From: Verrucomicrobiia bacterium
GTDB taxonomy: Bacteria > Verrucomicrobiota > Verrucomicrobiia > JADLBR01
DNA: 64,000 nt
Direction: 5' to 3'
Assembly: GCA_020847615.1 (NCBI GenBank)
Contig: JADLBR010000010.1
Span: forward strand, 1 to 64,000
The position numbers and the translations under genes were made by a program. Numbering within the stretch: position 1 is the stretch's first letter; every line of letters starts with the position of its first letter. Shown here in pieces: positions 1 to 64,000 of this stretch. A model generated the notes under the pieces. It saw only the letters and a program-made list of their open reading frames with translations. It made no database searches and was not told the origin of the DNA.

Positions 1-1050
1 GCGCGGGGGCAAGGAGGTGCAGGCCAACGTGACCGACAACGAATCGGCCAAGATGAGGGGCTCCCACGGGATCGTGCAGGGCTACAACGCCAACGCGTGC
101 GTGGACGGCGCCCACCAGGTGGTGGTACACGCCGAGGCCTTCGGGGAGGGCGACGACGGCGCGGCGGCCGCCCCGATGCTGGAGGGCGCGGCCATAAATC
201 TGGCGATCGCCGGGATGGGCGAGGACGCCCTGCAGGAGGCGGTGCTCAGCGCCGACACCGGATACTATACGGTGGAGAATCTGGGGGTCTGCGAGGCCGC
301 CGGGATCGACGCCTATATCCCCGACCGGCAGTTCCGCTCGCGGGACCCGCGCTTCGCCGACGCCCGGCGGCACCGCCGGCCCACCGACAAGCACAAGAGA
401 CAGTACCGGAGCGGGCGAAAGAAGTTCGGCCCGCGGGATTTTCGTTTTGATCCGGCGACCGGGCGGCTGGTTTGCCCGGCCGGGGTGCAGATGCATCGCA
501 GTGGCGCGGGCATGGTCCGTCGCGACGGCTATCGGGTGACGGGGTTCCGGGCCGCGACGGGGGCGTGCCTGAAATGTGCCCTGCGATCAAAGTGCCTGGC
601 CGATCCTCGCCAGAAAAGCGGCAGGCAGGTCCGGCTCTTCGAGGGTCGATTGTCGGGATCGCTGACCGGGGCGATGAAGGCCAAGATCGACACCCCGCAT
701 GGACGGTGGACCTACTCGCGGCGGCTGGGCATCGTCGAGCCGGTGTTCGCCAACATCGCCGCGCAGAAGGGCCTGGACCGCTTCACGCTGCGCGGCCGGG
801 CGAAGGTCAACATCCAGTGGAAACTCTACTGCATGGTCCACAACCTGGAGAAAGTCGCCAGGAAGGGCTCATCATGGAACTGAGGGACGACTTCGGAGTG
901 ACTTACACGGCTCCTGATGACTTTCAAGCCCCGCGTGGTCTCGCCCGCGACAATTCGCGAGGTTCTTGCGCCTTGGAAACACCGCAGCCATAAATTCCAA
1001 CCCATGAACCAAAGAGCTGGCTCGGAGATAGTTTTTCGACAGACTCGTTC
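1..1050 (+). mobile_element. 3' part of an IS1182-type insertion sequence
   Basis: The element enters from the left edge and consists of the C-terminal part of a transposase followed by about 165 bases of non-coding tail. A stretch at 1032-1049 (TTTTTCGACAGACTCGTT) resembles the terminal inverted repeat of many IS1182/IS5-like elements and probably marks the right end. The left end, target duplication and N-terminal half of the transposase lie outside the window, so activity cannot be judged. The next gene starts only a few bases past the proposed end. Confidence 0.6.
2..883 (+). CDS. IS1182-family transposase, C-terminal part (5' end outside window)
   Basis: DDE-type transposase catalysing cut-and-paste movement of its insertion sequence. 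The reading frame is open to the left edge, so the gene is partial; the GTG at 17 is not the true start. The fragment begins with the NVTD and QGYNANACVD motifs that mark the central catalytic region of IS1182 transposases. A cysteine-rich patch follows (CPAG, CLKCALRSKC), then the conserved RR-GIVEPVFANI segment, which carries the last acidic catalytic residue. The C-terminus (NIQWKLYCMVHNLEKV) is typical of a complete family end, so the visible part does not look decayed. Confidence 0.85.
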   Translation, partial: RGGKEVQANVTDNESAKMRGSHGIVQGYNANACVDGAHQVVVHAEAFGEGDDGAAAAPMLEGAAINLAIAGMGEDALQEAVLSADTGYYTVENLGVCEAAGIDAYIPDRQFRSRDPRFADARRHRRPTDKHKRQYRSGRKKFGPRDFRFDPATGRLVCPAGVQMHRSGAGMVRRDGYRVTGFRAATGACLKCALRSKCLADPRQKSGRQVRLFEGRLSGSLTGAMKAKIDTPHGRWTYSRRLGIVEPVFANIAAQKGLDRFTLRGRAKVNIQWKLYCMVHNLEKVARKGSSWN

Positions 1051-1053
1051 GCG

Positions 1054-1593
1054 ATGAATCAACTGGCGCTAGAGACAAACGTCGTGAGGCGGTTCCCGAC
1101 GCCTTTGATGGTTATCATCGCAGTGGTCAATATGACCGAGGGCGCACTTGCCGTGGCCTTAGGCATCATATTCATCCCAGGCATGCTGACGAGTCTGCAG
1201 GCAGCAGAGAGACTGAGGCGCAGTGGGCGGGCAGACGGCGATGACATCATGACGCTATTACTGGTGCTCCCCCCGGTGATTATCGCCACTGGAGCACTGG
1301 CATTCGCCTCGGGCATCGGAATACTATTCTTGAGGGCCTGGGGGCGATTGCTGGCTATGGTATACGCAGCGGCGTGCTTCGGATGCGCCACGGTCGCTCT
1401 GTTCATGCCTGATGTCGCTACGCTCGGTGAGGACGCTCCCGTTGACTTGCGGGCACATGTCGCGGGATGTATCGTGGCGATGGCTGTTTCGGCATTTGTC
1501 ATTTACATGTTCAGCACACCACGGTGGGTCGCTCTCTTTTTCCCTTCGGGGCACGCGCGGTCAGGCCCCGCGCCTGTTGCACACAGCGGTTAA
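1054..1593 (+). CDS. Hypothetical four-helix membrane protein
   Basis: Protein of 179 residues with about four hydrophobic segments (roughly residues 17-45, 65-95, 100-125 and 135-155), so probably an inner-membrane protein. I do not recognise the family. The start lies only a few bases beyond the proposed right end of the insertion sequence, with no clear ribosome-binding site, so the native 5' end may have been altered by the insertion. It is the first of four small same-strand genes separated by structured spacers. Base composition is visibly less GC-rich than the rest of the window, which suggests acquisition from elsewhere. Confidence 0.5.
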   Translation: MNQLALETNVVRRFPTPLMVIIAVVNMTEGALAVALGIIFIPGMLTSLQAAERLRRSGRADGDDIMTLLLVLPPVIIATGALAFASGIGILFLRAWGRLLAMVYAAACFGCATVALFMPDVATLGEDAPVDLRAHVAGCIVAMAVSAFVIYMFSTPRWVALFFPSGHARSGPAPVAHSG

Positions 1594-1617
1594 GATGAAG
1601 ACAATCGCAAAGTCGAA

Positions 1618-1664
1618 CCACCGAGTCGACCGAACCGATCCCAAAGTCGCGGTCAGTCACTCGG
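1618..1664 (+). repeat. Nested inverted repeat after the first cassette-like gene
   Basis: CCGAGT (1621-1626) pairs with ACTCGG (1659-1664). Inside it, GACCG (1628-1632) pairs with CGGTC (1650-1654). The two short stems, with unequal spacers of 1 and 4 bases, give a bulged hairpin like a folded integron attC site. The consensus core GTTRRRY is not present, so this is only architectural similarity. Confidence 0.3.
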
Positions 1665-1680
1665 AACGCTAGCCATCCAG

Positions 1681-2031
1681 ATGATATCAACCATCCTAGC
1701 AATTCTGTACCTTGGTGTTGGGACCCTGTGCCTGCTGCTGGGTCGTATCCTCATTAGGAAGCAGATCCCAAAGGATCCCCCATTCTGCGGGTTTCGCATG
1801 CCCCAATCTCTAAAGTCCGACGAGAACTGGTACGAGATCAATGCCTATGGCGGCAAGTGCATGATGATTGGCAGCATTCCGATGCTGGCCCTCGGGGTCT
1901 TTGGATTCGTGAGCCCCGGTGTTTTTGACGCTTTCCTACCGCTTACCGTGGTCGTCTTTGCTGCGAGCCTCATGATGATGATTCTTCCAACCCACATCCA
2001 TGCTGAGAGATTGGACAAACACAATGGCTAA
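1681..2031 (+). CDS. SdpI/YhfL-like small membrane protein
   Basis: Protein of 116 residues with an N-terminal transmembrane helix, then a segment (about 33-60) with GFRMP, SDENWYEIN and YGGK, then two more helices. The G-x-R-x-P / S-x-x-NW / N-x-x-GG spacing is the signature of the SdpI domain, found in the Bacillus immunity and signal protein SdpI and in many small uncharacterised membrane proteins. A role in immunity or signalling is only an inference, because no partner toxin gene is visible. ATG at 1681 follows the repeat-containing spacer directly and there is no strong ribosome-binding site. Confidence 0.6.
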   Translation: MISTILAILYLGVGTLCLLLGRILIRKQIPKDPPFCGFRMPQSLKSDENWYEINAYGGKCMMIGSIPMLALGVFGFVSPGVFDAFLPLTVVVFAASLMMMILPTHIHAERLDKHNG

Positions 2032-2043
2032 CCAGGCGATCGA

Positions 2044-2087
2044 GCCGAATCGCGGCCAAAGCCCGCGTTTCGGGCCGGCGCCTTGGC
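2044..2087 (+). repeat. Structured spacer after the second cassette-like gene
   Basis: Just past the stop codon of the SdpI-like gene, CCGAA (2045-2049) can pair with TTCGG (2069-2073). GCCAAAG near 2054 can pair imperfectly with CCTTGGC near 2081. The stems cross each other, so both cannot form at once. Like the neighbouring spacers it is strongly self-complementary, but no attC core was recognised. Confidence 0.25.
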
Positions 2088-2166
2088 ATGATCCCATCTG
2101 TCGGGGTTGGGACACATCCTTGTGGCGGTTTTCTCACCACCGACATCGGTGCCAATCGGACAGACA

Positions 2167-2568
2167 ATGACCAAAGCACAGCTGATCCGTCGACGCTACA
2201 ACAAGGTCTTGCTGCCCATGCTGCCGGCCTTTTTTCCCCTGTGGGTCCTTATGACCGATATGATGTTTCAATACATGGACGATCGCTACGCTTACGGCTT
2301 GCTCGGCGTCACCGCTTTCCTCCTTGTGCTGGGTGGAGTGTTTTCCTACCTCATCGCGCGCACAGTCTGTTGCCCTGACTGCCATCGCAATCTCTACTTT
2401 TCGGTTCGCAGGCTTCCATCATTTGACTGGACGGAACGAGCTGACGAAAGCATGGCTGAGATCCTCGGGGATTTGACTATCCGGTTCTGTCCCTATTGCG
2501 GAACGGATCTACACGTAGAAGAAGGTAATGCACGGAGGTGCCAACCATCGGCTCGAACGAACCTCTAA
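2167..2568 (+). CDS. Hypothetical membrane protein with a cytoplasmic CxxC pair
   Basis: From the ATG at 2167 the protein has 133 residues: a basic N-terminus, two transmembrane segments (about 16-34 and 44-65), then a soluble tail with CPDC and CPYC about 40 residues apart. Two such pairs suggest a zinc ribbon-like fold. The in-frame upstream start at 2107 would add 20 residues without helping the topology. No family was recognised. It belongs to the run of four small same-strand genes with hairpin spacers. Confidence 0.45.
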   Translation: MTKAQLIRRRYNKVLLPMLPAFFPLWVLMTDMMFQYMDDRYAYGLLGVTAFLLVLGGVFSYLIARTVCCPDCHRNLYFSVRRLPSFDWTERADESMAEILGDLTIRFCPYCGTDLHVEEGNARRCQPSARTNL

Positions 2569-2651
2569 CGCGGCCCGTCAGTCGCCTCGTTGGCGGCTGT
2601 AGAGACCATCACTGCCTATCCGCGCGACGCCTTGTCAGGAGAGCCGATGTC

Positions 2652-2951
2652 ATGAAAGTGCGCTGGGGACGACTTTTCAGAGGAGTGTCCGCACTCATCC
2701 TCGCCTGCCTTGGCGCTCTATTGATCTGGTGTTCCCTCGCGCCCCCGATGATAAATGACAGCGGGAAACTGCGCGCGTTCCACGATTGGCGGGAGCACCC
2801 ATCGCCGGAGACTGAGGCGACGTGGAATCGCGAGAGCCTACGCGTGCAGCGGACGGCAGAAAGATTCATGCTGATCGAGTTGGTTCTTGGGCTGGGTTTT
2901 ATTTCGGGTGCCCTGCCACTCGCAGGCTCAGCATTTCGAAGGGGACCATGA
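2652..2951 (+). CDS. Hypothetical small two-helix membrane protein
   Basis: From ATG 2652 (preceded by AGGAGAGCC) the protein has 99 residues. Hydrophobic helices lie near residues 10-28 and 75-95, flanking a charged loop, and the C-terminus is basic. The family was not recognised. An alternative start at 2538 would overlap the previous gene and has no ribosome-binding site, so 2652 is preferred. It is the last of the four cassette-like genes. Confidence 0.45.
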   Translation: MKVRWGRLFRGVSALILACLGALLIWCSLAPPMINDSGKLRAFHDWREHPSPETEATWNRESLRVQRTAERFMLIELVLGLGFISGALPLAGSAFRRGP

Positions 2952-2966
2952 GAAGGCCGACACGCA

Positions 2967-3013
2967 CGGGTAACGTCATAAGTTGCAGGCTGCGATAAGA
3001 GCGCCGTTACCCG
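2967..3013 (+). repeat. Nine-bp perfect inverted repeat with inner hairpin
   Basis: CGGGTAACG (2967-2975) and CGTTACCCG (3005-3013) are exact reverse complements separated by 29 bases, which contain a second small palindrome (GCAGGCTGC). It lies 15 bases after the stop of the last small gene. It could be a transcription terminator without a U-tract or an attC-like recombination site; the two-stem shape matches the other spacers in this cluster. Confidence 0.45.
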
Positions 3014-3688
3014 AGTTATAAGCAAACTTTTATGTGAGTTACTAAGTCCTCGGGGGCGCGCCACCCCTCCCTTTTTCTATGAGGAGGACGTTTTCTCACT
3101 TTACACTTTTTCGGCGGTCTCCAGAGGCCGCAAACGGGCTTTTCGGAGGCCCTGACGCGGCCCGGAACCATCTCCACCCCAGCGGGTTATTCCAACGTCT
3201 TCTACGGGAAACCAGGCCCGGTCCGCCGCCCGTGGGGGTGTAAAGTATGCTCCCAAAACCGAGGCATCCGGCGGTCCTGCTCGATCCCGGCCGGACCCCT
3301 CGTCGCGGGCGGGTCTTGGGCGTGCGGTTGACATGATCGCGCACCCCGCTTGACACGGTGACCGCGCCACGTCGGTGTTGACCTGTTCAGAATTTCGGTG
3401 CTTGTCCCCCGCGCCGGACTGTGGCAGGCTGATTATAGCGCTTGGGAAACACCTGATCCCAAAACCCCCAAGCGTCAGGGTCGCGCGGGTCTCGTTCTTT
3501 CCCCCCTATCCCAAGCACACTCGCGCGGCCCGCTTTTTCTCCCGGCAGCCTGTTCAACGGCACCTTCTGTACCGCCAAGGTGCCATGGCATGCCGGGCAG
3601 AATCTAAAGCCTGAAGGTGTCGGCTACCCACCAACTGTTCACCGGCGTTCGCCGCAACTTGGATCCAAACTGACCTGCCGTTGCCGCC
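3014..3688. other. Intergenic stretch with no supported gene
   Basis: About 675 bases between the small-gene cluster and the secreted FGE-like gene. Open frames of up to 89 codons occur on the minus strand (for example 3101-3370), but none resembles a known protein. There is no clear ribosome-binding site, and composition is mixed. It may hold decayed sequence left by insertion events. Confidence 0.4.
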
Positions 3689-5296
3689 TCACTTCACCAC
3701 GACTCGATAGAACGCCTGCGCGGGCGCCGGAACGATTTCCTCGACCACGGCGTTCATCGGCAGCGTAGGTTGGACTTGGTCTGCGACTATATCCCACTGG
3801 CTCAGGTCAAGGGACCGCTCTACGCGATACAGTCGGCCCTCGACGGAATTCCAGCGGACAGTACAAGTGACGCCAGTCCCGCTCGGGTTGGGCACCATGC
3901 TCCACCGCGCGACCTCGAATCGAGAGCCTGGGTCCCGAGGGTCAGTCCCTGCTCTGTACTCAACCCCATTCAAGCAGCCGTCCCCATCACAGTCCGCCCC
4001 GGACGGCAGGATACCTTCGCCGCGAGTGTCCACCGCAAGGGTCCCGGACAACCCCGAAACGGTCTCACGGACGGGGCGGAATCCGTAGCGATCGAGCGCG
4101 CCCACCGGGTTGTTCCTTTCCCGGGTAGCGACACGGCAGTAGATTGCATAGTGGCTCCATTCGCCACCGCGCTGCACGCGCTGCGCGCCAAATGTCGGAC
4201 CGATAGGATTGCTCGACGGTGAGCTCCCATAGTAGCTCGACGAATAACGGTCCCAGCACCACTCCCACCCGTTTCCCGCCAAGTCGTAGAGCCCGTAGCC
4301 ATTGGCCGCAAAATACCCGACCGGACTCGTGTACGTGAACTCGAAATTCGGGTGACGGCCCCGCTTCGGGCTCACGTCGTAGGAATAATCGGGATTTGAA
4401 ATGTAGTTAGCCCGGCTGTGTGTAATGGTGTTTGCGTCGCTCCATGGGAACCGGCGACCGCTCGATCCACCGCGGGCCGCCTTCTCCCACTCTGCCTCGG
4501 TGGGGAGCCGGTAGCCGTTGGCGTTCCAATCCACCGCGCCGTTGGCGACGTCCACGCTCCCGGTTCGGTACACCGTCGTCTTGGCCGATGTGGTGTAGTA
4601 AGAGGGCGACAGGCCCTCCTTCTCACTGCGCGCATTGCACCACTTCACCACATAGAACCAATTAATCGAATGCACTGGGTGGTTTGATCCCTGCCCGCGT
4701 CCCGCCGGTAGATCGGTGTACCCGTTCGTCAAGCCCCAGCTCCGCACCTCGTCCCACTGCGCCTGGCTCACCTCGGTGCTCTTCATGTAAAACGCGCTGA
4801 CGTACACCGTGTGCACCGGGATTTCGTCCGTGTAGCCTTCCGCAAAACAATCACCCATCTGGAAGTTCCCCGCCGGGATGAGGACGAAACCCGTGGGCGC
4901 CGACGCATCACTGGCGCTGACCTTGAATCGAAAGACTGATGAATATTGCCCATCCCAATTGGCTTCAGCGTTCCAAACAACATGACGATCAACCCCATTG
5001 GTAACTCCCAATCCGACATCTCCCGTGGAACTTAGCGACGACAGGTCGTATGACGTGCCAGCGTTCGTGGATGCACGCACCGCAATCGTCACCGGCGACA
5101 CGGCACCGCTCAAGTTGTAACGAATGTCGACCAGTTTCGTACCTTCGCGCTGGGAAGCGTGGACATTCGAGACCGACGGCCATGCACTCAATGCAGCGAT
5201 GGCAACAAAAAGCCACATCCCAAAGAAAGCAACCAGCCTCGCGAGAACCGGCGAGTGCCCCATTCGGCATCCAAGGCTAGCGAAAGCGTGCATCAA
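3689..5296 (-). CDS. Secreted formylglycine-generating-enzyme-like (SUMF1) domain protein
   Basis: Protein of 535 residues. An N-terminal signal segment ends near residue 48 (VHAS), followed by a beta-rich domain (about 50-130) with the repeated 'YNLSGAVSPVTI' style seen in many Verrucomicrobiota/Kiritimatiellota proteins. The FGE-sulfatase (SUMF1) domain runs from about 135 to 405 (IPAGNFQMG, YRLPTEAEWEKAARGG, DLAGNGWEWCWD, RGGEW, GFRPVR). A motif DCDGDGCLNGVEYRAGTDP near 425 resembles a thrombospondin-3 or dockerin-like calcium site. The C-terminal module (YRVERSLDLSQW) is typical of exported PVC proteins. True FGE oxidises the sulfatase cysteine to formylglycine. Many secreted members of this fold lack that activity, and the copper-binding cysteine pair was not confirmed here. 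Confidence 0.85.
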   Translation of the reverse strand: MMHAFASLGCRMGHSPVLARLVAFFGMWLFVAIAALSAWPSVSNVHASQREGTKLVDIRYNLSGAVSPVTIAVRASTNAGTSYDLSSLSSTGDVGLGVTNGVDRHVVWNAEANWDGQYSSVFRFKVSASDASAPTGFVLIPAGNFQMGDCFAEGYTDEIPVHTVYVSAFYMKSTEVSQAQWDEVRSWGLTNGYTDLPAGRGQGSNHPVHSINWFYVVKWCNARSEKEGLSPSYYTTSAKTTVYRTGSVDVANGAVDWNANGYRLPTEAEWEKAARGGSSGRRFPWSDANTITHSRANYISNPDYSYDVSPKRGRHPNFEFTYTSPVGYFAANGYGLYDLAGNGWEWCWDRYSSSYYGSSPSSNPIGPTFGAQRVQRGGEWSHYAIYCRVATRERNNPVGALDRYGFRPVRETVSGLSGTLAVDTRGEGILPSGADCDGDGCLNGVEYRAGTDPRDPGSRFEVARWSMVPNPSGTGVTCTVRWNSVEGRLYRVERSLDLSQWDIVADQVQPTLPMNAVVEEIVPAPAQAFYRVVVK

Positions 5297-5368
5297 TCCC
5301 CTTATTTTCAGACGCTCAAGGGACTCTGAAGTGTCTTGAATGCAAGCAGAACACCATCATGCTATCAA

Positions 5369-6070
5369 TCAGAATAACCGCTCTTGCCTCCGCTGCTCGG
5401 CCACCACCCGGATCTGCCCGACGATGGCCTCGACGGGTCCGAAGTCCCTGAGCATCGCCTCAAGCTGGTCCACGGTCCTGCGCTGGAGCCAGTCAGTCCC
5501 GGTCACCTGCCCCCACCACGCGGCGAGGCGGTTGATGGGGACGATGTGGTTGGGGATGCCGGGGTCGGCGGGAGCGCCGAGGGCCTCGATGGGCACGACG
5601 CGGCCGGCGGTGATGGAGGCCCGAAGGCGGCGGGAAGTGAGTTCGTCTTTCGCCGCGACGTCCAGCCATCGCTCCTGGTCGGGTTCCTCCAGCTTGGCGA
5701 CGGCGCGGTGGTGTTCCCAGGAGAGGGCCTCGCGGCGGATCTCGCGGGGCACGTTGCGCGCGACGTAGGCGTAGTTGGCGAGGATGGCGGGGTCGATCCC
5801 CGTGGCGGCTCGGGCGGCGTCGTACTGCTCGCGCGAGATCGCCCGGCTTGGGCCTGGGTCGATGCCGGGCAGCAGCAATTGCCTGCCGAAGCGCTCCTCG
5901 CCGTAGACCAGCCAATCCCCGACGACGAAGGCGCAGGAGCGCACCGCCGAGCCGATCTTCGGGGCGAGGCGCCTCCACTCGACGAATGTCACCTCCCCGC
6001 GGATCTCGAGCCCGAGCGGGCTGACGCGGACCTTCCCCTCAACTCCCGGAATTGCGATGGCGTTCTGCAT
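5369..6070 (-). CDS. Phage-module protein of unknown function with ParB-like helical region
   Basis: Protein of 233 residues, last in the minus-strand prophage-derived gene series. Its start overlaps the end of the preceding gene by 32 bases. The middle (about 85-135, ISREQYDAAR through LSWEHHRAVAKL) resembles the helical DNA-binding segment of ParB/KorB-like phage proteins. The C-terminus (PINRLAAWWGQV) is of unknown type. A DNA-binding or replication-associated role is inferred from position only. Confidence 0.55.
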   Translation of the reverse strand: MQNAIAIPGVEGKVRVSPLGLEIRGEVTFVEWRRLAPKIGSAVRSCAFVVGDWLVYGEERFGRQLLLPGIDPGPSRAISREQYDAARAATGIDPAILANYAYVARNVPREIRREALSWEHHRAVAKLEEPDQERWLDVAAKDELTSRRLRASITAGRVVPIEALGAPADPGIPNHIVPINRLAAWWGQVTGTDWLQRRTVDQLEAMLRDFGPVEAIVGQIRVVAEQRRQERLF

Positions 6071-6692
6071 GGCGTTGGATCCCTTCCTTCTGTTTCTCGT
6101 GACGGTTTCGGATGCGAAGCTGGGTCTGACGGTAGCTCTCGCGCGCGGCGCGGCTGCGCATGGCCCGCGACGGGGGCAGGCCGAGCTTGTCGGTCAGATC
6201 TACGCAGCGCTTGCTCACGGCGGCGCGGGTGACCCCGTGGCGACGAGCGACCTCGGCCATGGAATCCCCGAGGTAGGACATGCCGCTGGAGAGCGCGAGG
6301 CACTCGACCGCGAGGCTCCGGTCGGGCTGGGAGAGCACCTCGCCCACCAACCGACGCACCGCGTCCCAGACGGTCTCGTCGAGGGCGCGGCCCCCTCCAC
6401 CCCCCGGCGATAATACAGGCGTTCCCATGGTCGGATAAACTCCATTACCACGGTCCTCCCCTTCCCCCTCACCAAACTCCTTGGGCCACTCGGCGGCCAG
6501 CGGGGTATCGGCGATGTCTTTGGAGCCGAATCCACCACCCGCGTCCTCGACCACGGGCTTGGCCAGGCCGAGGGACTCGGCCCGCCTGCGCTCCTCGGGG
6601 GTCATGGCCGCAAGCCACGCGTTGTACTCCCGGCGGTACTCGCCGTCCGCGTCACCCTGCCGGGCCTCGTAGTTGTCGTCGTCGTTTCCCAT
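6039..6692 (-). CDS. HTH protein with sigma-region-4-like motif (phage module)
   Basis: Protein of 217 residues. The N-terminal half is acidic, glycine-rich and probably disordered. The C-terminal half holds a helix-turn-helix near residues 145-165 (DSMAEVARRHGVTRAAVSKR), close in form to sigma-70 region 4 and to small phage regulators. It starts just after the ATPase gene ends. It probably binds DNA as a late regulator or small-terminase-like protein; which is not decidable from the sequence. Confidence 0.55.
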   Translation of the reverse strand: MGNDDDNYEARQGDADGEYRREYNAWLAAMTPEERRRAESLGLAKPVVEDAGGGFGSKDIADTPLAAEWPKEFGEGEGEDRGNGVYPTMGTPVLSPGGGGGRALDETVWDAVRRLVGEVLSQPDRSLAVECLALSSGMSYLGDSMAEVARRHGVTRAAVSKRCVDLTDKLGLPPSRAMRSRAARESYRQTQLRIRNRHEKQKEGIQRHAERHRNSGS

Positions 6693-6698
6693 ATCGCC

Positions 6699-7289
6699 CT
6701 ATCCCCGGAACGAGGGCCAGTCGCAGCGGATGATCCCGCCGGTCTCGTTGATGCGGCTGGCCGCCGAATCTCCGATCAGGCGCGCCAGATCCGCGGGCTC
6801 GACGTTGGCCACCAGGATCGTGTCGCGCATGGCCCCGTATCGGCGGTCGATGATGTGGGTGAGTAGGCCCGCCTCGAAGCCGCTGCCCTTGCGTTCCTGG
6901 ATCTCGTCGATCACCAGGAGCGAGGGTCTGCACCAGTCGGCCACCGCATCGGCCTCCGAGCGCCCCCGGCCGCTCATCGTCGCGCGCACGTCCAGGAACA
7001 CGTCCATGGCGGCGGCGTAGCGCAGCGCGCGACGAGCGCCTGCCCCGGCCCGCAGCACCTCTACGGCGATCTGGGTCTTGCCGGTGCCCCGTGGGCCGAT
7101 GAGCGCGAGGATCGCGCCTCGCCCGTCGCAGCGGTCCCTCGCGCGGCCGAGGGTCTCGTCCCACCTGAATCGCTCCCCTGCCCGGTTCAGGTCGCCTCGA
7201 AGCACATGGCGCCTGGGCGCCCCGCAGCGGATCAGTTCGGCGCGCACCAGCGCGGCTGTGTCGTCTTCGTGGTTGTGATCGGTGCTCAT
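6699..7289 (-). CDS. DnaC/IstB-like AAA ATPase, probable phage helicase loader
   Basis: Protein of 196 residues from ATG 7289. Walker A is GPRGTGKT (about residues 65-72) and Walker B LLVIDE (about 128-133), followed by an RYGAMRDTILVAN sensor-1 segment. This layout is that of DnaC-type helicase loaders, which place the replicative helicase on origin DNA. The start overlaps the stop of the upstream initiator gene as ATGA, implying translational coupling. Initiator plus loader is the classic phage replication pair (compare lambda O and P). A longer frame reaching 7529 only reads the initiator region in another frame. Confidence 0.8.
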   Translation of the reverse strand: MSTDHNHEDDTAALVRAELIRCGAPRRHVLRGDLNRAGERFRWDETLGRARDRCDGRGAILALIGPRGTGKTQIAVEVLRAGAGARRALRYAAAMDVFLDVRATMSGRGRSEADAVADWCRPSLLVIDEIQERKGSGFEAGLLTHIIDRRYGAMRDTILVANVEPADLARLIGDSAASRINETGGIIRCDWPSFRG

Positions 7290-8038
7290 GTCAGCTCCTT
7301 GATTTGGATGTTCTCGACGAGGCGGGGCAGCGGATGGCGATCCGACTGCGGATCCCAACCTCGCCCGTTGGGTTTGAAGAGACCGCTCCAGCCTTTGCGG
7401 ATCGACTGGTCGATGGACTCGATGGCCTCGGCACAGGAAAAGGCGGCAAGGTCCGCTAGCTGCGCCCGCACGGTCGAGGGGGCAAGCGGCTTGTGCAACT
7501 CGCGCCGGTAGCGCAGCCAGCGCTCCCATGCCTCCGCGAATTCGGGTCCGGGATGGGGTAAGGGCGGTGGAGGATCGTCAGGCTGCTTTTTGCGCCTGGT
7601 GGTTCTCTTGGTGGATCCTTGATGGTTCTCTGATGGTTTAGGTCCGGATTCCGGAGGTATGCACTCCAGATTCCGGAGTATCGACTCCGGATTCCGGAGG
7701 GTCTCGCTCCGCATTTCGGACCCTCCAGATTCCGGACCCTCCGAATTCTGGACCATCCGGATTTCGGACCCCTCCGGATTTCGGACCCTCACCCGATACA
7801 GGTTGCAGCGGCGCGGCCCGGCCCCGGCCACGACGTCCAGTTCGCCAGACAAGCGCAGCTCCGCGAGGGCGGCGAACACCGTGCTCTGGGAAACGAGGCA
7901 TTTCTGCGCGAGGGTCGGGACCGAGGGCCACGCCTCACCCTTGTCGTCGGCGAAGTCGGCGAGGCACAGCAGCAGCAGCCTCGCGGCGCCCCTCGCGCTC
8001 GAGTGCTCCCATACCGCCCTGCTGACCGCGATGCTCAA
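7286..8038 (-). CDS. Phage replication initiator-like protein with internal iterons
   Basis: Protein of 250 residues starting with TTG at 8038, after a strong GGGAGGGGGG ribosome-binding site. The TTG overlaps the stop of the upstream gene (TTGA). Residues 1-85 form a winged helix-turn-helix (WPSVPTLAQKCLVSQSTVFAALAELRLSG) like phage O-type and HTH_36 initiators. Residues 85-135 are low-complexity, encoded by eight 13-bp DNA iterons (7643-7785). After a basic linker, the C-terminal helical domain (about 170-235, AWERWLRYRRELHKPL, IRKGWSGLFKPN) resembles DnaD-like domains of phage replication proteins. The iterons suggest that the gene contains its own replication origin, as in lambda O. Longer upstream extensions merely read the overlapping nuclease gene. 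Confidence 0.75.
   Translation of the reverse strand: MSIAVSRAVWEHSSARGAARLLLLCLADFADDKGEAWPSVPTLAQKCLVSQSTVFAALAELRLSGELDVVAGAGPRRCNLYRVRVRNPEGSEIRMVQNSEGPESGGSEMRSETLRNPESILRNLECIPPESGPKPSENHQGSTKRTTRRKKQPDDPPPPLPHPGPEFAEAWERWLRYRRELHKPLAPSTVRAQLADLAAFSCAEAIESIDQSIRKGWSGLFKPNGRGWDPQSDRHPLPRLVENIQIKELT
7643..7785. repeat. Eight 13-bp iterons, candidate replication origin inside the initiator gene
   Basis: Near-palindromic copies of TCCGGATTYCGGA start at 7643, 7665, 7686, 7708, 7724, 7740, 7756 and 7773. Spacing is 22, 21, 22, then 16, 16, 16 and 17 bases, so close to two and then one and a half helical turns. The copies are read in all three codon phases of the minus-strand gene (S-E-x-R, R-N-x-E, P-E-S-G), so the conserved unit is the DNA, not the peptide. 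This is the expected form of an initiator-binding origin. Confidence 0.7.
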
Positions 8039-8361
8039 GCCCCCCTCCCATTCATTGCGGCAATGATCTGCTCCACCCTCCGAGTGTTGATGTCGCCCCG
8101 GGTGAGGCGCACGACGGTCCAGCCCGCCAGCGCGGCGGCAGAATATTTCTCGCAGTCGGCGATGAAGCCCCTCGGGCGGTTGTGCCGGCCGCGATTCCAG
8201 ACCCCGCCCTCGAGTTCGATGGCGATGCGGGAGGCCGGGTGGGCGAAGTCGAAGCGCCAGCGGCGCGGGGGCGCGAAGCGGTGCTCCCGCACCAGCGCCG
8301 GGCCGCGCAGCCTGCGCCACAGCAGCGCGAACTTCGCCTCCAGGGGGCTGGCGCGGTTCAT
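8035..8361 (-). CDS. DUF559/Vsr-like endonuclease-fold protein
   Basis: Protein of 108 residues from ATG 8361, whose ATGA overlaps the upstream stop. The sequence RRWRFDFAHP, then IELEGGVW, then CEKYSAAALAGWTVVR is the pattern of the Vsr/DUF559 branch of PD-(D/E)XK nucleases, with D (about residue 40) and E-x-E (about 52-54) as likely metal ligands. Phage genomes often carry this protein beside replication genes, probably for branched-DNA or mismatch cleavage. It is coupled downstream to the initiator by a TTGA overlap. The specific substrate is unknown. Confidence 0.75.
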   Translation of the reverse strand: MNRASPLEAKFALLWRRLRGPALVREHRFAPPRRWRFDFAHPASRIAIELEGGVWNRGRHNRPRGFIADCEKYSAAALAGWTVVRLTRGDINTRRVEQIIAAMNGRGA

Positions 8362-8735
8362 GACAAGACGCACGAGTTAGGGGCCGCAAATGCCCCGTGG
8401 CGTTTCCGGGGTATGGGGGTAGCGGGGGCCGTCCCCCGGCGCGTCCTGGGGCATTCTGATCTGCGGAATCCCTCATTAGCGCGTTCGCCGCGCAGCATCC
8501 GCTTGATCAACCTCTCCACGAATGGCCGCGCACGTGCTATCTCGTATGTCCGCAGGTATTCCCCGGCCACGCTGTAGGCCACGCGGCGACAGTCACGGCG
8601 CCGCCCTAGATACGCCGCGAGCCGGGGCGAGTGGACCTGGATCCACCATGCCTGGGGAAACGCGCAGACCGGCCACGCGTGCAGCAGCTCACCACCGGAG
8701 ATCTCGCCCAAAGCCTCGATCGGGTCACGCCTCAC
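8358..8735 (-). CDS. Hypothetical phage-module protein
   Basis: Protein of 125 residues starting with GTG at 8735, which overlaps the previous stop as GTGA; its own stop overlaps the DUF559 gene start as ATGA. It has aromatic and basic residues (LLHAWPVCAFPQAWWIQVHSPRL) and a basic C-terminus. No family was recognised. The perfect coupling on both sides is the main evidence that it is real. Confidence 0.5.
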   Translation of the reverse strand: MRRDPIEALGEISGGELLHAWPVCAFPQAWWIQVHSPRLAAYLGRRRDCRRVAYSVAGEYLRTYEIARARPFVERLIKRMLRGERANEGFRRSECPRTRRGTAPATPIPRKRHGAFAAPNSCVLS

Positions 8736-8947
8736 GCGGCCCTCCCCCTGCGGTACACCGCCACCCTGTCTGGCGCGCCGTGCTCGCGCACCAGGGCGAA
8801 GTCGATGCCGCCGCGCATCATGTCGTCGATGAAGTGCTCCAGCATCCAGCTCTCCGAGGGGCCGCAGCCGCGGGTGAGCGGGCGGTAGCCGCGCCGGAGG
8901 GCGTCGGCGGCCGAGATGGTCAGGTAGCCGTTGGTGGTCGCCGTCAT
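8732..8947 (-). CDS. Small hypothetical phage-module protein
   Basis: Protein of 71 residues (YLTISAADALRRGYRPLTRGCGPSESWMLEHFIDDMMRGG). Both ends overlap neighbours by four bases (ATGA at the start, GTGA at the stop). The family is not known to me. The N-terminal half looks like a small helical fold of the kind found in phage accessory proteins. Confidence 0.5.
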   Translation of the reverse strand: MTATTNGYLTISAADALRRGYRPLTRGCGPSESWMLEHFIDDMMRGGIDFALVREHGAPDRVAVYRRGRAA

Positions 8948-9243
8948 GCGGCCTCCCCCGCCTCAAGGCCGAGGCTCATCTGGTCGGGGTCGTCCAGGGT
9001 CGCGTCGGCCTCGACCGAATACCGCCGCGCCCAGTTGAGCCGGACGTGGATCGCGCACTCGCGCGGGTTGCCCGAGAGCGTGACGCGCGCGCCGATGCCG
9101 ACATCGCCGTCCTCGTCCTCGCGCCAGACCTCGGCGATCTCCGGCCACTTCTCGTAGATCAGCTCGCGGATCAGCGAGGACGCCTTCTCCGCGATGCGGT
9201 CGCCGGCATCGGCGCCAGGTTTGGGAGATGGGGGCCTGCTCAC
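8944..9243 (-). CDS. Hypothetical phage-module protein
   Basis: Protein of 99 residues from GTG 9243, overlapping the DUF2800 stop as GTGA. The central part (residues 20-75) is a plausible alpha/beta fold (SSLIRELIYEKWPEIAEVW, then VTLSGNPRECAIHVRLNW), and the tail is acidic (DDPDQMSLGLE). That tail resembles the short clamp-binding-like motif QMSLGL (consensus QxxLxLF), which might recruit the DNA polymerase sliding clamp. This is an inference from one short match. Confidence 0.5.
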   Translation of the reverse strand: MSRPPSPKPGADAGDRIAEKASSLIRELIYEKWPEIAEVWREDEDGDVGIGARVTLSGNPRECAIHVRLNWARRYSVEADATLDDPDQMSLGLEAGEAA

Positions 9244-10346
9244 GGGCGGCCCCCCTTCTCCTCGACCAGCGCCTCGGTCGGCTCGCCCTCGACCACCTGC
9301 CCCGGCTCCAGCGAGATCCCCGGCTGCTTGCGCAGCTTCGGGATGCTCACGGTCCCGCACTCCAGGAGCACGCGCCACCCGTGGCGGTGGATGATGTCAT
9401 CGAGCACGCCGGGGGCCAGCGACTCGCGGCCCTTGCGGCGCTGGATGGTCCAGCCGGGAACCCGCCCGCCGGCGGCGATAACCTCCCTCGCCCTCGCCTG
9501 GGCCCGCTCCTCGTAGTCGCAGCGCAGCAGCTTGCAGGCCGCCAGGAACTGCCCCAGCCGCTCCGGATCGGCCAGCACCGCCGAGAAGTCGAAGGCTTCC
9601 AGGGATGCGATGGCGACCGCCGCGGGCGCGAGTTGCGAGGCGTACGGCGGGCACGCGTCGCGCCGACCGCACCAGCCGCAGTACTCGCAGGCGCGCGGGC
9701 CAGGGCCTCCCCCGGCGAGCGCCTCCTTCCTTGCGGCGATGATCGGCATGGCGACCGAGATCGCCTCCTCCGCGGTCCACTCCCGCGTCACGACCTCCCG
9801 CTCATCGCAGAAGATCAGGTGGGTGGTGGCGGGCTCGGCCCACTTGATGTCCATGAGCGCCAGCGCGTAGGCCGCCATCTGCGCGGCGTAGTCGCGGACC
9901 TGGCCGGTCTTGAGGTCGGCGATCCCCACCCCGCAGACCGCGTCGGCGGTGCCGAAGTACAGCAGCCCCTCCGAGTCGTAGTAGGGGAGCTTCCGCTCCA
10001 CCGATTCGGGCGCGCCGCCGAACAGGCGTAGCGTTTCCGCCACCGCCCATTCGACCGCCGCCCGGTCCTCCGGATCGAGGCCCGCGTCGACGGCGCCGCC
10101 CTTCCGGGCGACGGCCATCGCGTAGGCCTTGTGCAGGCGCGTGCCGCGCTCGGCCTCCTCGCCCGGTTCCCGCGACGGTTCGTAGTGCGAGCAGGCCTGC
10201 CACTTCGGGAACGCCGAGGGGCTCAGGTCGTGGTGCTCGCGCCCCGGTTCCACGGCTACCGCCTCAGGTGCCTTGATATCGGGTTGCCCCAGCGGCAGCG
10301 TCTCGGTCGCCGCCGCCCCGGCCTTGACCTTACGCCCCCTGGCCAT
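9240..10346 (-). CDS. DUF2800 PD-(D/E)XK nuclease (RecB/Cas4-like)
   Basis: Protein of 368 residues. The nuclease core lies about 45-215: an SAFPKWQAC entry cysteine, GTRLHKAYA (the RecB-type motif I histidine), GTADAV, IADLKTG (D and K of the active site) and QMAAYALAL. A cluster CEYCGWCGRRDAC (about 220-232) with the upstream cysteine matches the iron-sulfur staple of Cas4/AddB-like nucleases. Phages use DUF2800 proteins as exonucleases in recombination. The next gene upstream encodes its likely partner, a putative annealing protein. The start overlaps that gene's end by 17 bases. Confidence 0.8.
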   Translation of the reverse strand: MARGRKVKAGAAATETLPLGQPDIKAPEAVAVEPGREHHDLSPSAFPKWQACSHYEPSREPGEEAERGTRLHKAYAMAVARKGGAVDAGLDPEDRAAVEWAVAETLRLFGGAPESVERKLPYYDSEGLLYFGTADAVCGVGIADLKTGQVRDYAAQMAAYALALMDIKWAEPATTHLIFCDEREVVTREWTAEEAISVAMPIIAARKEALAGGGPGPRACEYCGWCGRRDACPPYASQLAPAAVAIASLEAFDFSAVLADPERLGQFLAACKLLRCDYEERAQARAREVIAAGGRVPGWTIQRRKGRESLAPGVLDDIIHRHGWRVLLECGTVSIPKLRKQPGISLEPGQVVEGEPTEALVEEKGGRP

Positions 10347-11232
10347 CGGCGTACTCCTTGACCTGGGCCCAGTTCTTCACCACCCGCGCGGCGTCGGTGC
10401 CCGACAGCTCGTCGATGGAGCCGACGTCCAGCCCCTTGAACGCGAGGAAATTCACCACCGCGGTCTCCGAGATCTTGTACTGCTCGCACAGCGCCCGGAT
10501 CTTCTGGTGCGGCGTGGGGCCTTCTGCCTGCGGCGCGGGCACGGGGTTCTTCACCGGCGCGGCCTCCGGGGCCTCCGCATCGGGGAAATCCTCCACGTCC
10601 TGGGTGAAGATGTCCGAGGCCGCGGTCGCCGTGATCACCGCATCGACCAACGCCCTCTTTTTGCTCATCTTCAAAATCACGTTGTAGGAGTCGGCCAGGT
10701 CGGCGCTCTCGACCCGGTGGACGATCACCCAGCGGCCATCGAATTTCTTCGCGCTGAACTCAGGGCCGCCGAGCAGGTTCGCGTCGCGGCTCGCCCAGTA
10801 GTTCTTGGGTACCTCCCGCCCCGTCGATTCGCTCCGGTAGCGGTACTTGCTCTCCATCGTCGAGCACGACCCCACGCCCTGCCCGAGGATCGAGCCGTTG
10901 GCCGTCCGCAGCGTGCAGACCACCCGCACCTCCCGGTGGCCCCGCGGCAGGTCGATCACCTCTACCGCGAATTCGGGGCGGAGGCGGAAGGCCAGAAGGA
11001 GTTTTTCCGCGCCGGCCTTCAACAGCGTCGGCTTGTCCCCGCAGCCGGGGATGGTGCCGAAGTGCTCGCCGCTTTTCATCACGTTCCTCATGATCGATTG
11101 GATCAACTGGACCTGTTGCAGAACGTCTGCGGCACTCAGCGGCGCCTGCTCCTGCGCCACCACCTCCGCGTTTCGTGTCGTCGCGACCGCCAAGGCCGCC
11201 TTCGGTTCGGGTTCCATTGTCATCGTTGTCAT
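10330..11232 (-). CDS. Putative phage recombination or ssDNA-associated protein
   Basis: Protein of 300 residues. Residues 30-200 contain the conserved run SGEHFGTIPGCGDKPTLLKAGAEKLLLAF, then GHREVRVVCTL, GVGSCSTMESKYRYR and MSKKRALVDAVITAT. These recur in phage and prophage proteins next to RecB-like nucleases. The C-terminal 70 residues form a separate helical segment after a proline/alanine linker. I infer a function parallel to RecT/Erf single-strand annealing, but no formal family assignment is possible here. The start overlaps the 3D-domain gene's stop (ATGA). Confidence 0.6.
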   Translation of the reverse strand: MTTMTMEPEPKAALAVATTRNAEVVAQEQAPLSAADVLQQVQLIQSIMRNVMKSGEHFGTIPGCGDKPTLLKAGAEKLLLAFRLRPEFAVEVIDLPRGHREVRVVCTLRTANGSILGQGVGSCSTMESKYRYRSESTGREVPKNYWASRDANLLGGPEFSAKKFDGRWVIVHRVESADLADSYNVILKMSKKRALVDAVITATAASDIFTQDVEDFPDAEAPEAAPVKNPVPAPQAEGPTPHQKIRALCEQYKISETAVVNFLAFKGLDVGSIDELSGTDAARVVKNWAQVKEYADGQGA

Positions 11233-11657
11233 GTCCTGTCTCCGTTATGTGTTGGTTTCTTCGTCGTTCTGAAATCCTTCCCCCATCCCCAGCGCAACAC
11301 GCGCACCGTGACCCTCCGCGCGCCCCAGGCGCGCATCTCCCACAACGAGTCGAAATGGATGTCGAGATCCCGGCCCCGGATGAGTCGCCCCGTGTCGGTA
11401 GCGATGCGAGGGCCGATCCCCGGGACATGGAGGATCGAACCCAGCGGGATCACGTCCGGATCCACCGCGCAATGCCCGAGGCCCTCCAAGGGGCGGGCCA
11501 GCGATCCGCCGATGGCGTTCTTCGTCCCCCACTTCCGGTGGGCGGGCTCGCGCCACGAGTAGGCCGTGGCACGGACCGGGATCTCCGCGGGCACCCTTTC
11601 GGCGGGCGCGCACGACGGAATCACCGCCAGCGCCAAGAGCCAGATTAGCGGGATCAC
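11229..11657 (-). CDS. 3D (Asp-Asp-Asp) domain protein, exported
   Basis: Protein of 142 residues starting with GTG at 11657, which overlaps the stop of a 13-codon micro-ORF. The N-terminus is a short hydrophobic signal with a possible lipobox (AVIPSC). The mature part is a double-psi beta-barrel 3D domain: ATAYS, CAVDPDVIPLGSILHVPG, IATDTGRLIRGRDLDIHF with the aspartates typical of MltA/RlpA-related murein hydrolases. In a phage context this suggests peptidoglycan cleavage at entry or lysis. It is odd to find such a gene among replication and recombination genes. Confidence 0.75.
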   Translation of the reverse strand: MIPLIWLLALAVIPSCAPAERVPAEIPVRATAYSWREPAHRKWGTKNAIGGSLARPLEGLGHCAVDPDVIPLGSILHVPGIGPRIATDTGRLIRGRDLDIHFDSLWEMRAWGARRVTVRVLRWGWGKDFRTTKKPTHNGDRT

Positions 11658-11695
11658 GCCGCCTCCCTTTCGGGCATCGAGAGTCTCATCGTCAT
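11654..11695 (-). CDS. Thirteen-residue micro-ORF linking two coupled genes
   Basis: ATG at 11695 shares one base with the upstream stop (TGATG), and its own TGA overlaps the GTG of the 3D-domain gene (GTGA). The reading frame therefore bridges an otherwise untranslated gap of 37 bases. It also contains the GGGAGGC ribosome-binding site of the next gene. It probably serves translational coupling; a functional peptide is doubtful. Confidence 0.3.
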   Translation of the reverse strand: MTMRLSMPEREAA

Positions 11696-11979
11696 CACCT
11701 TCGCGCCTCTCGGTTCGGGCACGTTGATTCGAGCAGATCGCGTCTGCGGGCGACCGACCGCATGGGTGACGGCACCGCCTCGATGCCGGCCAGGTTGAGC
11801 AGGCTCACGGTGAGGATCTTTCGGACGCGGCCTCCAGGCGGGACGACCGTCTGTAGCTGGCCCGCGTCCATCCAGCACCGCACCTGATCCTTTCCCACGC
11901 CGAGCATCCGGGCCGCCTGATTCATGCTCAGCAGCAACGTCGCCGGGGCCGGGATCGCGACTTTGACCGACTGGCTCAT
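11695..11979 (-). CDS. HTH DNA-binding protein (excisionase/MerR-like)
   Basis: Protein of 94 residues from ATG 11979, overlapping the previous stop (ATGA). Residues 15-55 (LLSMNQAARMLGVGKDQVRCWMDAGQLQTVVPPGG) are a winged helix-turn-helix of the excisionase/MerR type. The tail is basic. Such proteins act as recombination directionality factors or early regulators; no integrase is visible in the window to support the first option. Confidence 0.65.
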   Translation of the reverse strand: MSQSVKVAIPAPATLLLSMNQAARMLGVGKDQVRCWMDAGQLQTVVPPGGRVRKILTVSLLNLAGIEAVPSPMRSVARRRDLLESTCPNREARR

Positions 11980-12176
11980 GGGGTCGTCCCCTCCGCGGAC
12001 TGCGCGTTGCGCTCCAGAAATGTGGCGACCGCCTCGCGCACCAGGTTGGAGACGTTGCTGCGCCGCCGCGCGGCGATCGCCTGGAGCGCGCCCAGGTCGT
12101 CGTCGGGGAGGCGCAGCTTCAGCGAGCCGGTGAGCTTCACCCGACCCTTCTGCGGTTCTTGGCTTGTTGCTCTCAT
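11976..12176 (-). CDS. Ribbon-helix-helix regulator
   Basis: Protein of 66 residues from ATG 12176. A basic arm is followed by KLTGSLKLRLPDDDLGALQAIAARRRSNVSNLVREAVATFLE, a strand-helix-helix of the CopG/Arc type with the N-x-S-x-L-V-R second helix. It probably represses its own operon, because it is first in the minus-strand series and diverges from a second ribbon-helix-helix gene across 85 bases. Longer upstream starts read through the intergenic region and are not supported. Confidence 0.65.
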   Translation of the reverse strand: MRATSQEPQKGRVKLTGSLKLRLPDDDLGALQAIAARRRSNVSNLVREAVATFLERNAQSAEGTTP

Positions 12177-12261
12177 GTTTCGCACTGTGGTACAACGTCC
12201 CGTGCTCGTCAACGGATTTTCTCCTTGCAAACCCACAAATCGTGTGCACCATTGGGGCACT
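12177..12261. promoter_or_regulatory. Divergent control region between two ribbon-helix-helix genes
   Basis: Eighty-five bases separate two divergent regulator starts. On the minus strand TTGACG can serve as a -35 box about 40 bases before the ATG. The region also contains GTGGTAC, GTGCACC and GGCACTATGGCACG, short half-site-like repeats near each gene start. It is more AT-rich than its surroundings. A phage-like genetic switch is plausible but not demonstrated. Confidence 0.4.
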
Positions 12262-12507
12262 ATGGCACGTGATGCCGACATCAAGATCCGGATGGACGGG
12301 GGGATGCGGGACGCGCTGGAGCGCATCGCCGCGTCAGAGGACCTGACCCTCTCCGACGTGGTGCGCCGGGCGCTGCGCTTCTACCTGTCCAACCCGGCGG
12401 TGCAGCCCTTCGCCTCCGGGGCCTACCCGATGACGAGCCTAGCCACTCCTCCCGCGCCCCCGCTGGCGCCGGTGCCGCGATCGGCGCGGCGCAAGCGCGG
12501 CGCGTAG
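12262..12507 (+). CDS. Ribbon-helix-helix (CopG-like) regulator
   Basis: Protein of 81 residues from ATG 12262. IKIRMDGGMRDALERIAASEDLTLSDVVRRALRFYL is a complete ribbon-helix-helix domain, and the C-terminal 35 residues are proline/alanine-rich with a basic end. It is divergent from the other such regulator (start 12176), so each may control the other. It could also be the antitoxin half of a module, but no toxin gene is adjacent on its strand. The longer frame starting at 12007 overlaps the opposite gene and is not credible. Confidence 0.65.
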   Translation: MARDADIKIRMDGGMRDALERIAASEDLTLSDVVRRALRFYLSNPAVQPFASGAYPMTSLATPPAPPLAPVPRSARRKRGA

Positions 12508-12515
12508 GCCCGGCG

Positions 12516-13040
12516 CTAGGTCAGCGCCAGGGAGGGTTGCTCGAGGGCGGGCAACTGCGCGTCGTGCCCGGCGAGCATCAGGTGGTAGCGCCCGCCCCAC
12601 CCCATGATGATGTGCTCGTGGAATCGCAGCCCGAGCGCGGCGCACCCGCGCATGACCTGCCGGGTGAACCTCCGGTCCTGCGGGCTCGGGAGCGGCTCGG
12701 CCTGCGGGTGGTTGTGGACCAGCACCAGGCTGCGGCAATTGGTCAGCAGCGTCGGCCGCAACACGTCACGGACGGAGACCGAGAGACCCGAGGAGCCGCC
12801 GCGGGCGACCTCGGCGAAATGCCGCAGCCGGTTGGAGTCATCGAGGTTGACCGCGAAGAGCCGCTCCTCCGGGAGGTTCTCCATCCACCAGAACAGCGCC
12901 GCAATGTCGGCCGGCGATTCGACCTTCCGCCCCGCCAGCGGGCTGCGGACCCGGCTGGGCCGCCAGCGGATCTCCAGTCGCCCCACCGGCGCCTCGGCCC
13001 TGCAGCTCCCGTTCCGTGCGATGTCTCGTGTCTTTGTCAT
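12516..13040 (-). CDS. RadC-like JAB-domain protein
   Basis: Protein of 174 residues. The C-terminal JAB/MPN domain (about 60-165) has LLTNCRSLVLVHNHP, PSPQD and EHIIMG, giving the H-x-H...D zinc ligands of the RadC family. The N-terminal helix-hairpin-helix of chromosomal RadC is missing, which is usual for plasmid and phage copies linked to anti-restriction or mobile elements. The 151-base upstream region is shared with a divergent gene and contains a short perfect operator-like palindrome. Confidence 0.75.
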   Translation of the reverse strand: MTKTRDIARNGSCRAEAPVGRLEIRWRPSRVRSPLAGRKVESPADIAALFWWMENLPEERLFAVNLDDSNRLRHFAEVARGGSSGLSVSVRDVLRPTLLTNCRSLVLVHNHPQAEPLPSPQDRRFTRQVMRGCAALGLRFHEHIIMGWGGRYHLMLAGHDAQLPALEQPSLALT

Positions 13041-13112
13041 GTGAACCTCCTTCTCTGTTTCGTGATGGGACCAAGATCGCCCATGGGCCGCCCTGATACA
13101 AAGGTATTCGCG

Positions 13113-13125
13113 TTAACTTTGTTAA
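13113..13125. promoter_or_regulatory. Perfect 5-3-5 dyad, candidate operator
   Basis: TTAACTTTGTTAA reads as TTAAC, a 3-base spacer, then GTTAA, an exact inverted repeat. It lies in the AT-rich centre of the 151-base gap between the RadC-like gene and the divergent plus-strand gene. A small regulator such as a ribbon-helix-helix dimer or HTH repressor could bind it. No second copy was found in the region. Confidence 0.4.
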
Positions 13126-13135
13126 ACACGAAAGG

Positions 13136-13150
13136 CCCTGTGAAACAGGG
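13136..13150. repeat. Short hairpin in the RadC divergent region
   Basis: CCCTG (13136-13140) and CAGGG (13146-13150) enclose a TGAAA loop; adjacent bases extend the pairing slightly. It lies 41 bases upstream of ATG 13192, so it would form in the leader of the plus-strand gene and may affect its translation. Confidence 0.35.
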
Positions 13151-13191
13151 GCTTGCGCGGGCCGAATTTGGCGGTACAGGAGTTATTCACA

Positions 13192-13659
13192 ATGCCAGCA
13201 CGACGCCCCAAGAAACTCGGATGGCTCGCGATCCGCTGTTCCGAACCCTTCCGCTCCGCGGTCGAGAGGGCCGCGGAGAACGACCATACTACACTGGCGA
13301 CGTGGGTGACGCGCGCACTGGCCACCGCGCTGAGCCAGCGCGGCATCGCGCTGCCGCCGGAATGTCCGGAGTACCAGGCCGAGGAGGCGCCGGCCGCCAC
13401 GGTCAACGCCGCCCTCGAGCGCGAGGCCACCGCGCTACTGCCCAAGGCCCGCGAGAAGTGCGCGCCCTGGGCCGAGGCCACCGCCCGCGGCGAGTGGGAC
13501 GCGATCCGCAGGGCGCTGGAGGACATCGACGACCCGGCGCTATGGAACGATTTCGTGCAGTCCTGGTCGCTGCCCGGCCGCACCGCCCGGCAGAAGCTCC
13601 ACGCGCTGAAATTCCGGCTTCAGGCCTACCGGCAGCGCGATACGCTTCCGGTCCATTGA
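13192..13659 (+). CDS. Hypothetical protein with RHH-like N-terminus
   Basis: Protein of 155 residues from ATG 13192, with AGGAG suitably placed upstream. Residues 1-50 (IRCSEPFRSAVERAAENDHTTLATWVTRALATAL) resemble a ribbon-helix-helix. The rest is helical, charged and of unknown family (ATARGEWDAIRRALEDIDDPALWNDF). It is followed at once by another plus-strand gene, with which it probably forms a short operon opposite to the main phage series. Confidence 0.55.
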   Translation: MPARRPKKLGWLAIRCSEPFRSAVERAAENDHTTLATWVTRALATALSQRGIALPPECPEYQAEEAPAATVNAALEREATALLPKAREKCAPWAEATARGEWDAIRRALEDIDDPALWNDFVQSWSLPGRTARQKLHALKFRLQAYRQRDTLPVH

Positions 13660-13660
13660 T

Positions 13661-13987
13661 ATGTGGCTGTGCACACAGTTCGGGTTCTTCAGCATCGTTC
13701 AGAAAAGACCGGGCGAGTTCCACGTCCGCGCCCGCGTGCGCCGCGACCTAGAGAATCTCGCGGGGCTCGGCGGCAGCGCATGGGAGATCATCGAGACCGC
13801 CGATGCGGACTACCGCTTCCGGATCGTCGTCGACCAGAGGGCGGTCGCCGCGATCCTCGCGCAACTGGCCGAGCGAATCGACTACGCGAACTTCAAGGGC
13901 CGCATCCATTCGCTGCCCGACCAGGCAGAGAAGGGACCTGCCTACGGGAAGCTATGGGGCAACCTGCTGGCCCTCCAAGAAGGCTGA
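13661..13987 (+). CDS. Conserved hypothetical protein (WLCTQFGFFSIVQK family)
   Basis: Protein of 108 residues starting two bases after the previous stop. The opening MWLCTQFGFFSIVQK and the closing DYANFKGR...PAYGKLW are conserved in many short bacterial proteins of unknown function that I know only as uncharacterised. The intact, full-length frame and strong conservation suggest a real housekeeping-type or mobile-element cargo gene. It is the last gene before the candidate tRNA-derived junction. Confidence 0.65.
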   Translation: MWLCTQFGFFSIVQKRPGEFHVRARVRRDLENLAGLGGSAWEIIETADADYRFRIVVDQRAVAAILAQLAERIDYANFKGRIHSLPDQAEKGPAYGKLWGNLLALQEG

Positions 13988-14138
13988 TCAACCCGCCACC
14001 GGCGATGCGCCATGGTCCCCCGAAAATCCCCGCTACAGGTTTTGAGACTCAATGCGACTTAGGTTTGGAACATAAGGGTTTCGTTTTGTCAGGCTTTGCC
14101 ACGGCCCCGTAACCCGTTGGGAAAAGCCCCAAAATTTG

Positions 14139-14160
14139 GATTCAAGTCCTGTCTCCAGCA
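14139..14160 (+). other. Orphan 3' tRNA fragment, possible attachment-site junction
   Basis: GATTCAAGTCCTGTCTCCAG followed by CA reads as a T-loop (TTCAAGT), the 3' side of the T-stem, and a CTCCAGC acceptor strand with discriminator A. No matching 5' half (GCTGGAG) occurs in the preceding 100 bases, so there is no complete tRNA. Integrases often recombine at tRNA 3' ends and leave such copies. It lies just outside the prophage-derived genes, which fits a junction, although no integrase gene or second copy is visible in the window. Confidence 0.4.
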
Positions 14161-14256
14161 CGGCTCACGGTTGACGCCCGTCCACTGCTGGTCCATCGTG
14201 CCTCACGGTGACCCGCGAGTGGCCACCCTCGCAGAAACCTGACACAGGAGAATGCC

Positions 14257-14427
14257 GTGCAATCCACACTGTTCGCCATACTCATCCTCGTCATCGACAT
14301 CGTCGCCATCCTCGACGTCCTCAAGCGCAAGATGAAGACCGAGATGAAGATCGTGTGGGTCCTGGTCATCGTCCTCCTGCCCGTCCTGGGCCCCCTTCTC
14401 TATTTCCTCATCGGGCGAAAGCGCTAG
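14257..14427 (+). CDS. PLDc_N-type small membrane protein
   Basis: Protein of 56 residues starting with GTG at 14257, 7 bases after AGGAG. It has two transmembrane helices (about 4-20 and 31-51) around a basic loop (KRKMKTEMK), ending with PVLGPLLYFLIGRKR. That end is diagnostic of the phospholipase D-nuclease N-terminal (PLDc_N) domain found as a stand-alone membrane protein. Function is unknown; membrane or envelope association is likely. A dispersed palindromic repeat follows within 40 bases. Confidence 0.75.
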   Translation: MQSTLFAILILVIDIVAILDVLKRKMKTEMKIVWVLVIVLLPVLGPLLYFLIGRKR

Positions 14428-14436
14428 CAGCCTGAC

Positions 14437-14511
14437 TTGAAAATAGCCGCAGCGCATCCCGTAGCCGAACGCGTAAGCGTTTGGCCGCCAAAGCCTCACG
14501 GCTTCGGCTAC
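14437..14511 (-). repeat. Dispersed palindromic repeat, family 1 (copy A)
   Basis: The core 14461-14511 is bounded by GTAGCCGAA and TTCGGCTAC, exact reverse complements. Inside are two hairpins with four-base loops, joined at TTTGGCCGCCAAA. The adjoining 14437-14460 (TTGAAAATAGCCGCAGCGCAT and following bases) also recurs in copies B and D. It lies between genes and encodes nothing. Confidence 0.8.
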
Positions 14512-14704
14512 CTCTTCTGACCCGTTGGTGGCCCGCACGCCGGGCATGATATCCAGAAACTTCAAAGCCCGGGATATTCCGATGCGTGTCCCAAAAAGCA
14601 CGGCATCCATAGGTTATGAGGATTCCGCCTCGGCGCTTGCGCCACGAGAGCTCCATCCTCTAGGATCTTCGAGGTCTTCCCAACCCAGCCGAGGAGACAT
14701 GCCC

Positions 14705-15556
14705 ATGATCACCCGACGCCTCTTCCTGACCCAAGCCACCGCCGGCATCGCCATCGCGGCATCCCCCGGTCGCGGGCTGGCCTCAGCACCGCCCGGCATC
14801 CGCATCGGCTCGTGCTCGATCGGGACCCTGGACGCCGCGCGCGAGGCAGGCCTGGACGGCATCGAGCTCAACGCCGGGAGAAAACCCGCCGAGCGGCTCG
14901 AACTGTCCGAACCCGCCGTGCTCGCCGCCCACAAGGCGAAGATGAAAGAGACCGGCATCGTCGTCTCCTCCATCATGATGGGCATCTTCAACAGTTGCCC
15001 GCTGGCCACCGAGCCCCTCGCGCCCGCGTGGCTCGAGCAGACCATCGGGGCAGCCGCCGAACTCGGCGCCGGCGTCATCCTCGTCGCCTTCTTCGGCAAG
15101 GGCAGCCTGCTCGACGAGCAGCGGCAGCCCAAGAGGGCCGACATCGATTCCGTCGTCGCCCGCATCAAGGCCGCCGCTCCGCTCGCCAAGAAGGCCGGCG
15201 TCACCCTCGGCATCGAGAACACCCTCAGCGCCCAGCAAAACATCGAGATCCTCGACCGCATCGGCCACGACGCCGTCAAGATCTACTACGACATCTTCAA
15301 CCTCTACGGCCAGGGCTATGACGTCCCCGCGGAAATCCGCCTGCTCAGGGACCGGATCGCCATCTTCCACTTCAAGAACGGCCCCGACTACCTCGACAAT
15401 GGCGAGGTCAAGTTCGAGCCGGCCGTCGCCGCGATCAAGGAGATCGGCTACCGCGGCTGGGTCGTGCTCGAGACCTCGAGCCCCTCGAAAGACAAGGTCG
15501 CCGACGCGCGACGCAATGCCGCGCACGTCAGGAAACTCTTCGGGCTCCCGGCGTGA
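14705..15556 (+). CDS. Tat-exported xylose-isomerase-like TIM-barrel protein
   Basis: Protein of 283 residues. The N-terminus ITRRLFLTQATAGIAIAA is a twin-arginine signal. The rest is a sugar phosphate isomerase/epimerase-type TIM barrel (AP endonuclease 2 family): GLDGIELNAG, GVTLGIENT, KIYYDIFNLYGQG, IAIFHFKNG and GWVVLETSS supply the Glu, Asp and His metal ligands. The substrate is unknown; PVC members act on sugars and oxidised sugar derivatives. ATG 14705 is chosen because GAGGAG lies 8 bases upstream; ATG 14699 is too close to it. The stop overlaps the next start (GTGA), so the two form an operon. Confidence 0.8.
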   Translation: MITRRLFLTQATAGIAIAASPGRGLASAPPGIRIGSCSIGTLDAAREAGLDGIELNAGRKPAERLELSEPAVLAAHKAKMKETGIVVSSIMMGIFNSCPLATEPLAPAWLEQTIGAAAELGAGVILVAFFGKGSLLDEQRQPKRADIDSVVARIKAAAPLAKKAGVTLGIENTLSAQQNIEILDRIGHDAVKIYYDIFNLYGQGYDVPAEIRLLRDRIAIFHFKNGPDYLDNGEVKFEPAVAAIKEIGYRGWVVLETSSPSKDKVADARRNAAHVRKLFGLPA

Positions 15557-16446
15557 TCCTCGTCTCAGGCCTCACCCCGGCGTGGCAGCAGATCCTGGTG
15601 TTTGACCGGTTCGCGGCCGGCGAGGTGAACCGGGCCAGCGAGGCCCACTGGTGCGCGTCGGGCAAGGTGCTCAACGCGGGCATCGCCGCCCACCATCTGG
15701 GCGGACCGAGCCTCACACTCTCCCCCCTCGGCGGCCCGGCCTTCGACCCCATCTCGCGCGAGTTCGAGGGCATGGGAATCCCCCACCAGTGGATTCGCAC
15801 CGCCGCCCCCACCCGCGTCTGCACCACCCTCATCGACCGCGCTACGGCCACCATCACCGAGCTGGTCGAGAATGGCAAACCCATCGCGCCGCGCGAAATG
15901 GAGTCCTACCTCGCCGCCCACGCATGCGCCGCCAAGCGGGCCAGCGTCGCGGTCGTCATCGGTTCTCTCCCGGCGGGAACACCCGACTCCTGCTACCGGA
16001 CCCTTCTGGAGAGCACCCCGTGCCCTGCCGTCCTGGACTTCCGCGGCGAAGGGCTTCTATCCGTCCTCGACCTCCGTCCCCTCGTCATCAAGCCCAACCG
16101 CAACGAACTCGCCGCCACGCTCGGCCAACCGCTGGACTCCGATGACGGCCTCCTGGCGGCGATGCGCTCGCTCAACGACCGCGGGGCCCACTGGGTCGTC
16201 GTCACCCAGGGCGCCGGGCCCGTATGGCTCACCTCGCGCACCGAAACCCACCGGCTCCCCCCAGCGCACATCCCAGACCTGGTCAACCCCATCGCCTCCG
16301 GCGACGCTATGGCGGCGGCCATCGCCTGGGCCATCGCCACGGGCCGATCGGTCCCTGAGGCCGTCCAATTGGGCATCGCCGCCGCCGCACAGAACGCGCG
16401 ACAGCTCCTGCCGTGCCGCCTCGATCCCAAGGCCCTGGGGATTTAG
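15553..16446 (+). CDS. PfkB-family sugar kinase (1-phosphofructokinase/LacC-like)
   Basis: Protein of 297 residues starting with GTG inside the previous stop codon. It has the PfkB layout: an N-terminal GLTPAWQQ entry, the GKVLNAGIAAHHLGG substrate segment, IGSLPAGTP, KPNRNELAATLG, VVVTQGAGPVW and the signature NPIASGDAMAAAIAW (about 250-264) with the catalytic aspartate. The usual GAGD is ASGD here, still keeping Gly-Asp. LacC and 1-phosphofructokinase are the closest types, so the substrate is probably a sugar phosphate. Pairing with a sugar isomerase-like gene suggests a small catabolic unit. Confidence 0.85.
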   Translation: MILVSGLTPAWQQILVFDRFAAGEVNRASEAHWCASGKVLNAGIAAHHLGGPSLTLSPLGGPAFDPISREFEGMGIPHQWIRTAAPTRVCTTLIDRATATITELVENGKPIAPREMESYLAAHACAAKRASVAVVIGSLPAGTPDSCYRTLLESTPCPAVLDFRGEGLLSVLDLRPLVIKPNRNELAATLGQPLDSDDGLLAAMRSLNDRGAHWVVVTQGAGPVWLTSRTETHRLPPAHIPDLVNPIASGDAMAAAIAWAIATGRSVPEAVQLGIAAAAQNARQLLPCRLDPKALGI

Positions 16447-16505
16447 CGCACGAATGCCTCGGCGCGCTGCCTCGAAGGTCGACCGCGGAACCCTTTTCGG
16501 AGATC

Positions 16506-16534
16506 TATGGCCACGGTCGCCAGACCGTGGACCC
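16506..16534 (+). repeat. Dispersed palindromic repeat, family 2 (first copy)
   Basis: GGCCACGGTCGCCAGACCGTGG forms a hairpin with arms CCACGGT/ACCGTGG, followed by ACCCGCGG. A close relative lies at 38293-38322 (GCCACGGCCGTCAGGCCGTG, then GACCCC). Arm changes are compensatory, as expected if structure is what is conserved. Confidence 0.65.
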
Positions 16535-16587
16535 GCGGGCAGATCGAACGATCTCCGGCAGCCGCCGGACCGCCGGGGTATAAAATG

Positions 16588-16663
16588 TAGCCGAAACCGT
16601 GAGGTTTTGGCGGCCAAACGCTTACGCGTTCGGCTACGGGAGGCGCTGCGGCTATTTTCAAGC
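16588..16663 (+). repeat. Dispersed palindromic repeat, family 1 (copy B)
   Basis: Core 16588-16637 is bounded by GTAGCCGAA/TTCGGCTAC and contains GCCGAAACC-GTGA-GGTTTTGGC followed by GCCAAACGC-TTAC-GCGTTCGGC, two hairpins of about 9 bp. The flank GGGAGGCGCTGCGGCTATTT, then TCAAG, is the reverse complement of the flank of copy A, so the full unit is about 76 bases. Confidence 0.8.
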
Positions 16664-16695
16664 CAGCCCTGCCAGTAGCACTTCGGGTAGACCGG

Positions 16696-16764
16696 GGCTG
16701 CCTGAAGGCAGCACTACGAACGTTCCCGCGTCTTTGGGCTCGTAGTGCCGCCTTCAGGCGGCAT
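16696..16764 (+). repeat. Dispersed composite palindrome, family 3 (first copy)
   Basis: A hairpin CTGCCTGAAGGCAG is followed by CACTACGAAC, a 16-base centre, then CTCGTAGTG and a second hairpin CCGCCTTCAGGCGG. The whole is therefore an inverted repeat of two hairpins. A second copy lies at 43495-43559 with its centre in the opposite orientation. Confidence 0.7.
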
Positions 16765-16836
16765 CCGCATAATCAGCTCGATCCCGTGCCCCGGACCCCC
16801 GGCTGCCGGCGGCGAAAACGCGGCCCTACGCCTCAG

Positions 16837-16893
16837 GCGATTGGCAGCCAAACGCTTACGCGTTCGGCTACGGGCGGCGCCGCGGCAATCTTC
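16837..16893 (+). repeat. Diverged family 1 repeat (copy C)
   Basis: Contains GCCAAACGCTTACGCGTTCG followed by GCTACGGG, identical to the second half of copy B, and a flank that has drifted (GGCGGCGCCGCGGCAATCTTC). The first hairpin is lost. It ends 3 bases before the rplQ stop codon. Confidence 0.6.
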
Positions 16894-16896
16894 GCG

Positions 16897-17313
16897 CTAG
16901 GCCTTCTTGTCCGGAGAGGCGGATGCCGCCGGCTCCGCCTTCGCGCGCGCCGAGGCGACCGTCTCAGTCCATTCAATCATGGCCATCGGTGCCGCGTCGC
17001 TCTGTCGGGCGACAAGCTTGGTGACGCGCGTGTAGCCCCCCTGGCGCGCCGCAAAGACCGGCGCCACCGCAGAGAAGAGCCGGTACACCGCGCCCTCGTC
17101 CCGGAGCTTGGCCGCCGCCAGTCGCCGCGCCGCGATATCGCCGCGCTTGCCCAGCGTCACCATCTTGTCCGCGAGCCTCCGCGCCGCCTTGGCCTTCGTG
17201 ACCGTGGTGCGGATCCGGTTGTGCTTGATCAGGCTGACCACCAGCGCCGCGAGCATCATGTCGCGGTGCTGCGATGTCCGGCCCAGTTTGAGCGAGTTAA
17301 CCCTGTGTCTCAT
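16897..17313 (-). CDS. rplQ: 50S ribosomal protein L17
   Basis: Protein of 138 residues with the L17 opening MRHRVNSLKLGRTSQHR and the YTRVTKL segment, plus an alanine/lysine-rich tail of about 20 residues. L17 sits beside the exit tunnel of the large subunit. It is the last gene of the long minus-strand ribosomal cluster, directly after rpoA as in most bacteria. Confidence 0.97.
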   Translation of the reverse strand: MRHRVNSLKLGRTSQHRDMMLAALVVSLIKHNRIRTTVTKAKAARRLADKMVTLGKRGDIAARRLAAAKLRDEGAVYRLFSAVAPVFAARQGGYTRVTKLVARQSDAAPMAMIEWTETVASARAKAEPAASASPDKKA

Positions 17314-17330
17314 GTCGTCGGATCCCCGGC

Positions 17331-18341
17331 TTAACTTTCCGGCTGCGGTGCCTCGGCTGGCGGTTCCACCATGCCCGGCTCGAACTTCATGCCCAGCGAC
17401 AGGCCAAGCTCGTTGAGCTTGTCCTTGATCTCGTTGAGCGACTTCTTGCCAAAGTTCCTGTACTTGAGCATCTCCGCCTCGGTCTTCATCGCCAGTTGGC
17501 CGACCGTGGTGATGTTGGCATTGTTCAGGCAGTTGGCCGCCCGCACCGACAGCTCGATCTCGTTGACGCTCATGTTGAGCAGTTTCTTGAGCTTGCTGTC
17601 GATCGCGCCGACCTCGGTCTTCGTCTCCTCGAACTCCACGGCCTCGTCCTTGAGTTTGACGAAGATGTCGAGGTGCTTGCGCAGGATCGCGCCGGCCTGC
17701 AGCAGGGCGTCGTCGGGCGTGATCCGCCCGTCGGTCCAGATCTCCAGGATGAGCTTGTCGTAGTCGGTGCGCTGGCCGAGCCGCGCGTTCTCCACGGCGT
17801 ACTTGACCTTCCTCACGGGCGAGAACAGCGAGTCCACCGGGATCACGCCGATCGCCTGCTCCGGCTTCTTGTTCTCCTCGCCGGTGGCAAACCCGCGCCC
17901 GACGACCACCTCCATCTCCATCTCGAACTTCTGCTTCTTGTCCAGCGTGCAGATGAGCTGGTCCGGGTTGAGGATCTCCACGCCCTGCTCGAGCCGGATG
18001 TTCCCCGCCTTCACGGGCCCCTCTTTGTTCGCCTGCAGGAAGAGCACGCGGGGTTCGCGCGACGCCATGCGGAACTTAATCTGCTTGAGGTTGAGGACGA
18101 TGTCCGTGACGTCCTCGACGACGCCGGGCAGCGAGGCAAACTCGTGCAGCGCCCCCTCGATGCGCACCGAGGTGATGGCCGCCCCCTCGAGCGAGGAGAG
18201 CAGCACGCGCCTGAGGCTGTTGCCTATGGTGTGGCCATAGCCGGTCTCAAATGGCTCGGCGGTGAACTTCGCGTATGTGTCCGTCCCGTCGTCCTTGGCG
18301 AGGCGGCCGGGCATCTCGAACCGTCCCAATCGAATAGGCAT
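17331..18341 (-). CDS. rpoA: DNA-directed RNA polymerase alpha subunit
   Basis: Protein of 336 residues. The N-terminal domain (1-230) has the dimerisation and assembly motifs GYGHTIGNSLRRVLLSSLEGAAIT and TDGRITPDDALLQAG. A linker leads to the C-terminal domain (about 255-320, LSVRAANCLNNANITTVGQL, KYRNFGKKSLNEIKDKL), which contacts upstream promoter DNA and activators. The position between rpsD and rplQ is standard. The 138-base gap before it is the largest spacer in this part of the cluster and might carry an internal promoter. Confidence 0.97.
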   Translation of the reverse strand: MPIRLGRFEMPGRLAKDDGTDTYAKFTAEPFETGYGHTIGNSLRRVLLSSLEGAAITSVRIEGALHEFASLPGVVEDVTDIVLNLKQIKFRMASREPRVLFLQANKEGPVKAGNIRLEQGVEILNPDQLICTLDKKQKFEMEMEVVVGRGFATGEENKKPEQAIGVIPVDSLFSPVRKVKYAVENARLGQRTDYDKLILEIWTDGRITPDDALLQAGAILRKHLDIFVKLKDEAVEFEETKTEVGAIDSKLKKLLNMSVNEIELSVRAANCLNNANITTVGQLAMKTEAEMLKYRNFGKKSLNEIKDKLNELGLSLGMKFEPGMVEPPAEAPQPES

Positions 18342-18479
18342 CTCTCACTCCTTGGGCCGGGTTTCCCGACTTGGCGCCTTGCCTCTGGCGCGGCGTCGGA
18401 CCAACGGCCCTTTCTCCGCGCGGCACATCTTGGATTCCGGCGGGACCGGCCGCGCGATCCGGCCCCCCGGCAAAACTGT

Positions 18480-19094
18480 CTAGACCCGCCGCGAGTACAA
18501 CTCGACGACGAGCTGCTCGTTCACAACCGGCTGCAGGTCCTCGCGCGTCGGCATGCGGGCCACGGTGCCCTTGAACCCGGCGGGGTCGGCGGTCAGCCAA
18601 TCCGGCACCGGACTGAGCTTCGACGCCTCGATGTTGCGCGTCGCCATCTGGCGTGCGCGGGCCTTGTCGGCGACCTCGATGACCTGTCCCTCGCGGACGC
18701 CAAAGGAGGCGATGCTCACGCGGCGGCCATCAACGAGGATGTGCCCGTGCGTGACCATCTGGCGCGCCATCCGCCGGCTCGTGGCCAGGCCCAGCCGGAA
18801 CACCACGTTGTCCAGCCGCGTCTCGAGCAACTGCATCAGGATGTCGCCGGTGACGCCGCGCTTGGAGATCGCGCTGCGGAAATAGCGGCGGAACTGCCGC
18901 TCCAAGATCCCGTAGATGAAGCGCAGTTTCTGCTTCTCGGCCAGCGCCAGAGCGTACTCGGAGAGCTTGCGCCTCCCCCGCTGGCCGTGCTGCCCGGGAG
19001 GATACGCCTTCCGGTCTAGCGATTTGCTCGGCCCGAAGACCGGCATGCTGAAGCGCCGGCTGATTTTCGAGCGTGGACCCGTATAGCGTGCCAT
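18480..19094 (-). CDS. rpsD: 30S ribosomal protein S4
   Basis: Protein of 204 residues with the S4 opening MARYTGPRSKISRRF and the S4 RNA-binding domain (about 94-155, RLDNVVFRLGLATSRRMARQMV). The N-terminus lacks the zinc-binding cysteines, so it is the metal-free form. S4 starts 30S assembly and in many bacteria represses its own operon. It follows rpsK in the alpha-operon order. Confidence 0.97.
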   Translation of the reverse strand: MARYTGPRSKISRRFSMPVFGPSKSLDRKAYPPGQHGQRGRRKLSEYALALAEKQKLRFIYGILERQFRRYFRSAISKRGVTGDILMQLLETRLDNVVFRLGLATSRRMARQMVTHGHILVDGRRVSIASFGVREGQVIEVADKARARQMATRNIEASKLSPVPDWLTADPAGFKGTVARMPTREDLQPVVNEQLVVELYSRRV

Positions 19095-19115
19095 GACCTG
19101 ATACTCCTAAGGCCG

Positions 19116-19622
19116 CTAGACGCGGCGCTGCTTGCGCGGCCGGCACCCGTTGTGCGGCACCGGCGTCACGTCGATGATCGCCGTCACCTCAAGGCCGATG
19201 GCCTGCATGGCGCGGATCGCCGCCTCGCGGCCCATCCCGGGGCCCTTGACCCGGACCTGGACCTCCTTGAGGCCGTGGCCCATCGCCTGGCGGCACGCGT
19301 CCTGCGCGACCACCTGGGCCACGTACGCGGTCGACTTCTTGGAACCGCGGAACCCGCATTTGCCCGCGGATGACCACGCGATCACGTTGCCCTTGAGGTC
19401 GGTGATGCTCACCTGCGTGTTGTTGAACGTCGCGCACACGTGCGCGATGCCCTGGGAAACATTCTTGAACCCCTTGGCGCGGACGATCTTGGACTTTGCC
19501 GCCGCATCCGGGTCCAGCGAGAATGGCGCCTCGGCCGGCTCGGCCTGTGCCTCCGCCGCCTTCGGTTTCTCTTCTGCCTTGGACTCCTTGGGAGCCGATT
19601 TCTTGGTTGTCTTCGCCGCCAT
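19116..19622 (-). CDS. rpsK: 30S ribosomal protein S11
   Basis: Protein of 168 residues. The conserved S11 domain starts near residue 48 ([24 protein letters not shown]) and ends with [18 protein letters not shown], the rRNA-binding tail. The first 45 residues are an unusual lysine/glutamate/alanine-rich extension. Similar charged extensions occur on S5, L15, L17 and L22 here, suggesting a lineage trait. S11 lines the platform near the mRNA exit. Confidence 0.96.
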
Positions 19623-19637
19623 GGCGCCTGCCTCTCC

Positions 19638-20033
19638 TTAGACCTTGCCCTTTTTCGCGTCCTTGCTCCTCGTGACGCCGACCGTCTTGCGGGGACCCTT
19701 GCGGGTCCTCGCGTTGGTGCTCGTGCGCTGCCCGCGCACCGGAAGATTGCGCCGATGCCGCATGCCCCGATAGCAGTTGATCGCCTGCAGTCGCTTGAGG
19801 CTCGCCTGGAGCTCGCGCCTGAGGTCGCCCTCCACGAGGATCTTGCGCTCGGTGATGCAGTTGACGATCCGGGTGACCTGCGCGTCGGTCAGGTCCTTCG
19901 CGCGGATGTTTGGATCGATCTCGGTCTGCTCGAGGATCTGGCGGGTCAGCGTGGGACCGATGCCATAGATGTATGGCAGCGCCGCCTCGATGCGCTTGTC
20001 CGCTGGTATGTCAACTCCGAACAATCTGGGCAT
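19638..20033 (-). CDS. rpsM: 30S ribosomal protein S13
   Basis: Protein of 131 residues with the S13 motifs [25 protein letters not shown] and the basic C-terminal tail [20 protein letters not shown] that reaches the P-site tRNA. It forms bridges to the 50S subunit. It lies 4 bases after rpmJ, in the normal order. Confidence 0.97.
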
Positions 20034-20037
20034 AGCT

Positions 20038-20151
20038 TCAACCTTGGCGCTGTTTGTGGCGCGGGTTCTTGCAGATGACCCGCACCACGCCCTTGCGCCG
20101 AATAACGCGGCAGTGCTCGCAGAGCCGCCTTACCGATGGACGCACTTTCAT
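20038..20151 (-). CDS. rpmJ: 50S ribosomal protein L36
   Basis: Thirty-seven residues, [20 protein letters not shown] at the start and [11 protein letters not shown] at the end. The zinc ligands Cys11, Cys14, Cys27 and His32 are all present, so this is the zinc-binding form, in contrast to S14 here. ATG 20151 follows GAGGAAACC. It lies between infA and rpsM as in many bacteria. Confidence 0.95.
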
Positions 20152-20232
20152 GGTTTCCTCTGACTCATCGCGGGAGACGAAGAGTCGGAATATCTAGCGC
20201 ACGGGGGCCCGGCACGCAACTCCAATTTATCA

Positions 20233-20451
20233 TCATTTCTCGACCCCCACGATTCTCGCCCCGGACAGGTCGAAGGCCGACATCTGCAGCCGGACCCGGC
20301 TGCCCGGCAGGAGCTTGGCGGGGCTCAGGCGGAGCCTTCCGGCGGTGCGGGCCACGAGCCGATGCCCATTGGGCAGGGCCACCCTGAAGGCCGATCGCGG
20401 GAGGGCCTCCACCACGGTCCCGATCACCTCGATATGGTCCGTTCCCGGCAT
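20233..20451 (-). CDS. infA: Translation initiation factor IF-1
   Basis: Seventy-two residues, the standard IF-1 length, from ATG 20451. The S1/OB-fold is recognisable in IEVIGTVVEALPRSAFRVAL and LLPGSRVRLQMSAFDLSGARI. The middle loop is divergent (RTAGRLRLSPAK instead of the usual AHISGKMR). IF-1 occupies the ribosomal A-site during initiation. The gene overlaps the end of map by 28 bases, an unusually long overlap for this cluster. Confidence 0.88.
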   Translation of the reverse strand: MPGTDHIEVIGTVVEALPRSAFRVALPNGHRLVARTAGRLRLSPAKLLPGSRVRLQMSAFDLSGARIVGVEK

Positions 20452-21200
20452 GTCAGGATCTCCGGGTCGCCCTCGGTGACGACGACCGTGTGCTCGAAAT
20501 GGGCCGAGAGGCTGCCGTCCGCAGTGGCGACCGTCCACTTGTCCTCGCGATAGACGATGTCGGCCCTGCCCTCATTGACCATGGGTTCGATGGCCAAGAC
20601 CATCCCGGGCCGCAGCTCCGGCCCAGAACCGGCGGCGCCGTAGTTGGGGATCTGGGGTTCCTCGTGGAGGCGCCGCCCCACCCCGTGCCCGACGAACTCC
20701 CTCACGACAGAATACCCGTGGCGGGTGACAGAGGACTCGACGGCGTGGCAGATGTCCCCGACACGATTGCCGGGGCGGGCCTGCTCGATGGCCAGGCGCA
20801 GGGCCTCCTCGGTGACGTCCAGCAGGCGCTGCGTCGCCGGGGCGATGACACCGACGGGCACCGTCACGGCGGAATCCCCGATCCAGCCGTCGAGCATGAC
20901 GCCCACGTCGAGCTTGACGATGTCGCCGTACTGCAGCCGCCGGGCCCCGCCAATGCCGTGTACGACTTCCTCGTTGACGCTGATGCAGCAGTTGCCCGGA
21001 AAGCCGCGGTATCCCAGAAACGCGCTCCGCCCCCCCCGGGCGACGATCAGCTCGCCGCAGGCGCGATCCAGTTCCGCGGTCGTCAGGCCGGGCGCGCACA
21101 TCGCCGAGACCGCATCCAAGACATCGCGGACGATGGCGCTTGACCGCCGGATCGCCTCGATCTCTCGCGGGCTTTTGATGGGGATGCGCCGCTTGGCCAA
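20424..21200 (-). CDS. map: Type I methionine aminopeptidase
   Basis: Protein of 258 residues from the TTG at 21200, with AGGAAGG upstream. Motifs include VNEEVVHGIGG, KLDVGVMLDGWIGDSAVTVPVG, GHGVGRRLHEEPQIPN and LAIEPM, giving the five metal ligands Asp, Asp, His, Glu, Glu. It removes the initiator methionine from new proteins. Its position directly after secY is typical. The longer open frame to 21281 would overlap secY and has no better start. Confidence 0.93.
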   Translation of the reverse strand: MAKRRIPIKSPREIEAIRRSSAIVRDVLDAVSAMCAPGLTTAELDRACGELIVARGGRSAFLGYRGFPGNCCISVNEEVVHGIGGARRLQYGDIVKLDVGVMLDGWIGDSAVTVPVGVIAPATQRLLDVTEEALRLAIEQARPGNRVGDICHAVESSVTRHGYSVVREFVGHGVGRRLHEEPQIPNYGAAGSGPELRPGMVLAIEPMVNEGRADIVYREDKWTVATADGSLSAHFEHTVVVTEGDPEILTCRERTISR

Positions 21201-21214
21201 GGGCCCCAGCCTTC

Positions 21215-22717
21215 CTATTGGTTGAGGACGGCGGCGACGGCCCCGAGCAACAGCAGGCAGGCCACCGCGACGCCCAGCCACGCGAGGCTTTCGTCCGTCG
21301 GGCCAGCCCCCTCTCGACCCAGGGCCGGGCCGGTCGCCCGCCCGCGGATCCGCCCCTTGCGCAGGAATCCCTCGTAGTGCCGCTGGAGCAGATGGGTCTC
21401 GATCTGCCGCATCGTGTCAAGCATGACGCCCACGATGATCAGGAGGCTCGTGCCCCCGAAGAACTGGGATGTGAGCGAAGGGACCAGGAGGATCTGGTGC
21501 AGGAGCTGCGGCATCACGGCCAGCAGGATCAGGAACAGGGCGCCGGCCAGCGTCAGCCGCGTCATCGCGTAATCCAGGAACTCCGCCGTCGGCTGGCCCG
21601 GACGTATGCCCGGGATGAAACCGCCGTGCTTCTTGAGCTCGTCGGCGATCTGGATCGGGTTGAACATGGTCGCCACCCAGAAATAGCTGAAGAACAGGAT
21701 GAGCGCGCTGTAGAACACGTAGTACAGGAAGCCGCTGTTGAGGCTTGCGATCATGCCGCCGAGGAAGGGCCCGGGATTGGGGATCACCTGCATCAGGAAC
21801 CGGGGGATCATCAGCAGCGTCTGCGCGAAGATGATGGGCATGACGCCCGAGTAGTTGACGCGCAGCGGCAGGTACGACGTCTGGCCGCCGTAGACGCGCC
21901 GCCCCACCATCCGCTTGGCGTACTGGACGCTCACGCGGCGCACCGCCTGCGTGACCGCCACCACGCCCGCTATGACCGCGAACATGAGGGCCAGCAACAG
22001 CACCAGCAGCAGCGGGTTGCGCGCCGCCTGGTCGCCCGTGCCGGCCACGAACTTCTGCCACGCCTGGGCCATCGCCCCGGGGATGCGCGCCGCGATGCCG
22101 ATGGTGATGACCAGCGAGACCCCGTTGCCTATGCCGCGGTCGGTGATCTGCTCGCCGATCCACATCAGGAGCATGGTCCCCGCCATGTTGCAGAGCACCA
22201 CCATGAAGATGAAGCCCGGCCCGGGCTCGGGCACCAGCTGCGCGTTCATCTTCTCCAGGACCGAGCCTATGCCTGGGAGCAGGGGGTTGTTGCCGGGGTT
22301 CTGGAATCCGAGCGCCAGCATGTACCCCTGTATGCAGCACAGCACGATGGTCAGGTAGCGCGTGTACTGGGTGATCTTCTGGCGCCCGCCCTCCTCGCGC
22401 GCCAACTTCCCAAGCTGCGGCAGAACGACCGTCAGCAGCTGCAGCATGATGCTGGCGCTGATGTAGGGCATGATGCCCAGCGACGCGATGGCGCAGTTCT
22501 CCATCGCGCCGCCGCTGAAAATGTTGATCAGGCCCAGCAGGGAGCCGGCGCCCTGATTGCTGACCACGTTCTGGAAATAATCCTGCAGGACCGCGACGTT
22601 GATCCCCGGGCAGGGGATGGCCGCGCCGATCCGCATGACGACTATCATGCAGAGCGTGAATAGGATCCGCTTCCGGAGCTCCGGGATGCGGAAGGAATTG
22701 GCGAACGCGGAGAGCAT
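21215..22717 (-). CDS. secY: Protein translocase subunit SecY
   Basis: Protein of 500 residues with ten predicted transmembrane helices; it forms the SecYEG export channel. Family motifs are seen at RKRILFTLCMIVVMRIGAAI (TM1), the plug region GLINIFSGGAMENCAIASLG, ASIMLQLL, and GFIPGIRPGQPTAEFL before TM8. It is about 60 residues longer than E. coli SecY, with extra length in the loop around residues 140-170 (NPGNNPLLPGIGSVLEKM) and in the C-terminal tail. Confidence 0.96.
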   Translation of the reverse strand: MLSAFANSFRIPELRKRILFTLCMIVVMRIGAAIPCPGINVAVLQDYFQNVVSNQGAGSLLGLINIFSGGAMENCAIASLGIMPYISASIMLQLLTVVLPQLGKLAREEGGRQKITQYTRYLTIVLCCIQGYMLALGFQNPGNNPLLPGIGSVLEKMNAQLVPEPGPGFIFMVVLCNMAGTMLLMWIGEQITDRGIGNGVSLVITIGIAARIPGAMAQAWQKFVAGTGDQAARNPLLLVLLLALMFAVIAGVVAVTQAVRRVSVQYAKRMVGRRVYGGQTSYLPLRVNYSGVMPIIFAQTLLMIPRFLMQVIPNPGPFLGGMIASLNSGFLYYVFYSALILFFSYFWVATMFNPIQIADELKKHGGFIPGIRPGQPTAEFLDYAMTRLTLAGALFLILLAVMPQLLHQILLVPSLTSQFFGGTSLLIIVGVMLDTMRQIETHLLQRHYEGFLRKGRIRGRATGPALGREGAGPTDESLAWLGVAVACLLLLGAVAAVLNQ

Positions 22718-22735
22718 CGTTCCGGTCCCCGCGGA

Positions 22736-23230
22736 TCAGTCTCCGGCGGGCGCCGGCGCCCCGCCCTCCGTGGGCGTCGGTGCCGGGGTCTCGACCGTGC
22801 CGCCCGCCTTCTCGATCTTCTCCCTCGCCTGCGCGCTGGCCGCGTCGACGCGCACCGTCAGGCGCCGCTTCAGATCACCGTCCCCGAGCAGCTTGACCCC
22901 ATCCCAGCGACCGTTGACGATGCCGCGCTCGCGCAGAGAGGCCTCGTTGACCTCGGCGCCGTCCTCGTAATCGTTGAGCGCGCCCACGTTGACCGGCGCG
23001 TACCGCGTGCGAAAACGGGCGTTGCTGAAGCCCCGCTTCGGCAGGCGCCTCACCAGCGGCATCTGGCCGCCCTCGAAACCGGGCCGGATGGACCCGCCCG
23101 AGCGCGCCTTCTGGCCCTTGTGGCCGCGGCCGCTCGTCTTGCCATGACCGGAACTCTCGCCGCAGCCCCGGCGCTTGCGGCGGTGCCGCGACCCCTCCCG
23201 GGGCTTTAGGTTGTGCAGACGCATCGACAT
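22736..23230 (-). CDS. rplO: 50S ribosomal protein L15
   Basis: Protein of 164 residues from ATG 23230 after AAGGAG. The L15 opening MRLHNLKPREGSRHRRKRRG, GRGHKGQKARSGG and PLVRRLPKRGF are clear. A proline/threonine/alanine-rich tail is added at the end. The gene starts 2 bases after rpsE, leaving no room for rpmD (L30), which is missing from the cluster. Confidence 0.96.
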   Translation of the reverse strand: MSMRLHNLKPREGSRHRRKRRGCGESSGHGKTSGRGHKGQKARSGGSIRPGFEGGQMPLVRRLPKRGFSNARFRTRYAPVNVGALNDYEDGAEVNEASLRERGIVNGRWDGVKLLGDGDLKRRLTVRVDAASAQAREKIEKAGGTVETPAPTPTEGGAPAPAGD

Positions 23231-23232
23231 GG

Positions 23233-23892
23233 TTACTCCTTCCCGGCCTTCGGCAGACCGCGTGCCTCGCGGATCTGGTCCGCGCTGCGCAATTGGCGGA
23301 GCGCGCTCAGCGTGGCCTTGACGACGTTGATCGCATTGTTGGAACCGAGGGATTTCGCAAGGATGTCGCGGACGCCGGCGGCCTCGACCACGGCGCGGAC
23401 GCTTCCGCCCGCGATGATCCCCGTCCCCGGCGAAGCCGGCCGCAGCAGCACCCGGCCACCGCTGTGCTCGCCGACGACCTCGTGCGGTATGGTGTGCTCT
23501 CGCAGAACCACCCGGACCATGGCCCGCCGGGCGGCCTCGCCGCCCTTGCGGATCGAATCGGACACCTCGCGCGCCTTGCCGAATCCGATGCCGACGCGCC
23601 CCTGCCGGTCGCCGGTGACCACCAGCGCGCTGAAGCTGAAACGCCGTCCGCCCTTGACGACCTTCGCGCAACGGTTGATGAACACCACCTTCTCGACAAG
23701 TTCCTCCGCCCGCTCGCGGTCCCTCTTGGCCCTGGCCACGGCCTCCTCGGCCTCGGAATAGACCCTGGGCCGCCCCCCGCGGGGCGCCGGCGCCGGCGCG
23801 GGTGCCTCGACCGCCGGCTCGACGTCCTTGGCCGGTTCGATCACCTTGGGGTCCAATTCCTCTTCGTCGTGCTTCGTGGATGCTGCCGCCAT
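23233..23892 (-). CDS. rpsE: 30S ribosomal protein S5
   Basis: Protein of 219 residues from ATG 23892 (a TTG two codons earlier is less likely). The S5 core begins near residue 63 ([23 protein letters not shown]) with the double-stranded RNA-binding fold, then [19 protein letters not shown]. The first 60 residues are an acidic, proline/alanine-rich extension not found in typical S5. S5 helps decoding fidelity. Confidence 0.96.
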
Positions 23893-23894
23893 AA

Positions 23895-24251
23895 TCAAAA
23901 CTCCAATCCCGCCTCGCGGGCCGCGTCCGCGAGCGCCTTCACCTTGCCGTGGAAGGTGAAGCCGCCCCGATCAAACACCACCCTGCGGATGTTCTGCTCC
24001 AGCGCCCGCTTCGCCACCCGCTGCCCGACCACGGTGGCCCCGGCCACGTTCGCGCGCAGGGAGGCGCACTCTTCCTGCGTGGTCGAGACGGACGCCAGGG
24101 TCCTTCCCGCCGCGTCATCGATGATCTGGGCGTGTATGTGCCGCCCGCTGAAATTGACCGAGAGGCGCGGCCGCTCCGCGGTGCCCGCGACCTTCTTGCG
24201 GACCCGCACATGCAGCCTCTGTCGCGCCGCCTTCCTTGTGATCTGCGCCAT
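23895..24251 (-). CDS. rplR: 50S ribosomal protein L18
   Basis: Protein of 118 residues with [37 protein letters not shown] and the C-terminal [28 protein letters not shown]. It binds 5S rRNA with L5. Overlap and spacing with rpsE and rplF are tight, as expected in the spc operon. Confidence 0.97.
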
Positions 24252-24269
24252 AGTCTTGCTACCCCCGTG

Positions 24270-24836
24270 CTACTTGCTCTGGGCGGTCTTGCCCTCTTTC
24301 CGGATGATCACTTCGCCGACGTAGCGCACGCCCTTGCCCTTGTAGGGCTCGGGCGGATAGAAGCTCCGGATGTCCGCCGCCACCGCGCCGACGAGTCGCT
24401 TGTCCGCGCCCTCGACGGTCACGAACGTGCCCTCGGGCACGGCCTTCCCGGCCTGGTCGGTGATCGTGATCTTGATCCCCTGCGGGATCGGATAATTGAT
24501 GGGATGGGAGAACCCCAGCGCGAGATTGATGACCGTGCCTTTGACGGACGCCTTGAAACCGACCCCCTGGATCTCGAGTTTCTTCGAGAATCCCGACTCC
24601 ACCCCCAGGACCATGTTGGCCACGAGGCTGCGCGCCAGGCCGTGCATCGCCTTGGAGCGCGACGTGTCGTCCGGGCGGATCAGCGATATCTGGCCGCCGT
24701 CGACCTTCGCCGAGATGGAGGGCGGCAATTCCATCGAGAGCTTGCCCTTCGGCCCCTCGGCGCTGACGTTTCGCCCGTCGATCGCCACCTTCACTTTGGC
24801 GGGAACGGGAACCGGTTTCTTTCCGATGCGTGACAT
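24270..24836 (-). CDS. rplF: 50S ribosomal protein L6
   Basis: Protein of 188 residues from ATG 24836 (MSRIGKKPVPVP). It has the two repeated alpha/beta domains of L6 and the conserved end PEPYKGKGVRYVGEVIIRKEGKTAQSK. L6 sits near the factor-binding site of the 50S. The longer frame to 25073 only reads rpsH out of frame. Confidence 0.97.
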   Translation of the reverse strand: MSRIGKKPVPVPAKVKVAIDGRNVSAEGPKGKLSMELPPSISAKVDGGQISLIRPDDTSRSKAMHGLARSLVANMVLGVESGFSKKLEIQGVGFKASVKGTVINLALGFSHPINYPIPQGIKITITDQAGKAVPEGTFVTVEGADKRLVGAVAADIRSFYPPEPYKGKGVRYVGEVIIRKEGKTAQSK

Positions 24837-24850
24837 GTCTTTTACCTCCG

Positions 24851-25243
24851 TCACCAGACCAGGCAGATGACCTCGCCCCCGACGTTCTGCTTGCGGGCCT
24901 CGCTGCCGGTCATGACGCCCTTCGGGGTGGAGATGACCGCGGTGCCCAGGCCCCCCAGGACCCGCGGCATGTCCTTGGCCCCCACGTAGCGCCGCAGGCC
25001 GGGCCGGCTGACGCGGCGGATGCCCTCGATCGAGCGGCGCGCCCCGCCGGACTTCAGCTCGACGCGCAGCCACTGCTTGCCCTCCTTGCGGACCAGCTCC
25101 GCTCCCCGCACGTATCCCTCCTCCTTGAGGATGTGCGCGATGTCGCTCTTGATCCGCGAGTAGGGGGCGACGATCTCCGCCTTGCCGGCCATCACGCCAT
25201 TGCGGATCTGCGTCAGGAAATCTGCTATCGGGTCGGTCACCAT
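24851..25243 (-). CDS. rpsH: 30S ribosomal protein S8
   Basis: Protein of 130 residues: DPIADFLTQIRNGVMAGKAEI at the start, the rRNA-binding C-terminal domain with RRVSRPGLRRYVGAKDMPRV, GLGTAVISTPKGVMT and GGEVICLVW at the end. S8 binds helix 21 of 16S rRNA and often represses the spc operon. Confidence 0.97.
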   Translation of the reverse strand: MVTDPIADFLTQIRNGVMAGKAEIVAPYSRIKSDIAHILKEEGYVRGAELVRKEGKQWLRVELKSGGARRSIEGIRRVSRPGLRRYVGAKDMPRVLGGLGTAVISTPKGVMTGSEARKQNVGGEVICLVW

Positions 25244-25262
25244 GTTGTCTGTCCTCCGCGCC

Positions 25263-25448
25263 TCACCAGCTGGCCTTTATAACGCCCGGCAGCTCGCCCC
25301 GCAGGGCGCGCTCCCGGAACTCGATGCGGCTCAGCCCGAAGCGCCTCATGAACGCGCGCCGCCGGCCGCTCACCGTGCAGCGATTCACGCGCCGCACTTT
25401 GAACTTGGTCTTCTTGCTCTGCTTGGCGATCCAGCTTTTCTTGGCCAT
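25263..25448 (-). CDS. rpsN: 30S ribosomal protein S14, short type, cysteine-depleted
   Basis: Sixty-one residues, the length of the short zinc-type S14, with [19 protein letters not shown] and KASW. The short type normally has four zinc cysteines in CxxC...CxxC; here only the first remains (RCTVSG), and the other three positions are Ser, Ser and Glu (LSRIE). It therefore cannot hold zinc in the usual way. S14 is essential for the 30S head. The position between rplE and rpsH is normal. Confidence 0.93.
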
Positions 25449-25460
25449 AACACTGTCCGA

Positions 25461-26027
25461 TCACTGCTTGCCGGGCTTCACAAAGGGCATGCCCATCAGC
25501 TCGAGGAGGTCCTTGGCCTCCTGGTTGGTCGTCGCCGTGGTCACGATGGAGATGTCGAAGCCGAGGCCCCGCTTCACCTTATCCAGCTCGATCTCCGGAA
25601 ATATGGTGTGGTCCTTGACCCCCAGCGTGTAGTTGCCGCAGCCGTCGAAGGCCCGGGCGCTGACCCCGCGGAAATCGCGGATGGCCGGGAGCGCGAACCG
25701 GATCAGGCGCTCCAGGAACTCGTACATGACCCGGCCCCGGAGGGTCGCCTTGAGGCCGATCTCCTGATCCTCGCGTATCTTGAAATTCGAGATGCTCTTC
25801 TTCGCCTTGGTCCGGACGGGCTGCTGCCCGGTGATGAGGCGGATGTCGTGGGTCGCGTCATCCAGGGCCGCCTTGACGTCCTGCGCGGAGCCGACCGAAC
25901 AGTTCAGCACCACCTTGGTGATGCGCGGCACCTGGTGGGGGTTCTTGTAGGCGTGCTTCTCCCGCAGCGCCGGAAGGACCTGCTCCCGGTACATCCGCAG
26001 CATCTCGGGTATCGTGGTCTCTGCCAT
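25461..26027 (-). CDS. rplE: 50S ribosomal protein L5
   Basis: Protein of 188 residues from ATG 26027 (MAETTIPEML) after GGAG. Motifs VPRITKVVLNCSVG, DIRLITGQQPVRTKAKKSI, RLIRFALPAIRDFRGVS and DISIVTTATTNQEAKDLLEL are typical. L5 contacts 5S rRNA and the P-site tRNA. The in-frame ATG 5 codons upstream is too near the ribosome-binding site. Confidence 0.97.
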   Translation of the reverse strand: MAETTIPEMLRMYREQVLPALREKHAYKNPHQVPRITKVVLNCSVGSAQDVKAALDDATHDIRLITGQQPVRTKAKKSISNFKIREDQEIGLKATLRGRVMYEFLERLIRFALPAIRDFRGVSARAFDGCGNYTLGVKDHTIFPEIELDKVKRGLGFDISIVTTATTNQEAKDLLELMGMPFVKPGKQ

Positions 26028-26038
26028 ACCTGTCTCCA

Positions 26039-26305
26039 TCACTTGGCCGCCGCCCGTCGGCTGCGCCGCTCATCCCACCGCGACGCGAGCATCACGTTGG
26101 AGACGTGGATCGGCGCCTCGCGCTCCATGAAGCCACCCTCCGGGTGCTGCTGCGACTTGCGGACCGCCTTGCGCATCTTCCGGACGCCCTCGACGACCAC
26201 GCGCTCCTTCTTCGGGATGACCTCCAGCACCTTGCCGCGGGCGCCGCGCGCCGCGCCACTGATGACGACGACCTCGTCGCCCTTCTTGATCCGTGCCTTC
26301 GCCAT
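26039..26305 (-). CDS. rplX: 50S ribosomal protein L24
   Basis: Protein of 88 residues from ATG 26305: KKGDEVVVISGAARGARGKV (KOW motif) and EAPIHVSNVML. L24 nucleates 50S assembly. It follows rplN with only 2 bases between. A longer frame to 26500 lies over rplN and is not used. Confidence 0.96.
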   Translation of the reverse strand: MAKARIKKGDEVVVISGAARGARGKVLEVIPKKERVVVEGVRKMRKAVRKSQQHPEGGFMEREAPIHVSNVMLASRWDERRSRRAAAK

Positions 26306-26307
26306 GG

Positions 26308-26673
26308 TCAAAGCACCTCCGGGGCCAGGGAGATGATCTTCATAAAATTCTTCTCGCGCAGCTCGCGGGCCACGGGGCCGAATATGCGGGTGCCGCGGGG
26401 GTTGCCGTCCTTGTCGATCACGACGACGGCGTTCGTGTCGAAACGCAGGTAGCTGCCATCGGGCCGCCGGATCGGGGCCCGGGTGCGCACGACCACGCAA
26501 TCGACGACCTCGGACTTCTTGACGGTGCCGTCGGGGGCCGCCTCCTTGATGTTGGCCTTGATGACGTCGCCCACCCGCGCGACCAGCGTCTTTTTCCCGA
26601 GCACGCCGATCATGCTCGCGACGCGGGCGCCGGTGTTGTCGGCGACGGTGACCAGGCTGCGTATCTGGATCAC
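26308..26673 (-). CDS. rplN: 50S ribosomal protein L14
   Basis: Protein of 121 residues starting with GTG at 26673, with AAGGAGG upstream and a GTGA overlap with the rpsQ stop. [34 protein letters not shown] and [13 protein letters not shown] are typical L14 motifs. L14 lies at the subunit interface. Confidence 0.97.
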
Positions 26674-27005
26674 GGGCGGCCTCCTTCCTCGATGCCGCCC
26701 GCCACGTCCGGTGCCACGGGCAGCGCGACCTGGCGGACGAGGACCTCGGCGAGCTCCCACCGCTTCAGCCGGCTCAGCGGCCGGGTCTCGCGGATGAGGA
26801 CGCGGTCCCCGACCTTCGCCTCCTGCCGCTCGTCATGCGCGTAGAATTTCTTCGAGACGCGGACGATCTTGCCGAACCGCGGGTGCGGGACCCGGCGATC
26901 GACGCGGACGACGATGGTCTTGGACATCTTGTCCGACACCACGATGCCGACCCTCTCCTTGCGCGCCCGCTTCGGCGGGTCCTGGGATGCCACGACAGCC
27001 TCCAT
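26670..27005 (-). CDS. rpsQ: 30S ribosomal protein S17
   Basis: Protein of 111 residues from ATG 27005, placed 9 bases after AGGAG. The OB-fold core [39 protein letters not shown] and [20 protein letters not shown] is clear. Extensions at both ends make it longer than the usual 85 residues. S17 binds early in 30S assembly. Confidence 0.96.
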
Positions 27006-27010
27006 GGTCT

Positions 27011-27247
27011 TCATCTCCTGTTCGCGGCCGCGCCCTGGGGCGCGGCGGCTCCTTTGCGTTTCATGGTCAGCGCGGTCTCTATGCGCGCCACGGTCCGGCG
27101 GATCTCCCGCAGCCGGCTCGGTTTCTCGAGCTGGCCGCTGGCCTGCTGGAGCCTGAGGTTCAGGAACTCCTGCCTCAGGTCGCGGCCCTTGGACACGAGC
27201 TCGCTCTCGGTCAGTCCCATCAGTTCAGTCATCTTGATCATCGCCAT
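27011..27247 (-). CDS. rpmC: 50S ribosomal protein L29
   Basis: Protein of 78 residues with the two-helix hairpin of L29 ([35 protein letters not shown]) and a short basic/alanine tail. GGAG lies 7 bases before the ATG. It sits beside L23 at the tunnel exit. Position between rplP and rpsQ is standard. Confidence 0.95.
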
Positions 27248-27264
27248 GGCGAAACTCCTCCCGA

Positions 27265-27678
27265 TCAGCCGTGTCGCCGCACGAAGCGGCAGCGCATCGG
27301 CAGCTTGTTGGCCGCGAGCCGGAACGATTCCTGGGCCACGGACTCCGGCAGGCCGTCGAGTTCAAAGAGCATCGTGCCCGGCCGCACCACGGCCACCCAG
27401 AATTCCGGGGAGCCTTTGCCCTTGCCCATCCGGGTCTCCGGCGGGCGCTTGGTGACGGGCTTGTGCGGGAACACCCGGATCCAGAGCTTCCCCTTGCGCT
27501 TCATGTTGCGCGTGATGGCCACGCGGGCGGCCTCGATCTGGGTGTTGGTCATCCAGCACCGGGTGAGGGCCTGGAGGCCGAACTCCCCGAAATCTAGCCG
27601 GATGGAACGGGAGGCGTCGCCCGCGCGGCTCCCGCGCGATTCCTTCCGATGCTTCGAACGCTTGGGCATCATCGCCAT
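27265..27678 (-). CDS. rplP: 50S ribosomal protein L16
   Basis: Protein of 137 residues: [60 protein letters not shown] and [21 protein letters not shown]16 contacts the tRNA elbow at the A-site. It lies 3 bases after rpsC. Confidence 0.97.
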
Positions 27679-27681
27679 GGC

Positions 27682-28332
27682 TCACCTCCCAAATCTCGCG
27701 GCCGGACCCTCGTCCTTGCGGCAGATCCAGCACTTGACCCCGATGCGGCCCGCCGGGGTGCTGGCCTCGGCAAAACCGTAATCGACATTGGCCCGGATGG
27801 TGTGCAGGGGCACGCGGCCGAGGCGGTACTCCTCGGTGCGGGCGATCTCCGCCCCGCCGAGGCGCCCCGAGCAGCGCACGCGCACCCCGTCGGCGCCGAA
27901 GTCCATGGCCGTCTGCACGGCCTTCTTCATCGCGCGCCGGAACGAGATGCGGCGCTCGAGCTGAAGGGCGATGTTCTCCGCCACCAGCTGTGGCTCCAGC
28001 TCGGGGTTCTTGATCTCCTTGACGTCGATGGCCACCTCGGACGCGTGGGTCAGCGCGGCGACATCGCGCTTGAGGGAATCGAGGTCGGCGCCCTTGCGCC
28101 CGATGATGAGGCCCGGGCGGGCGCTATGGATGTTGACGCGGAGCCGGTTCGTGGCCCGCTCGATGACGATCCGGGCGACCGCCGCCGAGGACAGCCGCTT
28201 CTTGAGGAAGTCCCGGATCTTGAAATCCTCGTGGAGGAAGAGGAGGTAGTCCCTCTTGTTGGCGAACCACATCGACCGCCAATTCTTGTTGGCGGTGACG
28301 CGGAAGATGATCGGATTTACCTTCTGGCCCAT
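27682..28332 (-). CDS. rpsC: 30S ribosomal protein S3
   Basis: Protein of 216 residues: [12 protein letters not shown], the KH-2 domain around residues 60-110 ([17 protein letters not shown]) and the C-terminal S3 domain ([21 protein letters not shown]). The C-terminus is slightly short compared with E. coli. S3 forms part of the mRNA entry helicase site. Confidence 0.97.
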
Positions 28333-28341
28333 GGTGTCACC

Positions 28342-28791
28342 TCATTTCGCGGCCTTCGGGCGCGCGGAACCCTTGCCCCCCGCCGCGGTTGCCTCGGCGG
28401 GTTCCTGGGCGTCGGCGGCCGCCTCTTTCTGCGGCGCGCGCTTGCGGCGCTCCGGCGGCGGCTCGTCGGTCAATATGATCCTGATGTGAGACGTGCGCTT
28501 GCGGATGGGCGAGGCCGAGCCACGGGCGCGCGGCATGATCCGCTTGATGGTCGGCCCCTCGCCGACGACCGCCTCCTTGACGCGCAGGGTCGCGGGCTTG
28601 AGATCGTTGTTGTGCTCCGCGTTGGCGATGGCGGACTTGAGCGTCTTGGTGATGAGGCGCGCGGCCTTCTTGGATGAAAAGCGCAGCACGTCCAGGGCAT
28701 CCGAGGCCATCAGGCCCTGGATCTCCCGCGTGACCTCGCGCGCCTTGAACGCCGAGATCCTCACGAATCGCGTTACCGATCTGACTTCCAT
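28342..28791 (-). CDS. rplV: 50S ribosomal protein L22
   Basis: Protein of 149 residues. The L22 core (1-110) has FKAREVTREIQGLMASDALDVL, NAEHNNDLKPATLRVKEAVV and PRARGSASPIRKRTSHIRIIL, whose loop reaches into the exit tunnel. About 35 extra basic/alanine-rich residues follow. The upstream neighbour is not rpsS but an inserted lipoprotein gene. Confidence 0.96.
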   Translation of the reverse strand: MEVRSVTRFVRISAFKAREVTREIQGLMASDALDVLRFSSKKAARLITKTLKSAIANAEHNNDLKPATLRVKEAVVGEGPTIKRIMPRARGSASPIRKRTSHIRIILTDEPPPERRKRAPQKEAAADAQEPAEATAAGGKGSARPKAAK

Positions 28792-28803
28792 AACAATCTC
28801 ACT

Positions 28804-29589
28804 TCACTTCTTTTCCAAAATCTCACTTTTCACCGTGCTGACCCGGGCGTCGTCGCCCTCGGCGACCACGGTCCGCTCGGCGGCCCTCTCGACGATCGCG
28901 CCGAGGACCGACTCGCGCACGTCCACGGCCCGCGCCATCGCGATCAGCCGGCCGCCGCGCATGATCTCGAAGACCATGCCGACCTTCGCGCCCTGCCGCC
29001 ATCCCACGTTCAACACCGCCAGGCTCAGGGCCGACTTGTAGTCGAGGACCCGCGCCGCCACGAGCGTCCCCTGGCCCGGCGCCGCCGCATCGCCCTTGCT
29101 TTCGACGAGGCCCTGGGACGTCCGCATCTGCGCCTCGACCTGCGCGCGGAATTCCGGATCGATGCCGCGCGCGCTCTTGAGCACGCCCTGCATCATCTCC
29201 ACCATGACCGCGAGCTGGGCGACAGTCTCCTGCCTCCGCTTCTCGGACTGGTAGAGGTCCCGGACCGCCGCGACCACCTTTTCGCGAAGCCTCGCCTCGT
29301 CGCCCGTCAGGGCATCGACGCCAAGCGCCTCGTCGCGCAGCCGCAGGTCCATCCACTGCCGCCGGAAGAAATCCGCCTCCGCGTTGGCGAGCTCGAGGCT
29401 CTCGCTGAGGGCCCGGATGGTCTTGTTCTTGACCTCCAGGTCCCTGTAGAGGGACTCCAGCTCGCGCTCGACGCGGGCGATCCTCTCGTCGTCGCCCGCG
29501 CCCCGCTGCGGCGCATCTTCGCACTTCAAAGAACAGGCGGCCAACATGGCCGCGACTCCAACCAGCGTCCGTTGGACGGGACGGCTCAA
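28804..29589 (-). CDS. Lipoprotein-like coiled-coil protein inserted between rpsS and rplV
   Basis: Protein of 261 residues from a TTG at 29589, 7 bases after rpsS. The N-terminus has a basic start, a hydrophobic stretch and a lipobox (LAAC), so it is probably a lipid-anchored envelope protein. Residues 35-145 form a long charged coiled coil (RIARVERELESLYRDLEVKNK). Residues 172-245 form a compact beta-rich domain (VAARVLDYKSALSLAVLNVG, GAKVGMVFEIMRGG) like modules in exported PVC proteins. No ribosomal function is apparent. The start at 29547 would lose the signal. Such a gene inside the S10 operon is very unusual. Confidence 0.75.
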   Translation of the reverse strand: MSRPVQRTLVGVAAMLAACSLKCEDAPQRGAGDDERIARVERELESLYRDLEVKNKTIRALSESLELANAEADFFRRQWMDLRLRDEALGVDALTGDEARLREKVVAAVRDLYQSEKRRQETVAQLAVMVEMMQGVLKSARGIDPEFRAQVEAQMRTSQGLVESKGDAAAPGQGTLVAARVLDYKSALSLAVLNVGWRQGAKVGMVFEIMRGGRLIAMARAVDVRESVLGAIVERAAERTVVAEGDDARVSTVKSEILEKK

Positions 29590-29596
29590 GGTCCGG

Positions 29597-29875
29597 CTAT
29601 TTCACGGCCTTGGCCGTGTGGGCACCGTGCGCCTTAAAGGTGCGGGTCGGCGAGAATTCGCCGAGGCGGTGGCCCACCATGTTTTCCGTCACGAACACCG
29701 AGTGAAAAATCTTGCCGTTGTGGACCAGGAAGGTGTGCCCCACGAAGTCCGGCGTGATCATCGATCGCCGCGACCACGTCTTGATGGGCTTCTTCTGCTT
29801 CCCCTGATTCATCCGCTCGATCTTCTCGAGCAGGTGGTAATCAACGAAAGGTCCCTTTTTTAGCGAGCGTCCCAT
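29597..29875 (-). CDS. rpsS: 30S ribosomal protein S19
   Basis: Protein of 92 residues: [39 protein letters not shown] and [14 protein letters not shown]19 binds the 30S head with S13. It follows rplB as usual; rplV, normally next, is displaced by the lipoprotein-like gene. Confidence 0.97.
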
Positions 29876-29892
29876 GAATTACCTCCGCGCGA

Positions 29893-30729
29893 TCACTTCC
29901 CGCGCCTCTGCACGATGAACCGGCTGCCGGGCTTGTGCTTTTTCCGAGTCTTCTGGCCGCGGGCGAGCTGGCCCCAGGGGGACCGCAGGTGCTGTCGGCC
30001 GCCGCCGCTCTTGCTTCGGCCCTCGCCGCCACCGTTGGGGTGATCGACGGGGTTCATGACCATGCCGCGCACCGTCGGGCGGCGCCCCAGCCAGCGGGAG
30101 CGCCCGGCCTTCGCGAGCGTGGCGTTCATGTGGTCCGCGTTGCCCACCTGGCCGATGGTGGCGTAGCAGGTGGCGTGCACGCGGCGTATCTCGGTGGAGG
30201 GCAGCCGGAGCTGGCAATAGCCCTTGTCAAAACCCATGACCGTGGCCCCGACCCCGGCGCTGCGCACCAGCTGCGCGCCGCGGCCGGGCATCATCTCCAC
30301 GTTGTGGACGACGCTGCCGGCGGGGATCTTGTGCAGCGGCAGGGCGCAGCCCGGATTCGGGGGCGCGTCCTCGCCGGAGATCACCTGGGAGCCGACCGCG
30401 AGGCCCTGCGGTGCCAGGATATAGGCCTTCTCGCCATCGGCGTACTTGATGAGCGCGATGCGGGCCGAGCGATTCGGGTCATACTCGATGGCCTCGACCG
30501 TCGCCGCGACCCCGTGCTTGCGCCGCTTGAAGTCGATGATCCGGTAGCGGCGCTTGTGGCCCCCGCCCTTGTGGCGGCAGGTGATGCGCCCGCGGTTGTT
30601 GCGACCCCCGGTGCCCTTCTTGATCTCGGTGAGGGACTTCTCGGGGTAGTCCTTCGTGATCTCCTCGAAGGTCGGGCGCTCCGCGAAGCGGAGCGTCGGG
30701 GTGAGTGGCCTGAAGGTCTTAATTCCCAT
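29893..30729 (-). CDS. rplB: 50S ribosomal protein L2
   Basis: Protein of 278 residues: [53 protein letters not shown] and the peptidyl-transferase-associated segment [19 protein letters not shown]. The tail [11 protein letters not shown] is as expected. L2 is one of the most conserved 50S proteins and supports subunit joining. Confidence 0.98.
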
Positions 30730-30745
30730 GGCTGCCTCCTTGCGC

Positions 30746-31030
30746 TCAGGCGAGCGAGATCTTGTCGCCTTCCTTGAGCGTCACGATGGCCTTCTTCCAT
30801 CCGGCCGTGCGCCCCATGGCGCCGCGGCGGTGGCGCTTGGCCTTGCCGCGGACGTTCATCGTGTTGACGCGCACGACCGTCTTGTTGAAAATCCGCTCCA
30901 CCGCGTACTTGATCTCCAGCTTGGTGGCCCTGTCGTCCACCTTGAAAACATACCGGTTGAACTTCTCGGAGAGCGCGGTGCCCTTCTCCGTGAGCCGGAT
31001 CGTCTTGATGATATTAATGGGGTCGCGCAT
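30746..31030 (-). CDS. rplW: 50S ribosomal protein L23
   Basis: Protein of 94 residues: [25 protein letters not shown], then [20 protein letters not shown] and [13 protein letters not shown]23 is the docking site for trigger factor and SRP at the tunnel exit. It sits between rplD and rplB in standard order. Confidence 0.96.
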
Positions 31031-31033
31031 GGG

Positions 31034-31657
31034 TCACTTCCTTTCGGCGCGGAGCCTCTCGCCGATCTTGTCCAACGCCGCGGGCGTGACGAGGATCCTG
31101 TCGTAGCGCAAGACGTCCTCCGTGTTCACCTCGGCGGCCGTCTTGAGACGGGCGCCGGGGACATTGCGGGACGCCAGGGTCATCTTGGGGTCGCGGGCGG
31201 TGTCCACGATCAGCACGGAGCCCTCGACCTTGTTATCCTTGAGCCAGCCCAGAAAACCCTTGGTCTTGTGCGTCTCGAGCGCGGTGGTGTCGACGACGGC
31301 GACCTCGCCGGCCCCGATGCGCTCGCTGAGGGCCTTGCGCAGCGCGAGGCGCCTGACGGCCTTGGAGGTCTTCTTCGAATAGTCTCGGGGCCTGGGGCCA
31401 AACACCACGCCGCCCTTGCGCCACAGCGGGGAGCGTTTCTCGCCGGCGCGGGCCCGCCCGGTGCCCTTCTGGCGCCAGGGTTTCGCGTTGCTGCCGGCCA
31501 CCTCGCCGCGGGTCTTGGCGCAGGCGGTGCCGGTGCGCCGGTTCGCCCGCATGGCCACGATGACCTCGTGGACGGCGTGGCTGCCCTTCTCGCCGTCGAT
31601 CAGATCGACCTTCAGCGCCGCCTTGGCGGATTCTGTGGTAAGGACCTTCGCGCTCAT
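31034..31657 (-). CDS. rplD: 50S ribosomal protein L4
   Basis: Protein of 207 residues from ATG 31657. [50 protein letters not shown] (tunnel loop) and [27 protein letters not shown] are typical. L4 lines the exit tunnel and in some bacteria controls the S10 operon. A longer frame to 32230 overlies rplC and is discarded. Confidence 0.96.
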
Positions 31658-31659
31658 GG

Positions 31660-32301
31660 TCAGGACTTGGCTTTCACGGGTTTCTTCTTGGCCCCCCGGA
31701 TGATGAGGAAGGAGCCGTTGGCGCCGGGCACGGCCCCCCGGATGACGATGACCTGATCGTCCTCGCGGACCTGCAGGACCCTGAGGTTCTGCGTGGTGAT
31801 CCGGGTGTCGCCCATGTGGCCGGGCATGCCCTGGTTCTTCCAGATGCGCCCCGGGGTCGACCGGCAACCGATGGCGCCCGTCCGGCGGTGCATCATCGAA
31901 CCGTGGGTGGCGGGCTGGCCCTTGTGGCCGTGGCGCCGGACGACGCCCTGGAACCCCTTGCCCTTGCTGATGCCGATGACGTCGACGAACTGGCCGACGG
32001 AAAAAGTCGTCACCGGGACGGCGTCGCCCGCCTTGATCTCGGCGGCGCCGCGGAACTCGCGCACGAAGCGCTTCGGGGCCGACCCCGCCTTCTTGCAGTG
32101 GCCGACGTGCGGCCGCGCCGCGCGCGACTCCTTGACGTCCTCGTACCCGATCTGGACGGCCTCGTAGCCATCGGCGTCCGCGGTCTTGACCTGGGTGACG
32201 ACGTTGCCGCCGACGTGCACGACGGTGCACGGGTGGCTGACGCCCGAGTCGTCGTAGACCCGCGTCATGCCCAGCTTCTTGCCCAAAAGTCCGAGTGCCA
32301 T
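31660..32301 (-). CDS. rplC: 50S ribosomal protein L3
   Basis: Protein of 213 residues: [54 protein letters not shown] and [10 protein letters not shown], the loop that reaches the peptidyl-transferase centre. The methylatable glutamine in GSM/GSIG-type loops is not obvious ([10 protein letters not shown]). Confidence 0.97.
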
Positions 32302-32311
32302 GGTCGTGCCC

Positions 32312-32620
32312 CTAGATCTTGATGGTGATGTCGACGCCCGCCGGGAGATTCAGCTTCTTGAGCTCGTCGATGGTCTTCGCCGTGGGGTCGATGATGTCCA
32401 GCATCCGCTTGTGCGTGCGGATCTCGAACTGGTCCATGCTCTTCTTGTCGACGTGCGGGGACCGGTTCACGGTGAAGCGCTCCGTCTTGGTGGGAAGGGG
32501 CACCGGCCCGGCGACGCGGGCGCCGGTGCGCTTGGCCGTCTCGACGATCTCGGATGTCGAGTGGTCGAGGAGGCGGTGGTCGAAGGCCTTCAATCGGATT
32601 CTGACTCGTTGACCTGTCAT
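32312..32620 (-). CDS. rpsJ: 30S ribosomal protein S10
   Basis: Protein of 102 residues: [38 protein letters not shown] and [22 protein letters not shown]10 acts in translation and as NusE in antitermination. It follows fusA directly; the tuf gene that usually lies between them is absent. Confidence 0.97.
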
Positions 32621-32648
32621 GGCTCTTACTCTCCCGGATCCCGCCCGC

Positions 32649-34823
32649 TTATTTCCTCTCCAGCACCTGCTGGGTGATCTGCGCCGGGACCTGCTCGAAG
32701 TGCGACGGTTCCATGCTGTAGGCGGCGCGGCCCTTGGACATGGAGCGGATGGAAGTCGAGTACCCGAACATCTCGGCGAGCGGCACCTCGGCGTGGATGA
32801 TCGCGGCGTTGTCGCGGCTGGTCATCTCGCTGATCTTCCCGCGGCGCCGGTTGAGGTCGCCCATGATGTCGCCCTGGAACTCGTCGGGGCAGACGACCTC
32901 GACCTTCATGATGGGCTCCATGAGGACCGGCTTGGCCTTGCCGAGCGCGTCCTTCATCGCGAAGATGGCCGCCATCTTGAAGGCCAGCTCGTTGGAATCC
33001 ACGTCGTGGTACGAGCCGTCGATGATATTGACGTGCACGTCGATCACGGGGTAGCCGCCGAGCACGCCCGTCAGGAGGGCCTCCTCGACTCCCTTCCGGC
33101 ACGCCGGGATGTACTCCTTCGGGATGTTTCCGCCGACGACCTTGTTCTCCACGTCGCAGCCCTTGCCGCGCTCGACGGGCGTGACGTCGAGGATGACGTG
33201 GCCGTACTGGCCTCGGCCGCCCGACTGCTTGATCAGCTTGCCCTCGCCCTTGGCGGGGGAGAGGATGGCCTCGCGATACGCGATCTGCGGCGCGCCCGCG
33301 TTGGTCTCGACCTTGAACTCGCGGCGCATGCGGTCCTGGATGATCTCCAGGTGCAGCTCGCCCATGCCGGCGATGATGGTCTGGCCGGTCTCCTCGTTGG
33401 TCGTGACGACAAAGGTGGGATCTTCCTCGGAGAGGCGGCCCAGCGCCTCGCCCATCTTCTCTCGGTCGGCCTTGGTCTTGGGCTCGACGGCCATGCTGAT
33501 GACGGGCTCCGGGAAGGACGGCGGCTCGAGGAGCAGCGGGTGATCCTCATCACAGAAGGTATCGCCGGTCTTGATGTCCTTGAGGCCGACGGTCGCGGCG
33601 ATGTCCCCCGAGAACACCTGGTCCAGCTCGTCGCGCTTGTCGGCGTGCATCTGGATCAGGCGGCTGATGCGCTCCCTGCGCCCGGTGCGGGGATTGAGGA
33701 TGGTGTCGCCCTTCTTGATCGTGCCGCTGTACACGCGGAAGTAGACCAGCTTGCCGACGAACGGGTCGGCCCAGAGCTTGAACGCCAGCGCGCAGAACTC
33801 CCCGTTGTCGGTGGTCTCGCGGATGATCTCGGAGCCGTCGTGCAGGTCGTGCCCCTTGGTGGCCGGGATGTCCAGCGGGTTCGGGAGGTAATCGATCACC
33901 GCGTCCACGAGGTATTGCACGCCCTTGTTCTTGAACGCGCTGCCCCCGACGACCGGGACGAACTTGTTGGCGATGGTGGCCCGGCGGATGGCGGCCTTCA
34001 GCTGCTCGACGGTGGGCCTCTTCTCCTCGAGGTAGAGCTCGGCGATCTGGTCGTCCACGTTGGCGACGGCGTCGACCAGCTCGCTGAGGGCCTGCGCGGC
34101 GATGTCCTTCTCGGCGCCCTCGAGGTCGCGGACCTCGTAGGTGGAGCCGAGCTGGTCGCTGTCGCTGTAGATGATCGCGCGCTGGTTGACGACGTCGATC
34201 TGGCCCTTGAGGTTGTCCTCCGCGCCAATGGGGATGAGGATGGGGTGGGCGTTGGCGGAGAGCTTCTTGCGCATGTCGTCGACGGCGCGGGCGAAGTTGG
34301 CGCCGACGCGGTCCATCTTGTTGACGAACGCGACGCGGGGAACGTTGTACTTGGTGGCCTGGCGCCAGACGGTCTCGGACTGCGGCTGCACGCCGGCGAC
34401 GCCGCAGAACACGGCGATGGCCCCGTCGAGGACGCGCAGCGAGCGCTCCACCTCGGCGGTGAAATCCACGTGCCCCGGCGTGTCGATGATGTTGATGCGG
34501 TGCTGGATGCCCTCGAACTGCTTGAAGACCCCCGGCTCCGGGCGCTGTGTCCAGAAGCAGGTGGTCGCCGCCGAGGTGATGGTGATGCCGCGCTCGCGCT
34601 CCTGCTCCATCCAGTCGGTGACGGTGCCGCCGTCGTGGACCTCGCCCATCTTGTGGATCACGCCGGTGTAGAAGAGGACGCGCTCGGTCAGGGTCGTCTT
34701 GCCCGCGTCGATGTGGGCCGCGATGCCGATGTTCCGGGTGCGCTCGAGCGGCATGCGCCTGTGCGCCGCGTTGCGCGTCTTGTCGATCGCCTGCCTGGTC
34801 TCTGCCGTGGCCGTGGTGCTCAT
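32649..34823 (-). CDS. fusA: Elongation factor G
   Basis: Protein of 724 residues. GTPase motifs are AHIDAGKTT (G1, about 35-43), DTPGHVDFT (G3) and NKMDR (G4). The domain II-V sequence is full length and ends [13 protein letters not shown], with [17 protein letters not shown] before it. EF-G drives translocation and ribosome recycling. It lies between rpsG and rpsJ in the str operon. Confidence 0.98.
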
Positions 34824-34861
34824 CTGAACCTTCCCCTAAAAAAACTCTCTGCCCCGCCGGT

Positions 34862-35341
34862 TCACCAGCGGAAATGCGCGAAGGCCTTGTTGGCCTGCGC
34901 CATCTTGTGGACATCGTCGCGCTTCTTGACCGCGCCGCCCTGCCCGCCGGCGGCGTCGCGCAGCTCGTTGGCCAGGGCCCGCGCCATGGGCACGCCCTTG
35001 CGCTTCTGCGCGAACATCACGATCCAGCGGATCGCGAGCGAAGTCTGGCGCTCCACGGGCACCTCGCTGGGCACCTGGTAGGTGGCGCCGCCCACCCTGC
35101 GGGCGCGGACCTCCACGCGGGGCTTGATGGTGTCGATCGCCTTCCGGAAAACGATGAGGGGATCGGCCTCGACCCCCTCGTGGCCCTTGTTGGCCAGGTC
35201 GATCGCCTGATAGACGATGCGCTCGGCGACAGACTTCTTGCCGCACCGCATGACGGTGCTGATCAAGCGTGCGACGAGCGGATCGCCGTACCGGTGATCC
35301 GGCAGCATTTCGCGTTTCTCGGCCTTTCTGCGCCTTGCCAT
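34862..35341 (-). CDS. rpsG: 30S ribosomal protein S7
   Basis: Protein of 159 residues: MARRRKAEKREMLPDHRYGD, LVARLISTVMRCGKKSVAER, RRVGGATYQVPSEVPVERQ and KMAQANKAFAHFRW. S7 organises the 30S head and E-site. Normal position between rpsL and fusA. Confidence 0.97.
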   Translation of the reverse strand: MARRRKAEKREMLPDHRYGDPLVARLISTVMRCGKKSVAERIVYQAIDLANKGHEGVEADPLIVFRKAIDTIKPRVEVRARRVGGATYQVPSEVPVERQTSLAIRWIVMFAQKRKGVPMARALANELRDAAGGQGGAVKKRDDVHKMAQANKAFAHFRW

Positions 35342-35369
35342 GGTGTTGCGCCCTCCGGAGAATTCCTAT

Positions 35370-35798
35370 TTACTTCTTCTTGGCGTCGCCCCCGGCGCCG
35401 CCCTCCTTGGGCCGCTTGACGCCGTACTTGCTGCGGGAGCGGTTGCGATTGACCTTGTTCGTGTTGCTGGGGCCCGCCGCGCCCAGGGCGTCGAGCGTGC
35501 CGCGGACGATGTGGTACCGGACGCCGGGCAGGTCCTTGACCCTTCCCCCCCGCACCAGGACGATGGAGTGCTCTTGGAGGTTGTGGCCCTCGCCCGGAAT
35601 GTACGCGATCACCTCATAGCCATTGGTGAGGCGGACCTTGGCGACCTTCCGCAGGGCGGAGTTCGGTTTCTTCGGGGTGCGCGTCATGACCTGCACGCAC
35701 ACGCCACGCCGGAACGGGCAGTTCGTGAGCGCCGGGGACTTGCTCTTGCCCCGGGCCGCCCTTCTGCCTTTCCTCACCAACTGGTTGATCGTCGGCAC
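35370..35798 (-). CDS. rpsL: 30S ribosomal protein S12
   Basis: Protein of 142 residues from GTG 35798 ([13 protein letters not shown]), 7 bases after GGAG. The decoding-centre motifs [21 protein letters not shown] and [28 protein letters not shown] are intact. Lysine is kept at the classic streptomycin-resistance positions (PKKPNS). It is the first gene of the ribosomal cluster. Confidence 0.97.
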
Positions 35799-36116
35799 GC
35801 TGGTTCTCCAATCTTTCTTTCCGGGATCCCCCGGGGCGCCGATACGCCACCCCGAGAGGCTCTTCGGTGTTTTTACTCGCCCCGCGCCTTTCGGCGTCCG
35901 GGCCAAAACCATCTGCCAATGCGCCGGATACCACCGCTCGCGAGGCAGAAGGAATGGCGAATATAGTGAAAGGGCTTCGGCGGGCAACAAAAATCTTCGG
36001 CGGGCGGGAACTTTTTTTCGCCCGGGGGCCCTCGGCCCGGGGTCCGTGCGTGGCCACGGCGCTTCGGGCGGGGCCCCAGCCATCTTGCCATCTGGGGTAT
36101 ACTCCCATCAGAATCG
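35799..36116. other. Leader and promoter region of the ribosomal cluster
   Basis: About 320 bases between divergent genes. It contains the candidate minus-strand promoter described separately and an AT-rich patch, otherwise GC-rich sequence without a credible gene. The plus-strand HAD gene starts at its right end. Confidence 0.5.
35960..35987 (-). promoter_or_regulatory. Candidate promoter for rpsL and the ribosomal cluster
   Basis: On the minus strand TTGCCC and TATATT are separated by 16 bases; an alternative -35 TTGTTG has 19. The site lies about 160 bases upstream of the rpsL start in the only AT-rich patch of the region. It would give a long leader, usual for ribosomal operons. No experimental support. 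Confidence 0.45.
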
Positions 36117-36869
36117 ATGGTCACTCTCAGGGCAGTCATTTTTGACATGGATGGCGTCATCGTGGACAGCGAGCCGCGGCACGAGCGGGCCTTCCGCGAG
36201 GTCTTCGCCGCAATGGGTTACGCCGGGACACACGGGATCGAATTCCAGGCGTACTACGGGCGCTCGGACCGGGCGCTGTGGCAGGACTTCGTCGATCGGC
36301 ATCAGCCGCCGCAGCCCATCGACGAATTGATCGCGTGGAAGCAGCGCCGCTTCCTGGAAATCCTGCGCGAGGATCAACCCCTCTTCGCCGACGCGCCCGG
36401 TCTGGTGGCAGACCTGTCGGCAAGCTATCTGCTGGCGCTGGCCTCCGGTTCGCTCCACCCCGTCATTGACGCGGTCCTGGAGATGGGCGGCCTCAGGCGC
36501 TTCTTTCCGGTGATCGTCAGCTCTCAGGACGTCGCCCGCGGCAAGCCCGCTCCCGATATCTTCCTCCGGGCCGCGGAACGGATGGGCGTCGCGCCCGGCG
36601 AATGCTGCGTCATCGAGGATGCCGCGGCGGGCGTCGAGGCCGCGCGCGCCGCCGGGATGGCGACCATCGCCATCACGAATTCGCTCCCGGCGGACAGGCT
36701 CGCCCGCGCCGATCATGTGGTCTCCAGTTATTCCGAGATCCGGGCGCTGCTGCTCGACAGATCGCGCGCAGCATGCCGCCAAAGACCAACCCGTGGACAG
36801 GGTATATCAGATACCAGTACAGCAGGCCCCCGAGGCCCACGGGGTCGAATGTCGCCACCTGCCGGATGA
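36117..36869 (+). CDS. HAD-family phosphatase (beta-phosphoglucomutase-like)
   Basis: Protein of 250 residues. HAD motifs: I, FDMDGVIVDSEP (about 8-19); II, LALASGS; III, the lysine in ARGKPAPDIF; IV, CVIEDAAAGVEAARAAGM. The cap domain lies between I and II, as in beta-phosphoglucomutase and small sugar-phosphate phosphatases. Substrate unknown. The last 40 residues are not domain-like and read across the end of the convergent DUF2867 gene, a tail-to-tail overlap of 197 bases. The homologous part of each protein ends before most of the overlap. Confidence 0.85.
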   Translation: MVTLRAVIFDMDGVIVDSEPRHERAFREVFAAMGYAGTHGIEFQAYYGRSDRALWQDFVDRHQPPQPIDELIAWKQRRFLEILREDQPLFADAPGLVADLSASYLLALASGSLHPVIDAVLEMGGLRRFFPVIVSSQDVARGKPAPDIFLRAAERMGVAPGECCVIEDAAAGVEAARAAGMATIAITNSLPADRLARADHVVSSYSEIRALLLDRSRAACRQRPTRGQGISDTSTAGPRGPRGRMSPPAG

Positions 36870-38184
36870 TGGACCCGCCCCCCGCACCCCTCACCTCGAA
36901 TTCCAGCCATCCGCGCCCCGGCAACCGCATCTCCGCGAACAACCGCAGCCGCCGGTCGGGCTCATAGGCCTCGACCCGCCACCAATCCAGCGCATCGCCC
37001 ACGCGCAACTGCTCTGGGTCCCTGCGTCCCCGCCGAATGCCGACCCCCCCGGCCAGAAGGTCGATAAATCCCCGCACCCTCCAAAGCCAATCCGCAAAAT
37101 ACCATCCCGTGTCGCCTCCAATGCGACGGATGGGCGCAAACGCCGACTCCGGCGGAACGTCCACGCGACGCTCCCGGACGTCCACGAGGCGATTGCCAAA
37201 GCGGACCCCTCCCCACGCGGGCCGCGGACCGGACGACGAGACAGCATCCGACCACCGCGTCTCCGCAAACTCCCGATCCTCGTTGGCCAAGGCGTCGGCG
37301 ATGGCCTCACGCGCGCCCCGGGGACGGATCCCGAAGACCCTCGACGCCGCCTCGTCCCGCACCAGCGTCTCATGCCTCAGGCTCTCCACCAGGATCCTGC
37401 CCACCCGCGCGTAGAGGGGCGTCACGAGCCCCAGCCAGAGGCTGGACAGCCGCGGCGACAGCACCGGAACCGGGATCATGACCCGCCGCAGGCCACGCTG
37501 CCGCGCATATTCGCGCATGATCTCCCCATAGGAGACCTGGTCGGACCCGCCGATCTCGAAAACCGGGTTCCCGTCCGCACTCGCATCCAGTCCCGCGGCC
37601 AGATAGCCTAACAGATCGCCGATCGCGATCGGCTGCGCTTTCACCGCAACCCAGCGCGGGGTCACCATCACGGGAAGCCTTTCGGTCAGCGCCCGCACCA
37701 TCTCGAAGGACAGGCTCCCCGACCCGATCACGATCGAGGCCCGGAATTCGACTGTCGGCACACCACTCGCGCGCAAGATGGCCCCCACACGCTGCCGGCT
37801 CCGGAGATGCGGCGAGAGCCCCTTGTCGCTGTCGCCCAACCCGCCCAAGTAGATGAGGCGCCCCACCCCGGCACGCCGCGCGGCGTCGCCAAAATTCGCG
37901 GCCCCCTCGCGCTCCATGTCCTCAAACGCAGCGCCCGAGGCCATGGCGTGGACCATGTAGTACGCCGCGCCCACGCCGGCCAGAGCCCCATCCAGACTCC
38001 CGCGATCCATGACGTCGCCCGCCACCACCTCCACGCCATCCGGCACCCGCGATCGCAGGTTCTCCGGATAGCGCGCCATGCACCGCACCCGTTCCCCGCG
38101 CTCCACCAGCACGCGCAACAGCCTCCCCCCGACGTACCCCGACGCGCCGGTGAGCAGGATCAAGCGCTTGTCATCGGTCGGCAT
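36673..38184 (-). CDS. NAD(P)-binding epimerase-like protein with C-terminal DUF2867
   Basis: Protein of 503 residues. Residues 8-230 form an extended SDR Rossmann domain with TGASGYVGGRLL, GDVMDRGSL, and atypical SDR features like those of NmrA/YbjT-type proteins. Residues 330-480 are a DUF2867 domain (GWYFADWLWRVRGFID, LLYWYLIYPVHGLVF). This fusion is widespread in bacteria; it is linked to lipid or quinone-type substrates only by weak analogy. The final 20 residues are probably read-through without function. Confidence 0.85.
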   Translation of the reverse strand: MPTDDKRLILLTGASGYVGGRLLRVLVERGERVRCMARYPENLRSRVPDGVEVVAGDVMDRGSLDGALAGVGAAYYMVHAMASGAAFEDMEREGAANFGDAARRAGVGRLIYLGGLGDSDKGLSPHLRSRQRVGAILRASGVPTVEFRASIVIGSGSLSFEMVRALTERLPVMVTPRWVAVKAQPIAIGDLLGYLAAGLDASADGNPVFEIGGSDQVSYGEIMREYARQRGLRRVMIPVPVLSPRLSSLWLGLVTPLYARVGRILVESLRHETLVRDEAASRVFGIRPRGAREAIADALANEDREFAETRWSDAVSSSGPRPAWGGVRFGNRLVDVRERRVDVPPESAFAPIRRIGGDTGWYFADWLWRVRGFIDLLAGGVGIRRGRRDPEQLRVGDALDWWRVEAYEPDRRLRLFAEMRLPGRGWLEFEVRGAGGGSIIRQVATFDPVGLGGLLYWYLIYPVHGLVFGGMLRAICRAAAPGSRNNWRPHDRRGRACPPGANS

Positions 38185-38292
38185 GGGCGAAATTCACTGG
38201 AAACTGGGCCACAGTTGAGCGTGAATGAGGGTAGCCCGCATCGACGCGCACACAAGGCCGGCAACGGGCGAATCGCTGCTCGAAGATTCCAA

Positions 38293-38322
38293 ATGTAGCC
38301 ACGGCCGTCAGGCCGTGGACCC
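38293..38322 (+). repeat. Dispersed palindromic repeat, family 2 (second copy)
   Basis: GCCACGGCCGTCAGGCCGTG followed by GACCCC pairs CCACGGC with GCCGTGG. It matches the copy at 16506-16534 with compensating arm changes. It lies in the 246-base gap between the DUF2867 gene and the GH5-like gene, where no other feature is seen. Confidence 0.6.
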
Positions 38323-38430
38323 CGTCGCGCGGCCCCTCCGTGACCGGAGGGGCCACATGTTCACCCGCGGCGGCGCCCGGTTTCGCGCCCCTTGGCGCCG
38401 AAGGGGGGCAGGAATTTTCGTCCGTCGTCT

Positions 38431-41058
38431 CTATTCCGCCCCGGAAGGGCGCATCTCATACCAGAGCGTCCGATGAGCGGGACCGATCTGGAATTCGGCG
38501 CTTCCGTCGGGCGCGCGGTTGACCCCGACATCCCCCGTGGGCTGGCCCCGCGCATCGAGCGCGCGAACGATCGGAAGGGTTGCGCCCTTGGGCAGCGCGA
38601 TCCGGATCCGGGCCGGGATGCATTCGACCAACACAGGGGCGCTCCCCCAATCGCGACCGACGGTCGTCTTCTCCGCGTTCTTCCAACCCATGCCCGTGTT
38701 CTCCGTGAATCCCGTGGCGACGAGCAGCGCGCGCTTCGGGGCGGGGAACTCCCCCTCCAGCGCCGTCAGGGCGACGGTGCACCACCCCTGCACCGTGCTC
38801 CCCACATCGATCGCGACGCCATCGCCAAAATCCACGCCCCGCCCCTCCGCGGCGCCGATGAGCGCCTTCGTCCGCGGGGAGCGCACGACGAACAATCCCT
38901 TGCCCGGTGTGACGAGTTCCCACGAGATGCGGCCGTCGGCCGGCCCGAAGCGCGTGGCGCCGTCAAGCGATGGCGCCGCCGGGTTCGGGCCAACGGCCTT
39001 GGGGTCCAATTGGATGCGTCGCGATATCGCGTGCCTCAGGTCGGCGCCAAAGTGCTCGACGGCCACGACGCCCCAGTGGCGGCCCGCGGTGGCGATGTGC
39101 CCGATCTCGCGCTCCGGGTCGAAAGGCAGGGCCAGCACCTCCGGGGCCGGCGCGATGTCACCGCGCAAGAAAAGCGCCGAGGCGGCGGGCACATTGGCCC
39201 AGGCCGTCGTGTGCCGGCCCAAGTCAAAGAACCCGGTCATGGCCCCCGAGGGGATATCCGCCTCGCGGTGGCCGTAGGTATATAAGAACAATGCATCCCA
39301 ATCCTGGAGCGCGGCAAACGCGGCGAGCATGAGGGGCCCCTCGGAGGCGTGGGGATTGGGCGCCGGGTGGTTGTACTCGCTCACCATGTGCGGCTTGCCC
39401 GCGACGCGGCAGAAGGCCAGCCGCGTGAGGGTCGCGTGCTGCGGCTCGTCCACCATCGACTTGTTCGAGACGATCCAGTTGTCCTGATCCCAATCGCGCC
39501 CCGGGAATCTCGGGTGCTGCCAGTAGGCGTGGGTGTCCACCACATCCATGTCCGCCATGAGGTTCGGGGTGCTGTTGCCCACGATCGTACCGACGATCGG
39601 GGCCGCGACGTGCAACTCTTCCCGCAAGAACCGCCGCATCTCGTTCCAATGGCGGCGCTCCGTCTCCCACAGGAACCGCACCCAGTCTCGCCTCGCCTCC
39701 GGCGTCATCCCGCGGGCGCCCGTCGAAACGGGCACCGCGATCGTCCCCTTCTCCAGCGATTCATTCTCACCCAATCCCGTGCGCCCGCCGGGCCGCATCG
39801 ATATACCGTCAAAACGAAAGGTCGCGCCCGCCTGATTCAGGTCCATGAACCCCAGCCGCGCGTTGTCGTCATCCCGCGGCGCAAGGAAGACGAAAGAGAA
39901 TTCCCGCCAATCCGGCCCCAGCTCGATGGGCGAACCAAAACCCAGCGACTCCCAGGGCTCGTGTGCCTGCATCAGGGTTACATCCACCTTCCGCTTCGAG
40001 TCCGCGGCCGCCCGAAAGCGCACGGTGTACAATTGCCCGGCGCGGATCTTCAGCCCCGGCTGGTTGACCTGCACGTGCCACCCCTCGGCGCCCGTCTTGC
40101 GGACCGCCAGCCGCATCGCGCCTTCGGGGAACGTCACGTCGGCCTCGGCCCCGCCATGCCGCTCGATGCTCCATGCCTCGATGCCCTTCCCAAACTCGCC
40201 GTTGGCGATCACCTCGGCTCCCGGCGCCTCATTCCGCGCCTTCCACCCCTCCGCGAGACGGGCGGTCTTACCATAACGGGCCGCCAGCCACGCGTTCCAC
40301 TGTCGCGCCAGATCCGCCGCAAAAGGTGCCGGAAGGGCATCCAGCTGCCGCCCGAACCACTGATGGATGAGGCCGTTCTCATTATTGATCTCCACCATCG
40401 CCACCGCGGGATCTTCCGCATACGTCCGGCCCGTGTGCGGATTCTTGTGCGTCAGGAGGCGCCGCGCGTACTCCTTTTGCGACTTGAGATGTGGCTCGTG
40501 GAAAAACCCGATCGCGTGCGCCGTCTTCCAGTCCAGATCGTTGACCCTTGGATCGACGCCATCCCCCACCCCGAAACGCCGGCCCACCAGCAGGTTCAGG
40601 TTGATGTAGATCCCCCGCCGCTCCAGCGCGTGGATGAAGAAATCCAGGCGCTCCAGGGCATCGGCATTGAAATCGAGATTCGAGCCCGAGTCGTAGTCGA
40701 TCAACCGGGTCTCGCCCCACGTCGAATCCAGAAAGTGGAACCGCACGGCGTTGATCCCGTACTTCGCCATGCGCGCCGCGATCGCCTCCGCCTTGTCCCG
40801 CGAGGGGAAACAGGCCCCGGCGGTCACGTTGACCCCAAACAACCGCAGCCGCCCGTTCCCGGCGACGAGATGCCCGTCCCAAACCCGCACCGGACCCTCA
40901 GAACCCGCCGCCCGCCTTTCAAGCGCCGCGGGCACCAGCGCGGGCGCCGAGCCGTCGTCCCACGGCAAGACAAACGGGACCAGTTCCTCCGCCGACACGG
41001 CCGCCCCCGCCAACGCGAGGACGATCATCCAGAAAATTCGAACAAACTGATGCGACAT
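38431..41058 (-). CDS. Secreted GH5-like (clan GH-A) glycoside hydrolase with internal carbohydrate-binding module
   Basis: Protein of 875 residues with a signal peptide (cleavage near VSA, residue 23). The TIM barrel starts around residue 60. The probable acid/base glutamate is in VEINNENG (about 222-229), and the nucleophile in MVSEYNHP (about 560). Between them (about 280-425) lies a beta-sandwich like CBM4/9/CenC modules (GKGIEAWSIERHGGAEADVT, YTVRFRAAADSKRKVDVTL). The C-terminal part is beta-rich. It probably cuts a polysaccharide outside the cytoplasm; the exact substrate cannot be read from the sequence. Confidence 0.8.
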   Translation of the reverse strand: MSHQFVRIFWMIVLALAGAAVSAEELVPFVLPWDDGSAPALVPAALERRAAGSEGPVRVWDGHLVAGNGRLRLFGVNVTAGACFPSRDKAEAIAARMAKYGINAVRFHFLDSTWGETRLIDYDSGSNLDFNADALERLDFFIHALERRGIYINLNLLVGRRFGVGDGVDPRVNDLDWKTAHAIGFFHEPHLKSQKEYARRLLTHKNPHTGRTYAEDPAVAMVEINNENGLIHQWFGRQLDALPAPFAADLARQWNAWLAARYGKTARLAEGWKARNEAPGAEVIANGEFGKGIEAWSIERHGGAEADVTFPEGAMRLAVRKTGAEGWHVQVNQPGLKIRAGQLYTVRFRAAADSKRKVDVTLMQAHEPWESLGFGSPIELGPDWREFSFVFLAPRDDDNARLGFMDLNQAGATFRFDGISMRPGGRTGLGENESLEKGTIAVPVSTGARGMTPEARRDWVRFLWETERRHWNEMRRFLREELHVAAPIVGTIVGNSTPNLMADMDVVDTHAYWQHPRFPGRDWDQDNWIVSNKSMVDEPQHATLTRLAFCRVAGKPHMVSEYNHPAPNPHASEGPLMLAAFAALQDWDALFLYTYGHREADIPSGAMTGFFDLGRHTTAWANVPAASALFLRGDIAPAPEVLALPFDPEREIGHIATAGRHWGVVAVEHFGADLRHAISRRIQLDPKAVGPNPAAPSLDGATRFGPADGRISWELVTPGKGLFVVRSPRTKALIGAAEGRGVDFGDGVAIDVGSTVQGWCTVALTALEGEFPAPKRALLVATGFTENTGMGWKNAEKTTVGRDWGSAPVLVECIPARIRIALPKGATLPIVRALDARGQPTGDVGVNRAPDGSAEFQIGPAHRTLWYEMRPSGAE

Positions 41059-41073
41059 CGCGTGTGCCTCCTT

Positions 41074-41625
41074 TCACGTCCTCTCGGACATCGCGCTTTT
41101 AGCCGCCGCCGCACCTCCGCCGCAAGCCATCTCCGAATCAGACGGTTGGGCGAATACCCCCCAAGAAGGCGCCGCGCCCCCGACCCCAAAGATCCCTCGC
41201 AGCTCCTCCTGCCGGAACCGGAAGATCCGCTCGACGTCGCGCCGCACGAACAGCCAGTTCACGATCGCGCCACCGCGGGGACGATAGCGCACGACATCGC
41301 CGCACATCGTGCCCCCATCCCTCTCCTCAAACGTGTGGGTGTGGTGCCAGAGCGTGTACGGCCCGCGCAGTTGAACATCGACGAACCGCCGGGGCGGATC
41401 CCATTCCGCGATCTCGGTCCGCCAGCGGATCGGGATCCCGCGCACCGTGATGCGATAGTCGATGAGCGCTCCCTCCCGCATGGGGATCGGGTCCGGCGTC
41501 AGCACCTCAAACCGAAGCCACGGCGGGGTGATCCGCTCGAGATTCCTCGCCTCGGAGAAGAACGGGAACACCTCCGCGCGCGGTCGGGGCAACCACAGCT
41601 CCGTCGAAAAATGAAATTCGCCCAT
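41074..41625 (-). CDS. SRPBCC/START-like ligand-binding protein
   Basis: Protein of 183 residues from ATG 41625. FHFSTELWLPRPRAEVFPFFSEARNLERITPPWLRFEV is the usual opening of the SRPBCC cyclase/dehydrase-like group found alone or fused to YfcH-like epimerases; later motifs include WHHTHTFEE and the WLFVRRDVERIFRFRQEEL end. It binds a hydrophobic ligand by family analogy. The last 35 residues look unstructured. The start lies 30-110 bases from the divergent glycosyltransferase-like gene. Longer extension to 42261 reads the opposite gene. Confidence 0.8.
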   Translation of the reverse strand: MGEFHFSTELWLPRPRAEVFPFFSEARNLERITPPWLRFEVLTPDPIPMREGALIDYRITVRGIPIRWRTEIAEWDPPRRFVDVQLRGPYTLWHHTHTFEERDGGTMCGDVVRYRPRGGAIVNWLFVRRDVERIFRFRQEELRGIFGVGGAAPSWGVFAQPSDSEMACGGGAAAAKSAMSERT

Positions 41626-41733
41626 CGTTGCTCGGAAGGATAGACGAGTTAGCATGCTTTGCCAGAGATTCGCCCTTCGGGTTCCACGGCAATCCCACTC
41701 GACCTGCGGTGGCCCATCTGCTACGCGATCCCC

Positions 41734-43386
41734 ATGGCGGGACCGGTTGAGGCGCGTCCGGCGACCCCGCGAATGGCCACGGGGGGCGGACACGTCCGGC
41801 AGGACGGCAAAGCCAACTGCCTGTCCGTTCAGGTCGTTATCCCCACGCCTTTTTCGAACAACAGTGCCCTGACGCAGTATGCGCGCACCAGTGTCGAGGC
41901 GTTGTGTGGCGAGGGCGTGGACGCGGTGCTCCTGGATACCGACCAACTGCCCGAACTCCGGGCAGCGGCCGATGTCGCTGAAGTGCTGCATCGGCGTTTG
42001 AGGGCCATGCGGCCCGCCGGAAAACTCCAGGTTTACTGCCATCTGGTTCCCGATATGAGGTTTGGAAATACCTCCATTGCGGGTCATCTGGCGCGGCGCT
42101 CGCTGGAGGATCCGGGGCTGCGTGTTACGGCATATATCCACGAATTTACCGAGGGGGTGAGACGCTATGGGGAAGCCAGGATGCTGGCCTTGCAGCACCA
42201 GATGTTCCCCGTGGGGCGCATGGCCGTGTTGGCGACGACCACGGAGTTTGAAGCCTGGCATCTCTCGCGCTACTTGACCGTGTCAGGGGGCTGGAGCCTC
42301 ATGCCGCTGGTCGTGCCCCGCCTGCGGCATACGAGAGTCGTCCCCATGCCCCCAATCCTGCCACCCACCACAGCCGCGCAAACTGTGTCACGGCAGAAGT
42401 TTTCCGAGGTTTCTGTGCCCCGCCTGGTGGTGTTGGGCGGGTTCCGCCCCACCAAGGGAATTGATCCGGACAGCGGCCTGGGTTTGTATCATCTGTTGGA
42501 TGCGCTGGCCGCGCGTGTGCGCCGCGGGCGGATTGCCCAGACCTTGGAGGTCCACGTGGCGGGGCGGCTCTCCGACACTTCCCGCGTGGAGCATATTCCA
42601 GGAGGAAGGCACGGGCCGGCGCTGCGTTGTCTCGAGGCGCTCTTTGCGCTGGATGATCGCGCCCGCGCACTGCTCCGGGCCTATCTGATGCGGCCGGGGG
42701 ACGCGGAGCTCGCCCGCGAACTGGAGCGCCATCTGGAACAGCGCTGCCGCCGTTATCCGTTCGTGATCCGGCTGCATCTCGACCGCGAGGATCGCTGGCT
42801 GTCGGAGCACGTGCTGGCGCCGGCGCACTTGGGCTTGCTGTTTTCCTCGCGCGGGGTGTCGTGCCGCAACACGGTGCTGTTCAATTTTGCCGCCCACCGC
42901 ATTCCCATCATGGCAAATGACGGAGAGGAGTGCCCAGGGGGCCTGCGGCCTCATCTGCTGCGGGCCTATGACGAACGGGACCGGGATGCGGCCAAAGCCA
43001 GGGGCGAGCTAGAGAGTTTCCTCGCCCGTTCCATGGGGAATGCCGCAGAGGAATGCCTGGGGCGGCTGGGGCGAGCGGAGGATCTGGCGGCTTTGGCCGA
43101 CGGCGCGTGGGAGGCGCTGGGGCGCCCATCCGCCCGCGAGCACGCCCGGCAACTCGCCGCATGGTTCCAGCAGGTGGCCGATGACCGGCCCACGCGGATC
43201 GATGCTTTTCGTGTCCGTCTTCTTTGGCCATTGGGTCTGTCGTGGAGCGAGCGATCCTCCAGGGAATTGCTCCAGGATCCGTGCCCCCGGGCGAATGCGC
43301 TGCAGGCCCTCTTGGATGCCGCGTGCCGGTTGCGTTTGCTGCGTGCCCCTCTCTCTGCGCCCTGCGCGCAACGAACGGGCGAGTGA
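41734..43386 (+). CDS. GT-B glycosyltransferase-like protein
   Basis: Protein of about 550 residues; start uncertain (in-frame alternatives at TTG 41659 and ATG 41773, none with a good ribosome-binding site). VQVVIPTPFSNNSALTQYAR resembles the N-terminal entry of GT4-type enzymes. LVVLGGFRPTKGI begins a second Rossmann-like domain, and HVLAPAHLGLLFSSRGVSCRN (about 375-395) fits the region that binds the nucleotide sugar. The C-terminal 150 residues are helical. The family is not firmly recognised, so the assignment is fold-level. Confidence 0.5.
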   Translation: MAGPVEARPATPRMATGGGHVRQDGKANCLSVQVVIPTPFSNNSALTQYARTSVEALCGEGVDAVLLDTDQLPELRAAADVAEVLHRRLRAMRPAGKLQVYCHLVPDMRFGNTSIAGHLARRSLEDPGLRVTAYIHEFTEGVRRYGEARMLALQHQMFPVGRMAVLATTTEFEAWHLSRYLTVSGGWSLMPLVVPRLRHTRVVPMPPILPPTTAAQTVSRQKFSEVSVPRLVVLGGFRPTKGIDPDSGLGLYHLLDALAARVRRGRIAQTLEVHVAGRLSDTSRVEHIPGGRHGPALRCLEALFALDDRARALLRAYLMRPGDAELARELERHLEQRCRRYPFVIRLHLDREDRWLSEHVLAPAHLGLLFSSRGVSCRNTVLFNFAAHRIPIMANDGEECPGGLRPHLLRAYDERDRDAAKARGELESFLARSMGNAAEECLGRLGRAEDLAALADGAWEALGRPSAREHARQLAAWFQQVADDRPTRIDAFRVRLLWPLGLSWSERSSRELLQDPCPRANALQALLDAACRLRLLRAPLSAPCAQRTGE

Positions 43387-43792
43387 GCCCGCACGCCGAC
43401 GCGTGGATGCGAGTCACGCCAAGAGTCACGGCGCCAGCTCGTACAAGGGCTGCCGCGCGTACGCCGACGACCGGGAGCTAGTGGAAAAGGGATACCGCCT
43501 GAAAGCGGCACCACGAACCCAAAGCCGTGGGAATGCTCGTCGTGGTGCCTTTAGGCACTCCGCGACTCACCAGGAGTTTCCTCCGGAATAATTCGGCGCG
43601 TGGATGACTCTGGCTTGCCCCGCCCCCGCGCGCCGGGGGCGGCGCTGACTTGGAACGCCAAGGCCCGGACCGAGCGGAGCGCGCGGAGGGCACGTCCATC
43701 GAGGTCGAGATTGCAGCTCGAAGTGGAATGAGACCCGGGGTAGTATGTCGGACTTCCTCATCTGGAAGGCACGAACTCAGGAAGGAGGACTC
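43387..43792. other. Intergenic region with a family 3 palindrome
   Basis: About 400 bases before the DUF6807 gene. The only structured element is the palindrome at 43495-43559. No credible gene was found. AAGGAGG at 43781-43787 is the ribosome-binding site of the next gene. Confidence 0.5.
43495..43559 (+). repeat. Dispersed composite palindrome, family 3 (second copy)
   Basis: CCGCCTGAAAGCGG, CACCACGAAC, a centre CCCAAAGCCGTGGGAA, then CTCGTCGTGGTG and GTGCCTTTAGGCAC. The architecture equals the first copy (16696-16764), but the centre is its reverse complement. That suggests inversion or resolution of a cruciform. Confidence 0.65.
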
Positions 43793-44824
43793 ATGGCACG
43801 ATGGATGGCGATGGTTCTGGCGGGCACGATGTTGGGCGGGGTCATGGCGAATGGCGCGGCGGAGCCCGGCCAGCGACAGCGCCAATTTTCCTGGCGCAAG
43901 GCGCCGGCATCGCTCGCGCTGATGAACGGCGACAGGGTCATCTGGCAGTTCAACCACCTGCAGGACGGCAAAGAGAAGGGCTGCCCCTATTTCCATCCGC
44001 TGGCGACGACGGAGGGCGCCGTGCTCACGGATCTCCGTCCCGGCGATCACTTATGGCACCGCGGTTTGCGTTTCGCCTGGAAGATAATCAACGGCCTGGA
44101 CGGTTACTGGACGTGGCCGGAGGAGCAGGATCGCTCGCCCGACAAGGCGCTCGGTCACACGGACGTGACGGCGGTGAAGGTCGCGGCCAATGACGATTTC
44201 TCGGCCCGCTTCGAACTGGAGATCACCTACCACCCGCCGGACGCACCTGCGGACCTCACCGAGAAACGCGTCATCGAGGTCAGCGCCCCCGACGCGAATG
44301 GGGACTACCGCATCGACTGGCGCGGCGTGTTCACCGCTGGCGCCAAGGGCGCCGTGCTGGACCGCACGCCGATCCTGGGCGAGCCGGACGGCAAGTGGTT
44401 CGGCGGTTACGCGGGCCTACAGTTTCGCCTCGCCCACCACGACCAATTTTCCACATGGACCATCTCGAACAGCGATGGCATCTCCGTCACCAGCGATTCG
44501 GACACGATCACCGCAGAGACACGCCAGCAACTGGAACCGCTGCACGGGAAACCGGCCCGATGGGTGGACCTGACCCTCGACATGGCGGACGGCAAGAAGG
44601 GCGGCGCCACGATCATCGACCATCCGGGGAACCTGCGCCATCCGCCGCCTTGGCACATCGCGGCAATGCCGCACGAGTTTCACCATGCACCCCTGTTCAA
44701 CGGCCCCTTCACACTCGAGTCCGGAAAGACGTTGCCTCTCCGGTTTCGCATCGTCGTTCATTCCGGGCCGTTGCAGAAGGCGGCGGCGACCAGCCAGTGG
44801 GAGGACTTCATCCGGCAACCATAA
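43793..44824 (+). CDS. Secreted DUF6807 (PmoA-like) protein
   Basis: Protein of 343 residues with a signal peptide (ATG 43793, strong AAGGAGG). Motifs GCPYFHPLATTEGAVLTDLRPGDHLWHRGLRFAWKIINGLD, then GGYAGLQFRL and ATIIDHPGN are the DUF6807/'methane oxygenase PmoA' family pattern. That name is historical; members are exported beta-sandwich proteins in PVC and Bacteroidota sugar-degradation clusters with no established reaction. Position among hydrolase genes suggests a role in carbohydrate breakdown. Confidence 0.85.
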   Translation: MARWMAMVLAGTMLGGVMANGAAEPGQRQRQFSWRKAPASLALMNGDRVIWQFNHLQDGKEKGCPYFHPLATTEGAVLTDLRPGDHLWHRGLRFAWKIINGLDGYWTWPEEQDRSPDKALGHTDVTAVKVAANDDFSARFELEITYHPPDAPADLTEKRVIEVSAPDANGDYRIDWRGVFTAGAKGAVLDRTPILGEPDGKWFGGYAGLQFRLAHHDQFSTWTISNSDGISVTSDSDTITAETRQQLEPLHGKPARWVDLTLDMADGKKGGATIIDHPGNLRHPPPWHIAAMPHEFHHAPLFNGPFTLESGKTLPLRFRIVVHSGPLQKAAATSQWEDFIRQP

Positions 44825-44885
44825 GATTTCAATCCCTTCACCCACCGACGCACCGCCGTCGCCCCTTGGCCAGCGATCGCTGACT

Positions 44886-44978
44886 CGAAAATAGCCGCAG
44901 CGTCTCCCGTAGCCGAACGCAATTCCTGTAGCCGAACGCGTCAGCGTTTGGCCGCCAAAGCCTCACGGCTTCGGCTAC
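44886..44978 (-). repeat. Dispersed palindromic repeat, family 1 (copy D, with internal duplication)
   Basis: Same flank (GAAAATAGCCGCAGCG) and core as copy A, bounded by GTAGCCGAA and TTCGGCTAC. GTAGCCGAACGC occurs twice, separated by AATTCCT, so part of the core has been duplicated. It lies in the 368-base gap after the DUF6807 gene, which otherwise contains nothing recognisable. Confidence 0.75.
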
Positions 44979-45192
44979 ATTGTCTGCGCCGGTGGTCCGG
45001 CGGCTGCCGGATGACAGGATCCTTGAGATCCAGACCTCACCGGCCGGACCCTGATCCCGACCCCATCCCACGCAACGCCCAGGATCTGTGCCGCCTGGCC
45101 AAGCGAAGGCCAAGCCATGGCAAGAAGAACAACCCGAATGCATCCAATCTCGGCCGCAGGCCCGTGGAGACGGTCTCCCTTGCCCCAGAATC

Positions 45193-46635
45193 CTACTCCT
45201 CCTTCTGGCGCGACGGTTTGGCGTAGTAGGGCGCGCGATCCCAAAAATCCGTCTCGCCCTTGGCCCGCGGGTCGCCCGTCGCCTCCATCCAGCGCGTGAC
45301 CCGCCCCCGCAACTGTCCAAGCGCCTCGGCGTAGGCCGGATCGGCCGCGACATTGTTCGTCTGCCCGGGATCTCTCGAAAGATCGAACAACTCCTCCGCG
45401 GGCCGCTTCGCAAACGCCAACCGGAAGTAATGCCCCATCACCGGGTCCGTCTCGCCCGCCTCGATGAGCGCCTTGGTCGGTGTCCAGTCGATATCGCCGT
45501 ACTCGTCCACAGACCAATAATATTCGGGATCGCCCGCGGGCCAGCGCCCCGGGCTTAGATTTCGCAGGTACAGGAAATCGCGCGTGCGTATCCCGCGCAC
45601 GGGGTAGCTGAGGTCACCCTTCCGCACATTGGCGTGCCGCTCGCGCTCGACAAAGACCGCGTCGCGGCTCGCCTGCGACTCGCCGCGGGCCAACGGCAAC
45701 AGGCTCAGCGAATCCATCTCCGCCGGGACCGGCAGGCCCGCCGCCTCCAGAAACGTCGCCGCGAGATCCGTCAGGCTGACGAAAGCATCGATGCTCTGGC
45801 CCCCCGGAACCTTCGCCTTCCATCGCAGCGCCATCGGGATCCGCGTGCCGCTGTCGTAACAATTGGCCAACCCTCGCGGCATCTGCCAGCCATTGTCGCT
45901 CGTCATCACGATCAGGGTATTGTCCGACAGGCCGCGATCCTCCAACAACCGCACCATCTCGCCCGCCTCGCTGTCGAAGTCGATCACCTCGCAGGCGTAG
46001 TTCAGGATGTCGTCGCGCACCGTGGGCTGATCCGGCAAATAGGGCGGCACCACCGCATCCTCGGGCCGCATGCCGGCCTTGTTCTCCCGCGCGTCGGTCC
46101 ACGGGCGATGGGGATGTCGGCTGCTGAACCAAAACCAGAATGGCTTTCCGGCAGGGAGCTTTGCCATGAACTCGTCGAACGAGGCGAACTTCACCCCGGC
46201 CGGGTTCCGGGTCCGCCCGCTCTCCTCGACCGAGCCCGGCGACCAACCCTTGCCCGCGTAACCGATCTGATAGCCCGCCGCCTCAAGCAGGTCCGGGAAG
46301 ACCGCAAACTTCGCGGGGAGGCGTCCCAAGAGATTCGCGCCGTCCTCGAGCCGATGGCTGACCATGCCCGTCAGCATCGCGGCGCGCGATGGCGCGCACG
46401 AGGGATGTGGCGCAAACGCGTGCGTGAAGAGCATCCCCTCGCGCCCCAGCCGATCAAACGTCGGGGTCTTGCACAGGCGGTCCCCTAAAATGCCGGCGTG
46501 CGGCCACGACCAGTTGTCCCCCATGATCACCAGAATATTCGGCCGCGGCTCTCCGCCACAGGCCGCCCCGCCACCGCCCCACGCCAGCGCGGCCAGACCG
46601 AACGCGGCCCATCCCTCAAACCATCGAAGATTCAT
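45193..46635 (-). CDS. Secreted S1-family sulfatase
   Basis: Protein of 480 residues with a signal peptide and a likely cleavage region near residue 27. NILVIMGDNWSWP gives the first metal ligands. The signature SCAPSRAAMLTG carries Cys80 in C-x-P-S-R, the site converted to formylglycine. GKG, HPHRPW and TSDNGWQM supply the remaining active-site residues. It hydrolyses sulfate esters, probably on a polysaccharide. Its ATG overlaps the upstream gene's stop (ATGA), so it is the third gene of a GH127, BNR, sulfatase operon. A formylglycine-generating enzyme is needed for activity; the SUMF1-like protein at 3689-5296 is one candidate, but not adjacent. Confidence 0.93.
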   Translation of the reverse strand: MNLRWFEGWAAFGLAALAWGGGGAACGGEPRPNILVIMGDNWSWPHAGILGDRLCKTPTFDRLGREGMLFTHAFAPHPSCAPSRAAMLTGMVSHRLEDGANLLGRLPAKFAVFPDLLEAAGYQIGYAGKGWSPGSVEESGRTRNPAGVKFASFDEFMAKLPAGKPFWFWFSSRHPHRPWTDARENKAGMRPEDAVVPPYLPDQPTVRDDILNYACEVIDFDSEAGEMVRLLEDRGLSDNTLIVMTSDNGWQMPRGLANCYDSGTRIPMALRWKAKVPGGQSIDAFVSLTDLAATFLEAAGLPVPAEMDSLSLLPLARGESQASRDAVFVERERHANVRKGDLSYPVRGIRTRDFLYLRNLSPGRWPAGDPEYYWSVDEYGDIDWTPTKALIEAGETDPVMGHYFRLAFAKRPAEELFDLSRDPGQTNNVAADPAYAEALGQLRGRVTRWMEATGDPRAKGETDFWDRAPYYAKPSRQKEE

Positions 46636-48488
46636 CGTTGCTCTACTGCGTGCCTTTGGCGGTCCGCTTTCGCCAGCGCATCCACTGCGCTCATTGTGAA
46701 GCGCAGGCTGAGGATAGAGGGTTTCTCGCCGGCGGCGAGGACGCCGTAGGTGGTGGCGACTAGGGTGCCGTCGGCGAGTTGATGCAGGCCGGGATAGCCG
46801 GTATCGCCGAGGCGCGGGAGCAGGCACAGGGCGTATTGGCCGGGGCGGCCTTGCTTGAGGTCGTCGTAGGTGCCGACCCAGCCGGCGAAGCCGTCCATGC
46901 GGAAGTAACGCAGCGGGCCGGTCTTCACCTCGTCGCGGAACTGTGGGGCGCTGTCGCGGAAGACGAAGAGCAGGCGTCCATCGGGGAGCTGCACGTGCTG
47001 ATGACGGTCGCCGCTGAGGCCCCAGGGCGTGTCCACGGGGCGGCTCCACGTCTTGCCTTCGTCGCGGCTGAACATCATCAGGCTCGTGCCGCTGCGCCAG
47101 TTCTCGCGCATGATCGAGCACAATTCCTCGCCGTCGGGCGAGCGGAAGACGTACGGCTCGCAGGGCTTCTTGCGCGTCATGGTTTCGCCATCGAAAGCCA
47201 CGGTCGGCTCGCTCCACGTGAGGCCGCCGTCGTGCGTGATGCTTTGCATGATCTGGTATTGATCGTCATTCACCGGGCTTTTGAAGCGATGGAACTGCCC
47301 GAGATAACTGCCGTCCTTCAGCCGCACGATGCTGGAGAAGGTCATCACGCAGCGCCACGGGCTTTCGCGATTGAAGACGCCCAGCGGCGGCAGCTCGCGC
47401 CACGTCCTGCCGCCGTCCTCGCTGACGATGCGCGGCATGTAACCCTCGTGTCGGCCCGGAAGCTCGCGCACATTTTCCTCCGCCTGGCCCAGCGTGCGCA
47501 TGGCAAACACGAACAAGCGCTTTTTGCCCTGCGGATCGGTGAGGCGGTAGATGCTGGGGCAATTCTTGAAGTTCCAGTAGTTCGGCGGCAGAGCGTCGTC
47601 GATTCGCGTCCACGTCACGCCGCCGTCATCGCTGCGGGCCATCGGCCCCGCGTGACCGCCGTGATAGTAGGTCCACACCGCGAAGAGCGTGCGGCCATCG
47701 GCGAGTATCGCGGTCGTGGGATGCGCCCAGTAGCCTTCGGGCGAGTGCTTGCCGTCTTCCGTCAAGCCCTGCGCCAGCACGGTGCGCTGGACTTTCTCGG
47801 ACAGATCCAGGCGCGTCAGCTTGCTCAAGTGCTCGGCCCAGAGCGCGCGCTGCTCGGCGCTCGCGTTCTTCGGATTGCGCTCCGAGTCCACACTCACCAC
47901 GTCCGTGCGCAACGTCTCGGCCTTGTTTTCCTTCTCGACATCGCCCGTGATGACGAGCGACTCGATCCAGATCACGCCCGCCCACGGACGCAGCCCCAGC
48001 GAGTGAATCTCCGGCACCTGGCCCTTCATCTCGACGATGCTCTCGCCGTCGATGCGCAGCGCGAATGCCGAGGCCGAGCGCGTGATCTCCAGGTCGAACA
48101 GCTTCCCATCCAACACCGCCTGCGGCGCGGGCCGGTCGAGCTTCACGCCTTTGAAGCGCGCCGAGTGCAGGAACATCTTCCCCGCCGACCCGCCGAAGCC
48201 GAACATGTCCTTCTCATCGAACACCACCGTCGCCGCCGACTTTTCCGCCCGCTCGATGCGCAGCCGCGCCTTCACCACGAACTCCGCTCCCAGCTTCGCA
48301 TCCAGCGCGAAAACCTCGCGCGGATCACGCACCTCCACGGCTCCGCCCTTGCTCGCATAGACATGCCCCGGCTCCGGATGCACGAGGTTGATGCCCTTCC
48401 CCTCGCGGACGATGTCGAGGGATGCGGCGTGCACCGCGACCAACGGCGCAAGCAGGAGGGCAGTGAGGGGGGTGAGGATGTGTCTCAT
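46632..48488 (-). CDS. Secreted BNR-repeat (sialidase-like) protein
   Basis: Protein of 618 residues with a signal peptide (ATG 48488, ATGA overlap with the GH127 stop). The N-terminal part (30-200) is a lectin-like jelly roll. The C-terminal part is a six-bladed propeller with Asp-box motifs SDDGGVTW, SEDGGRTW, THDGGLTW and SRDEGKTW. This is the fold of exo-alpha-sialidases and related hydrolases. The three-arginine sialic-acid site was not confirmed, so the enzyme may act on another sugar. Neighbours suggest shared use on one glycan. Confidence 0.85.
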   Translation of the reverse strand: MRHILTPLTALLLAPLVAVHAASLDIVREGKGINLVHPEPGHVYASKGGAVEVRDPREVFALDAKLGAEFVVKARLRIERAEKSAATVVFDEKDMFGFGGSAGKMFLHSARFKGVKLDRPAPQAVLDGKLFDLEITRSASAFALRIDGESIVEMKGQVPEIHSLGLRPWAGVIWIESLVITGDVEKENKAETLRTDVVSVDSERNPKNASAEQRALWAEHLSKLTRLDLSEKVQRTVLAQGLTEDGKHSPEGYWAHPTTAILADGRTLFAVWTYYHGGHAGPMARSDDGGVTWTRIDDALPPNYWNFKNCPSIYRLTDPQGKKRLFVFAMRTLGQAEENVRELPGRHEGYMPRIVSEDGGRTWRELPPLGVFNRESPWRCVMTFSSIVRLKDGSYLGQFHRFKSPVNDDQYQIMQSITHDGGLTWSEPTVAFDGETMTRKKPCEPYVFRSPDGEELCSIMRENWRSGTSLMMFSRDEGKTWSRPVDTPWGLSGDRHQHVQLPDGRLLFVFRDSAPQFRDEVKTGPLRYFRMDGFAGWVGTYDDLKQGRPGQYALCLLPRLGDTGYPGLHQLADGTLVATTYGVLAAGEKPSILSLRFTMSAVDALAKADRQRHAVEQR

Positions 48489-50554
48489 GGTGATGGACAC
48501 AGGTTACCGCTCCGTTCCGAAGGATGCGGCGCACTCCGCTTCGAAGTCGGTGGTGACGGGATCTGACCGTCCGGTTCCGCGAGCAGCGGGTCGCGCTTTG
48601 CGGCGGCCGGATCCGATAGGGTGACATAAGTCTCGCGCCCGTCAGGTGCGGGAAAGTCGGAGAAGACGATCTCCAGCGGCGGCTCGCCATCCGTTCTTGC
48701 CCCAGTCGGCCAGGCTTTGACGGAAGCTTCGATCGGTTGGCGGGCGCCGTCTGCGGGAGGTGAGGGCAACAGGCGGACGCTGGCCGGGGCGGCCTTCACC
48801 CGCCGCCAGTCTGCGGTGCCGACGAGCGCGGGATTGCGGTTGGCGGCCAGCGCGAACACCTGCGGGCCGCGCATCAATGCGGCGTGTCCCGCATAGCCTT
48901 TCATGCCGTCGATCCAGCGGAATTCCATCGGGACTTCGAGCGTCACGCGGTCTCCCTGCTGCCAGCGCCGCTCGATGGCAATGCCGCCGCCGGGCGCGGT
49001 CTGGGCGTTCACCCGCTGCCCATTGACCCTGAGCGCGTGCGTCGCCGCCCAGCGTGGAACGCGCAACCGGAGGGAAAACGCCACGGGCTCTTCGGGCTCA
49101 ATCCGCAAATCGATCTTTCCGTCGGCGGGATAGGCAGTCTGCTGCGCGAGTGTCACCTGGATGCCATTCGCGATAAGGCGCGCGGTCGAAGGCGTGTAAA
49201 GCGAGACCGCCAGGCCGCCGGGAAACGTGTAGTAGATCAGCCGCTCGAGGTGCGCCCAGAACCGCCTGTGGTTGCCATCGCAGCAGTGGGCGAGTTTGGC
49301 GAAATTGCGCGCGCCGCTCAGGTGGCAATCGTAGCGCAGTCGGCCCGACACGGGATGCTGCGAGGCCTCGATGTGATTCAGGATGGCGCGCTCGATCCAA
49401 TCGGCGTAGGCGAGATCACCGTCGCTCTCGATGAGCTTGGCCAGCCACCAGACCATGTGGACCACCGCGCACCCCTCGCCGACAGTGCCATGCCCGATCT
49501 GGTCCTCGACCCAACCCTCGCCTCGCGCGTTGGCGCCGGTGATGAAAACCCCTGGCGCGTCCGCGTCGGCAATCTTCTCCAGCGTGTAGCGCGACATCTC
49601 GAACAGACCCGCGTCTGGAGGGGCGAGTCGCCCGTGCAGTTCGAGCTGGTCGATGAGGCGGGCGAAATAGCGGTAGGAGTGGACCTTGGCTTGGATGTTG
49701 CGGGCAAGGGCATCCCCATCGCCGCCGACTCCCGCCTGTTTGGCGTTTCGTATCGGGTACAGCTCCTGGCGCCAGTCACGCAACGAGGCGAAGCCGATGA
49801 AGCGCCCGTCGAATGGCGTGTCCGCGATAAAGTCGAGGTACCTCCGATCGCCGGTGGCATCGCTGAGGGCAAAGAAGAAATCGGTGATGCCGACGGGCGA
49901 GAGCGCGCCGGGCCGCTTGGGCGCCTTGTCCCAGACGCGCATCAGATAGTCGCCGTAGCGGCGGGCGGACGCGAGGACCTCCGGGTGGTTGAACAGCCGC
50001 GCGTATTCCAGCAGCGCCTTTGCGAGATAAGCGCCGTCATGGACGTTCCAGACCTGCCAGAGCGCGGTGTCCGGGTCGGCCGATCCGCGCCGGACCGTGC
50101 CGAGGTAACCGTCCGCATCCTGGCTGGCGCAAACCGCCTTTACGATGCGGTGCATCTCGGCGGCCAGGGCCGAATCGCCCGTGTCTTTCGCGAAGATAAC
50201 GAGCGCCTCGAGCGTCTTGCCAAGGCCGGTGTAGGTATTCCCGGAGGCGCGCAGGTCATCGGTCGTCCTGCGCGCGATCCAGATGTCCAGGATGTCCTTC
50301 TCAAAATCCAACGGCGGCCTGGTTTCGTCGAGGCTCGCGGGAAACCAGACCAATAGGTTCTTGCGGATCAACTCACGCCGCGCCGCCCATTCACCGCCGA
50401 CATCGACGTCGAGAATGTCCGCCGGGGTGAACGCAACCGGTGCTCTCGGGCCGATGACGAGCGGCGGCAAGGCCCCAACGGGCGGCGCAAGTGAGAGAGG
50501 GGGCGCGGCAACAGCGGCGACAGCGAGAAGAGGGAATGAAGCAGCAAGTTTCAC
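48485..50554 (-). CDS. GH127-family beta-L-arabinofuranosidase-like protein
   Basis: Protein of 689 residues with a signal peptide. The (alpha/alpha)6 barrel includes GNTYTGLGKTLEALV, DGYLGTVRR, GEGCAVVHMVWWLAKL (general-acid glutamate region, about 360) and LAHCCDGNHRRFWAHLERLIYYT (about 420), whose cysteines act in catalysis and zinc binding in GH127. Beta-sandwich domains follow. GH127 enzymes release L-arabinofuranose, but the broad DUF1680 family also has other activities. It is the first gene of the coupled operon with the BNR protein and sulfatase. Confidence 0.85.
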   Translation of the reverse strand: MKLAASFPLLAVAAVAAPPLSLAPPVGALPPLVIGPRAPVAFTPADILDVDVGGEWAARRELIRKNLLVWFPASLDETRPPLDFEKDILDIWIARRTTDDLRASGNTYTGLGKTLEALVIFAKDTGDSALAAEMHRIVKAVCASQDADGYLGTVRRGSADPDTALWQVWNVHDGAYLAKALLEYARLFNHPEVLASARRYGDYLMRVWDKAPKRPGALSPVGITDFFFALSDATGDRRYLDFIADTPFDGRFIGFASLRDWRQELYPIRNAKQAGVGGDGDALARNIQAKVHSYRYFARLIDQLELHGRLAPPDAGLFEMSRYTLEKIADADAPGVFITGANARGEGWVEDQIGHGTVGEGCAVVHMVWWLAKLIESDGDLAYADWIERAILNHIEASQHPVSGRLRYDCHLSGARNFAKLAHCCDGNHRRFWAHLERLIYYTFPGGLAVSLYTPSTARLIANGIQVTLAQQTAYPADGKIDLRIEPEEPVAFSLRLRVPRWAATHALRVNGQRVNAQTAPGGGIAIERRWQQGDRVTLEVPMEFRWIDGMKGYAGHAALMRGPQVFALAANRNPALVGTADWRRVKAAPASVRLLPSPPADGARQPIEASVKAWPTGARTDGEPPLEIVFSDFPAPDGRETYVTLSDPAAAKRDPLLAEPDGQIPSPPTSKRSAPHPSERSGNLCPSP

Positions 50555-50572
50555 GGCAATCGAAAAATCGCA

Positions 50573-52567
50573 CTATTCCAGACCCGTCATCCTCAGCTCC
50601 CTGAGAGTCCTGCCGCCGAGCGGCACGTCGGGGTGAAGGCCCATGGTGCGTTTGTTGTCGCCGCTTCCGGAGCCCGGATCGCGGAACACGGCCTGCCAGT
50701 TGATCGCGAACTCCGGAAAATCCTCCCTCATCTGCGCGGCGCGTTTCCAGTTGGCCATCACCCTGGCCCTCGCGTCGGCATCGTGTCCTTTGCCGGCCTC
50801 CAGTTTCTGCATCCGCGCGCGAGTATCCACGACGAGTTCGGCAAAATCGAGGCCGCACTGGACGAACCGCAAGCGGCGGCGGTATTTCCCCTCGGCGACC
50901 CCGAGCTTCGCGCTCGCCGCATCGAGATGAGACCGCGCTCGCGCGAACAACTCGGGGGTGTATTTCTTCGGCAGGTCGAAGGCGCGGTGACGGCTGGGTT
51001 CCTCGGCCACGAACTCCATGCGCGCGCGCTCCAGCAGTTGCCAATAGGCCTTCACGTCCCCGGACGCGGGACCGAAACCGCGCCGATAGTAATCGTCCAT
51101 GACCGCCCCCACATCCGTCCGCCGATCCCACGCCAGGTGCGCCAGCGCGTAGTAGTGCGGCCCCTGCGTGGCCCAGTGCAGCCAGAACAGATCAAAATAC
51201 AGCCCCAGGCAATGCGTGTCGGCGGCAAAACGAAAATCCTCGCCCGCCTGGGCCATCGCCACATCCGGCATCCCCCAGCCCAGCCCCGCGGGGCTGCCGA
51301 GGTTGGGACGCCACATGAGATGCTTCGCCACCTTCGCCCAGCCCGCGTGCTGCCGCATCGCAACCTGGCGCTCCGACGGCGAACGCATGTGGAAATTCGC
51401 CACGCTCGAGATGATCACGTTGTCGTCCGGCACGATGCCGATCGGGGGATTGCGGGCCAGGCCATACGCGTTGAGCTGAACGAAGAGCTCGCGATCCGGG
51501 AAGCGCTCCTTCAGCAGACGCGCCAGGGTGTTGGCAAAGCGCACGTCCCGATCCGTCTGCGACACGCCCTGGAACTTCACCCCGCCGCCGAAGCCCCACT
51601 CCACCTTCTCGCCTTCCGGGTGATCCCAGGCGAGGCAGTTCGCGCAAGTGCAGTGGCCGCTGGTGTAGCCGTCGTTCGGGGAGACATTGATGACGCGCAG
51701 CAGCGGATCGGTGCGAACTCTCGCCGAGGCGTCCTCCAGCCATTGCTGCCCGACTTTGGGATTCGAGGCGCACAGCTTGGTGTTGCTGGCGTCGGGAACG
51801 GTGGCCTTGCGGGTGCCATCGGGCGCGGCCGCGAAGTATTCGGGGTGGTCCTTGCCGTATTTCTCCCACCAGTCGCCGAAGCCGTGCCCGCCGCTCATGT
51901 CCATGGAGTCGAGCTGGACCCGATGGAACCTCGCCCAGAGTTCCTCGCCGCTCTCCCTGTTGTCACCCAGCGAGGCCTTCACCAGCATCCCGCCCCTGGA
52001 GCGAATCTGGGGATGATAGCGCCATTCCATCGGCGCGATGGCGATGCGCTCCCGCGGGACGACATCCTCCTCGCCAGGCCACAACCAGCGCACGCCGAGC
52101 TGGTCCCGGATGAAGGAATACACCGCGTTCGCCGTCCCGTACTCCTGCTGGATGCCGGTCTTCATCGCCAGGCGCCCCTTCACCTCCATGTGGGCCGGAT
52201 TCCACCGGTCGCGCCCCGCGATGACTAGATGCCCTTCGTTCGCCGCGATCAGCGTCTCCTCGGGATGCTGGAAATCAAAGTCCGTGGCCGGGAAGAGCTC
52301 CATCACCGCCGGCTGCACGCCAACCCAGATGGCCCGCTCCGGCAACGGACTCGGTTCGCCATCGATGACGCTCGGCCGCCGCCCGCCGATCTTCTCGATG
52401 TACTCCGCCAGCGTCACCGCCGCATCTCGGGTCCGCGGCGGCGCGCCCTCGAAGACGACGATGGGCGCCGGCGCCGCGTCTTTCGAAACAAGGACAAAGT
52501 CCTCCGCGTCCAGCGCGAACGGCGGCGCCGTCAGCAGGGCGGCGGCTATGGCTACTGCGCGTCTCAT
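50573..52567 (-). CDS. Secreted DUF4838 protein (alpha-glucuronidase-like), copy 1
   Basis: Protein of 664 residues with a signal peptide. Residues 30-165 resemble the N-terminal domain shared by GH67/GH20-type enzymes (AAVTLAEYIEKIGGRRPSV, TANAVYSFIRDQLGVRWLWPGEED). Residues 200-500 form the DUF4838 TIM-barrel, with VSPNDGYTSGHCTCANC as its C-x-C-x-x-C hallmark, and FWLHWATQGPHYY. The family is predicted to act on glucuronic acid-containing glycans, not proven. It lies 18 bases from the GH127 operon and may be its first gene. Confidence 0.85.
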   Translation of the reverse strand: MRRAVAIAAALLTAPPFALDAEDFVLVSKDAAPAPIVVFEGAPPRTRDAAVTLAEYIEKIGGRRPSVIDGEPSPLPERAIWVGVQPAVMELFPATDFDFQHPEETLIAANEGHLVIAGRDRWNPAHMEVKGRLAMKTGIQQEYGTANAVYSFIRDQLGVRWLWPGEEDVVPRERIAIAPMEWRYHPQIRSRGGMLVKASLGDNRESGEELWARFHRVQLDSMDMSGGHGFGDWWEKYGKDHPEYFAAAPDGTRKATVPDASNTKLCASNPKVGQQWLEDASARVRTDPLLRVINVSPNDGYTSGHCTCANCLAWDHPEGEKVEWGFGGGVKFQGVSQTDRDVRFANTLARLLKERFPDRELFVQLNAYGLARNPPIGIVPDDNVIISSVANFHMRSPSERQVAMRQHAGWAKVAKHLMWRPNLGSPAGLGWGMPDVAMAQAGEDFRFAADTHCLGLYFDLFWLHWATQGPHYYALAHLAWDRRTDVGAVMDDYYRRGFGPASGDVKAYWQLLERARMEFVAEEPSRHRAFDLPKKYTPELFARARSHLDAASAKLGVAEGKYRRRLRFVQCGLDFAELVVDTRARMQKLEAGKGHDADARARVMANWKRAAQMREDFPEFAINWQAVFRDPGSGSGDNKRTMGLHPDVPLGGRTLRELRMTGLE

Positions 52568-52698
52568 GACCGCGAGGGCATCGGTGGTCTCGGAATCTAT
52601 GGAATCATCCTACCCCGGTCACCGCCCAGGCTCAACACTCGCGCCGACCCAATCCGCGATACCGTCGATGGATTCGTCGGAAACGCCGCTGGCGATGG

Positions 52699-54780
52699 TC
52701 ATGGCGGGAGTTTCTTCGGATCCACCTGGGGCACCATGCCTTTCACTCGACGCTCGATCATGGCTCTCGTTTCCTTGAGATCGAAGATCTCCTCGGGCGC
52801 GTACCAATCCGCGAAGCGGCCTGAGCAGGCAGAGGCCAGTGCCGCCTCCATGGCGATTGCGGCGGACTCTGCCTCCTTCATCCATCGTCGGTATGCCTCC
52901 GGCCTTCCCGTCACCTTGGAAGCTTCGCCCGCCGCCACGGCGCAGCGGCAGGCGGCGGCCATGAACGCGGCCTGCATCCGCAGACTCCGATCGAAGAAGG
53001 CCCGGCCTTCCGCCGGGAGCCGCGGCGAGAGCGCGGCGCAGCGGTCGGCGACCCGCTGAAATCGGTCGGCGGCGGCGCCGCAACCGGCAATCACCGCATC
53101 GGTCTTCGTCGCCGCGCCACCGTCGGAGGGATCGATCCTGTAGTATCCGACGTCACGATCATCCAGCACCGGCCGACCATCCACGTGACCATCCACGGCG
53201 CGCATCAGTTCCCGAGCGGCCCGCGCCACGCGCAAATCCTGGAAGATGTACTGGCGCGGAAAGTCGGGCAGATCGGGCTTTCGTTGCTGCCAATAGGCGT
53301 CGTAGTAGTCGCGAAACAGTGCCGCGACCTCCGGCGCTGCCGGCCCGCCCCAGTGGCGGCGGCAAAACTCCTCCAGGAATTGATCCGAATCGTAATTGTC
53401 GAAATCCCACATCATCCGGGCATGGGCGGCCAGGGTGAGAGGGAATTCGCGCGTGTTGCCGGAGTTGATGATCGAGAACACCAGATTCGGCGCCGCCTTC
53501 CGCACCATCCGGAAGTTCCGCTCCATCTTCCACGGCCCCTCGCCGTCGGCGAGGTGGGACCCGGTTTCCGTGAACTGGGCGTTGAAATAGTAACCCACCG
53601 GTCCGCCGGGCGCCGCGCGGTATTGAAGTATGTCCGGGGCGGGAAAATGATCCCTTCGGGCATTGACGAAGTTCCAGATCAACGTCGGCTCCCGCGGCGG
53701 CTGGAGCAAGCCCGCCGCCACGTAATCCGAGCATTCGTCGTACATCACCGTCCGCATGGGCGGATGCGGTTCGCCGGTCACGCGCCCGAGCAGCGCCACC
53801 TGCCTGCGCAGCATCTCCCCCACGACATGCGCCCGCCCGGCGTCGTCGGCGGGCGCGTCGGAGAACGTCTTGTAGAAGCCCTTGTCCCCGTCGCCCCGGA
53901 ATCCGATCATCCAGACCATTTCGAGCTTCTCGCGCAGCGCCAGCCGGATGTGCGCCTCCCAGAATTCCTCCAACCGGGAAACATCGGACAGCTTCGGGGC
54001 GGGCGGCGGGACCTTGCCGCGCGAGGCCCAGAACTTCTCCCAGTTCCGCAACGAGGCGCCGAACGGCGCCATGTGCGTGGTCGTCAGGGCGAGCCCCCGG
54101 TCGCGGGGTATTCGCACCTTGCGCATGCCATTCTCGCTGAACTCCCCGATGTCGATCAGGTTCAACTTCAGGCGCAGCATCGTCTCCACCAGCAGGTTCC
54201 AGCGCCTCTCGTAGTCCTTCTGGATCCACGGGCTCTGGAGATCCTGGTCGTTGGGGAACCACGCCCGCCATGCCACCTGCGGCGATGCCCAGCGCAGGCA
54301 AGTGTCGCGCCACACCTCGATTTCGGGGCGCCGCTTTGGTGCCCACTCCGCCCAAAACCACCAGGGCGGCACATCAAGAAACTGGTCGCTGAAACTGTAG
54401 ATCGCATAGATCGCCCCGCGCGCGTCGGCCCCCTGAAGCACGACCCGGTTCCCGCGCAGGAAGATCGCGTGGGCCTCGGTTCCCCGCAACGAGGCATCGC
54501 GCAAGGCCGCCGTGGCGCCCCCACCGCACGTCACCACGATCGCCGGGAGATTCTCGTCGCCGGGCACCTGATCCCATTGCGGGGACTCTGCGCCAAGCAC
54601 GCTATCGAGATCGCGGCGCAGATCCTCCACCGCACGGAGCACCGGCCCGGGCTCGGACGCGTCAACGATCACCGGCACGCCCGGCCGCAGGCGCAGCGGC
54701 TCGGCATGCAGCGCCACCGAAAGCAAACACATCCACGGCGCGGCCAAATGGGCGACCGCCGCGACCTTCACCGTCTTCAT
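52699..54780 (-). CDS. Secreted GH115-like alpha-glucuronidase
   Basis: Protein of 693 residues with a signal peptide. Domain order fits GH115: an N-terminal domain with RGTEAHAIFLRGNRVVLQGADARGAIYAIYSFSDQFLDVPPWWFWAEW, a TIM-barrel (190-470), then helical C-terminal parts. The segment FSIINSGNTREFPLTLAAHARMMWDFDNYDSDQFLEEFCRRHWG is typical of the family. GH115 enzymes remove methylglucuronic acid or glucuronic acid from xylan and related chains. It sits between the two DUF4838 genes. Confidence 0.75.
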   Translation of the reverse strand: MKTVKVAAVAHLAAPWMCLLSVALHAEPLRLRPGVPVIVDASEPGPVLRAVEDLRRDLDSVLGAESPQWDQVPGDENLPAIVVTCGGGATAALRDASLRGTEAHAIFLRGNRVVLQGADARGAIYAIYSFSDQFLDVPPWWFWAEWAPKRRPEIEVWRDTCLRWASPQVAWRAWFPNDQDLQSPWIQKDYERRWNLLVETMLRLKLNLIDIGEFSENGMRKVRIPRDRGLALTTTHMAPFGASLRNWEKFWASRGKVPPPAPKLSDVSRLEEFWEAHIRLALREKLEMVWMIGFRGDGDKGFYKTFSDAPADDAGRAHVVGEMLRRQVALLGRVTGEPHPPMRTVMYDECSDYVAAGLLQPPREPTLIWNFVNARRDHFPAPDILQYRAAPGGPVGYYFNAQFTETGSHLADGEGPWKMERNFRMVRKAAPNLVFSIINSGNTREFPLTLAAHARMMWDFDNYDSDQFLEEFCRRHWGGPAAPEVAALFRDYYDAYWQQRKPDLPDFPRQYIFQDLRVARAARELMRAVDGHVDGRPVLDDRDVGYYRIDPSDGGAATKTDAVIAGCGAAADRFQRVADRCAALSPRLPAEGRAFFDRSLRMQAAFMAAACRCAVAAGEASKVTGRPEAYRRWMKEAESAAIAMEAALASACSGRFADWYAPEEIFDLKETRAMIERRVKGMVPQVDPKKLPP

Positions 54781-54976
54781 CGATCGTCAAAAACTGGACG
54801 CGGGTCGCGGTGGCGGCAAGCGCCCAATTCATGTTCCACTTCCCAGGGCGCAGCGGCCGCTTCCACGGCCGTGGTTTACCGCCTCTCGCCCCCAGCGGGC
54901 GCGGTGATTCCTGCGCCATCAGGGCGAGGCCGCCGAGAACGCCCAATACGCAAATAGACATGCGGGTTGTTTTCAT
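54662..54976 (-). pseudogene. Signal-peptide remnant or truncated secreted-protein gene
   Basis: ATG 54976 starts MKTTRMSICVLGVLGGLALMAQ, a convincing signal peptide, then RGGKPRPWKRPLRPGKWNMNWALA. The frame runs on to overlap the GH115 gene by 119 bases without any recognisable domain. The overlap region is read out of frame. It looks like the 5' end of a former secreted protein rather than a working gene, though a short peptide is possible. Confidence 0.35.
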
Positions 54977-55150
54977 GGGTTCGTCCCGATTCCCGTCTGG
55001 CAGCGGCGGAGCCGGGAAGGGCCATCGCCGACGAGGGTGTAATAGACAAGCGACTCGCGGTCGCCGAGGTCGCTTTCGGGATCGAGGCGGCGGGCGGCTC
55101 GGCCCGGCCGCCCGGGCGGTCACGCGGAGGTCTCCCGAATGCTGGGGGAG

Positions 55151-55918
55151 CTACGGTCCCCGCCCCGAGGCGACCCAGCGGATGACGCACTCCACCAACT
55201 TCTCCATCCCTACGGTCTGCTCGGGATGTGGGCTGGAGATAAACACACGGCCCCTGCCGTAGCGGCCACAGGCCATGGCGGGGCTCCCCAACATCGCCCC
55301 GACCGGCGACCCATTCTCCGCCAACTCAGAACGGAAAACCGCCAGCGGCTCGAAGTCAGGGATGTCCACTCGCCCGAGACCAACGATGATCGGCCCATTG
55401 GCATAGCGGATCTCGCGCTCGCCCGGGGCCAAACCCGTGATGGAGCTGGCCGATGGCGTCACCTCGATCTTCACAGTGCCCTTGCCCCGTCGCCACTTGG
55501 GCGACACGGTCTTCGCGTCCAGCACCCCCACGCCCCAAGAGAATCCCGCGCACGCCAGATACGCGCCCGCGCAAATCCCCACGTAGCCCCCGCCCTCGCG
55601 CACGAATCGCCGGACCTCCTCGCGCCCCACTTCTCCGATCGCCTCGGCCTGCCTGCTGCCGCTGCCGCCCGTGAACACGACCACCCCATGGCCTTCCAAG
55701 GCGTTTGGCTTGAAATCACCCGCCGCAAAACTCGTCACCTCGATATCCCTCGCCCCTCCCAAGAGTTCCATCACGCGCGGAACGCCCTTGCCCGACGACC
55801 CCTCGTCATCGTAGAGGGCCACTCGAATCGCCTGATTGGTCGCGGCCCCCACATCGCCCGCGAGGATCCATCCCATGATCGCCACGGCCCACGCCACGCG
55901 CCGCATCCCAGCTATCAT
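55151..55918 (-). CDS. Secreted BPL_N / glutamine-amidotransferase-like protein
   Basis: Protein of 255 residues from ATG 55918 with a signal segment (residues 1-28). VALYDDEGSSGKGVPRVMELL, VVVFTGGSGSRQAEAIGEVG and GGGYVGICAGAYLAC form the class-I amidotransferase-like fold of the biotin-protein-ligase N-terminal family; the nucleophile-position cysteine is in GICAGAY. C-terminal CGRYGRGRVFISSPHPEQT supplies the matching histidine. Exported members are common in PVC bacteria with no known substrate. Confidence 0.8.
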   Translation of the reverse strand: MIAGMRRVAWAVAIMGWILAGDVGAATNQAIRVALYDDEGSSGKGVPRVMELLGGARDIEVTSFAAGDFKPNALEGHGVVVFTGGSGSRQAEAIGEVGREEVRRFVREGGGYVGICAGAYLACAGFSWGVGVLDAKTVSPKWRRGKGTVKIEVTPSASSITGLAPGEREIRYANGPIIVGLGRVDIPDFEPLAVFRSELAENGSPVGAMLGSPAMACGRYGRGRVFISSPHPEQTVGMEKLVECVIRWVASGRGP

Positions 55919-56063
55919 TGGCCCACTATATGCGCGCCCCGGACAATTGCACGCGCGACAGAGGGGCCCAGGTTCTCTGATCCGCCCATGGGGCCCGAGA
56001 TCGGCGCTGTGACACATCGCGCTCTCTTGACCCCCGCGGGCGATGCCACATAGCCTAGCAGGC

Positions 56064-58484
56064 ATGCGGCGCGCCAGCCTCCGCGCGGTCAACGCGACCC
56101 TCCTGCTAATCGCGTGCTCGACCCTCATCGCACCCGCGGGCATCCCAGACGGCGCGACCCTCAAGGCCGTGCTGACAGCGGACCCCGGCAATGACAACCT
56201 GCTCCGCGACGACGGCTGGCGCCCCTTTGAACTCGGCTTTGAACGGCGGGATGGCGTGATCGTCTGCGACAATGGCGGCGACGCGAAGGCGCGGCGCGGG
56301 GCGTCGCAGACTGTCGTGCTGGATCAGGCGAGACCCGAACCCATCGTGGCCTCCGCCTGGAGCCGCGCCGAGAATGTCGGCGGGGGCAGCGACAACGACT
56401 ATTCCCTGTACCTCGACATCAAGTATGCCGACGGCACGCCGCTGTATGGCCAGACGGGCAACTTCCGCACCGGCACGCACGACTGGTCGAAGGCCGAGGT
56501 CCTGATCATTCCCGAGAAACCCATCAAGCAGGTCTCGCTCTACCTGCTGCTGCGCGGACATACGGGCCGCGCTCTTTTCAAGGATCCCGCGCTTCGGGCC
56601 ATCCGCGCGCCCGAGGACGCGGCCGTGTTCGATGGCGTCCCCGTCCTTCCGAAGGCGCCCCCCACGGAGGGTTTCCAGGTCCGCGATGTGGCCGCCGGCT
56701 CGGGATTCGTGGCCATCGGGCGCGAGGCCCTCGGCCTGCGGATCGATGCCCGCCGCGCGGAATCCGATGGCGCGACGTTTGTCGACGCCACGATCTCCGA
56801 CATCACCGGCAAGGACCGCGCAATCTCGCTGATCTACGCGTTGCCGGTGCCGGCCGGCGAGGTGCGCTGGCTCGAGGATCCGCGCCGGCAAGAGACCGCG
56901 CTCCATCCCAGGGAATATGTCTCTGCCAGTCGCCAGCGCGCGGGGGCCAACGGACGCCTCTCGCGTTACCCGTTCGCCGCGCTCGAGGTGACCGGCAACG
57001 GCATGGCCATCGGCATCGACATGGGCCACCCCGCATTCTTCCGTGCCGGCCTGAACATGGGAACCCGCGAGCTGTTTCTCGCGTTCGACCTCGGGCTCGC
57101 CCCCGAAAAATCGTCGGCTCATGTCCGTTTCTGCATCTTCAAATTTGATCGCGCGTGGGGATTCCGTGCCGCGCTGGCCCGCTATCATGCCCTGTTCCCG
57201 GATCACTTCCGGTGCCGCACCCCGCGACAGGGCAACTGGATGCCATTTGCCAAGATCAGCGCCCTGCCGAACCCCGAGGACTTCGGCTTCGCCTTCAAGG
57301 AGGGCAACGACGAGACGAAATGGGACGACGCGCACGGCATCCTGACCTTCCGCTACACCGAGCCGATGACCTGGTGGATGAAGATGCCCAAGGACATGCC
57401 CCGGACCATCGACGCCGCGGAGGCGGAGGCGAGGCGCCTCGCCGGTGCGGGCGACCGGCGAGCGGCGGCATTCGCCGCCAGCGCGATGCACGACGCGTCG
57501 GGCCGGCCCTGCGCCGAACTTCGCGATACGCCCTGGTGCGACGGCGCCGTTTGGAGCATGAACTCCATTCCGGGCATCCCCGGCGAGCACACCGATTTCA
57601 AGTTGAAGTGGAACCCCGCGCTCCGCGACAGTCTCTACGGCCCAGATCGCAAGGGCGACCTCGACGGCGAATACGTGGACTCCAGCGAGGGCTACGTCAC
57701 CGCACCGCTGGATTTCCGCCGCGAGCATTTCGCCGCCGCCGACACCCCCCTCACCTTCGCCACCGACTCTCGCCAACCCGCAATATTCCGGGGCCTGGTC
57801 GCATTCGAGTACGTCCGCGCCATCGCCCGCGACATCCATGCCATCGGCGGGCTCATGATGGCCAACAGCACGCCCCACGGCCTGTGCTGGCTGGCCCCCA
57901 TGCTCGATGTCCTTGGCACCGAGACCGACTGGAACCGCGGCGGCACATGGCGCCCCATGGGCGACGCCGAACTCCTCTACCGCCGCGCCCTCTGTGGACC
58001 CAAGCCCTATTGCTTCCTGATGAACACCGGGTTTGAGAAGTTCACGCCCGATCTGGTCGAGCGCTACATGCGGCGCGCGCTCGCCTATGGCATGTTCCCG
58101 GGATTCTTCAGCGCGGACGCCTCCACCGGCCATTATTTCAAGCGGCCCGAGCTCTACGAGCGCGACCGCTCGCTGTTTAAGAGGTACGTGCCGCTCTGTC
58201 GCCTGGTGGCAGAGGCGGGCTGGCAGCCGGTCACCCGCGCCCGCTCCAGTGATCCCAGGGTATACGTCGAGCGCTTTGGCGAGCGCCACCTCACGGTATT
58301 CAACGACAGCCCCGAAACCCGCACCGCCACGATCACCCTCGAGGGCGAGATCCCCGCCAGCGGACGCGACCTCGTCTCTGGCGCCAGGATCGCATGGCGG
58401 GAAGCGTCCACCACCCTCACCCTCGATGCGGAGACCGTCGCGGTCATCGAATGGGCGCCACAGCCCGAAAACACGAACCCATGA
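56064..58484 (+). CDS. Large secreted protein of unknown family, probable glycan-active
   Basis: Protein of 806 residues from ATG 56064 with a signal peptide. Residues 40-190 look like a carbohydrate-binding beta-sandwich (FELGFERRDGVIVCDNGGDA, DYSLYLDIKYADGTPLYGQT). Residues 400-720 look like a TIM-barrel (DGEYVDSSEGYV, RGLVAFEYVRAIARDIHAIG, MANSTPHGLCWLAPM). A small beta domain ends it. Acidic residues in DGEYVDS and LGTETDW could be catalytic, but I know no family. It overlaps the DUF4838 gene start by 4 bases (ATGA). Confidence 0.6.
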   Translation: MRRASLRAVNATLLLIACSTLIAPAGIPDGATLKAVLTADPGNDNLLRDDGWRPFELGFERRDGVIVCDNGGDAKARRGASQTVVLDQARPEPIVASAWSRAENVGGGSDNDYSLYLDIKYADGTPLYGQTGNFRTGTHDWSKAEVLIIPEKPIKQVSLYLLLRGHTGRALFKDPALRAIRAPEDAAVFDGVPVLPKAPPTEGFQVRDVAAGSGFVAIGREALGLRIDARRAESDGATFVDATISDITGKDRAISLIYALPVPAGEVRWLEDPRRQETALHPREYVSASRQRAGANGRLSRYPFAALEVTGNGMAIGIDMGHPAFFRAGLNMGTRELFLAFDLGLAPEKSSAHVRFCIFKFDRAWGFRAALARYHALFPDHFRCRTPRQGNWMPFAKISALPNPEDFGFAFKEGNDETKWDDAHGILTFRYTEPMTWWMKMPKDMPRTIDAAEAEARRLAGAGDRRAAAFAASAMHDASGRPCAELRDTPWCDGAVWSMNSIPGIPGEHTDFKLKWNPALRDSLYGPDRKGDLDGEYVDSSEGYVTAPLDFRREHFAAADTPLTFATDSRQPAIFRGLVAFEYVRAIARDIHAIGGLMMANSTPHGLCWLAPMLDVLGTETDWNRGGTWRPMGDAELLYRRALCGPKPYCFLMNTGFEKFTPDLVERYMRRALAYGMFPGFFSADASTGHYFKRPELYERDRSLFKRYVPLCRLVAEAGWQPVTRARSSDPRVYVERFGERHLTVFNDSPETRTATITLEGEIPASGRDLVSGARIAWREASTTLTLDAETVAVIEWAPQPENTNP

Positions 58485-60358
58485 TTGCAGCGCCACTCCC
58501 GACGGCACTGGCCGTCGCCGCCGCGTGCGCGACGCTCTCGATGGCGGAGGCCGACCGCGCCGCGCTCCAACTGGCCGACGATGGCCGATCGCCCTATCGG
58601 GTCGTTATCGCTGCCGACGCTCCCCCCTCGACCCGCTACGCGGCCGAGGAACTCGCGCATTTCATCAAGCGGATGACCGGCGCCACAATGCCGATCGTCG
58701 CGGACACCGAGGCGCCCCAAGAGCACGAGATCCTCGTGGGACGATCAGGCCGCCTGAAGGCGCTGGGCGCCGAGATTGATCTCCCAGCCCTCGGCAAGGA
58801 GGGTTACGCGATCCGGACCATCGGCCGGCGGATCGTCATCGCCGGCGGCGAGCCCCGCGGGACCCTGTACGGCGTGTATGGGTTGCTGGAAGACCACCTC
58901 GGTTGCCGCTGGTTCACCCCCGAGATCGACCGCATACCGAGAGCGCCGCGGCTTTCGCTCCCGCAGTTGGACGAGCGGCGCGCGCCAGTTTTCGAGTATC
59001 GCGAGACATACACGTGGGAAAGCTACGACGGCAACTGGATGGCCCGGAATCGCCTCAATGGCGCGGGCGGGCGCGGGCGCCTTCTCGAACGCCAAGGCAT
59101 CCGCCCCCCCATGCCCGAGTTGGATGAGCGGCACGGGGGCGACATCCGCTTCGGGTTTGGGTTCTTCGTGCACACCATCGAGAAGCTGGTGCCGGCCCCG
59201 CGGCACTTCGCCGCACATCCGGAGTACTTCGCGCTCTGGGAGGGAAAACGCGTCCCCGACCAAGTCTGCTGCACACACGAGGACGTCATACGCCTCTGCA
59301 CCGAGGCGATCCTCCGCGGCATGCGCGAGCAACCCGCCGCCACCGTCTTTTCCCTAAGCCAAAACGACAACAAGAAATATTGTCGTTGCGACAGATGCCA
59401 GGCACTGGCCCGCGCGGAGGGGACCCAGATGGCCCAGATCCTGCACCTGGTCAACCGCGTGGCGGAGGCCGTGGAGGAGGAGTTCCCCGAAAAGATCATC
59501 GAGACCCTGGCCTACCAGTGGACCCGAAAGCCGCCCGCGACCATGCGGCCGCGGCGCAACGTCGTGATCCGCCTCTGCGACATCGAGTGCTGCTTCGCCC
59601 ACCCGCTCGCCAGCGGATGCACCGACCGGAACAAGGCCTTCGCGGATGACCTCCGGGCCTGGGCCAAGGTCTGCGACCGGCTGTGGATATGGGACTACAC
59701 CACCAATTACTCTCACTACCTGCTGCCGATGCCCAACAAGCGCCTTCTGGATGACAACATCCGCCTTTTCGCCGCCAACCACGTCACCGGGGTCTTCGAG
59801 CAGGGAACGTATGATACCCCCGACAGCGAGATGGTCGCCCTCAAGGCATACCTCATCGCGAAGTTCCTCTGGGACCCCCGGTATGACGAGGCCCGCGCGA
59901 CGGGCGAGTTCCTCGACGCCTACTACGGCCCGGCCGCCGCGCCGATCGCCCGCTATCTCGACGTCATCCACGAATACGCCCACCGGCATCAGATCCACGT
60001 GGGAATTTTCGCGCCCGCGACGCATCCCCACCTGCCGCCCGCCCTGCTCGCCGAGGCCGCATCCATCTGGGACGAGGCCGAGGCCTGTGCCCGGCACGCG
60101 CCCGACGCACTCGACCGCATCCGCCGCTCCCGCATGAGCATCGACTACGCGATCGTCGAACAGGCCCGCGCGGCTTCGAAAAGCCCAGAGGCCGATCAGT
60201 CCCCGGAACAGCGCGCCCTTGTTGTGCTCGCGCGCGAGCGTTTCGGCCCTTTCATCGCCACGCTGCTCGCCTCGAAACTGACACGCATCCGCGAATGGAA
60301 GAACTTCGACAAGTCGGAGTATCGCGACCAACTGGCCGCGGACCTCGGCATCCGTTGA
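58481..60358 (+). CDS. Secreted DUF4838 protein (alpha-glucuronidase-like), copy 2
   Basis: Protein of 625 residues from ATG 58481 with a signal peptide. The N-terminal GH67/GH20-like domain (STRYAAEELAHFIKRMTGAT, GTLYGVYGLLEDHLGCRWFTPE) is followed by the DUF4838 barrel, with SLSQNDNKKYCRCDRC as the C-x-C-x-x-C hallmark and WIWDYTTNYSHYLLP. It is coupled to the previous gene by an ATGA overlap, so the two products probably work together. It is distinct in sequence from copy 1. Confidence 0.87.
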   Translation: MIAAPLPTALAVAAACATLSMAEADRAALQLADDGRSPYRVVIAADAPPSTRYAAEELAHFIKRMTGATMPIVADTEAPQEHEILVGRSGRLKALGAEIDLPALGKEGYAIRTIGRRIVIAGGEPRGTLYGVYGLLEDHLGCRWFTPEIDRIPRAPRLSLPQLDERRAPVFEYRETYTWESYDGNWMARNRLNGAGGRGRLLERQGIRPPMPELDERHGGDIRFGFGFFVHTIEKLVPAPRHFAAHPEYFALWEGKRVPDQVCCTHEDVIRLCTEAILRGMREQPAATVFSLSQNDNKKYCRCDRCQALARAEGTQMAQILHLVNRVAEAVEEEFPEKIIETLAYQWTRKPPATMRPRRNVVIRLCDIECCFAHPLASGCTDRNKAFADDLRAWAKVCDRLWIWDYTTNYSHYLLPMPNKRLLDDNIRLFAANHVTGVFEQGTYDTPDSEMVALKAYLIAKFLWDPRYDEARATGEFLDAYYGPAAAPIARYLDVIHEYAHRHQIHVGIFAPATHPHLPPALLAEAASIWDEAEACARHAPDALDRIRRSRMSIDYAIVEQARAASKSPEADQSPEQRALVVLARERFGPFIATLLASKLTRIREWKNFDKSEYRDQLAADLGIR

Positions 60359-60369
60359 TTCCAGGCCGT

Positions 60370-62055
60370 TCAGGCTCCCACCCGCACCACCGCCCAGGCC
60401 AAAACGATCGTCAGTGCCACGACCGCCCACGCCAGGACGAATCCCACGACGTCCTCGCGATGGCGCCGCAGGAAGCCGCGCCAACGCGCCGACCGGGACC
60501 AGCCCGGCAGATCCAGCAGGAGCAGCGCCCCGCCACTCTCGTCGGCGAGCGGGCGCGGCGCGCCATCCTCGACATCCGAAGATCGCGCCATACGATCGAA
60601 GAACTCGACGATCCTCGCCTCGCTCTCCGGGGGCGTGAGCAGGCTCACTGCGATCAGCATCACCGTCCCCGCGAGCATGGCCCACGCGAAGGGGGCGGCC
60701 TGCCATTTGTATATGAGCGTCAGGTGCCCCGCCTCGGCCCAGTTCAGCGCATAGTAAGTCCCGAAGGACGCCAGGATCGCCGCGGCGGCGCCAAATCGGT
60801 TGGCCCGCTTCCAGAGGAAGCCGCCCACCACCATGATCCCCATGTAGGCCGCGATGGTCTCGGTGAAGAGGAAACCGTGGAGCACGCTCTTCACCGTCAG
60901 GGCGAACAGCACGCCCAGGAGCGTCAGCGCGACGCCCGAGACGCGACCCGTCAGGAGCAGCTCCCGGTCGCTCGCCCCGGGCCTCACGTAGATCTTGAAG
61001 AAGTTCCGCGTGAAGATCGCGCCCGTATTCACCATGAAGGTCGAGCACGTGGACATGTTGGCCGCCAGGATGCACGCGACCATGAGGCCGATGAACCCCG
61101 GGCCCAGCAGTTCCTTGCAGGCGTAACCAAAGGCATCCTCCGGGTGGTCGAGGGCCAGACCCCGGCGGGCCACCATCGCCGCCGCGATCAGGCCCGTCAG
61201 CGCCCAGCCGATGGTGCACACGCGCTTGATCATGTTCCCGTAGGTCTGCCCGACGCGGCCCGCCCGCTCCGACCGCCCGGTCGCGCACATCGTCAGCGTG
61301 TGCGGTTGCGCGCAGATCCCAACGAGGCCATTGATCGCCAGCATCGCGATCGTGAATGCATCCAGCTGGCTGCGCTCGCTATAGATCAGGAAAAAATCGG
61401 CGGGCAGGGTCGCGTGCAGGCCCGCGAACCCACCCACCTCGCGAAGACCCAGCGGGATCAGCATGAACGAGAGCACGATGATCAGCAGCCCCTGCACGAA
61501 ATCGGTGTACGCCGAAGCCACCAGTCCGCCGAAGTAACTGTAGAGGAGAAACGCCCCCGTCATCGCGATCACCACCTCGTTTGAGGATACGGCGCCCCCG
61601 CTCGCCGCGGAGATGACCTTGCCCGCGCCCTGGAGCATGACCCCCTGATTGAGGATGAAGTAGGACATCGCGAAGAGGGAATAGATCAGCCCCATCGCCC
61701 TCCCATAGCGGTCCTCGACAATCTCCCCGATGGTCGTGCGCTCGCTCCGCCGATACCAGGGCGCGGTCAGCCAGTAAAACGGCGTGACCAGCATGTTCTT
61801 CCACTGATACCAGATGCACGAGAAACCCCCATGGAATGTCGCGCCCGCCTGCGCGACCGGCATCTCCGCATGCGTGCCGGTGCCAAAGGACTGGCCGACC
61901 ATGATCCACCACCCAAACTTCCGCTCGCCCCGAAAATACGCGTCGCTCGTGCGCGCGCGCCGCGCCACCCACAACCCAAAGGCCGTGACGCCGACGAAGT
62001 ACGCGATCACCACAACGGCATCCAGCCAGTTGAATCCGAAGGCGTCGCCACCCAT
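60370..62055 (-). CDS. Sodium:solute symporter (SSS family)
   Basis: Protein of 561 residues from ATG 62055 with about 13 transmembrane helices. WLDAVVVIAYFVGVTAFGLWVARRARTSDAYFRGER opens the SSS fold; SMGTGTHAE-like SFGTGTHAEMP and ANMSTCSTFMVNTG lie at the expected sodium- and substrate-site helices. It imports a sugar, sugar acid or similar solute with sodium. Divergent from the galacturonokinase-like gene across 58 bases, so both may be regulated together. An uronate substrate is an inference from neighbours. Confidence 0.92.
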   Translation of the reverse strand: MGGDAFGFNWLDAVVVIAYFVGVTAFGLWVARRARTSDAYFRGERKFGWWIMVGQSFGTGTHAEMPVAQAGATFHGGFSCIWYQWKNMLVTPFYWLTAPWYRRSERTTIGEIVEDRYGRAMGLIYSLFAMSYFILNQGVMLQGAGKVISAASGGAVSSNEVVIAMTGAFLLYSYFGGLVASAYTDFVQGLLIIVLSFMLIPLGLREVGGFAGLHATLPADFFLIYSERSQLDAFTIAMLAINGLVGICAQPHTLTMCATGRSERAGRVGQTYGNMIKRVCTIGWALTGLIAAAMVARRGLALDHPEDAFGYACKELLGPGFIGLMVACILAANMSTCSTFMVNTGAIFTRNFFKIYVRPGASDRELLLTGRVSGVALTLLGVLFALTVKSVLHGFLFTETIAAYMGIMVVGGFLWKRANRFGAAAAILASFGTYYALNWAEAGHLTLIYKWQAAPFAWAMLAGTVMLIAVSLLTPPESEARIVEFFDRMARSSDVEDGAPRPLADESGGALLLLDLPGWSRSARWRGFLRRHREDVVGFVLAWAVVALTIVLAWAVVRVGA

Positions 62056-62113
62056 GCCGCGACCGTAGCAGCCCGGCCTTGCCGGACAAGCCGCGATGGG
62101 ATAACAGCAAACG

Positions 62114-63358
62114 ATGCTGGATGACGCCACAATCGATGCGCTGAGAGCGGCGATGCTTTCACGCCACGGCGCCGGGCCCGGCCGCGTCCGCTTCGTCCGG
62201 GCCCCGTATCGCGTCTGCCCGTTGGGGGCGCACATCGACCACCAGCTCGGCACGGTCACCGCGATGGCGATCGATCGCGGCGTCTCCCTAGCCTTTGTCC
62301 CCTCGGGCTCGGCCGATGTTCGACTCGCGAGCATGGCTTATCCCGGCGAGATCCGATTCCGCACCGATGCCATCCCGCCCAAACAGGCGGGGGATTGGGG
62401 CAACTACGCGCGCGGCGCCGCGATGGCGCTCGCGCGAAGATACCGTGTGGCGCAGGGTCTCCTCGGCATGACGGGCGGTGATCTGGCGGAGGTCGGCCTC
62501 AGCTCATCGGCCTCGGTGGGCCTGGCCTACCTCCTGGCGCTCGAGGCATCAAACGACCTGGATGTCCCCCCGCAAGAGAACATCCTGATGGACCAGGTGA
62601 TCGAGAACGAATATCTGGGCCTCAATAACGGCATCCTCGATCAGGCGGCCATCCTGCTTTCCCTGCGCGACCAGCTGACCGTGATCGACTGCCGCGAATT
62701 CGCGCGCGCCGCCGTTTCGGGGCAACGGTCAACCGCACCGGACATGCCCCCCGGCACGAGCCGACTCCCGCGGCCCGACACCATGCCACCCTTCGCCGTG
62801 TTGCTCGCCGTCTCGGGGATCACGCGCTCCATCGTCTCCACCGACTACAACTGCCGCGTCGCCGAATGCGCCGAGGCCGCGCGCATCCTCCTCGACGCCG
62901 CCGGTCGCCCCGGCACCGAGCCCCGCCTAGGACTGCTCACCCGCGGGGAATACGAGGCGCATCACGGCGCCCTCTCCGGCGCTCCCGCCAAGAGGGCCGC
63001 CCACTTCTTCACCGAGATGCGCCGCGTAGAACTTGGCCAGGCGGCATGGCGCCACGGCGACCTCGACGCGTTTGGCCAACTTGTCTCCGAGTCCGGGCAC
63101 AGCTCGATCGTCAACTACGAGTGCGGCTGTGGGCCCCTGATCGACCTTTACGAGATCCTCATCCGGCAGGAGGGCGTCTATGGCGCGCGCTTCAGCGGGG
63201 CGGGATTCCGCGGCTGCTGCCTGGCGCTCGTGGATCCTCCCGCGGCCGATCAGATCATCGCCGCAACCAGCCGCAATTATGCCGCCCGTCATCCTGACCT
63301 GGCCGAGCGCGCGCGGTATATCCTGTGCCAGAGCGATGACGGGGCGCGATTGCTGTGA
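62114..63358 (+). CDS. GHMP kinase resembling galacturonokinase
   Basis: Protein of 414 residues. APYRVCPLGAHIDHQLG (about 30-46) replaces the galactokinase motif around GRVNLIGEHTDY and matches plant galacturonokinase, where Tyr and Ala-His replace the galactose-binding residues. GLSSSASVGLAYLLALEASNDL (ATP loop), ENEYLGLNNGILDQAAILLS and VYGARFSGAGFRGCCLALVD also follow the plant enzyme closely, from memory. The reaction would be galacturonate + ATP to galacturonate 1-phosphate. The stop overlaps the nucleotidyltransferase start (GTGA), fitting a two-step route to a nucleotide sugar. A related uronate or galactose cannot be excluded. Confidence 0.85.
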   Translation: MLDDATIDALRAAMLSRHGAGPGRVRFVRAPYRVCPLGAHIDHQLGTVTAMAIDRGVSLAFVPSGSADVRLASMAYPGEIRFRTDAIPPKQAGDWGNYARGAAMALARRYRVAQGLLGMTGGDLAEVGLSSSASVGLAYLLALEASNDLDVPPQENILMDQVIENEYLGLNNGILDQAAILLSLRDQLTVIDCREFARAAVSGQRSTAPDMPPGTSRLPRPDTMPPFAVLLAVSGITRSIVSTDYNCRVAECAEAARILLDAAGRPGTEPRLGLLTRGEYEAHHGALSGAPAKRAAHFFTEMRRVELGQAAWRHGDLDAFGQLVSESGHSSIVNYECGCGPLIDLYEILIRQEGVYGARFSGAGFRGCCLALVDPPAADQIIAATSRNYAARHPDLAERARYILCQSDDGARLL

Positions 63359-64000
63359 AGGCCATCATCCTCGCCGCCGGTTACGCCACGCGCCTCTATC
63401 CCCTCACCAGGGATTTCCCAAAACCACTGCTCGTGATCGGCGATAGGAGCATCCTCGACTCACTCGTCGATCAGTTGACCCAGATCGACGGACTCCGGGA
63501 GATCATCCTCGTCAGCAACAGCCGATTCCTGGCCCATTTCCGGCGATGGAGCGGCGCGAGTCCGCGCGCCATTCCCGTCCGCCTGCTCGATGACGGCAGC
63601 ACCTGCAACGAGGATCGCCTCGGCGCCCTCGGGGACCTCCGAATCGCCCTGGAGCACGCCGGTCACGACGACGATGTCCTCGTGTCGGCCGCCGATAACA
63701 TACTCCAGTTCCAGTTGACGGAATTTGTCGCGTCGTTCCAGGCGCGGCGCGCCTGCCAGATCGGCGTCCATCGGATCACCGATCCCGCACGACTTCGCCG
63801 AACCGGCATCGCCGTCCTCGGCGAGGGAGACCGCGTGATGGAGTTCGCCGAGAAGCCCCGTGAGCCCAAAACTCATTGGGCCGTTCCCCCGCTATATATC
63901 TTCTCACGGGAGTCATTGCCACGTATCCGGGCCCGCTTGCTGGCGGGCGGGCCCACGGATGCTCCCGGCCACCTGATCGAATGGCTGTGCGGCGAGATGC
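63355..64000 (+). CDS. Sugar nucleotidyltransferase (partial, cut by window edge)
   Basis: The frame starts with GTG inside the kinase stop codon and stays open to the window end (215 codons). AIILAAGYATRLYPLTRDFPKPLL is the classic nucleotidyltransferase signature, and VSAADNI and EFAEKPREP provide the metal- and sugar-phosphate-binding parts. It probably joins a sugar 1-phosphate to a nucleotide. Directly after a galacturonokinase-like gene, galacturonate 1-phosphate is a natural substrate, giving UDP- or dTDP-galacturonate. Base specificity is not readable here. Confidence 0.88.
   Translation, partial: MKAIILAAGYATRLYPLTRDFPKPLLVIGDRSILDSLVDQLTQIDGLREIILVSNSRFLAHFRRWSGASPRAIPVRLLDDGSTCNEDRLGALGDLRIALEHAGHDDDVLVSAADNILQFQLTEFVASFQARRACQIGVHRITDPARLRRTGIAVLGEGDRVMEFAEKPREPKTHWAVPPLYIFSRESLPRIRARLLAGGPTDAPGHLIEWLCGEM

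Follow-up and report, generated by a model that had tools for sequence, protein, structure and literature searches.

A predicted exported coiled-coil and beta-barrel protein encoded between rpsS and rplV in the S10 operon of Verrucomicrobiota

Ribosomal-protein operons of the spc type also contain non-ribosomal genes, namely secY, adk, map and infA, and the S10 gene order ranks among the most conserved in bacteria. The described proteins closest to the product of the gene reported here are FlgT, TsaP and MreC. FlgT, the Vibrio flagellar H-ring protein, contains a C-terminal domain (PF16538; PDB 3w1e, 8z5n) that is an exported six-stranded barrel. TsaP, the secretin-associated protein of the Myxococcus type IV pilus (PDB 3jc8), is periplasmic and contains both a FlgT-C-like end and a LysM peptidoglycan-binding domain. 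MreC (PF04085) combines a membrane anchor, a coiled coil and a periplasmic beta domain.

A sequence-only reading of the window, i.e., the whole stretch of 64,000 nucleotides analysed here from a Verrucomicrobiia bacterium, had placed a separate gene with short spacers between rpsS and rplV, and this gene was confirmed. The inserted ORF comprises 261 codons on the minus strand, with its stop codon at 28804-28806 and a TTG start codon at 29589, the sole in-frame start ahead of the hydrophobic core. Its spacers are 7 nt from rpsS and 12 nt to rplV. The features of the locus are as follows.

29597..29875, minus strand: rpsS (uS19), upstream neighbour of the inserted gene
28804..29589, minus strand: inserted gene for an exported coiled-coil/beta-barrel protein, 261 aa, TTG start (from the ORF, homologues and dN/dS)
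29533..29589, minus strand: signal peptide ending in the lipobox LAAC (C19; +2 residue Ser), from the translation
29089..29496, minus strand: coiled-coil/helical region, residues 32-167, from the AlphaFold2 model; missing in short members
28834..29064, minus strand: C-terminal beta-barrel domain, residues 176-252, the conserved core, with near-invariant VR and G...G...GM motifs
28342..28791, minus strand: rplV (uL22), downstream neighbour of the inserted gene

Same-site homologues, a dN/dS of 0.156 and a codon usage like that of ribosomal proteins indicate that this is far more than a chance ORF. Elsewhere in the window, a 61-aa uS14 (25263-25448) was observed to lack the zinc-binding CxxC pairs that are usual in the short form of uS14.

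The N-terminus of the product, LSRPVQRTLVGVAAMLAAC, is a signal peptide with a lipobox, read from the translation as L16-A-A-C19; the sister species retains both the Cys and the signal, with the lipobox MAAC. The window protein thus has the signal peptide, lipobox and invariant Cys of a bacterial lipoprotein. It does not qualify as a ribosomal protein, as it carries a signal peptide and matched no ribosomal protein in Pfam or NCBIfam. In the AlphaFold2 model, helices occupy residues 32-88, 98-139 and 145-167 and precede a confidently predicted barrel that covers residues 176-252 or thereabouts. The mean pLDDT is 81, with most barrel blocks at 90-96, and a pTM of 0.76 was obtained for the barrel modelled alone. 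The combination of lipobox, coiled coil and beta domain described in the sequence-only reading therefore holds for the window protein, but neither the lipobox nor the coil is a family-wide trait. In a simple scan of the N-termini of 49 homologues, crude enough to misclassify some (e.g., 'IACSL' in L004), a lipobox was found in 7, an AxA-like site in 26 and neither in 16. Lipidation is clearly not universal across the homologues: the lipobox is confined to the window genus and a few others, most homologues having an AxA-type signal peptide or an N-terminal membrane helix, and "lipoprotein" was given up as a definition of the family. Nor is the coiled coil essential, since one clade consists of signal plus barrel only.

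No curated family in the searched libraries names this protein family. The window protein gave no Pfam or NCBIfam hit of note, and its barrel alone gave no Pfam hit at E<=1. FlgT_C was matched weakly by 11 of 42 members (best E 1.7e-4), and no match above the curated cut-off was found in the window genome. When a barrel profile was searched against the PDB, TsaP was the best match (E 1.4e-4), followed by weak matches including MreC. Foldseek searches with the predicted barrel returned the N-terminal barrels of F1-ATPase alpha/beta, the LPHT ring and FlgT at TMq of about 0.6-0.69; the FlgT structures 3w1e and 8z5n gave TMq 0.67-0.69 (3w1e 0.69), at E of only about 0.002-0.01 and with F1 barrels scoring equally. 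The model thus suggests a fold of the FlgT C-terminal/F1 N-terminal type. Function is not deducible from the barrel, because the similarity to FlgT and TsaP is sub-threshold and the fold is common to very different proteins, including F1-ATPase; a small barrel fold used in ring-forming assemblies is a lead, not a function. Unlike FlgT, the inserted protein has no other FlgT domains and no flagellar context, and it adds a coiled coil and the S10 location. Unlike TsaP, it has no LysM domain: LysM was absent from the matches of the window protein and, when 28 members were scanned against Pfam, from the 25 families that came up most often. With MreC it shares the overall architecture and an 'N.G...G...GM' motif, and a few members weakly matched the MreC profile; however, it has one small barrel only and no mreB/mreD neighbours. 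Identity with MreC was rejected, as the window protein had no MreC match and the true MreC of the genome is encoded on another contig (141.5 bits).

In the search of relatives, the gene was present in 37 of 57, mostly in single copy. It lies between uS19 and uL22 in all 30 class loci that were fetched, and the other matches among relatives adjoin rpsS by coordinates. Among 20 class genomes without a strong match that were inspected, rpsS and rplV are in most cases separated by a short spacer. The copy in G002 is divergent and 238 aa long; those in G012, G035 and G043 measure 111-123 aa and consist of signal peptide and barrel, the coil being absent; and G051 has a short form at matching coordinates. 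Counting these, a same-site homologue occurs in 39 of the 56 class relatives having rpsS. A scan of named genomes, on which alone the taxon names used here rest, yielded 56 loci, including those of Akkermansia muciniphila, Chthoniobacterales, Candidatus Udaeobacter and other Verrucomicrobia; 54 of these are in the S10-operon position (49 with both neighbours, 5 cut by a contig end). In one genome (G005:C34:24267-24986), the gene at the S10 site contains an in-frame TGA, attributable to decay or assembly error. Several Chthoniobacterales loci (L068:2925-3030; also L063, L058 and L071, among others) have a dispersed repeat, about 32 nt long, in the interval separating rpsS from the gene. The repeat recurs elsewhere in the same genomes, sometimes as inverted pairs, and when read through gives an 'NFRFSIFDFRL'-like N-terminal extension.

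The GTDB phylum Verrucomicrobiota takes in Kiritimatiellota and Lentisphaerota, and occurrence at the same site beyond the class Verrucomicrobiia, proposed as a check in the sequence-only reading, was borne out. Among profile matches from other classes of the phylum, 19 of the 20 loci fetched and checked for context occupy the S10 site, both neighbours being present in 15; the exception is a tandem pair of paralogues. The gene was found within this one phylum, to which the search was confined. In many genomes of other classes (L132-L159, L160-L189), a break in the S10 operon was observed to part rpsS from rplV, and the genes that follow rpsS are unrelated ones. When 30 genomes were probed with uS19, 24 had no rplV in the 1.5 kb following rpsS, and the two genes can lie far apart on one contig (1.2 Mb in G447, 660 kb in G396 and 37 kb in G468). 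In 16 of the 20 split operons with rplV located, G447 among them, the gene is directly 5' of rplV, indicating that it travels with rplV, a retention that may reflect few independent events; the four exceptions belong to one family (f86).

Paralogues lie outside the operon. Akkermansia contains a tandem pair beside dnaX/ybaB-like genes, Opitutaceae-like genomes contain a single paralogue adjoining a pgi-like gene, and L129 contains a tandem pair; coordinates noted for paralogues are L190:4378-6017, L051:2285-3064 and L197:4240-5574. All have a membrane helix, a coiled coil and the same barrel, which makes this combination a wider theme in the phylum. Since they keep it away from the S10 site, the architecture appears to work in trans.

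The gene tree was found to be in strong agreement with the ribosomal-protein tree (Mantel r 0.83), with 33 of the 54 splits shared versus 0.14 by shuffled labels. Between two species of the window genus, dN/dS was 0.156 for the whole gene and 0.077 for the barrel. In the ribosomal-protein tree of 71 loci, the absences form seven clades, corresponding to about seven losses of the gene, so some lineages can do without it. The short forms and two gene-less genomes share one clade, which looks like stepwise erosion of the gene there; this clade was observed to range from a short gene (L043, L048 and L049) to a residual spacer of 90-120 nt (gene-less L035 and L039). The entry of the gene between rpsS and rplV seems to predate the divergence of the Verrucomicrobiota classes, with vertical inheritance thereafter. 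The sequences show where the gene sits, that it is conserved, vertically inherited and under purifying selection, and that its product has an export signal and, by prediction, a barrel fold; site, conservation and export signal are firmly established. A gene confined to the window genome and decaying, the finding on which the sequence-only reading would have fallen, was not encountered: same-site homologues occur in many genomes, and the dN/dS is low. A recent insertion or pseudogene was likewise rejected, given the widespread same-site homologues, the purifying selection and the agreement of the two trees.

The CAI of the inserted gene is 0.638, compared with a leave-one-out range of 0.53-0.87 for the operon's own ribosomal proteins. 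Of the 27 other long ORFs in the window, 26 score lower (background median 0.466); the high value partly reflects GC3 (0.91). No ATG candidate start precedes the hydrophobic core in 46 of 76 loci, a soft figure given mechanical start assignment and many related loci, whereas ATG is the start codon of both rpsS and rplV in 75 of 75. This difference was read as lowered translation relative to the ribosomal proteins. A promoter/terminator scan of the junctions gave nothing convincing, Rfam gave no match for a hidden RNA element, and the RNA structure ahead of rplV is not significant (z -0.53). The fold at the start codon of the inserted gene is mildly stable (z -2.1). At the 5' end of the gene, 0 of 12 fourfold sites are changed in the genus pair; a specially conserved 5' end was dropped as a candidate because the starts of rplV (1 of 13), rplB (2 of 11) and rpsC (1 of 9) are similar and the effect is absent in Akkermansia. 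The spacers and codon usage make co-transcription and a tie to growth rate, as the sequence-only reading proposed, plausible.

The explanation that we tentatively favour is an exported periplasmic scaffold with growth-coupled supply from the S10 mRNA at reduced translation. The protein would sit in the periplasm with its N-terminus holding the membrane, by a lipid anchor in the window genus and by a signal peptide or membrane helix elsewhere, and the coiled coil would act as a spacer between the anchor and the barrel. Expression would most likely be from the S10 mRNA, with the GTG/TTG start and coupling to rpsS lowering translation. The output of an envelope scaffold could thereby scale with that of ribosomes while staying at a lower stoichiometry, so that envelope growth would match growth rate. 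Of this, we infer the co-transcription, the lower stoichiometry, the scaffold role and the growth coupling. We consider it doubtful that the arrangement amounts to a Verrucomicrobiota-wide hard-wiring, in which the supply of a core periplasmic scaffold is tied to ribosome synthesis via the S10 mRNA and weak start codons.

The gene may instead be a passenger kept by operon inertia, i.e., one ancestral insertion that is hard to remove cleanly from an essential operon, encoding a useful protein whose position has no regulatory meaning. We rate this as rather unlikely. The approximately seven losses leave clean, short rpsS-rplV spacers, showing that the position is not essential, and the co-retention with rplV could come down to the few events mentioned above; on the other hand, one site has been kept across classes, the gene stays with rplV after rpsS has separated, and both the codon usage and the non-ATG starts seem adapted to this position.

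It is improbable that the protein is a ring partner of the TsaP/FlgT kind, one that would build or anchor a ring in the periplasm encircling either the secretin of a type IV pilus or type II secretion system or some other machine of the envelope. The barrel resembles those of FlgT and TsaP, every gene-bearing class relative has a secretin, and family f10 is without both. However, within the class the link to secretins comes down to a single clade, and 11 gene-lacking class relatives have secretins, as do gene-lacking genomes of other classes (f86 and f104). Across class relatives and other classes, the phyletic pattern of the gene does not track secretins, and the protein has neither a LysM domain nor flagellar or pilus gene neighbours. 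In a further reading, the gene is a cis-acting regulator: translation or export of its product would control how strongly the rplV operon behind it is expressed, in the way that SecM governs secA, or would hold the ribosomal-protein mRNA at the membrane. The short spacers, the export of the product and the retention of the gene immediately 5' of rplV would fit, but this is very improbable because the aligned C-terminal tails are variable with no shared arrest motif of the SecM type, the conserved part is a folded barrel under strong protein-level constraint, paralogues of the same architecture lie elsewhere, and neither significant RNA structure before rplV nor an Rfam match was found.

Growth-coupled supply of a periplasmic scaffold remains the most economical reading. 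That an exported protein is encoded beside rplV throughout the phylum hints strongly at an envelope component that is widely needed and has gone undescribed, and synthesis of a part of the envelope probably keeps pace with that of ribosomes across Verrucomicrobiota. The gene also serves as a marker for the phylum and as a caution for annotation pipelines that assume rpsS-rplV adjacency. Its role and the coupling of ribosome and envelope are directly testable, as the gut bacterium Akkermansia muciniphila carries the gene and Verrucomicrobium spinosum probably does. For V. spinosum, transposon and targeted mutagenesis and an essential-genome study exist (PMC12283558).

In the literature, no description was found of the gene, nor of an rpsS-rplV insertion in Verrucomicrobia. 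A parallel is found in the spc-type operons, in which a non-ribosomal gene is likewise co-encoded with ribosomal proteins, giving growth-coupled supply, and in which secY also serves the envelope. Unlike secY, adk, map and infA, the inserted gene encodes an exported periplasmic protein and lies inside S10 between rpsS and rplV. Overall, the arrangement extends the known theme of non-ribosomal genes in ribosomal-protein operons, here with a protein family that none of the searched libraries names.
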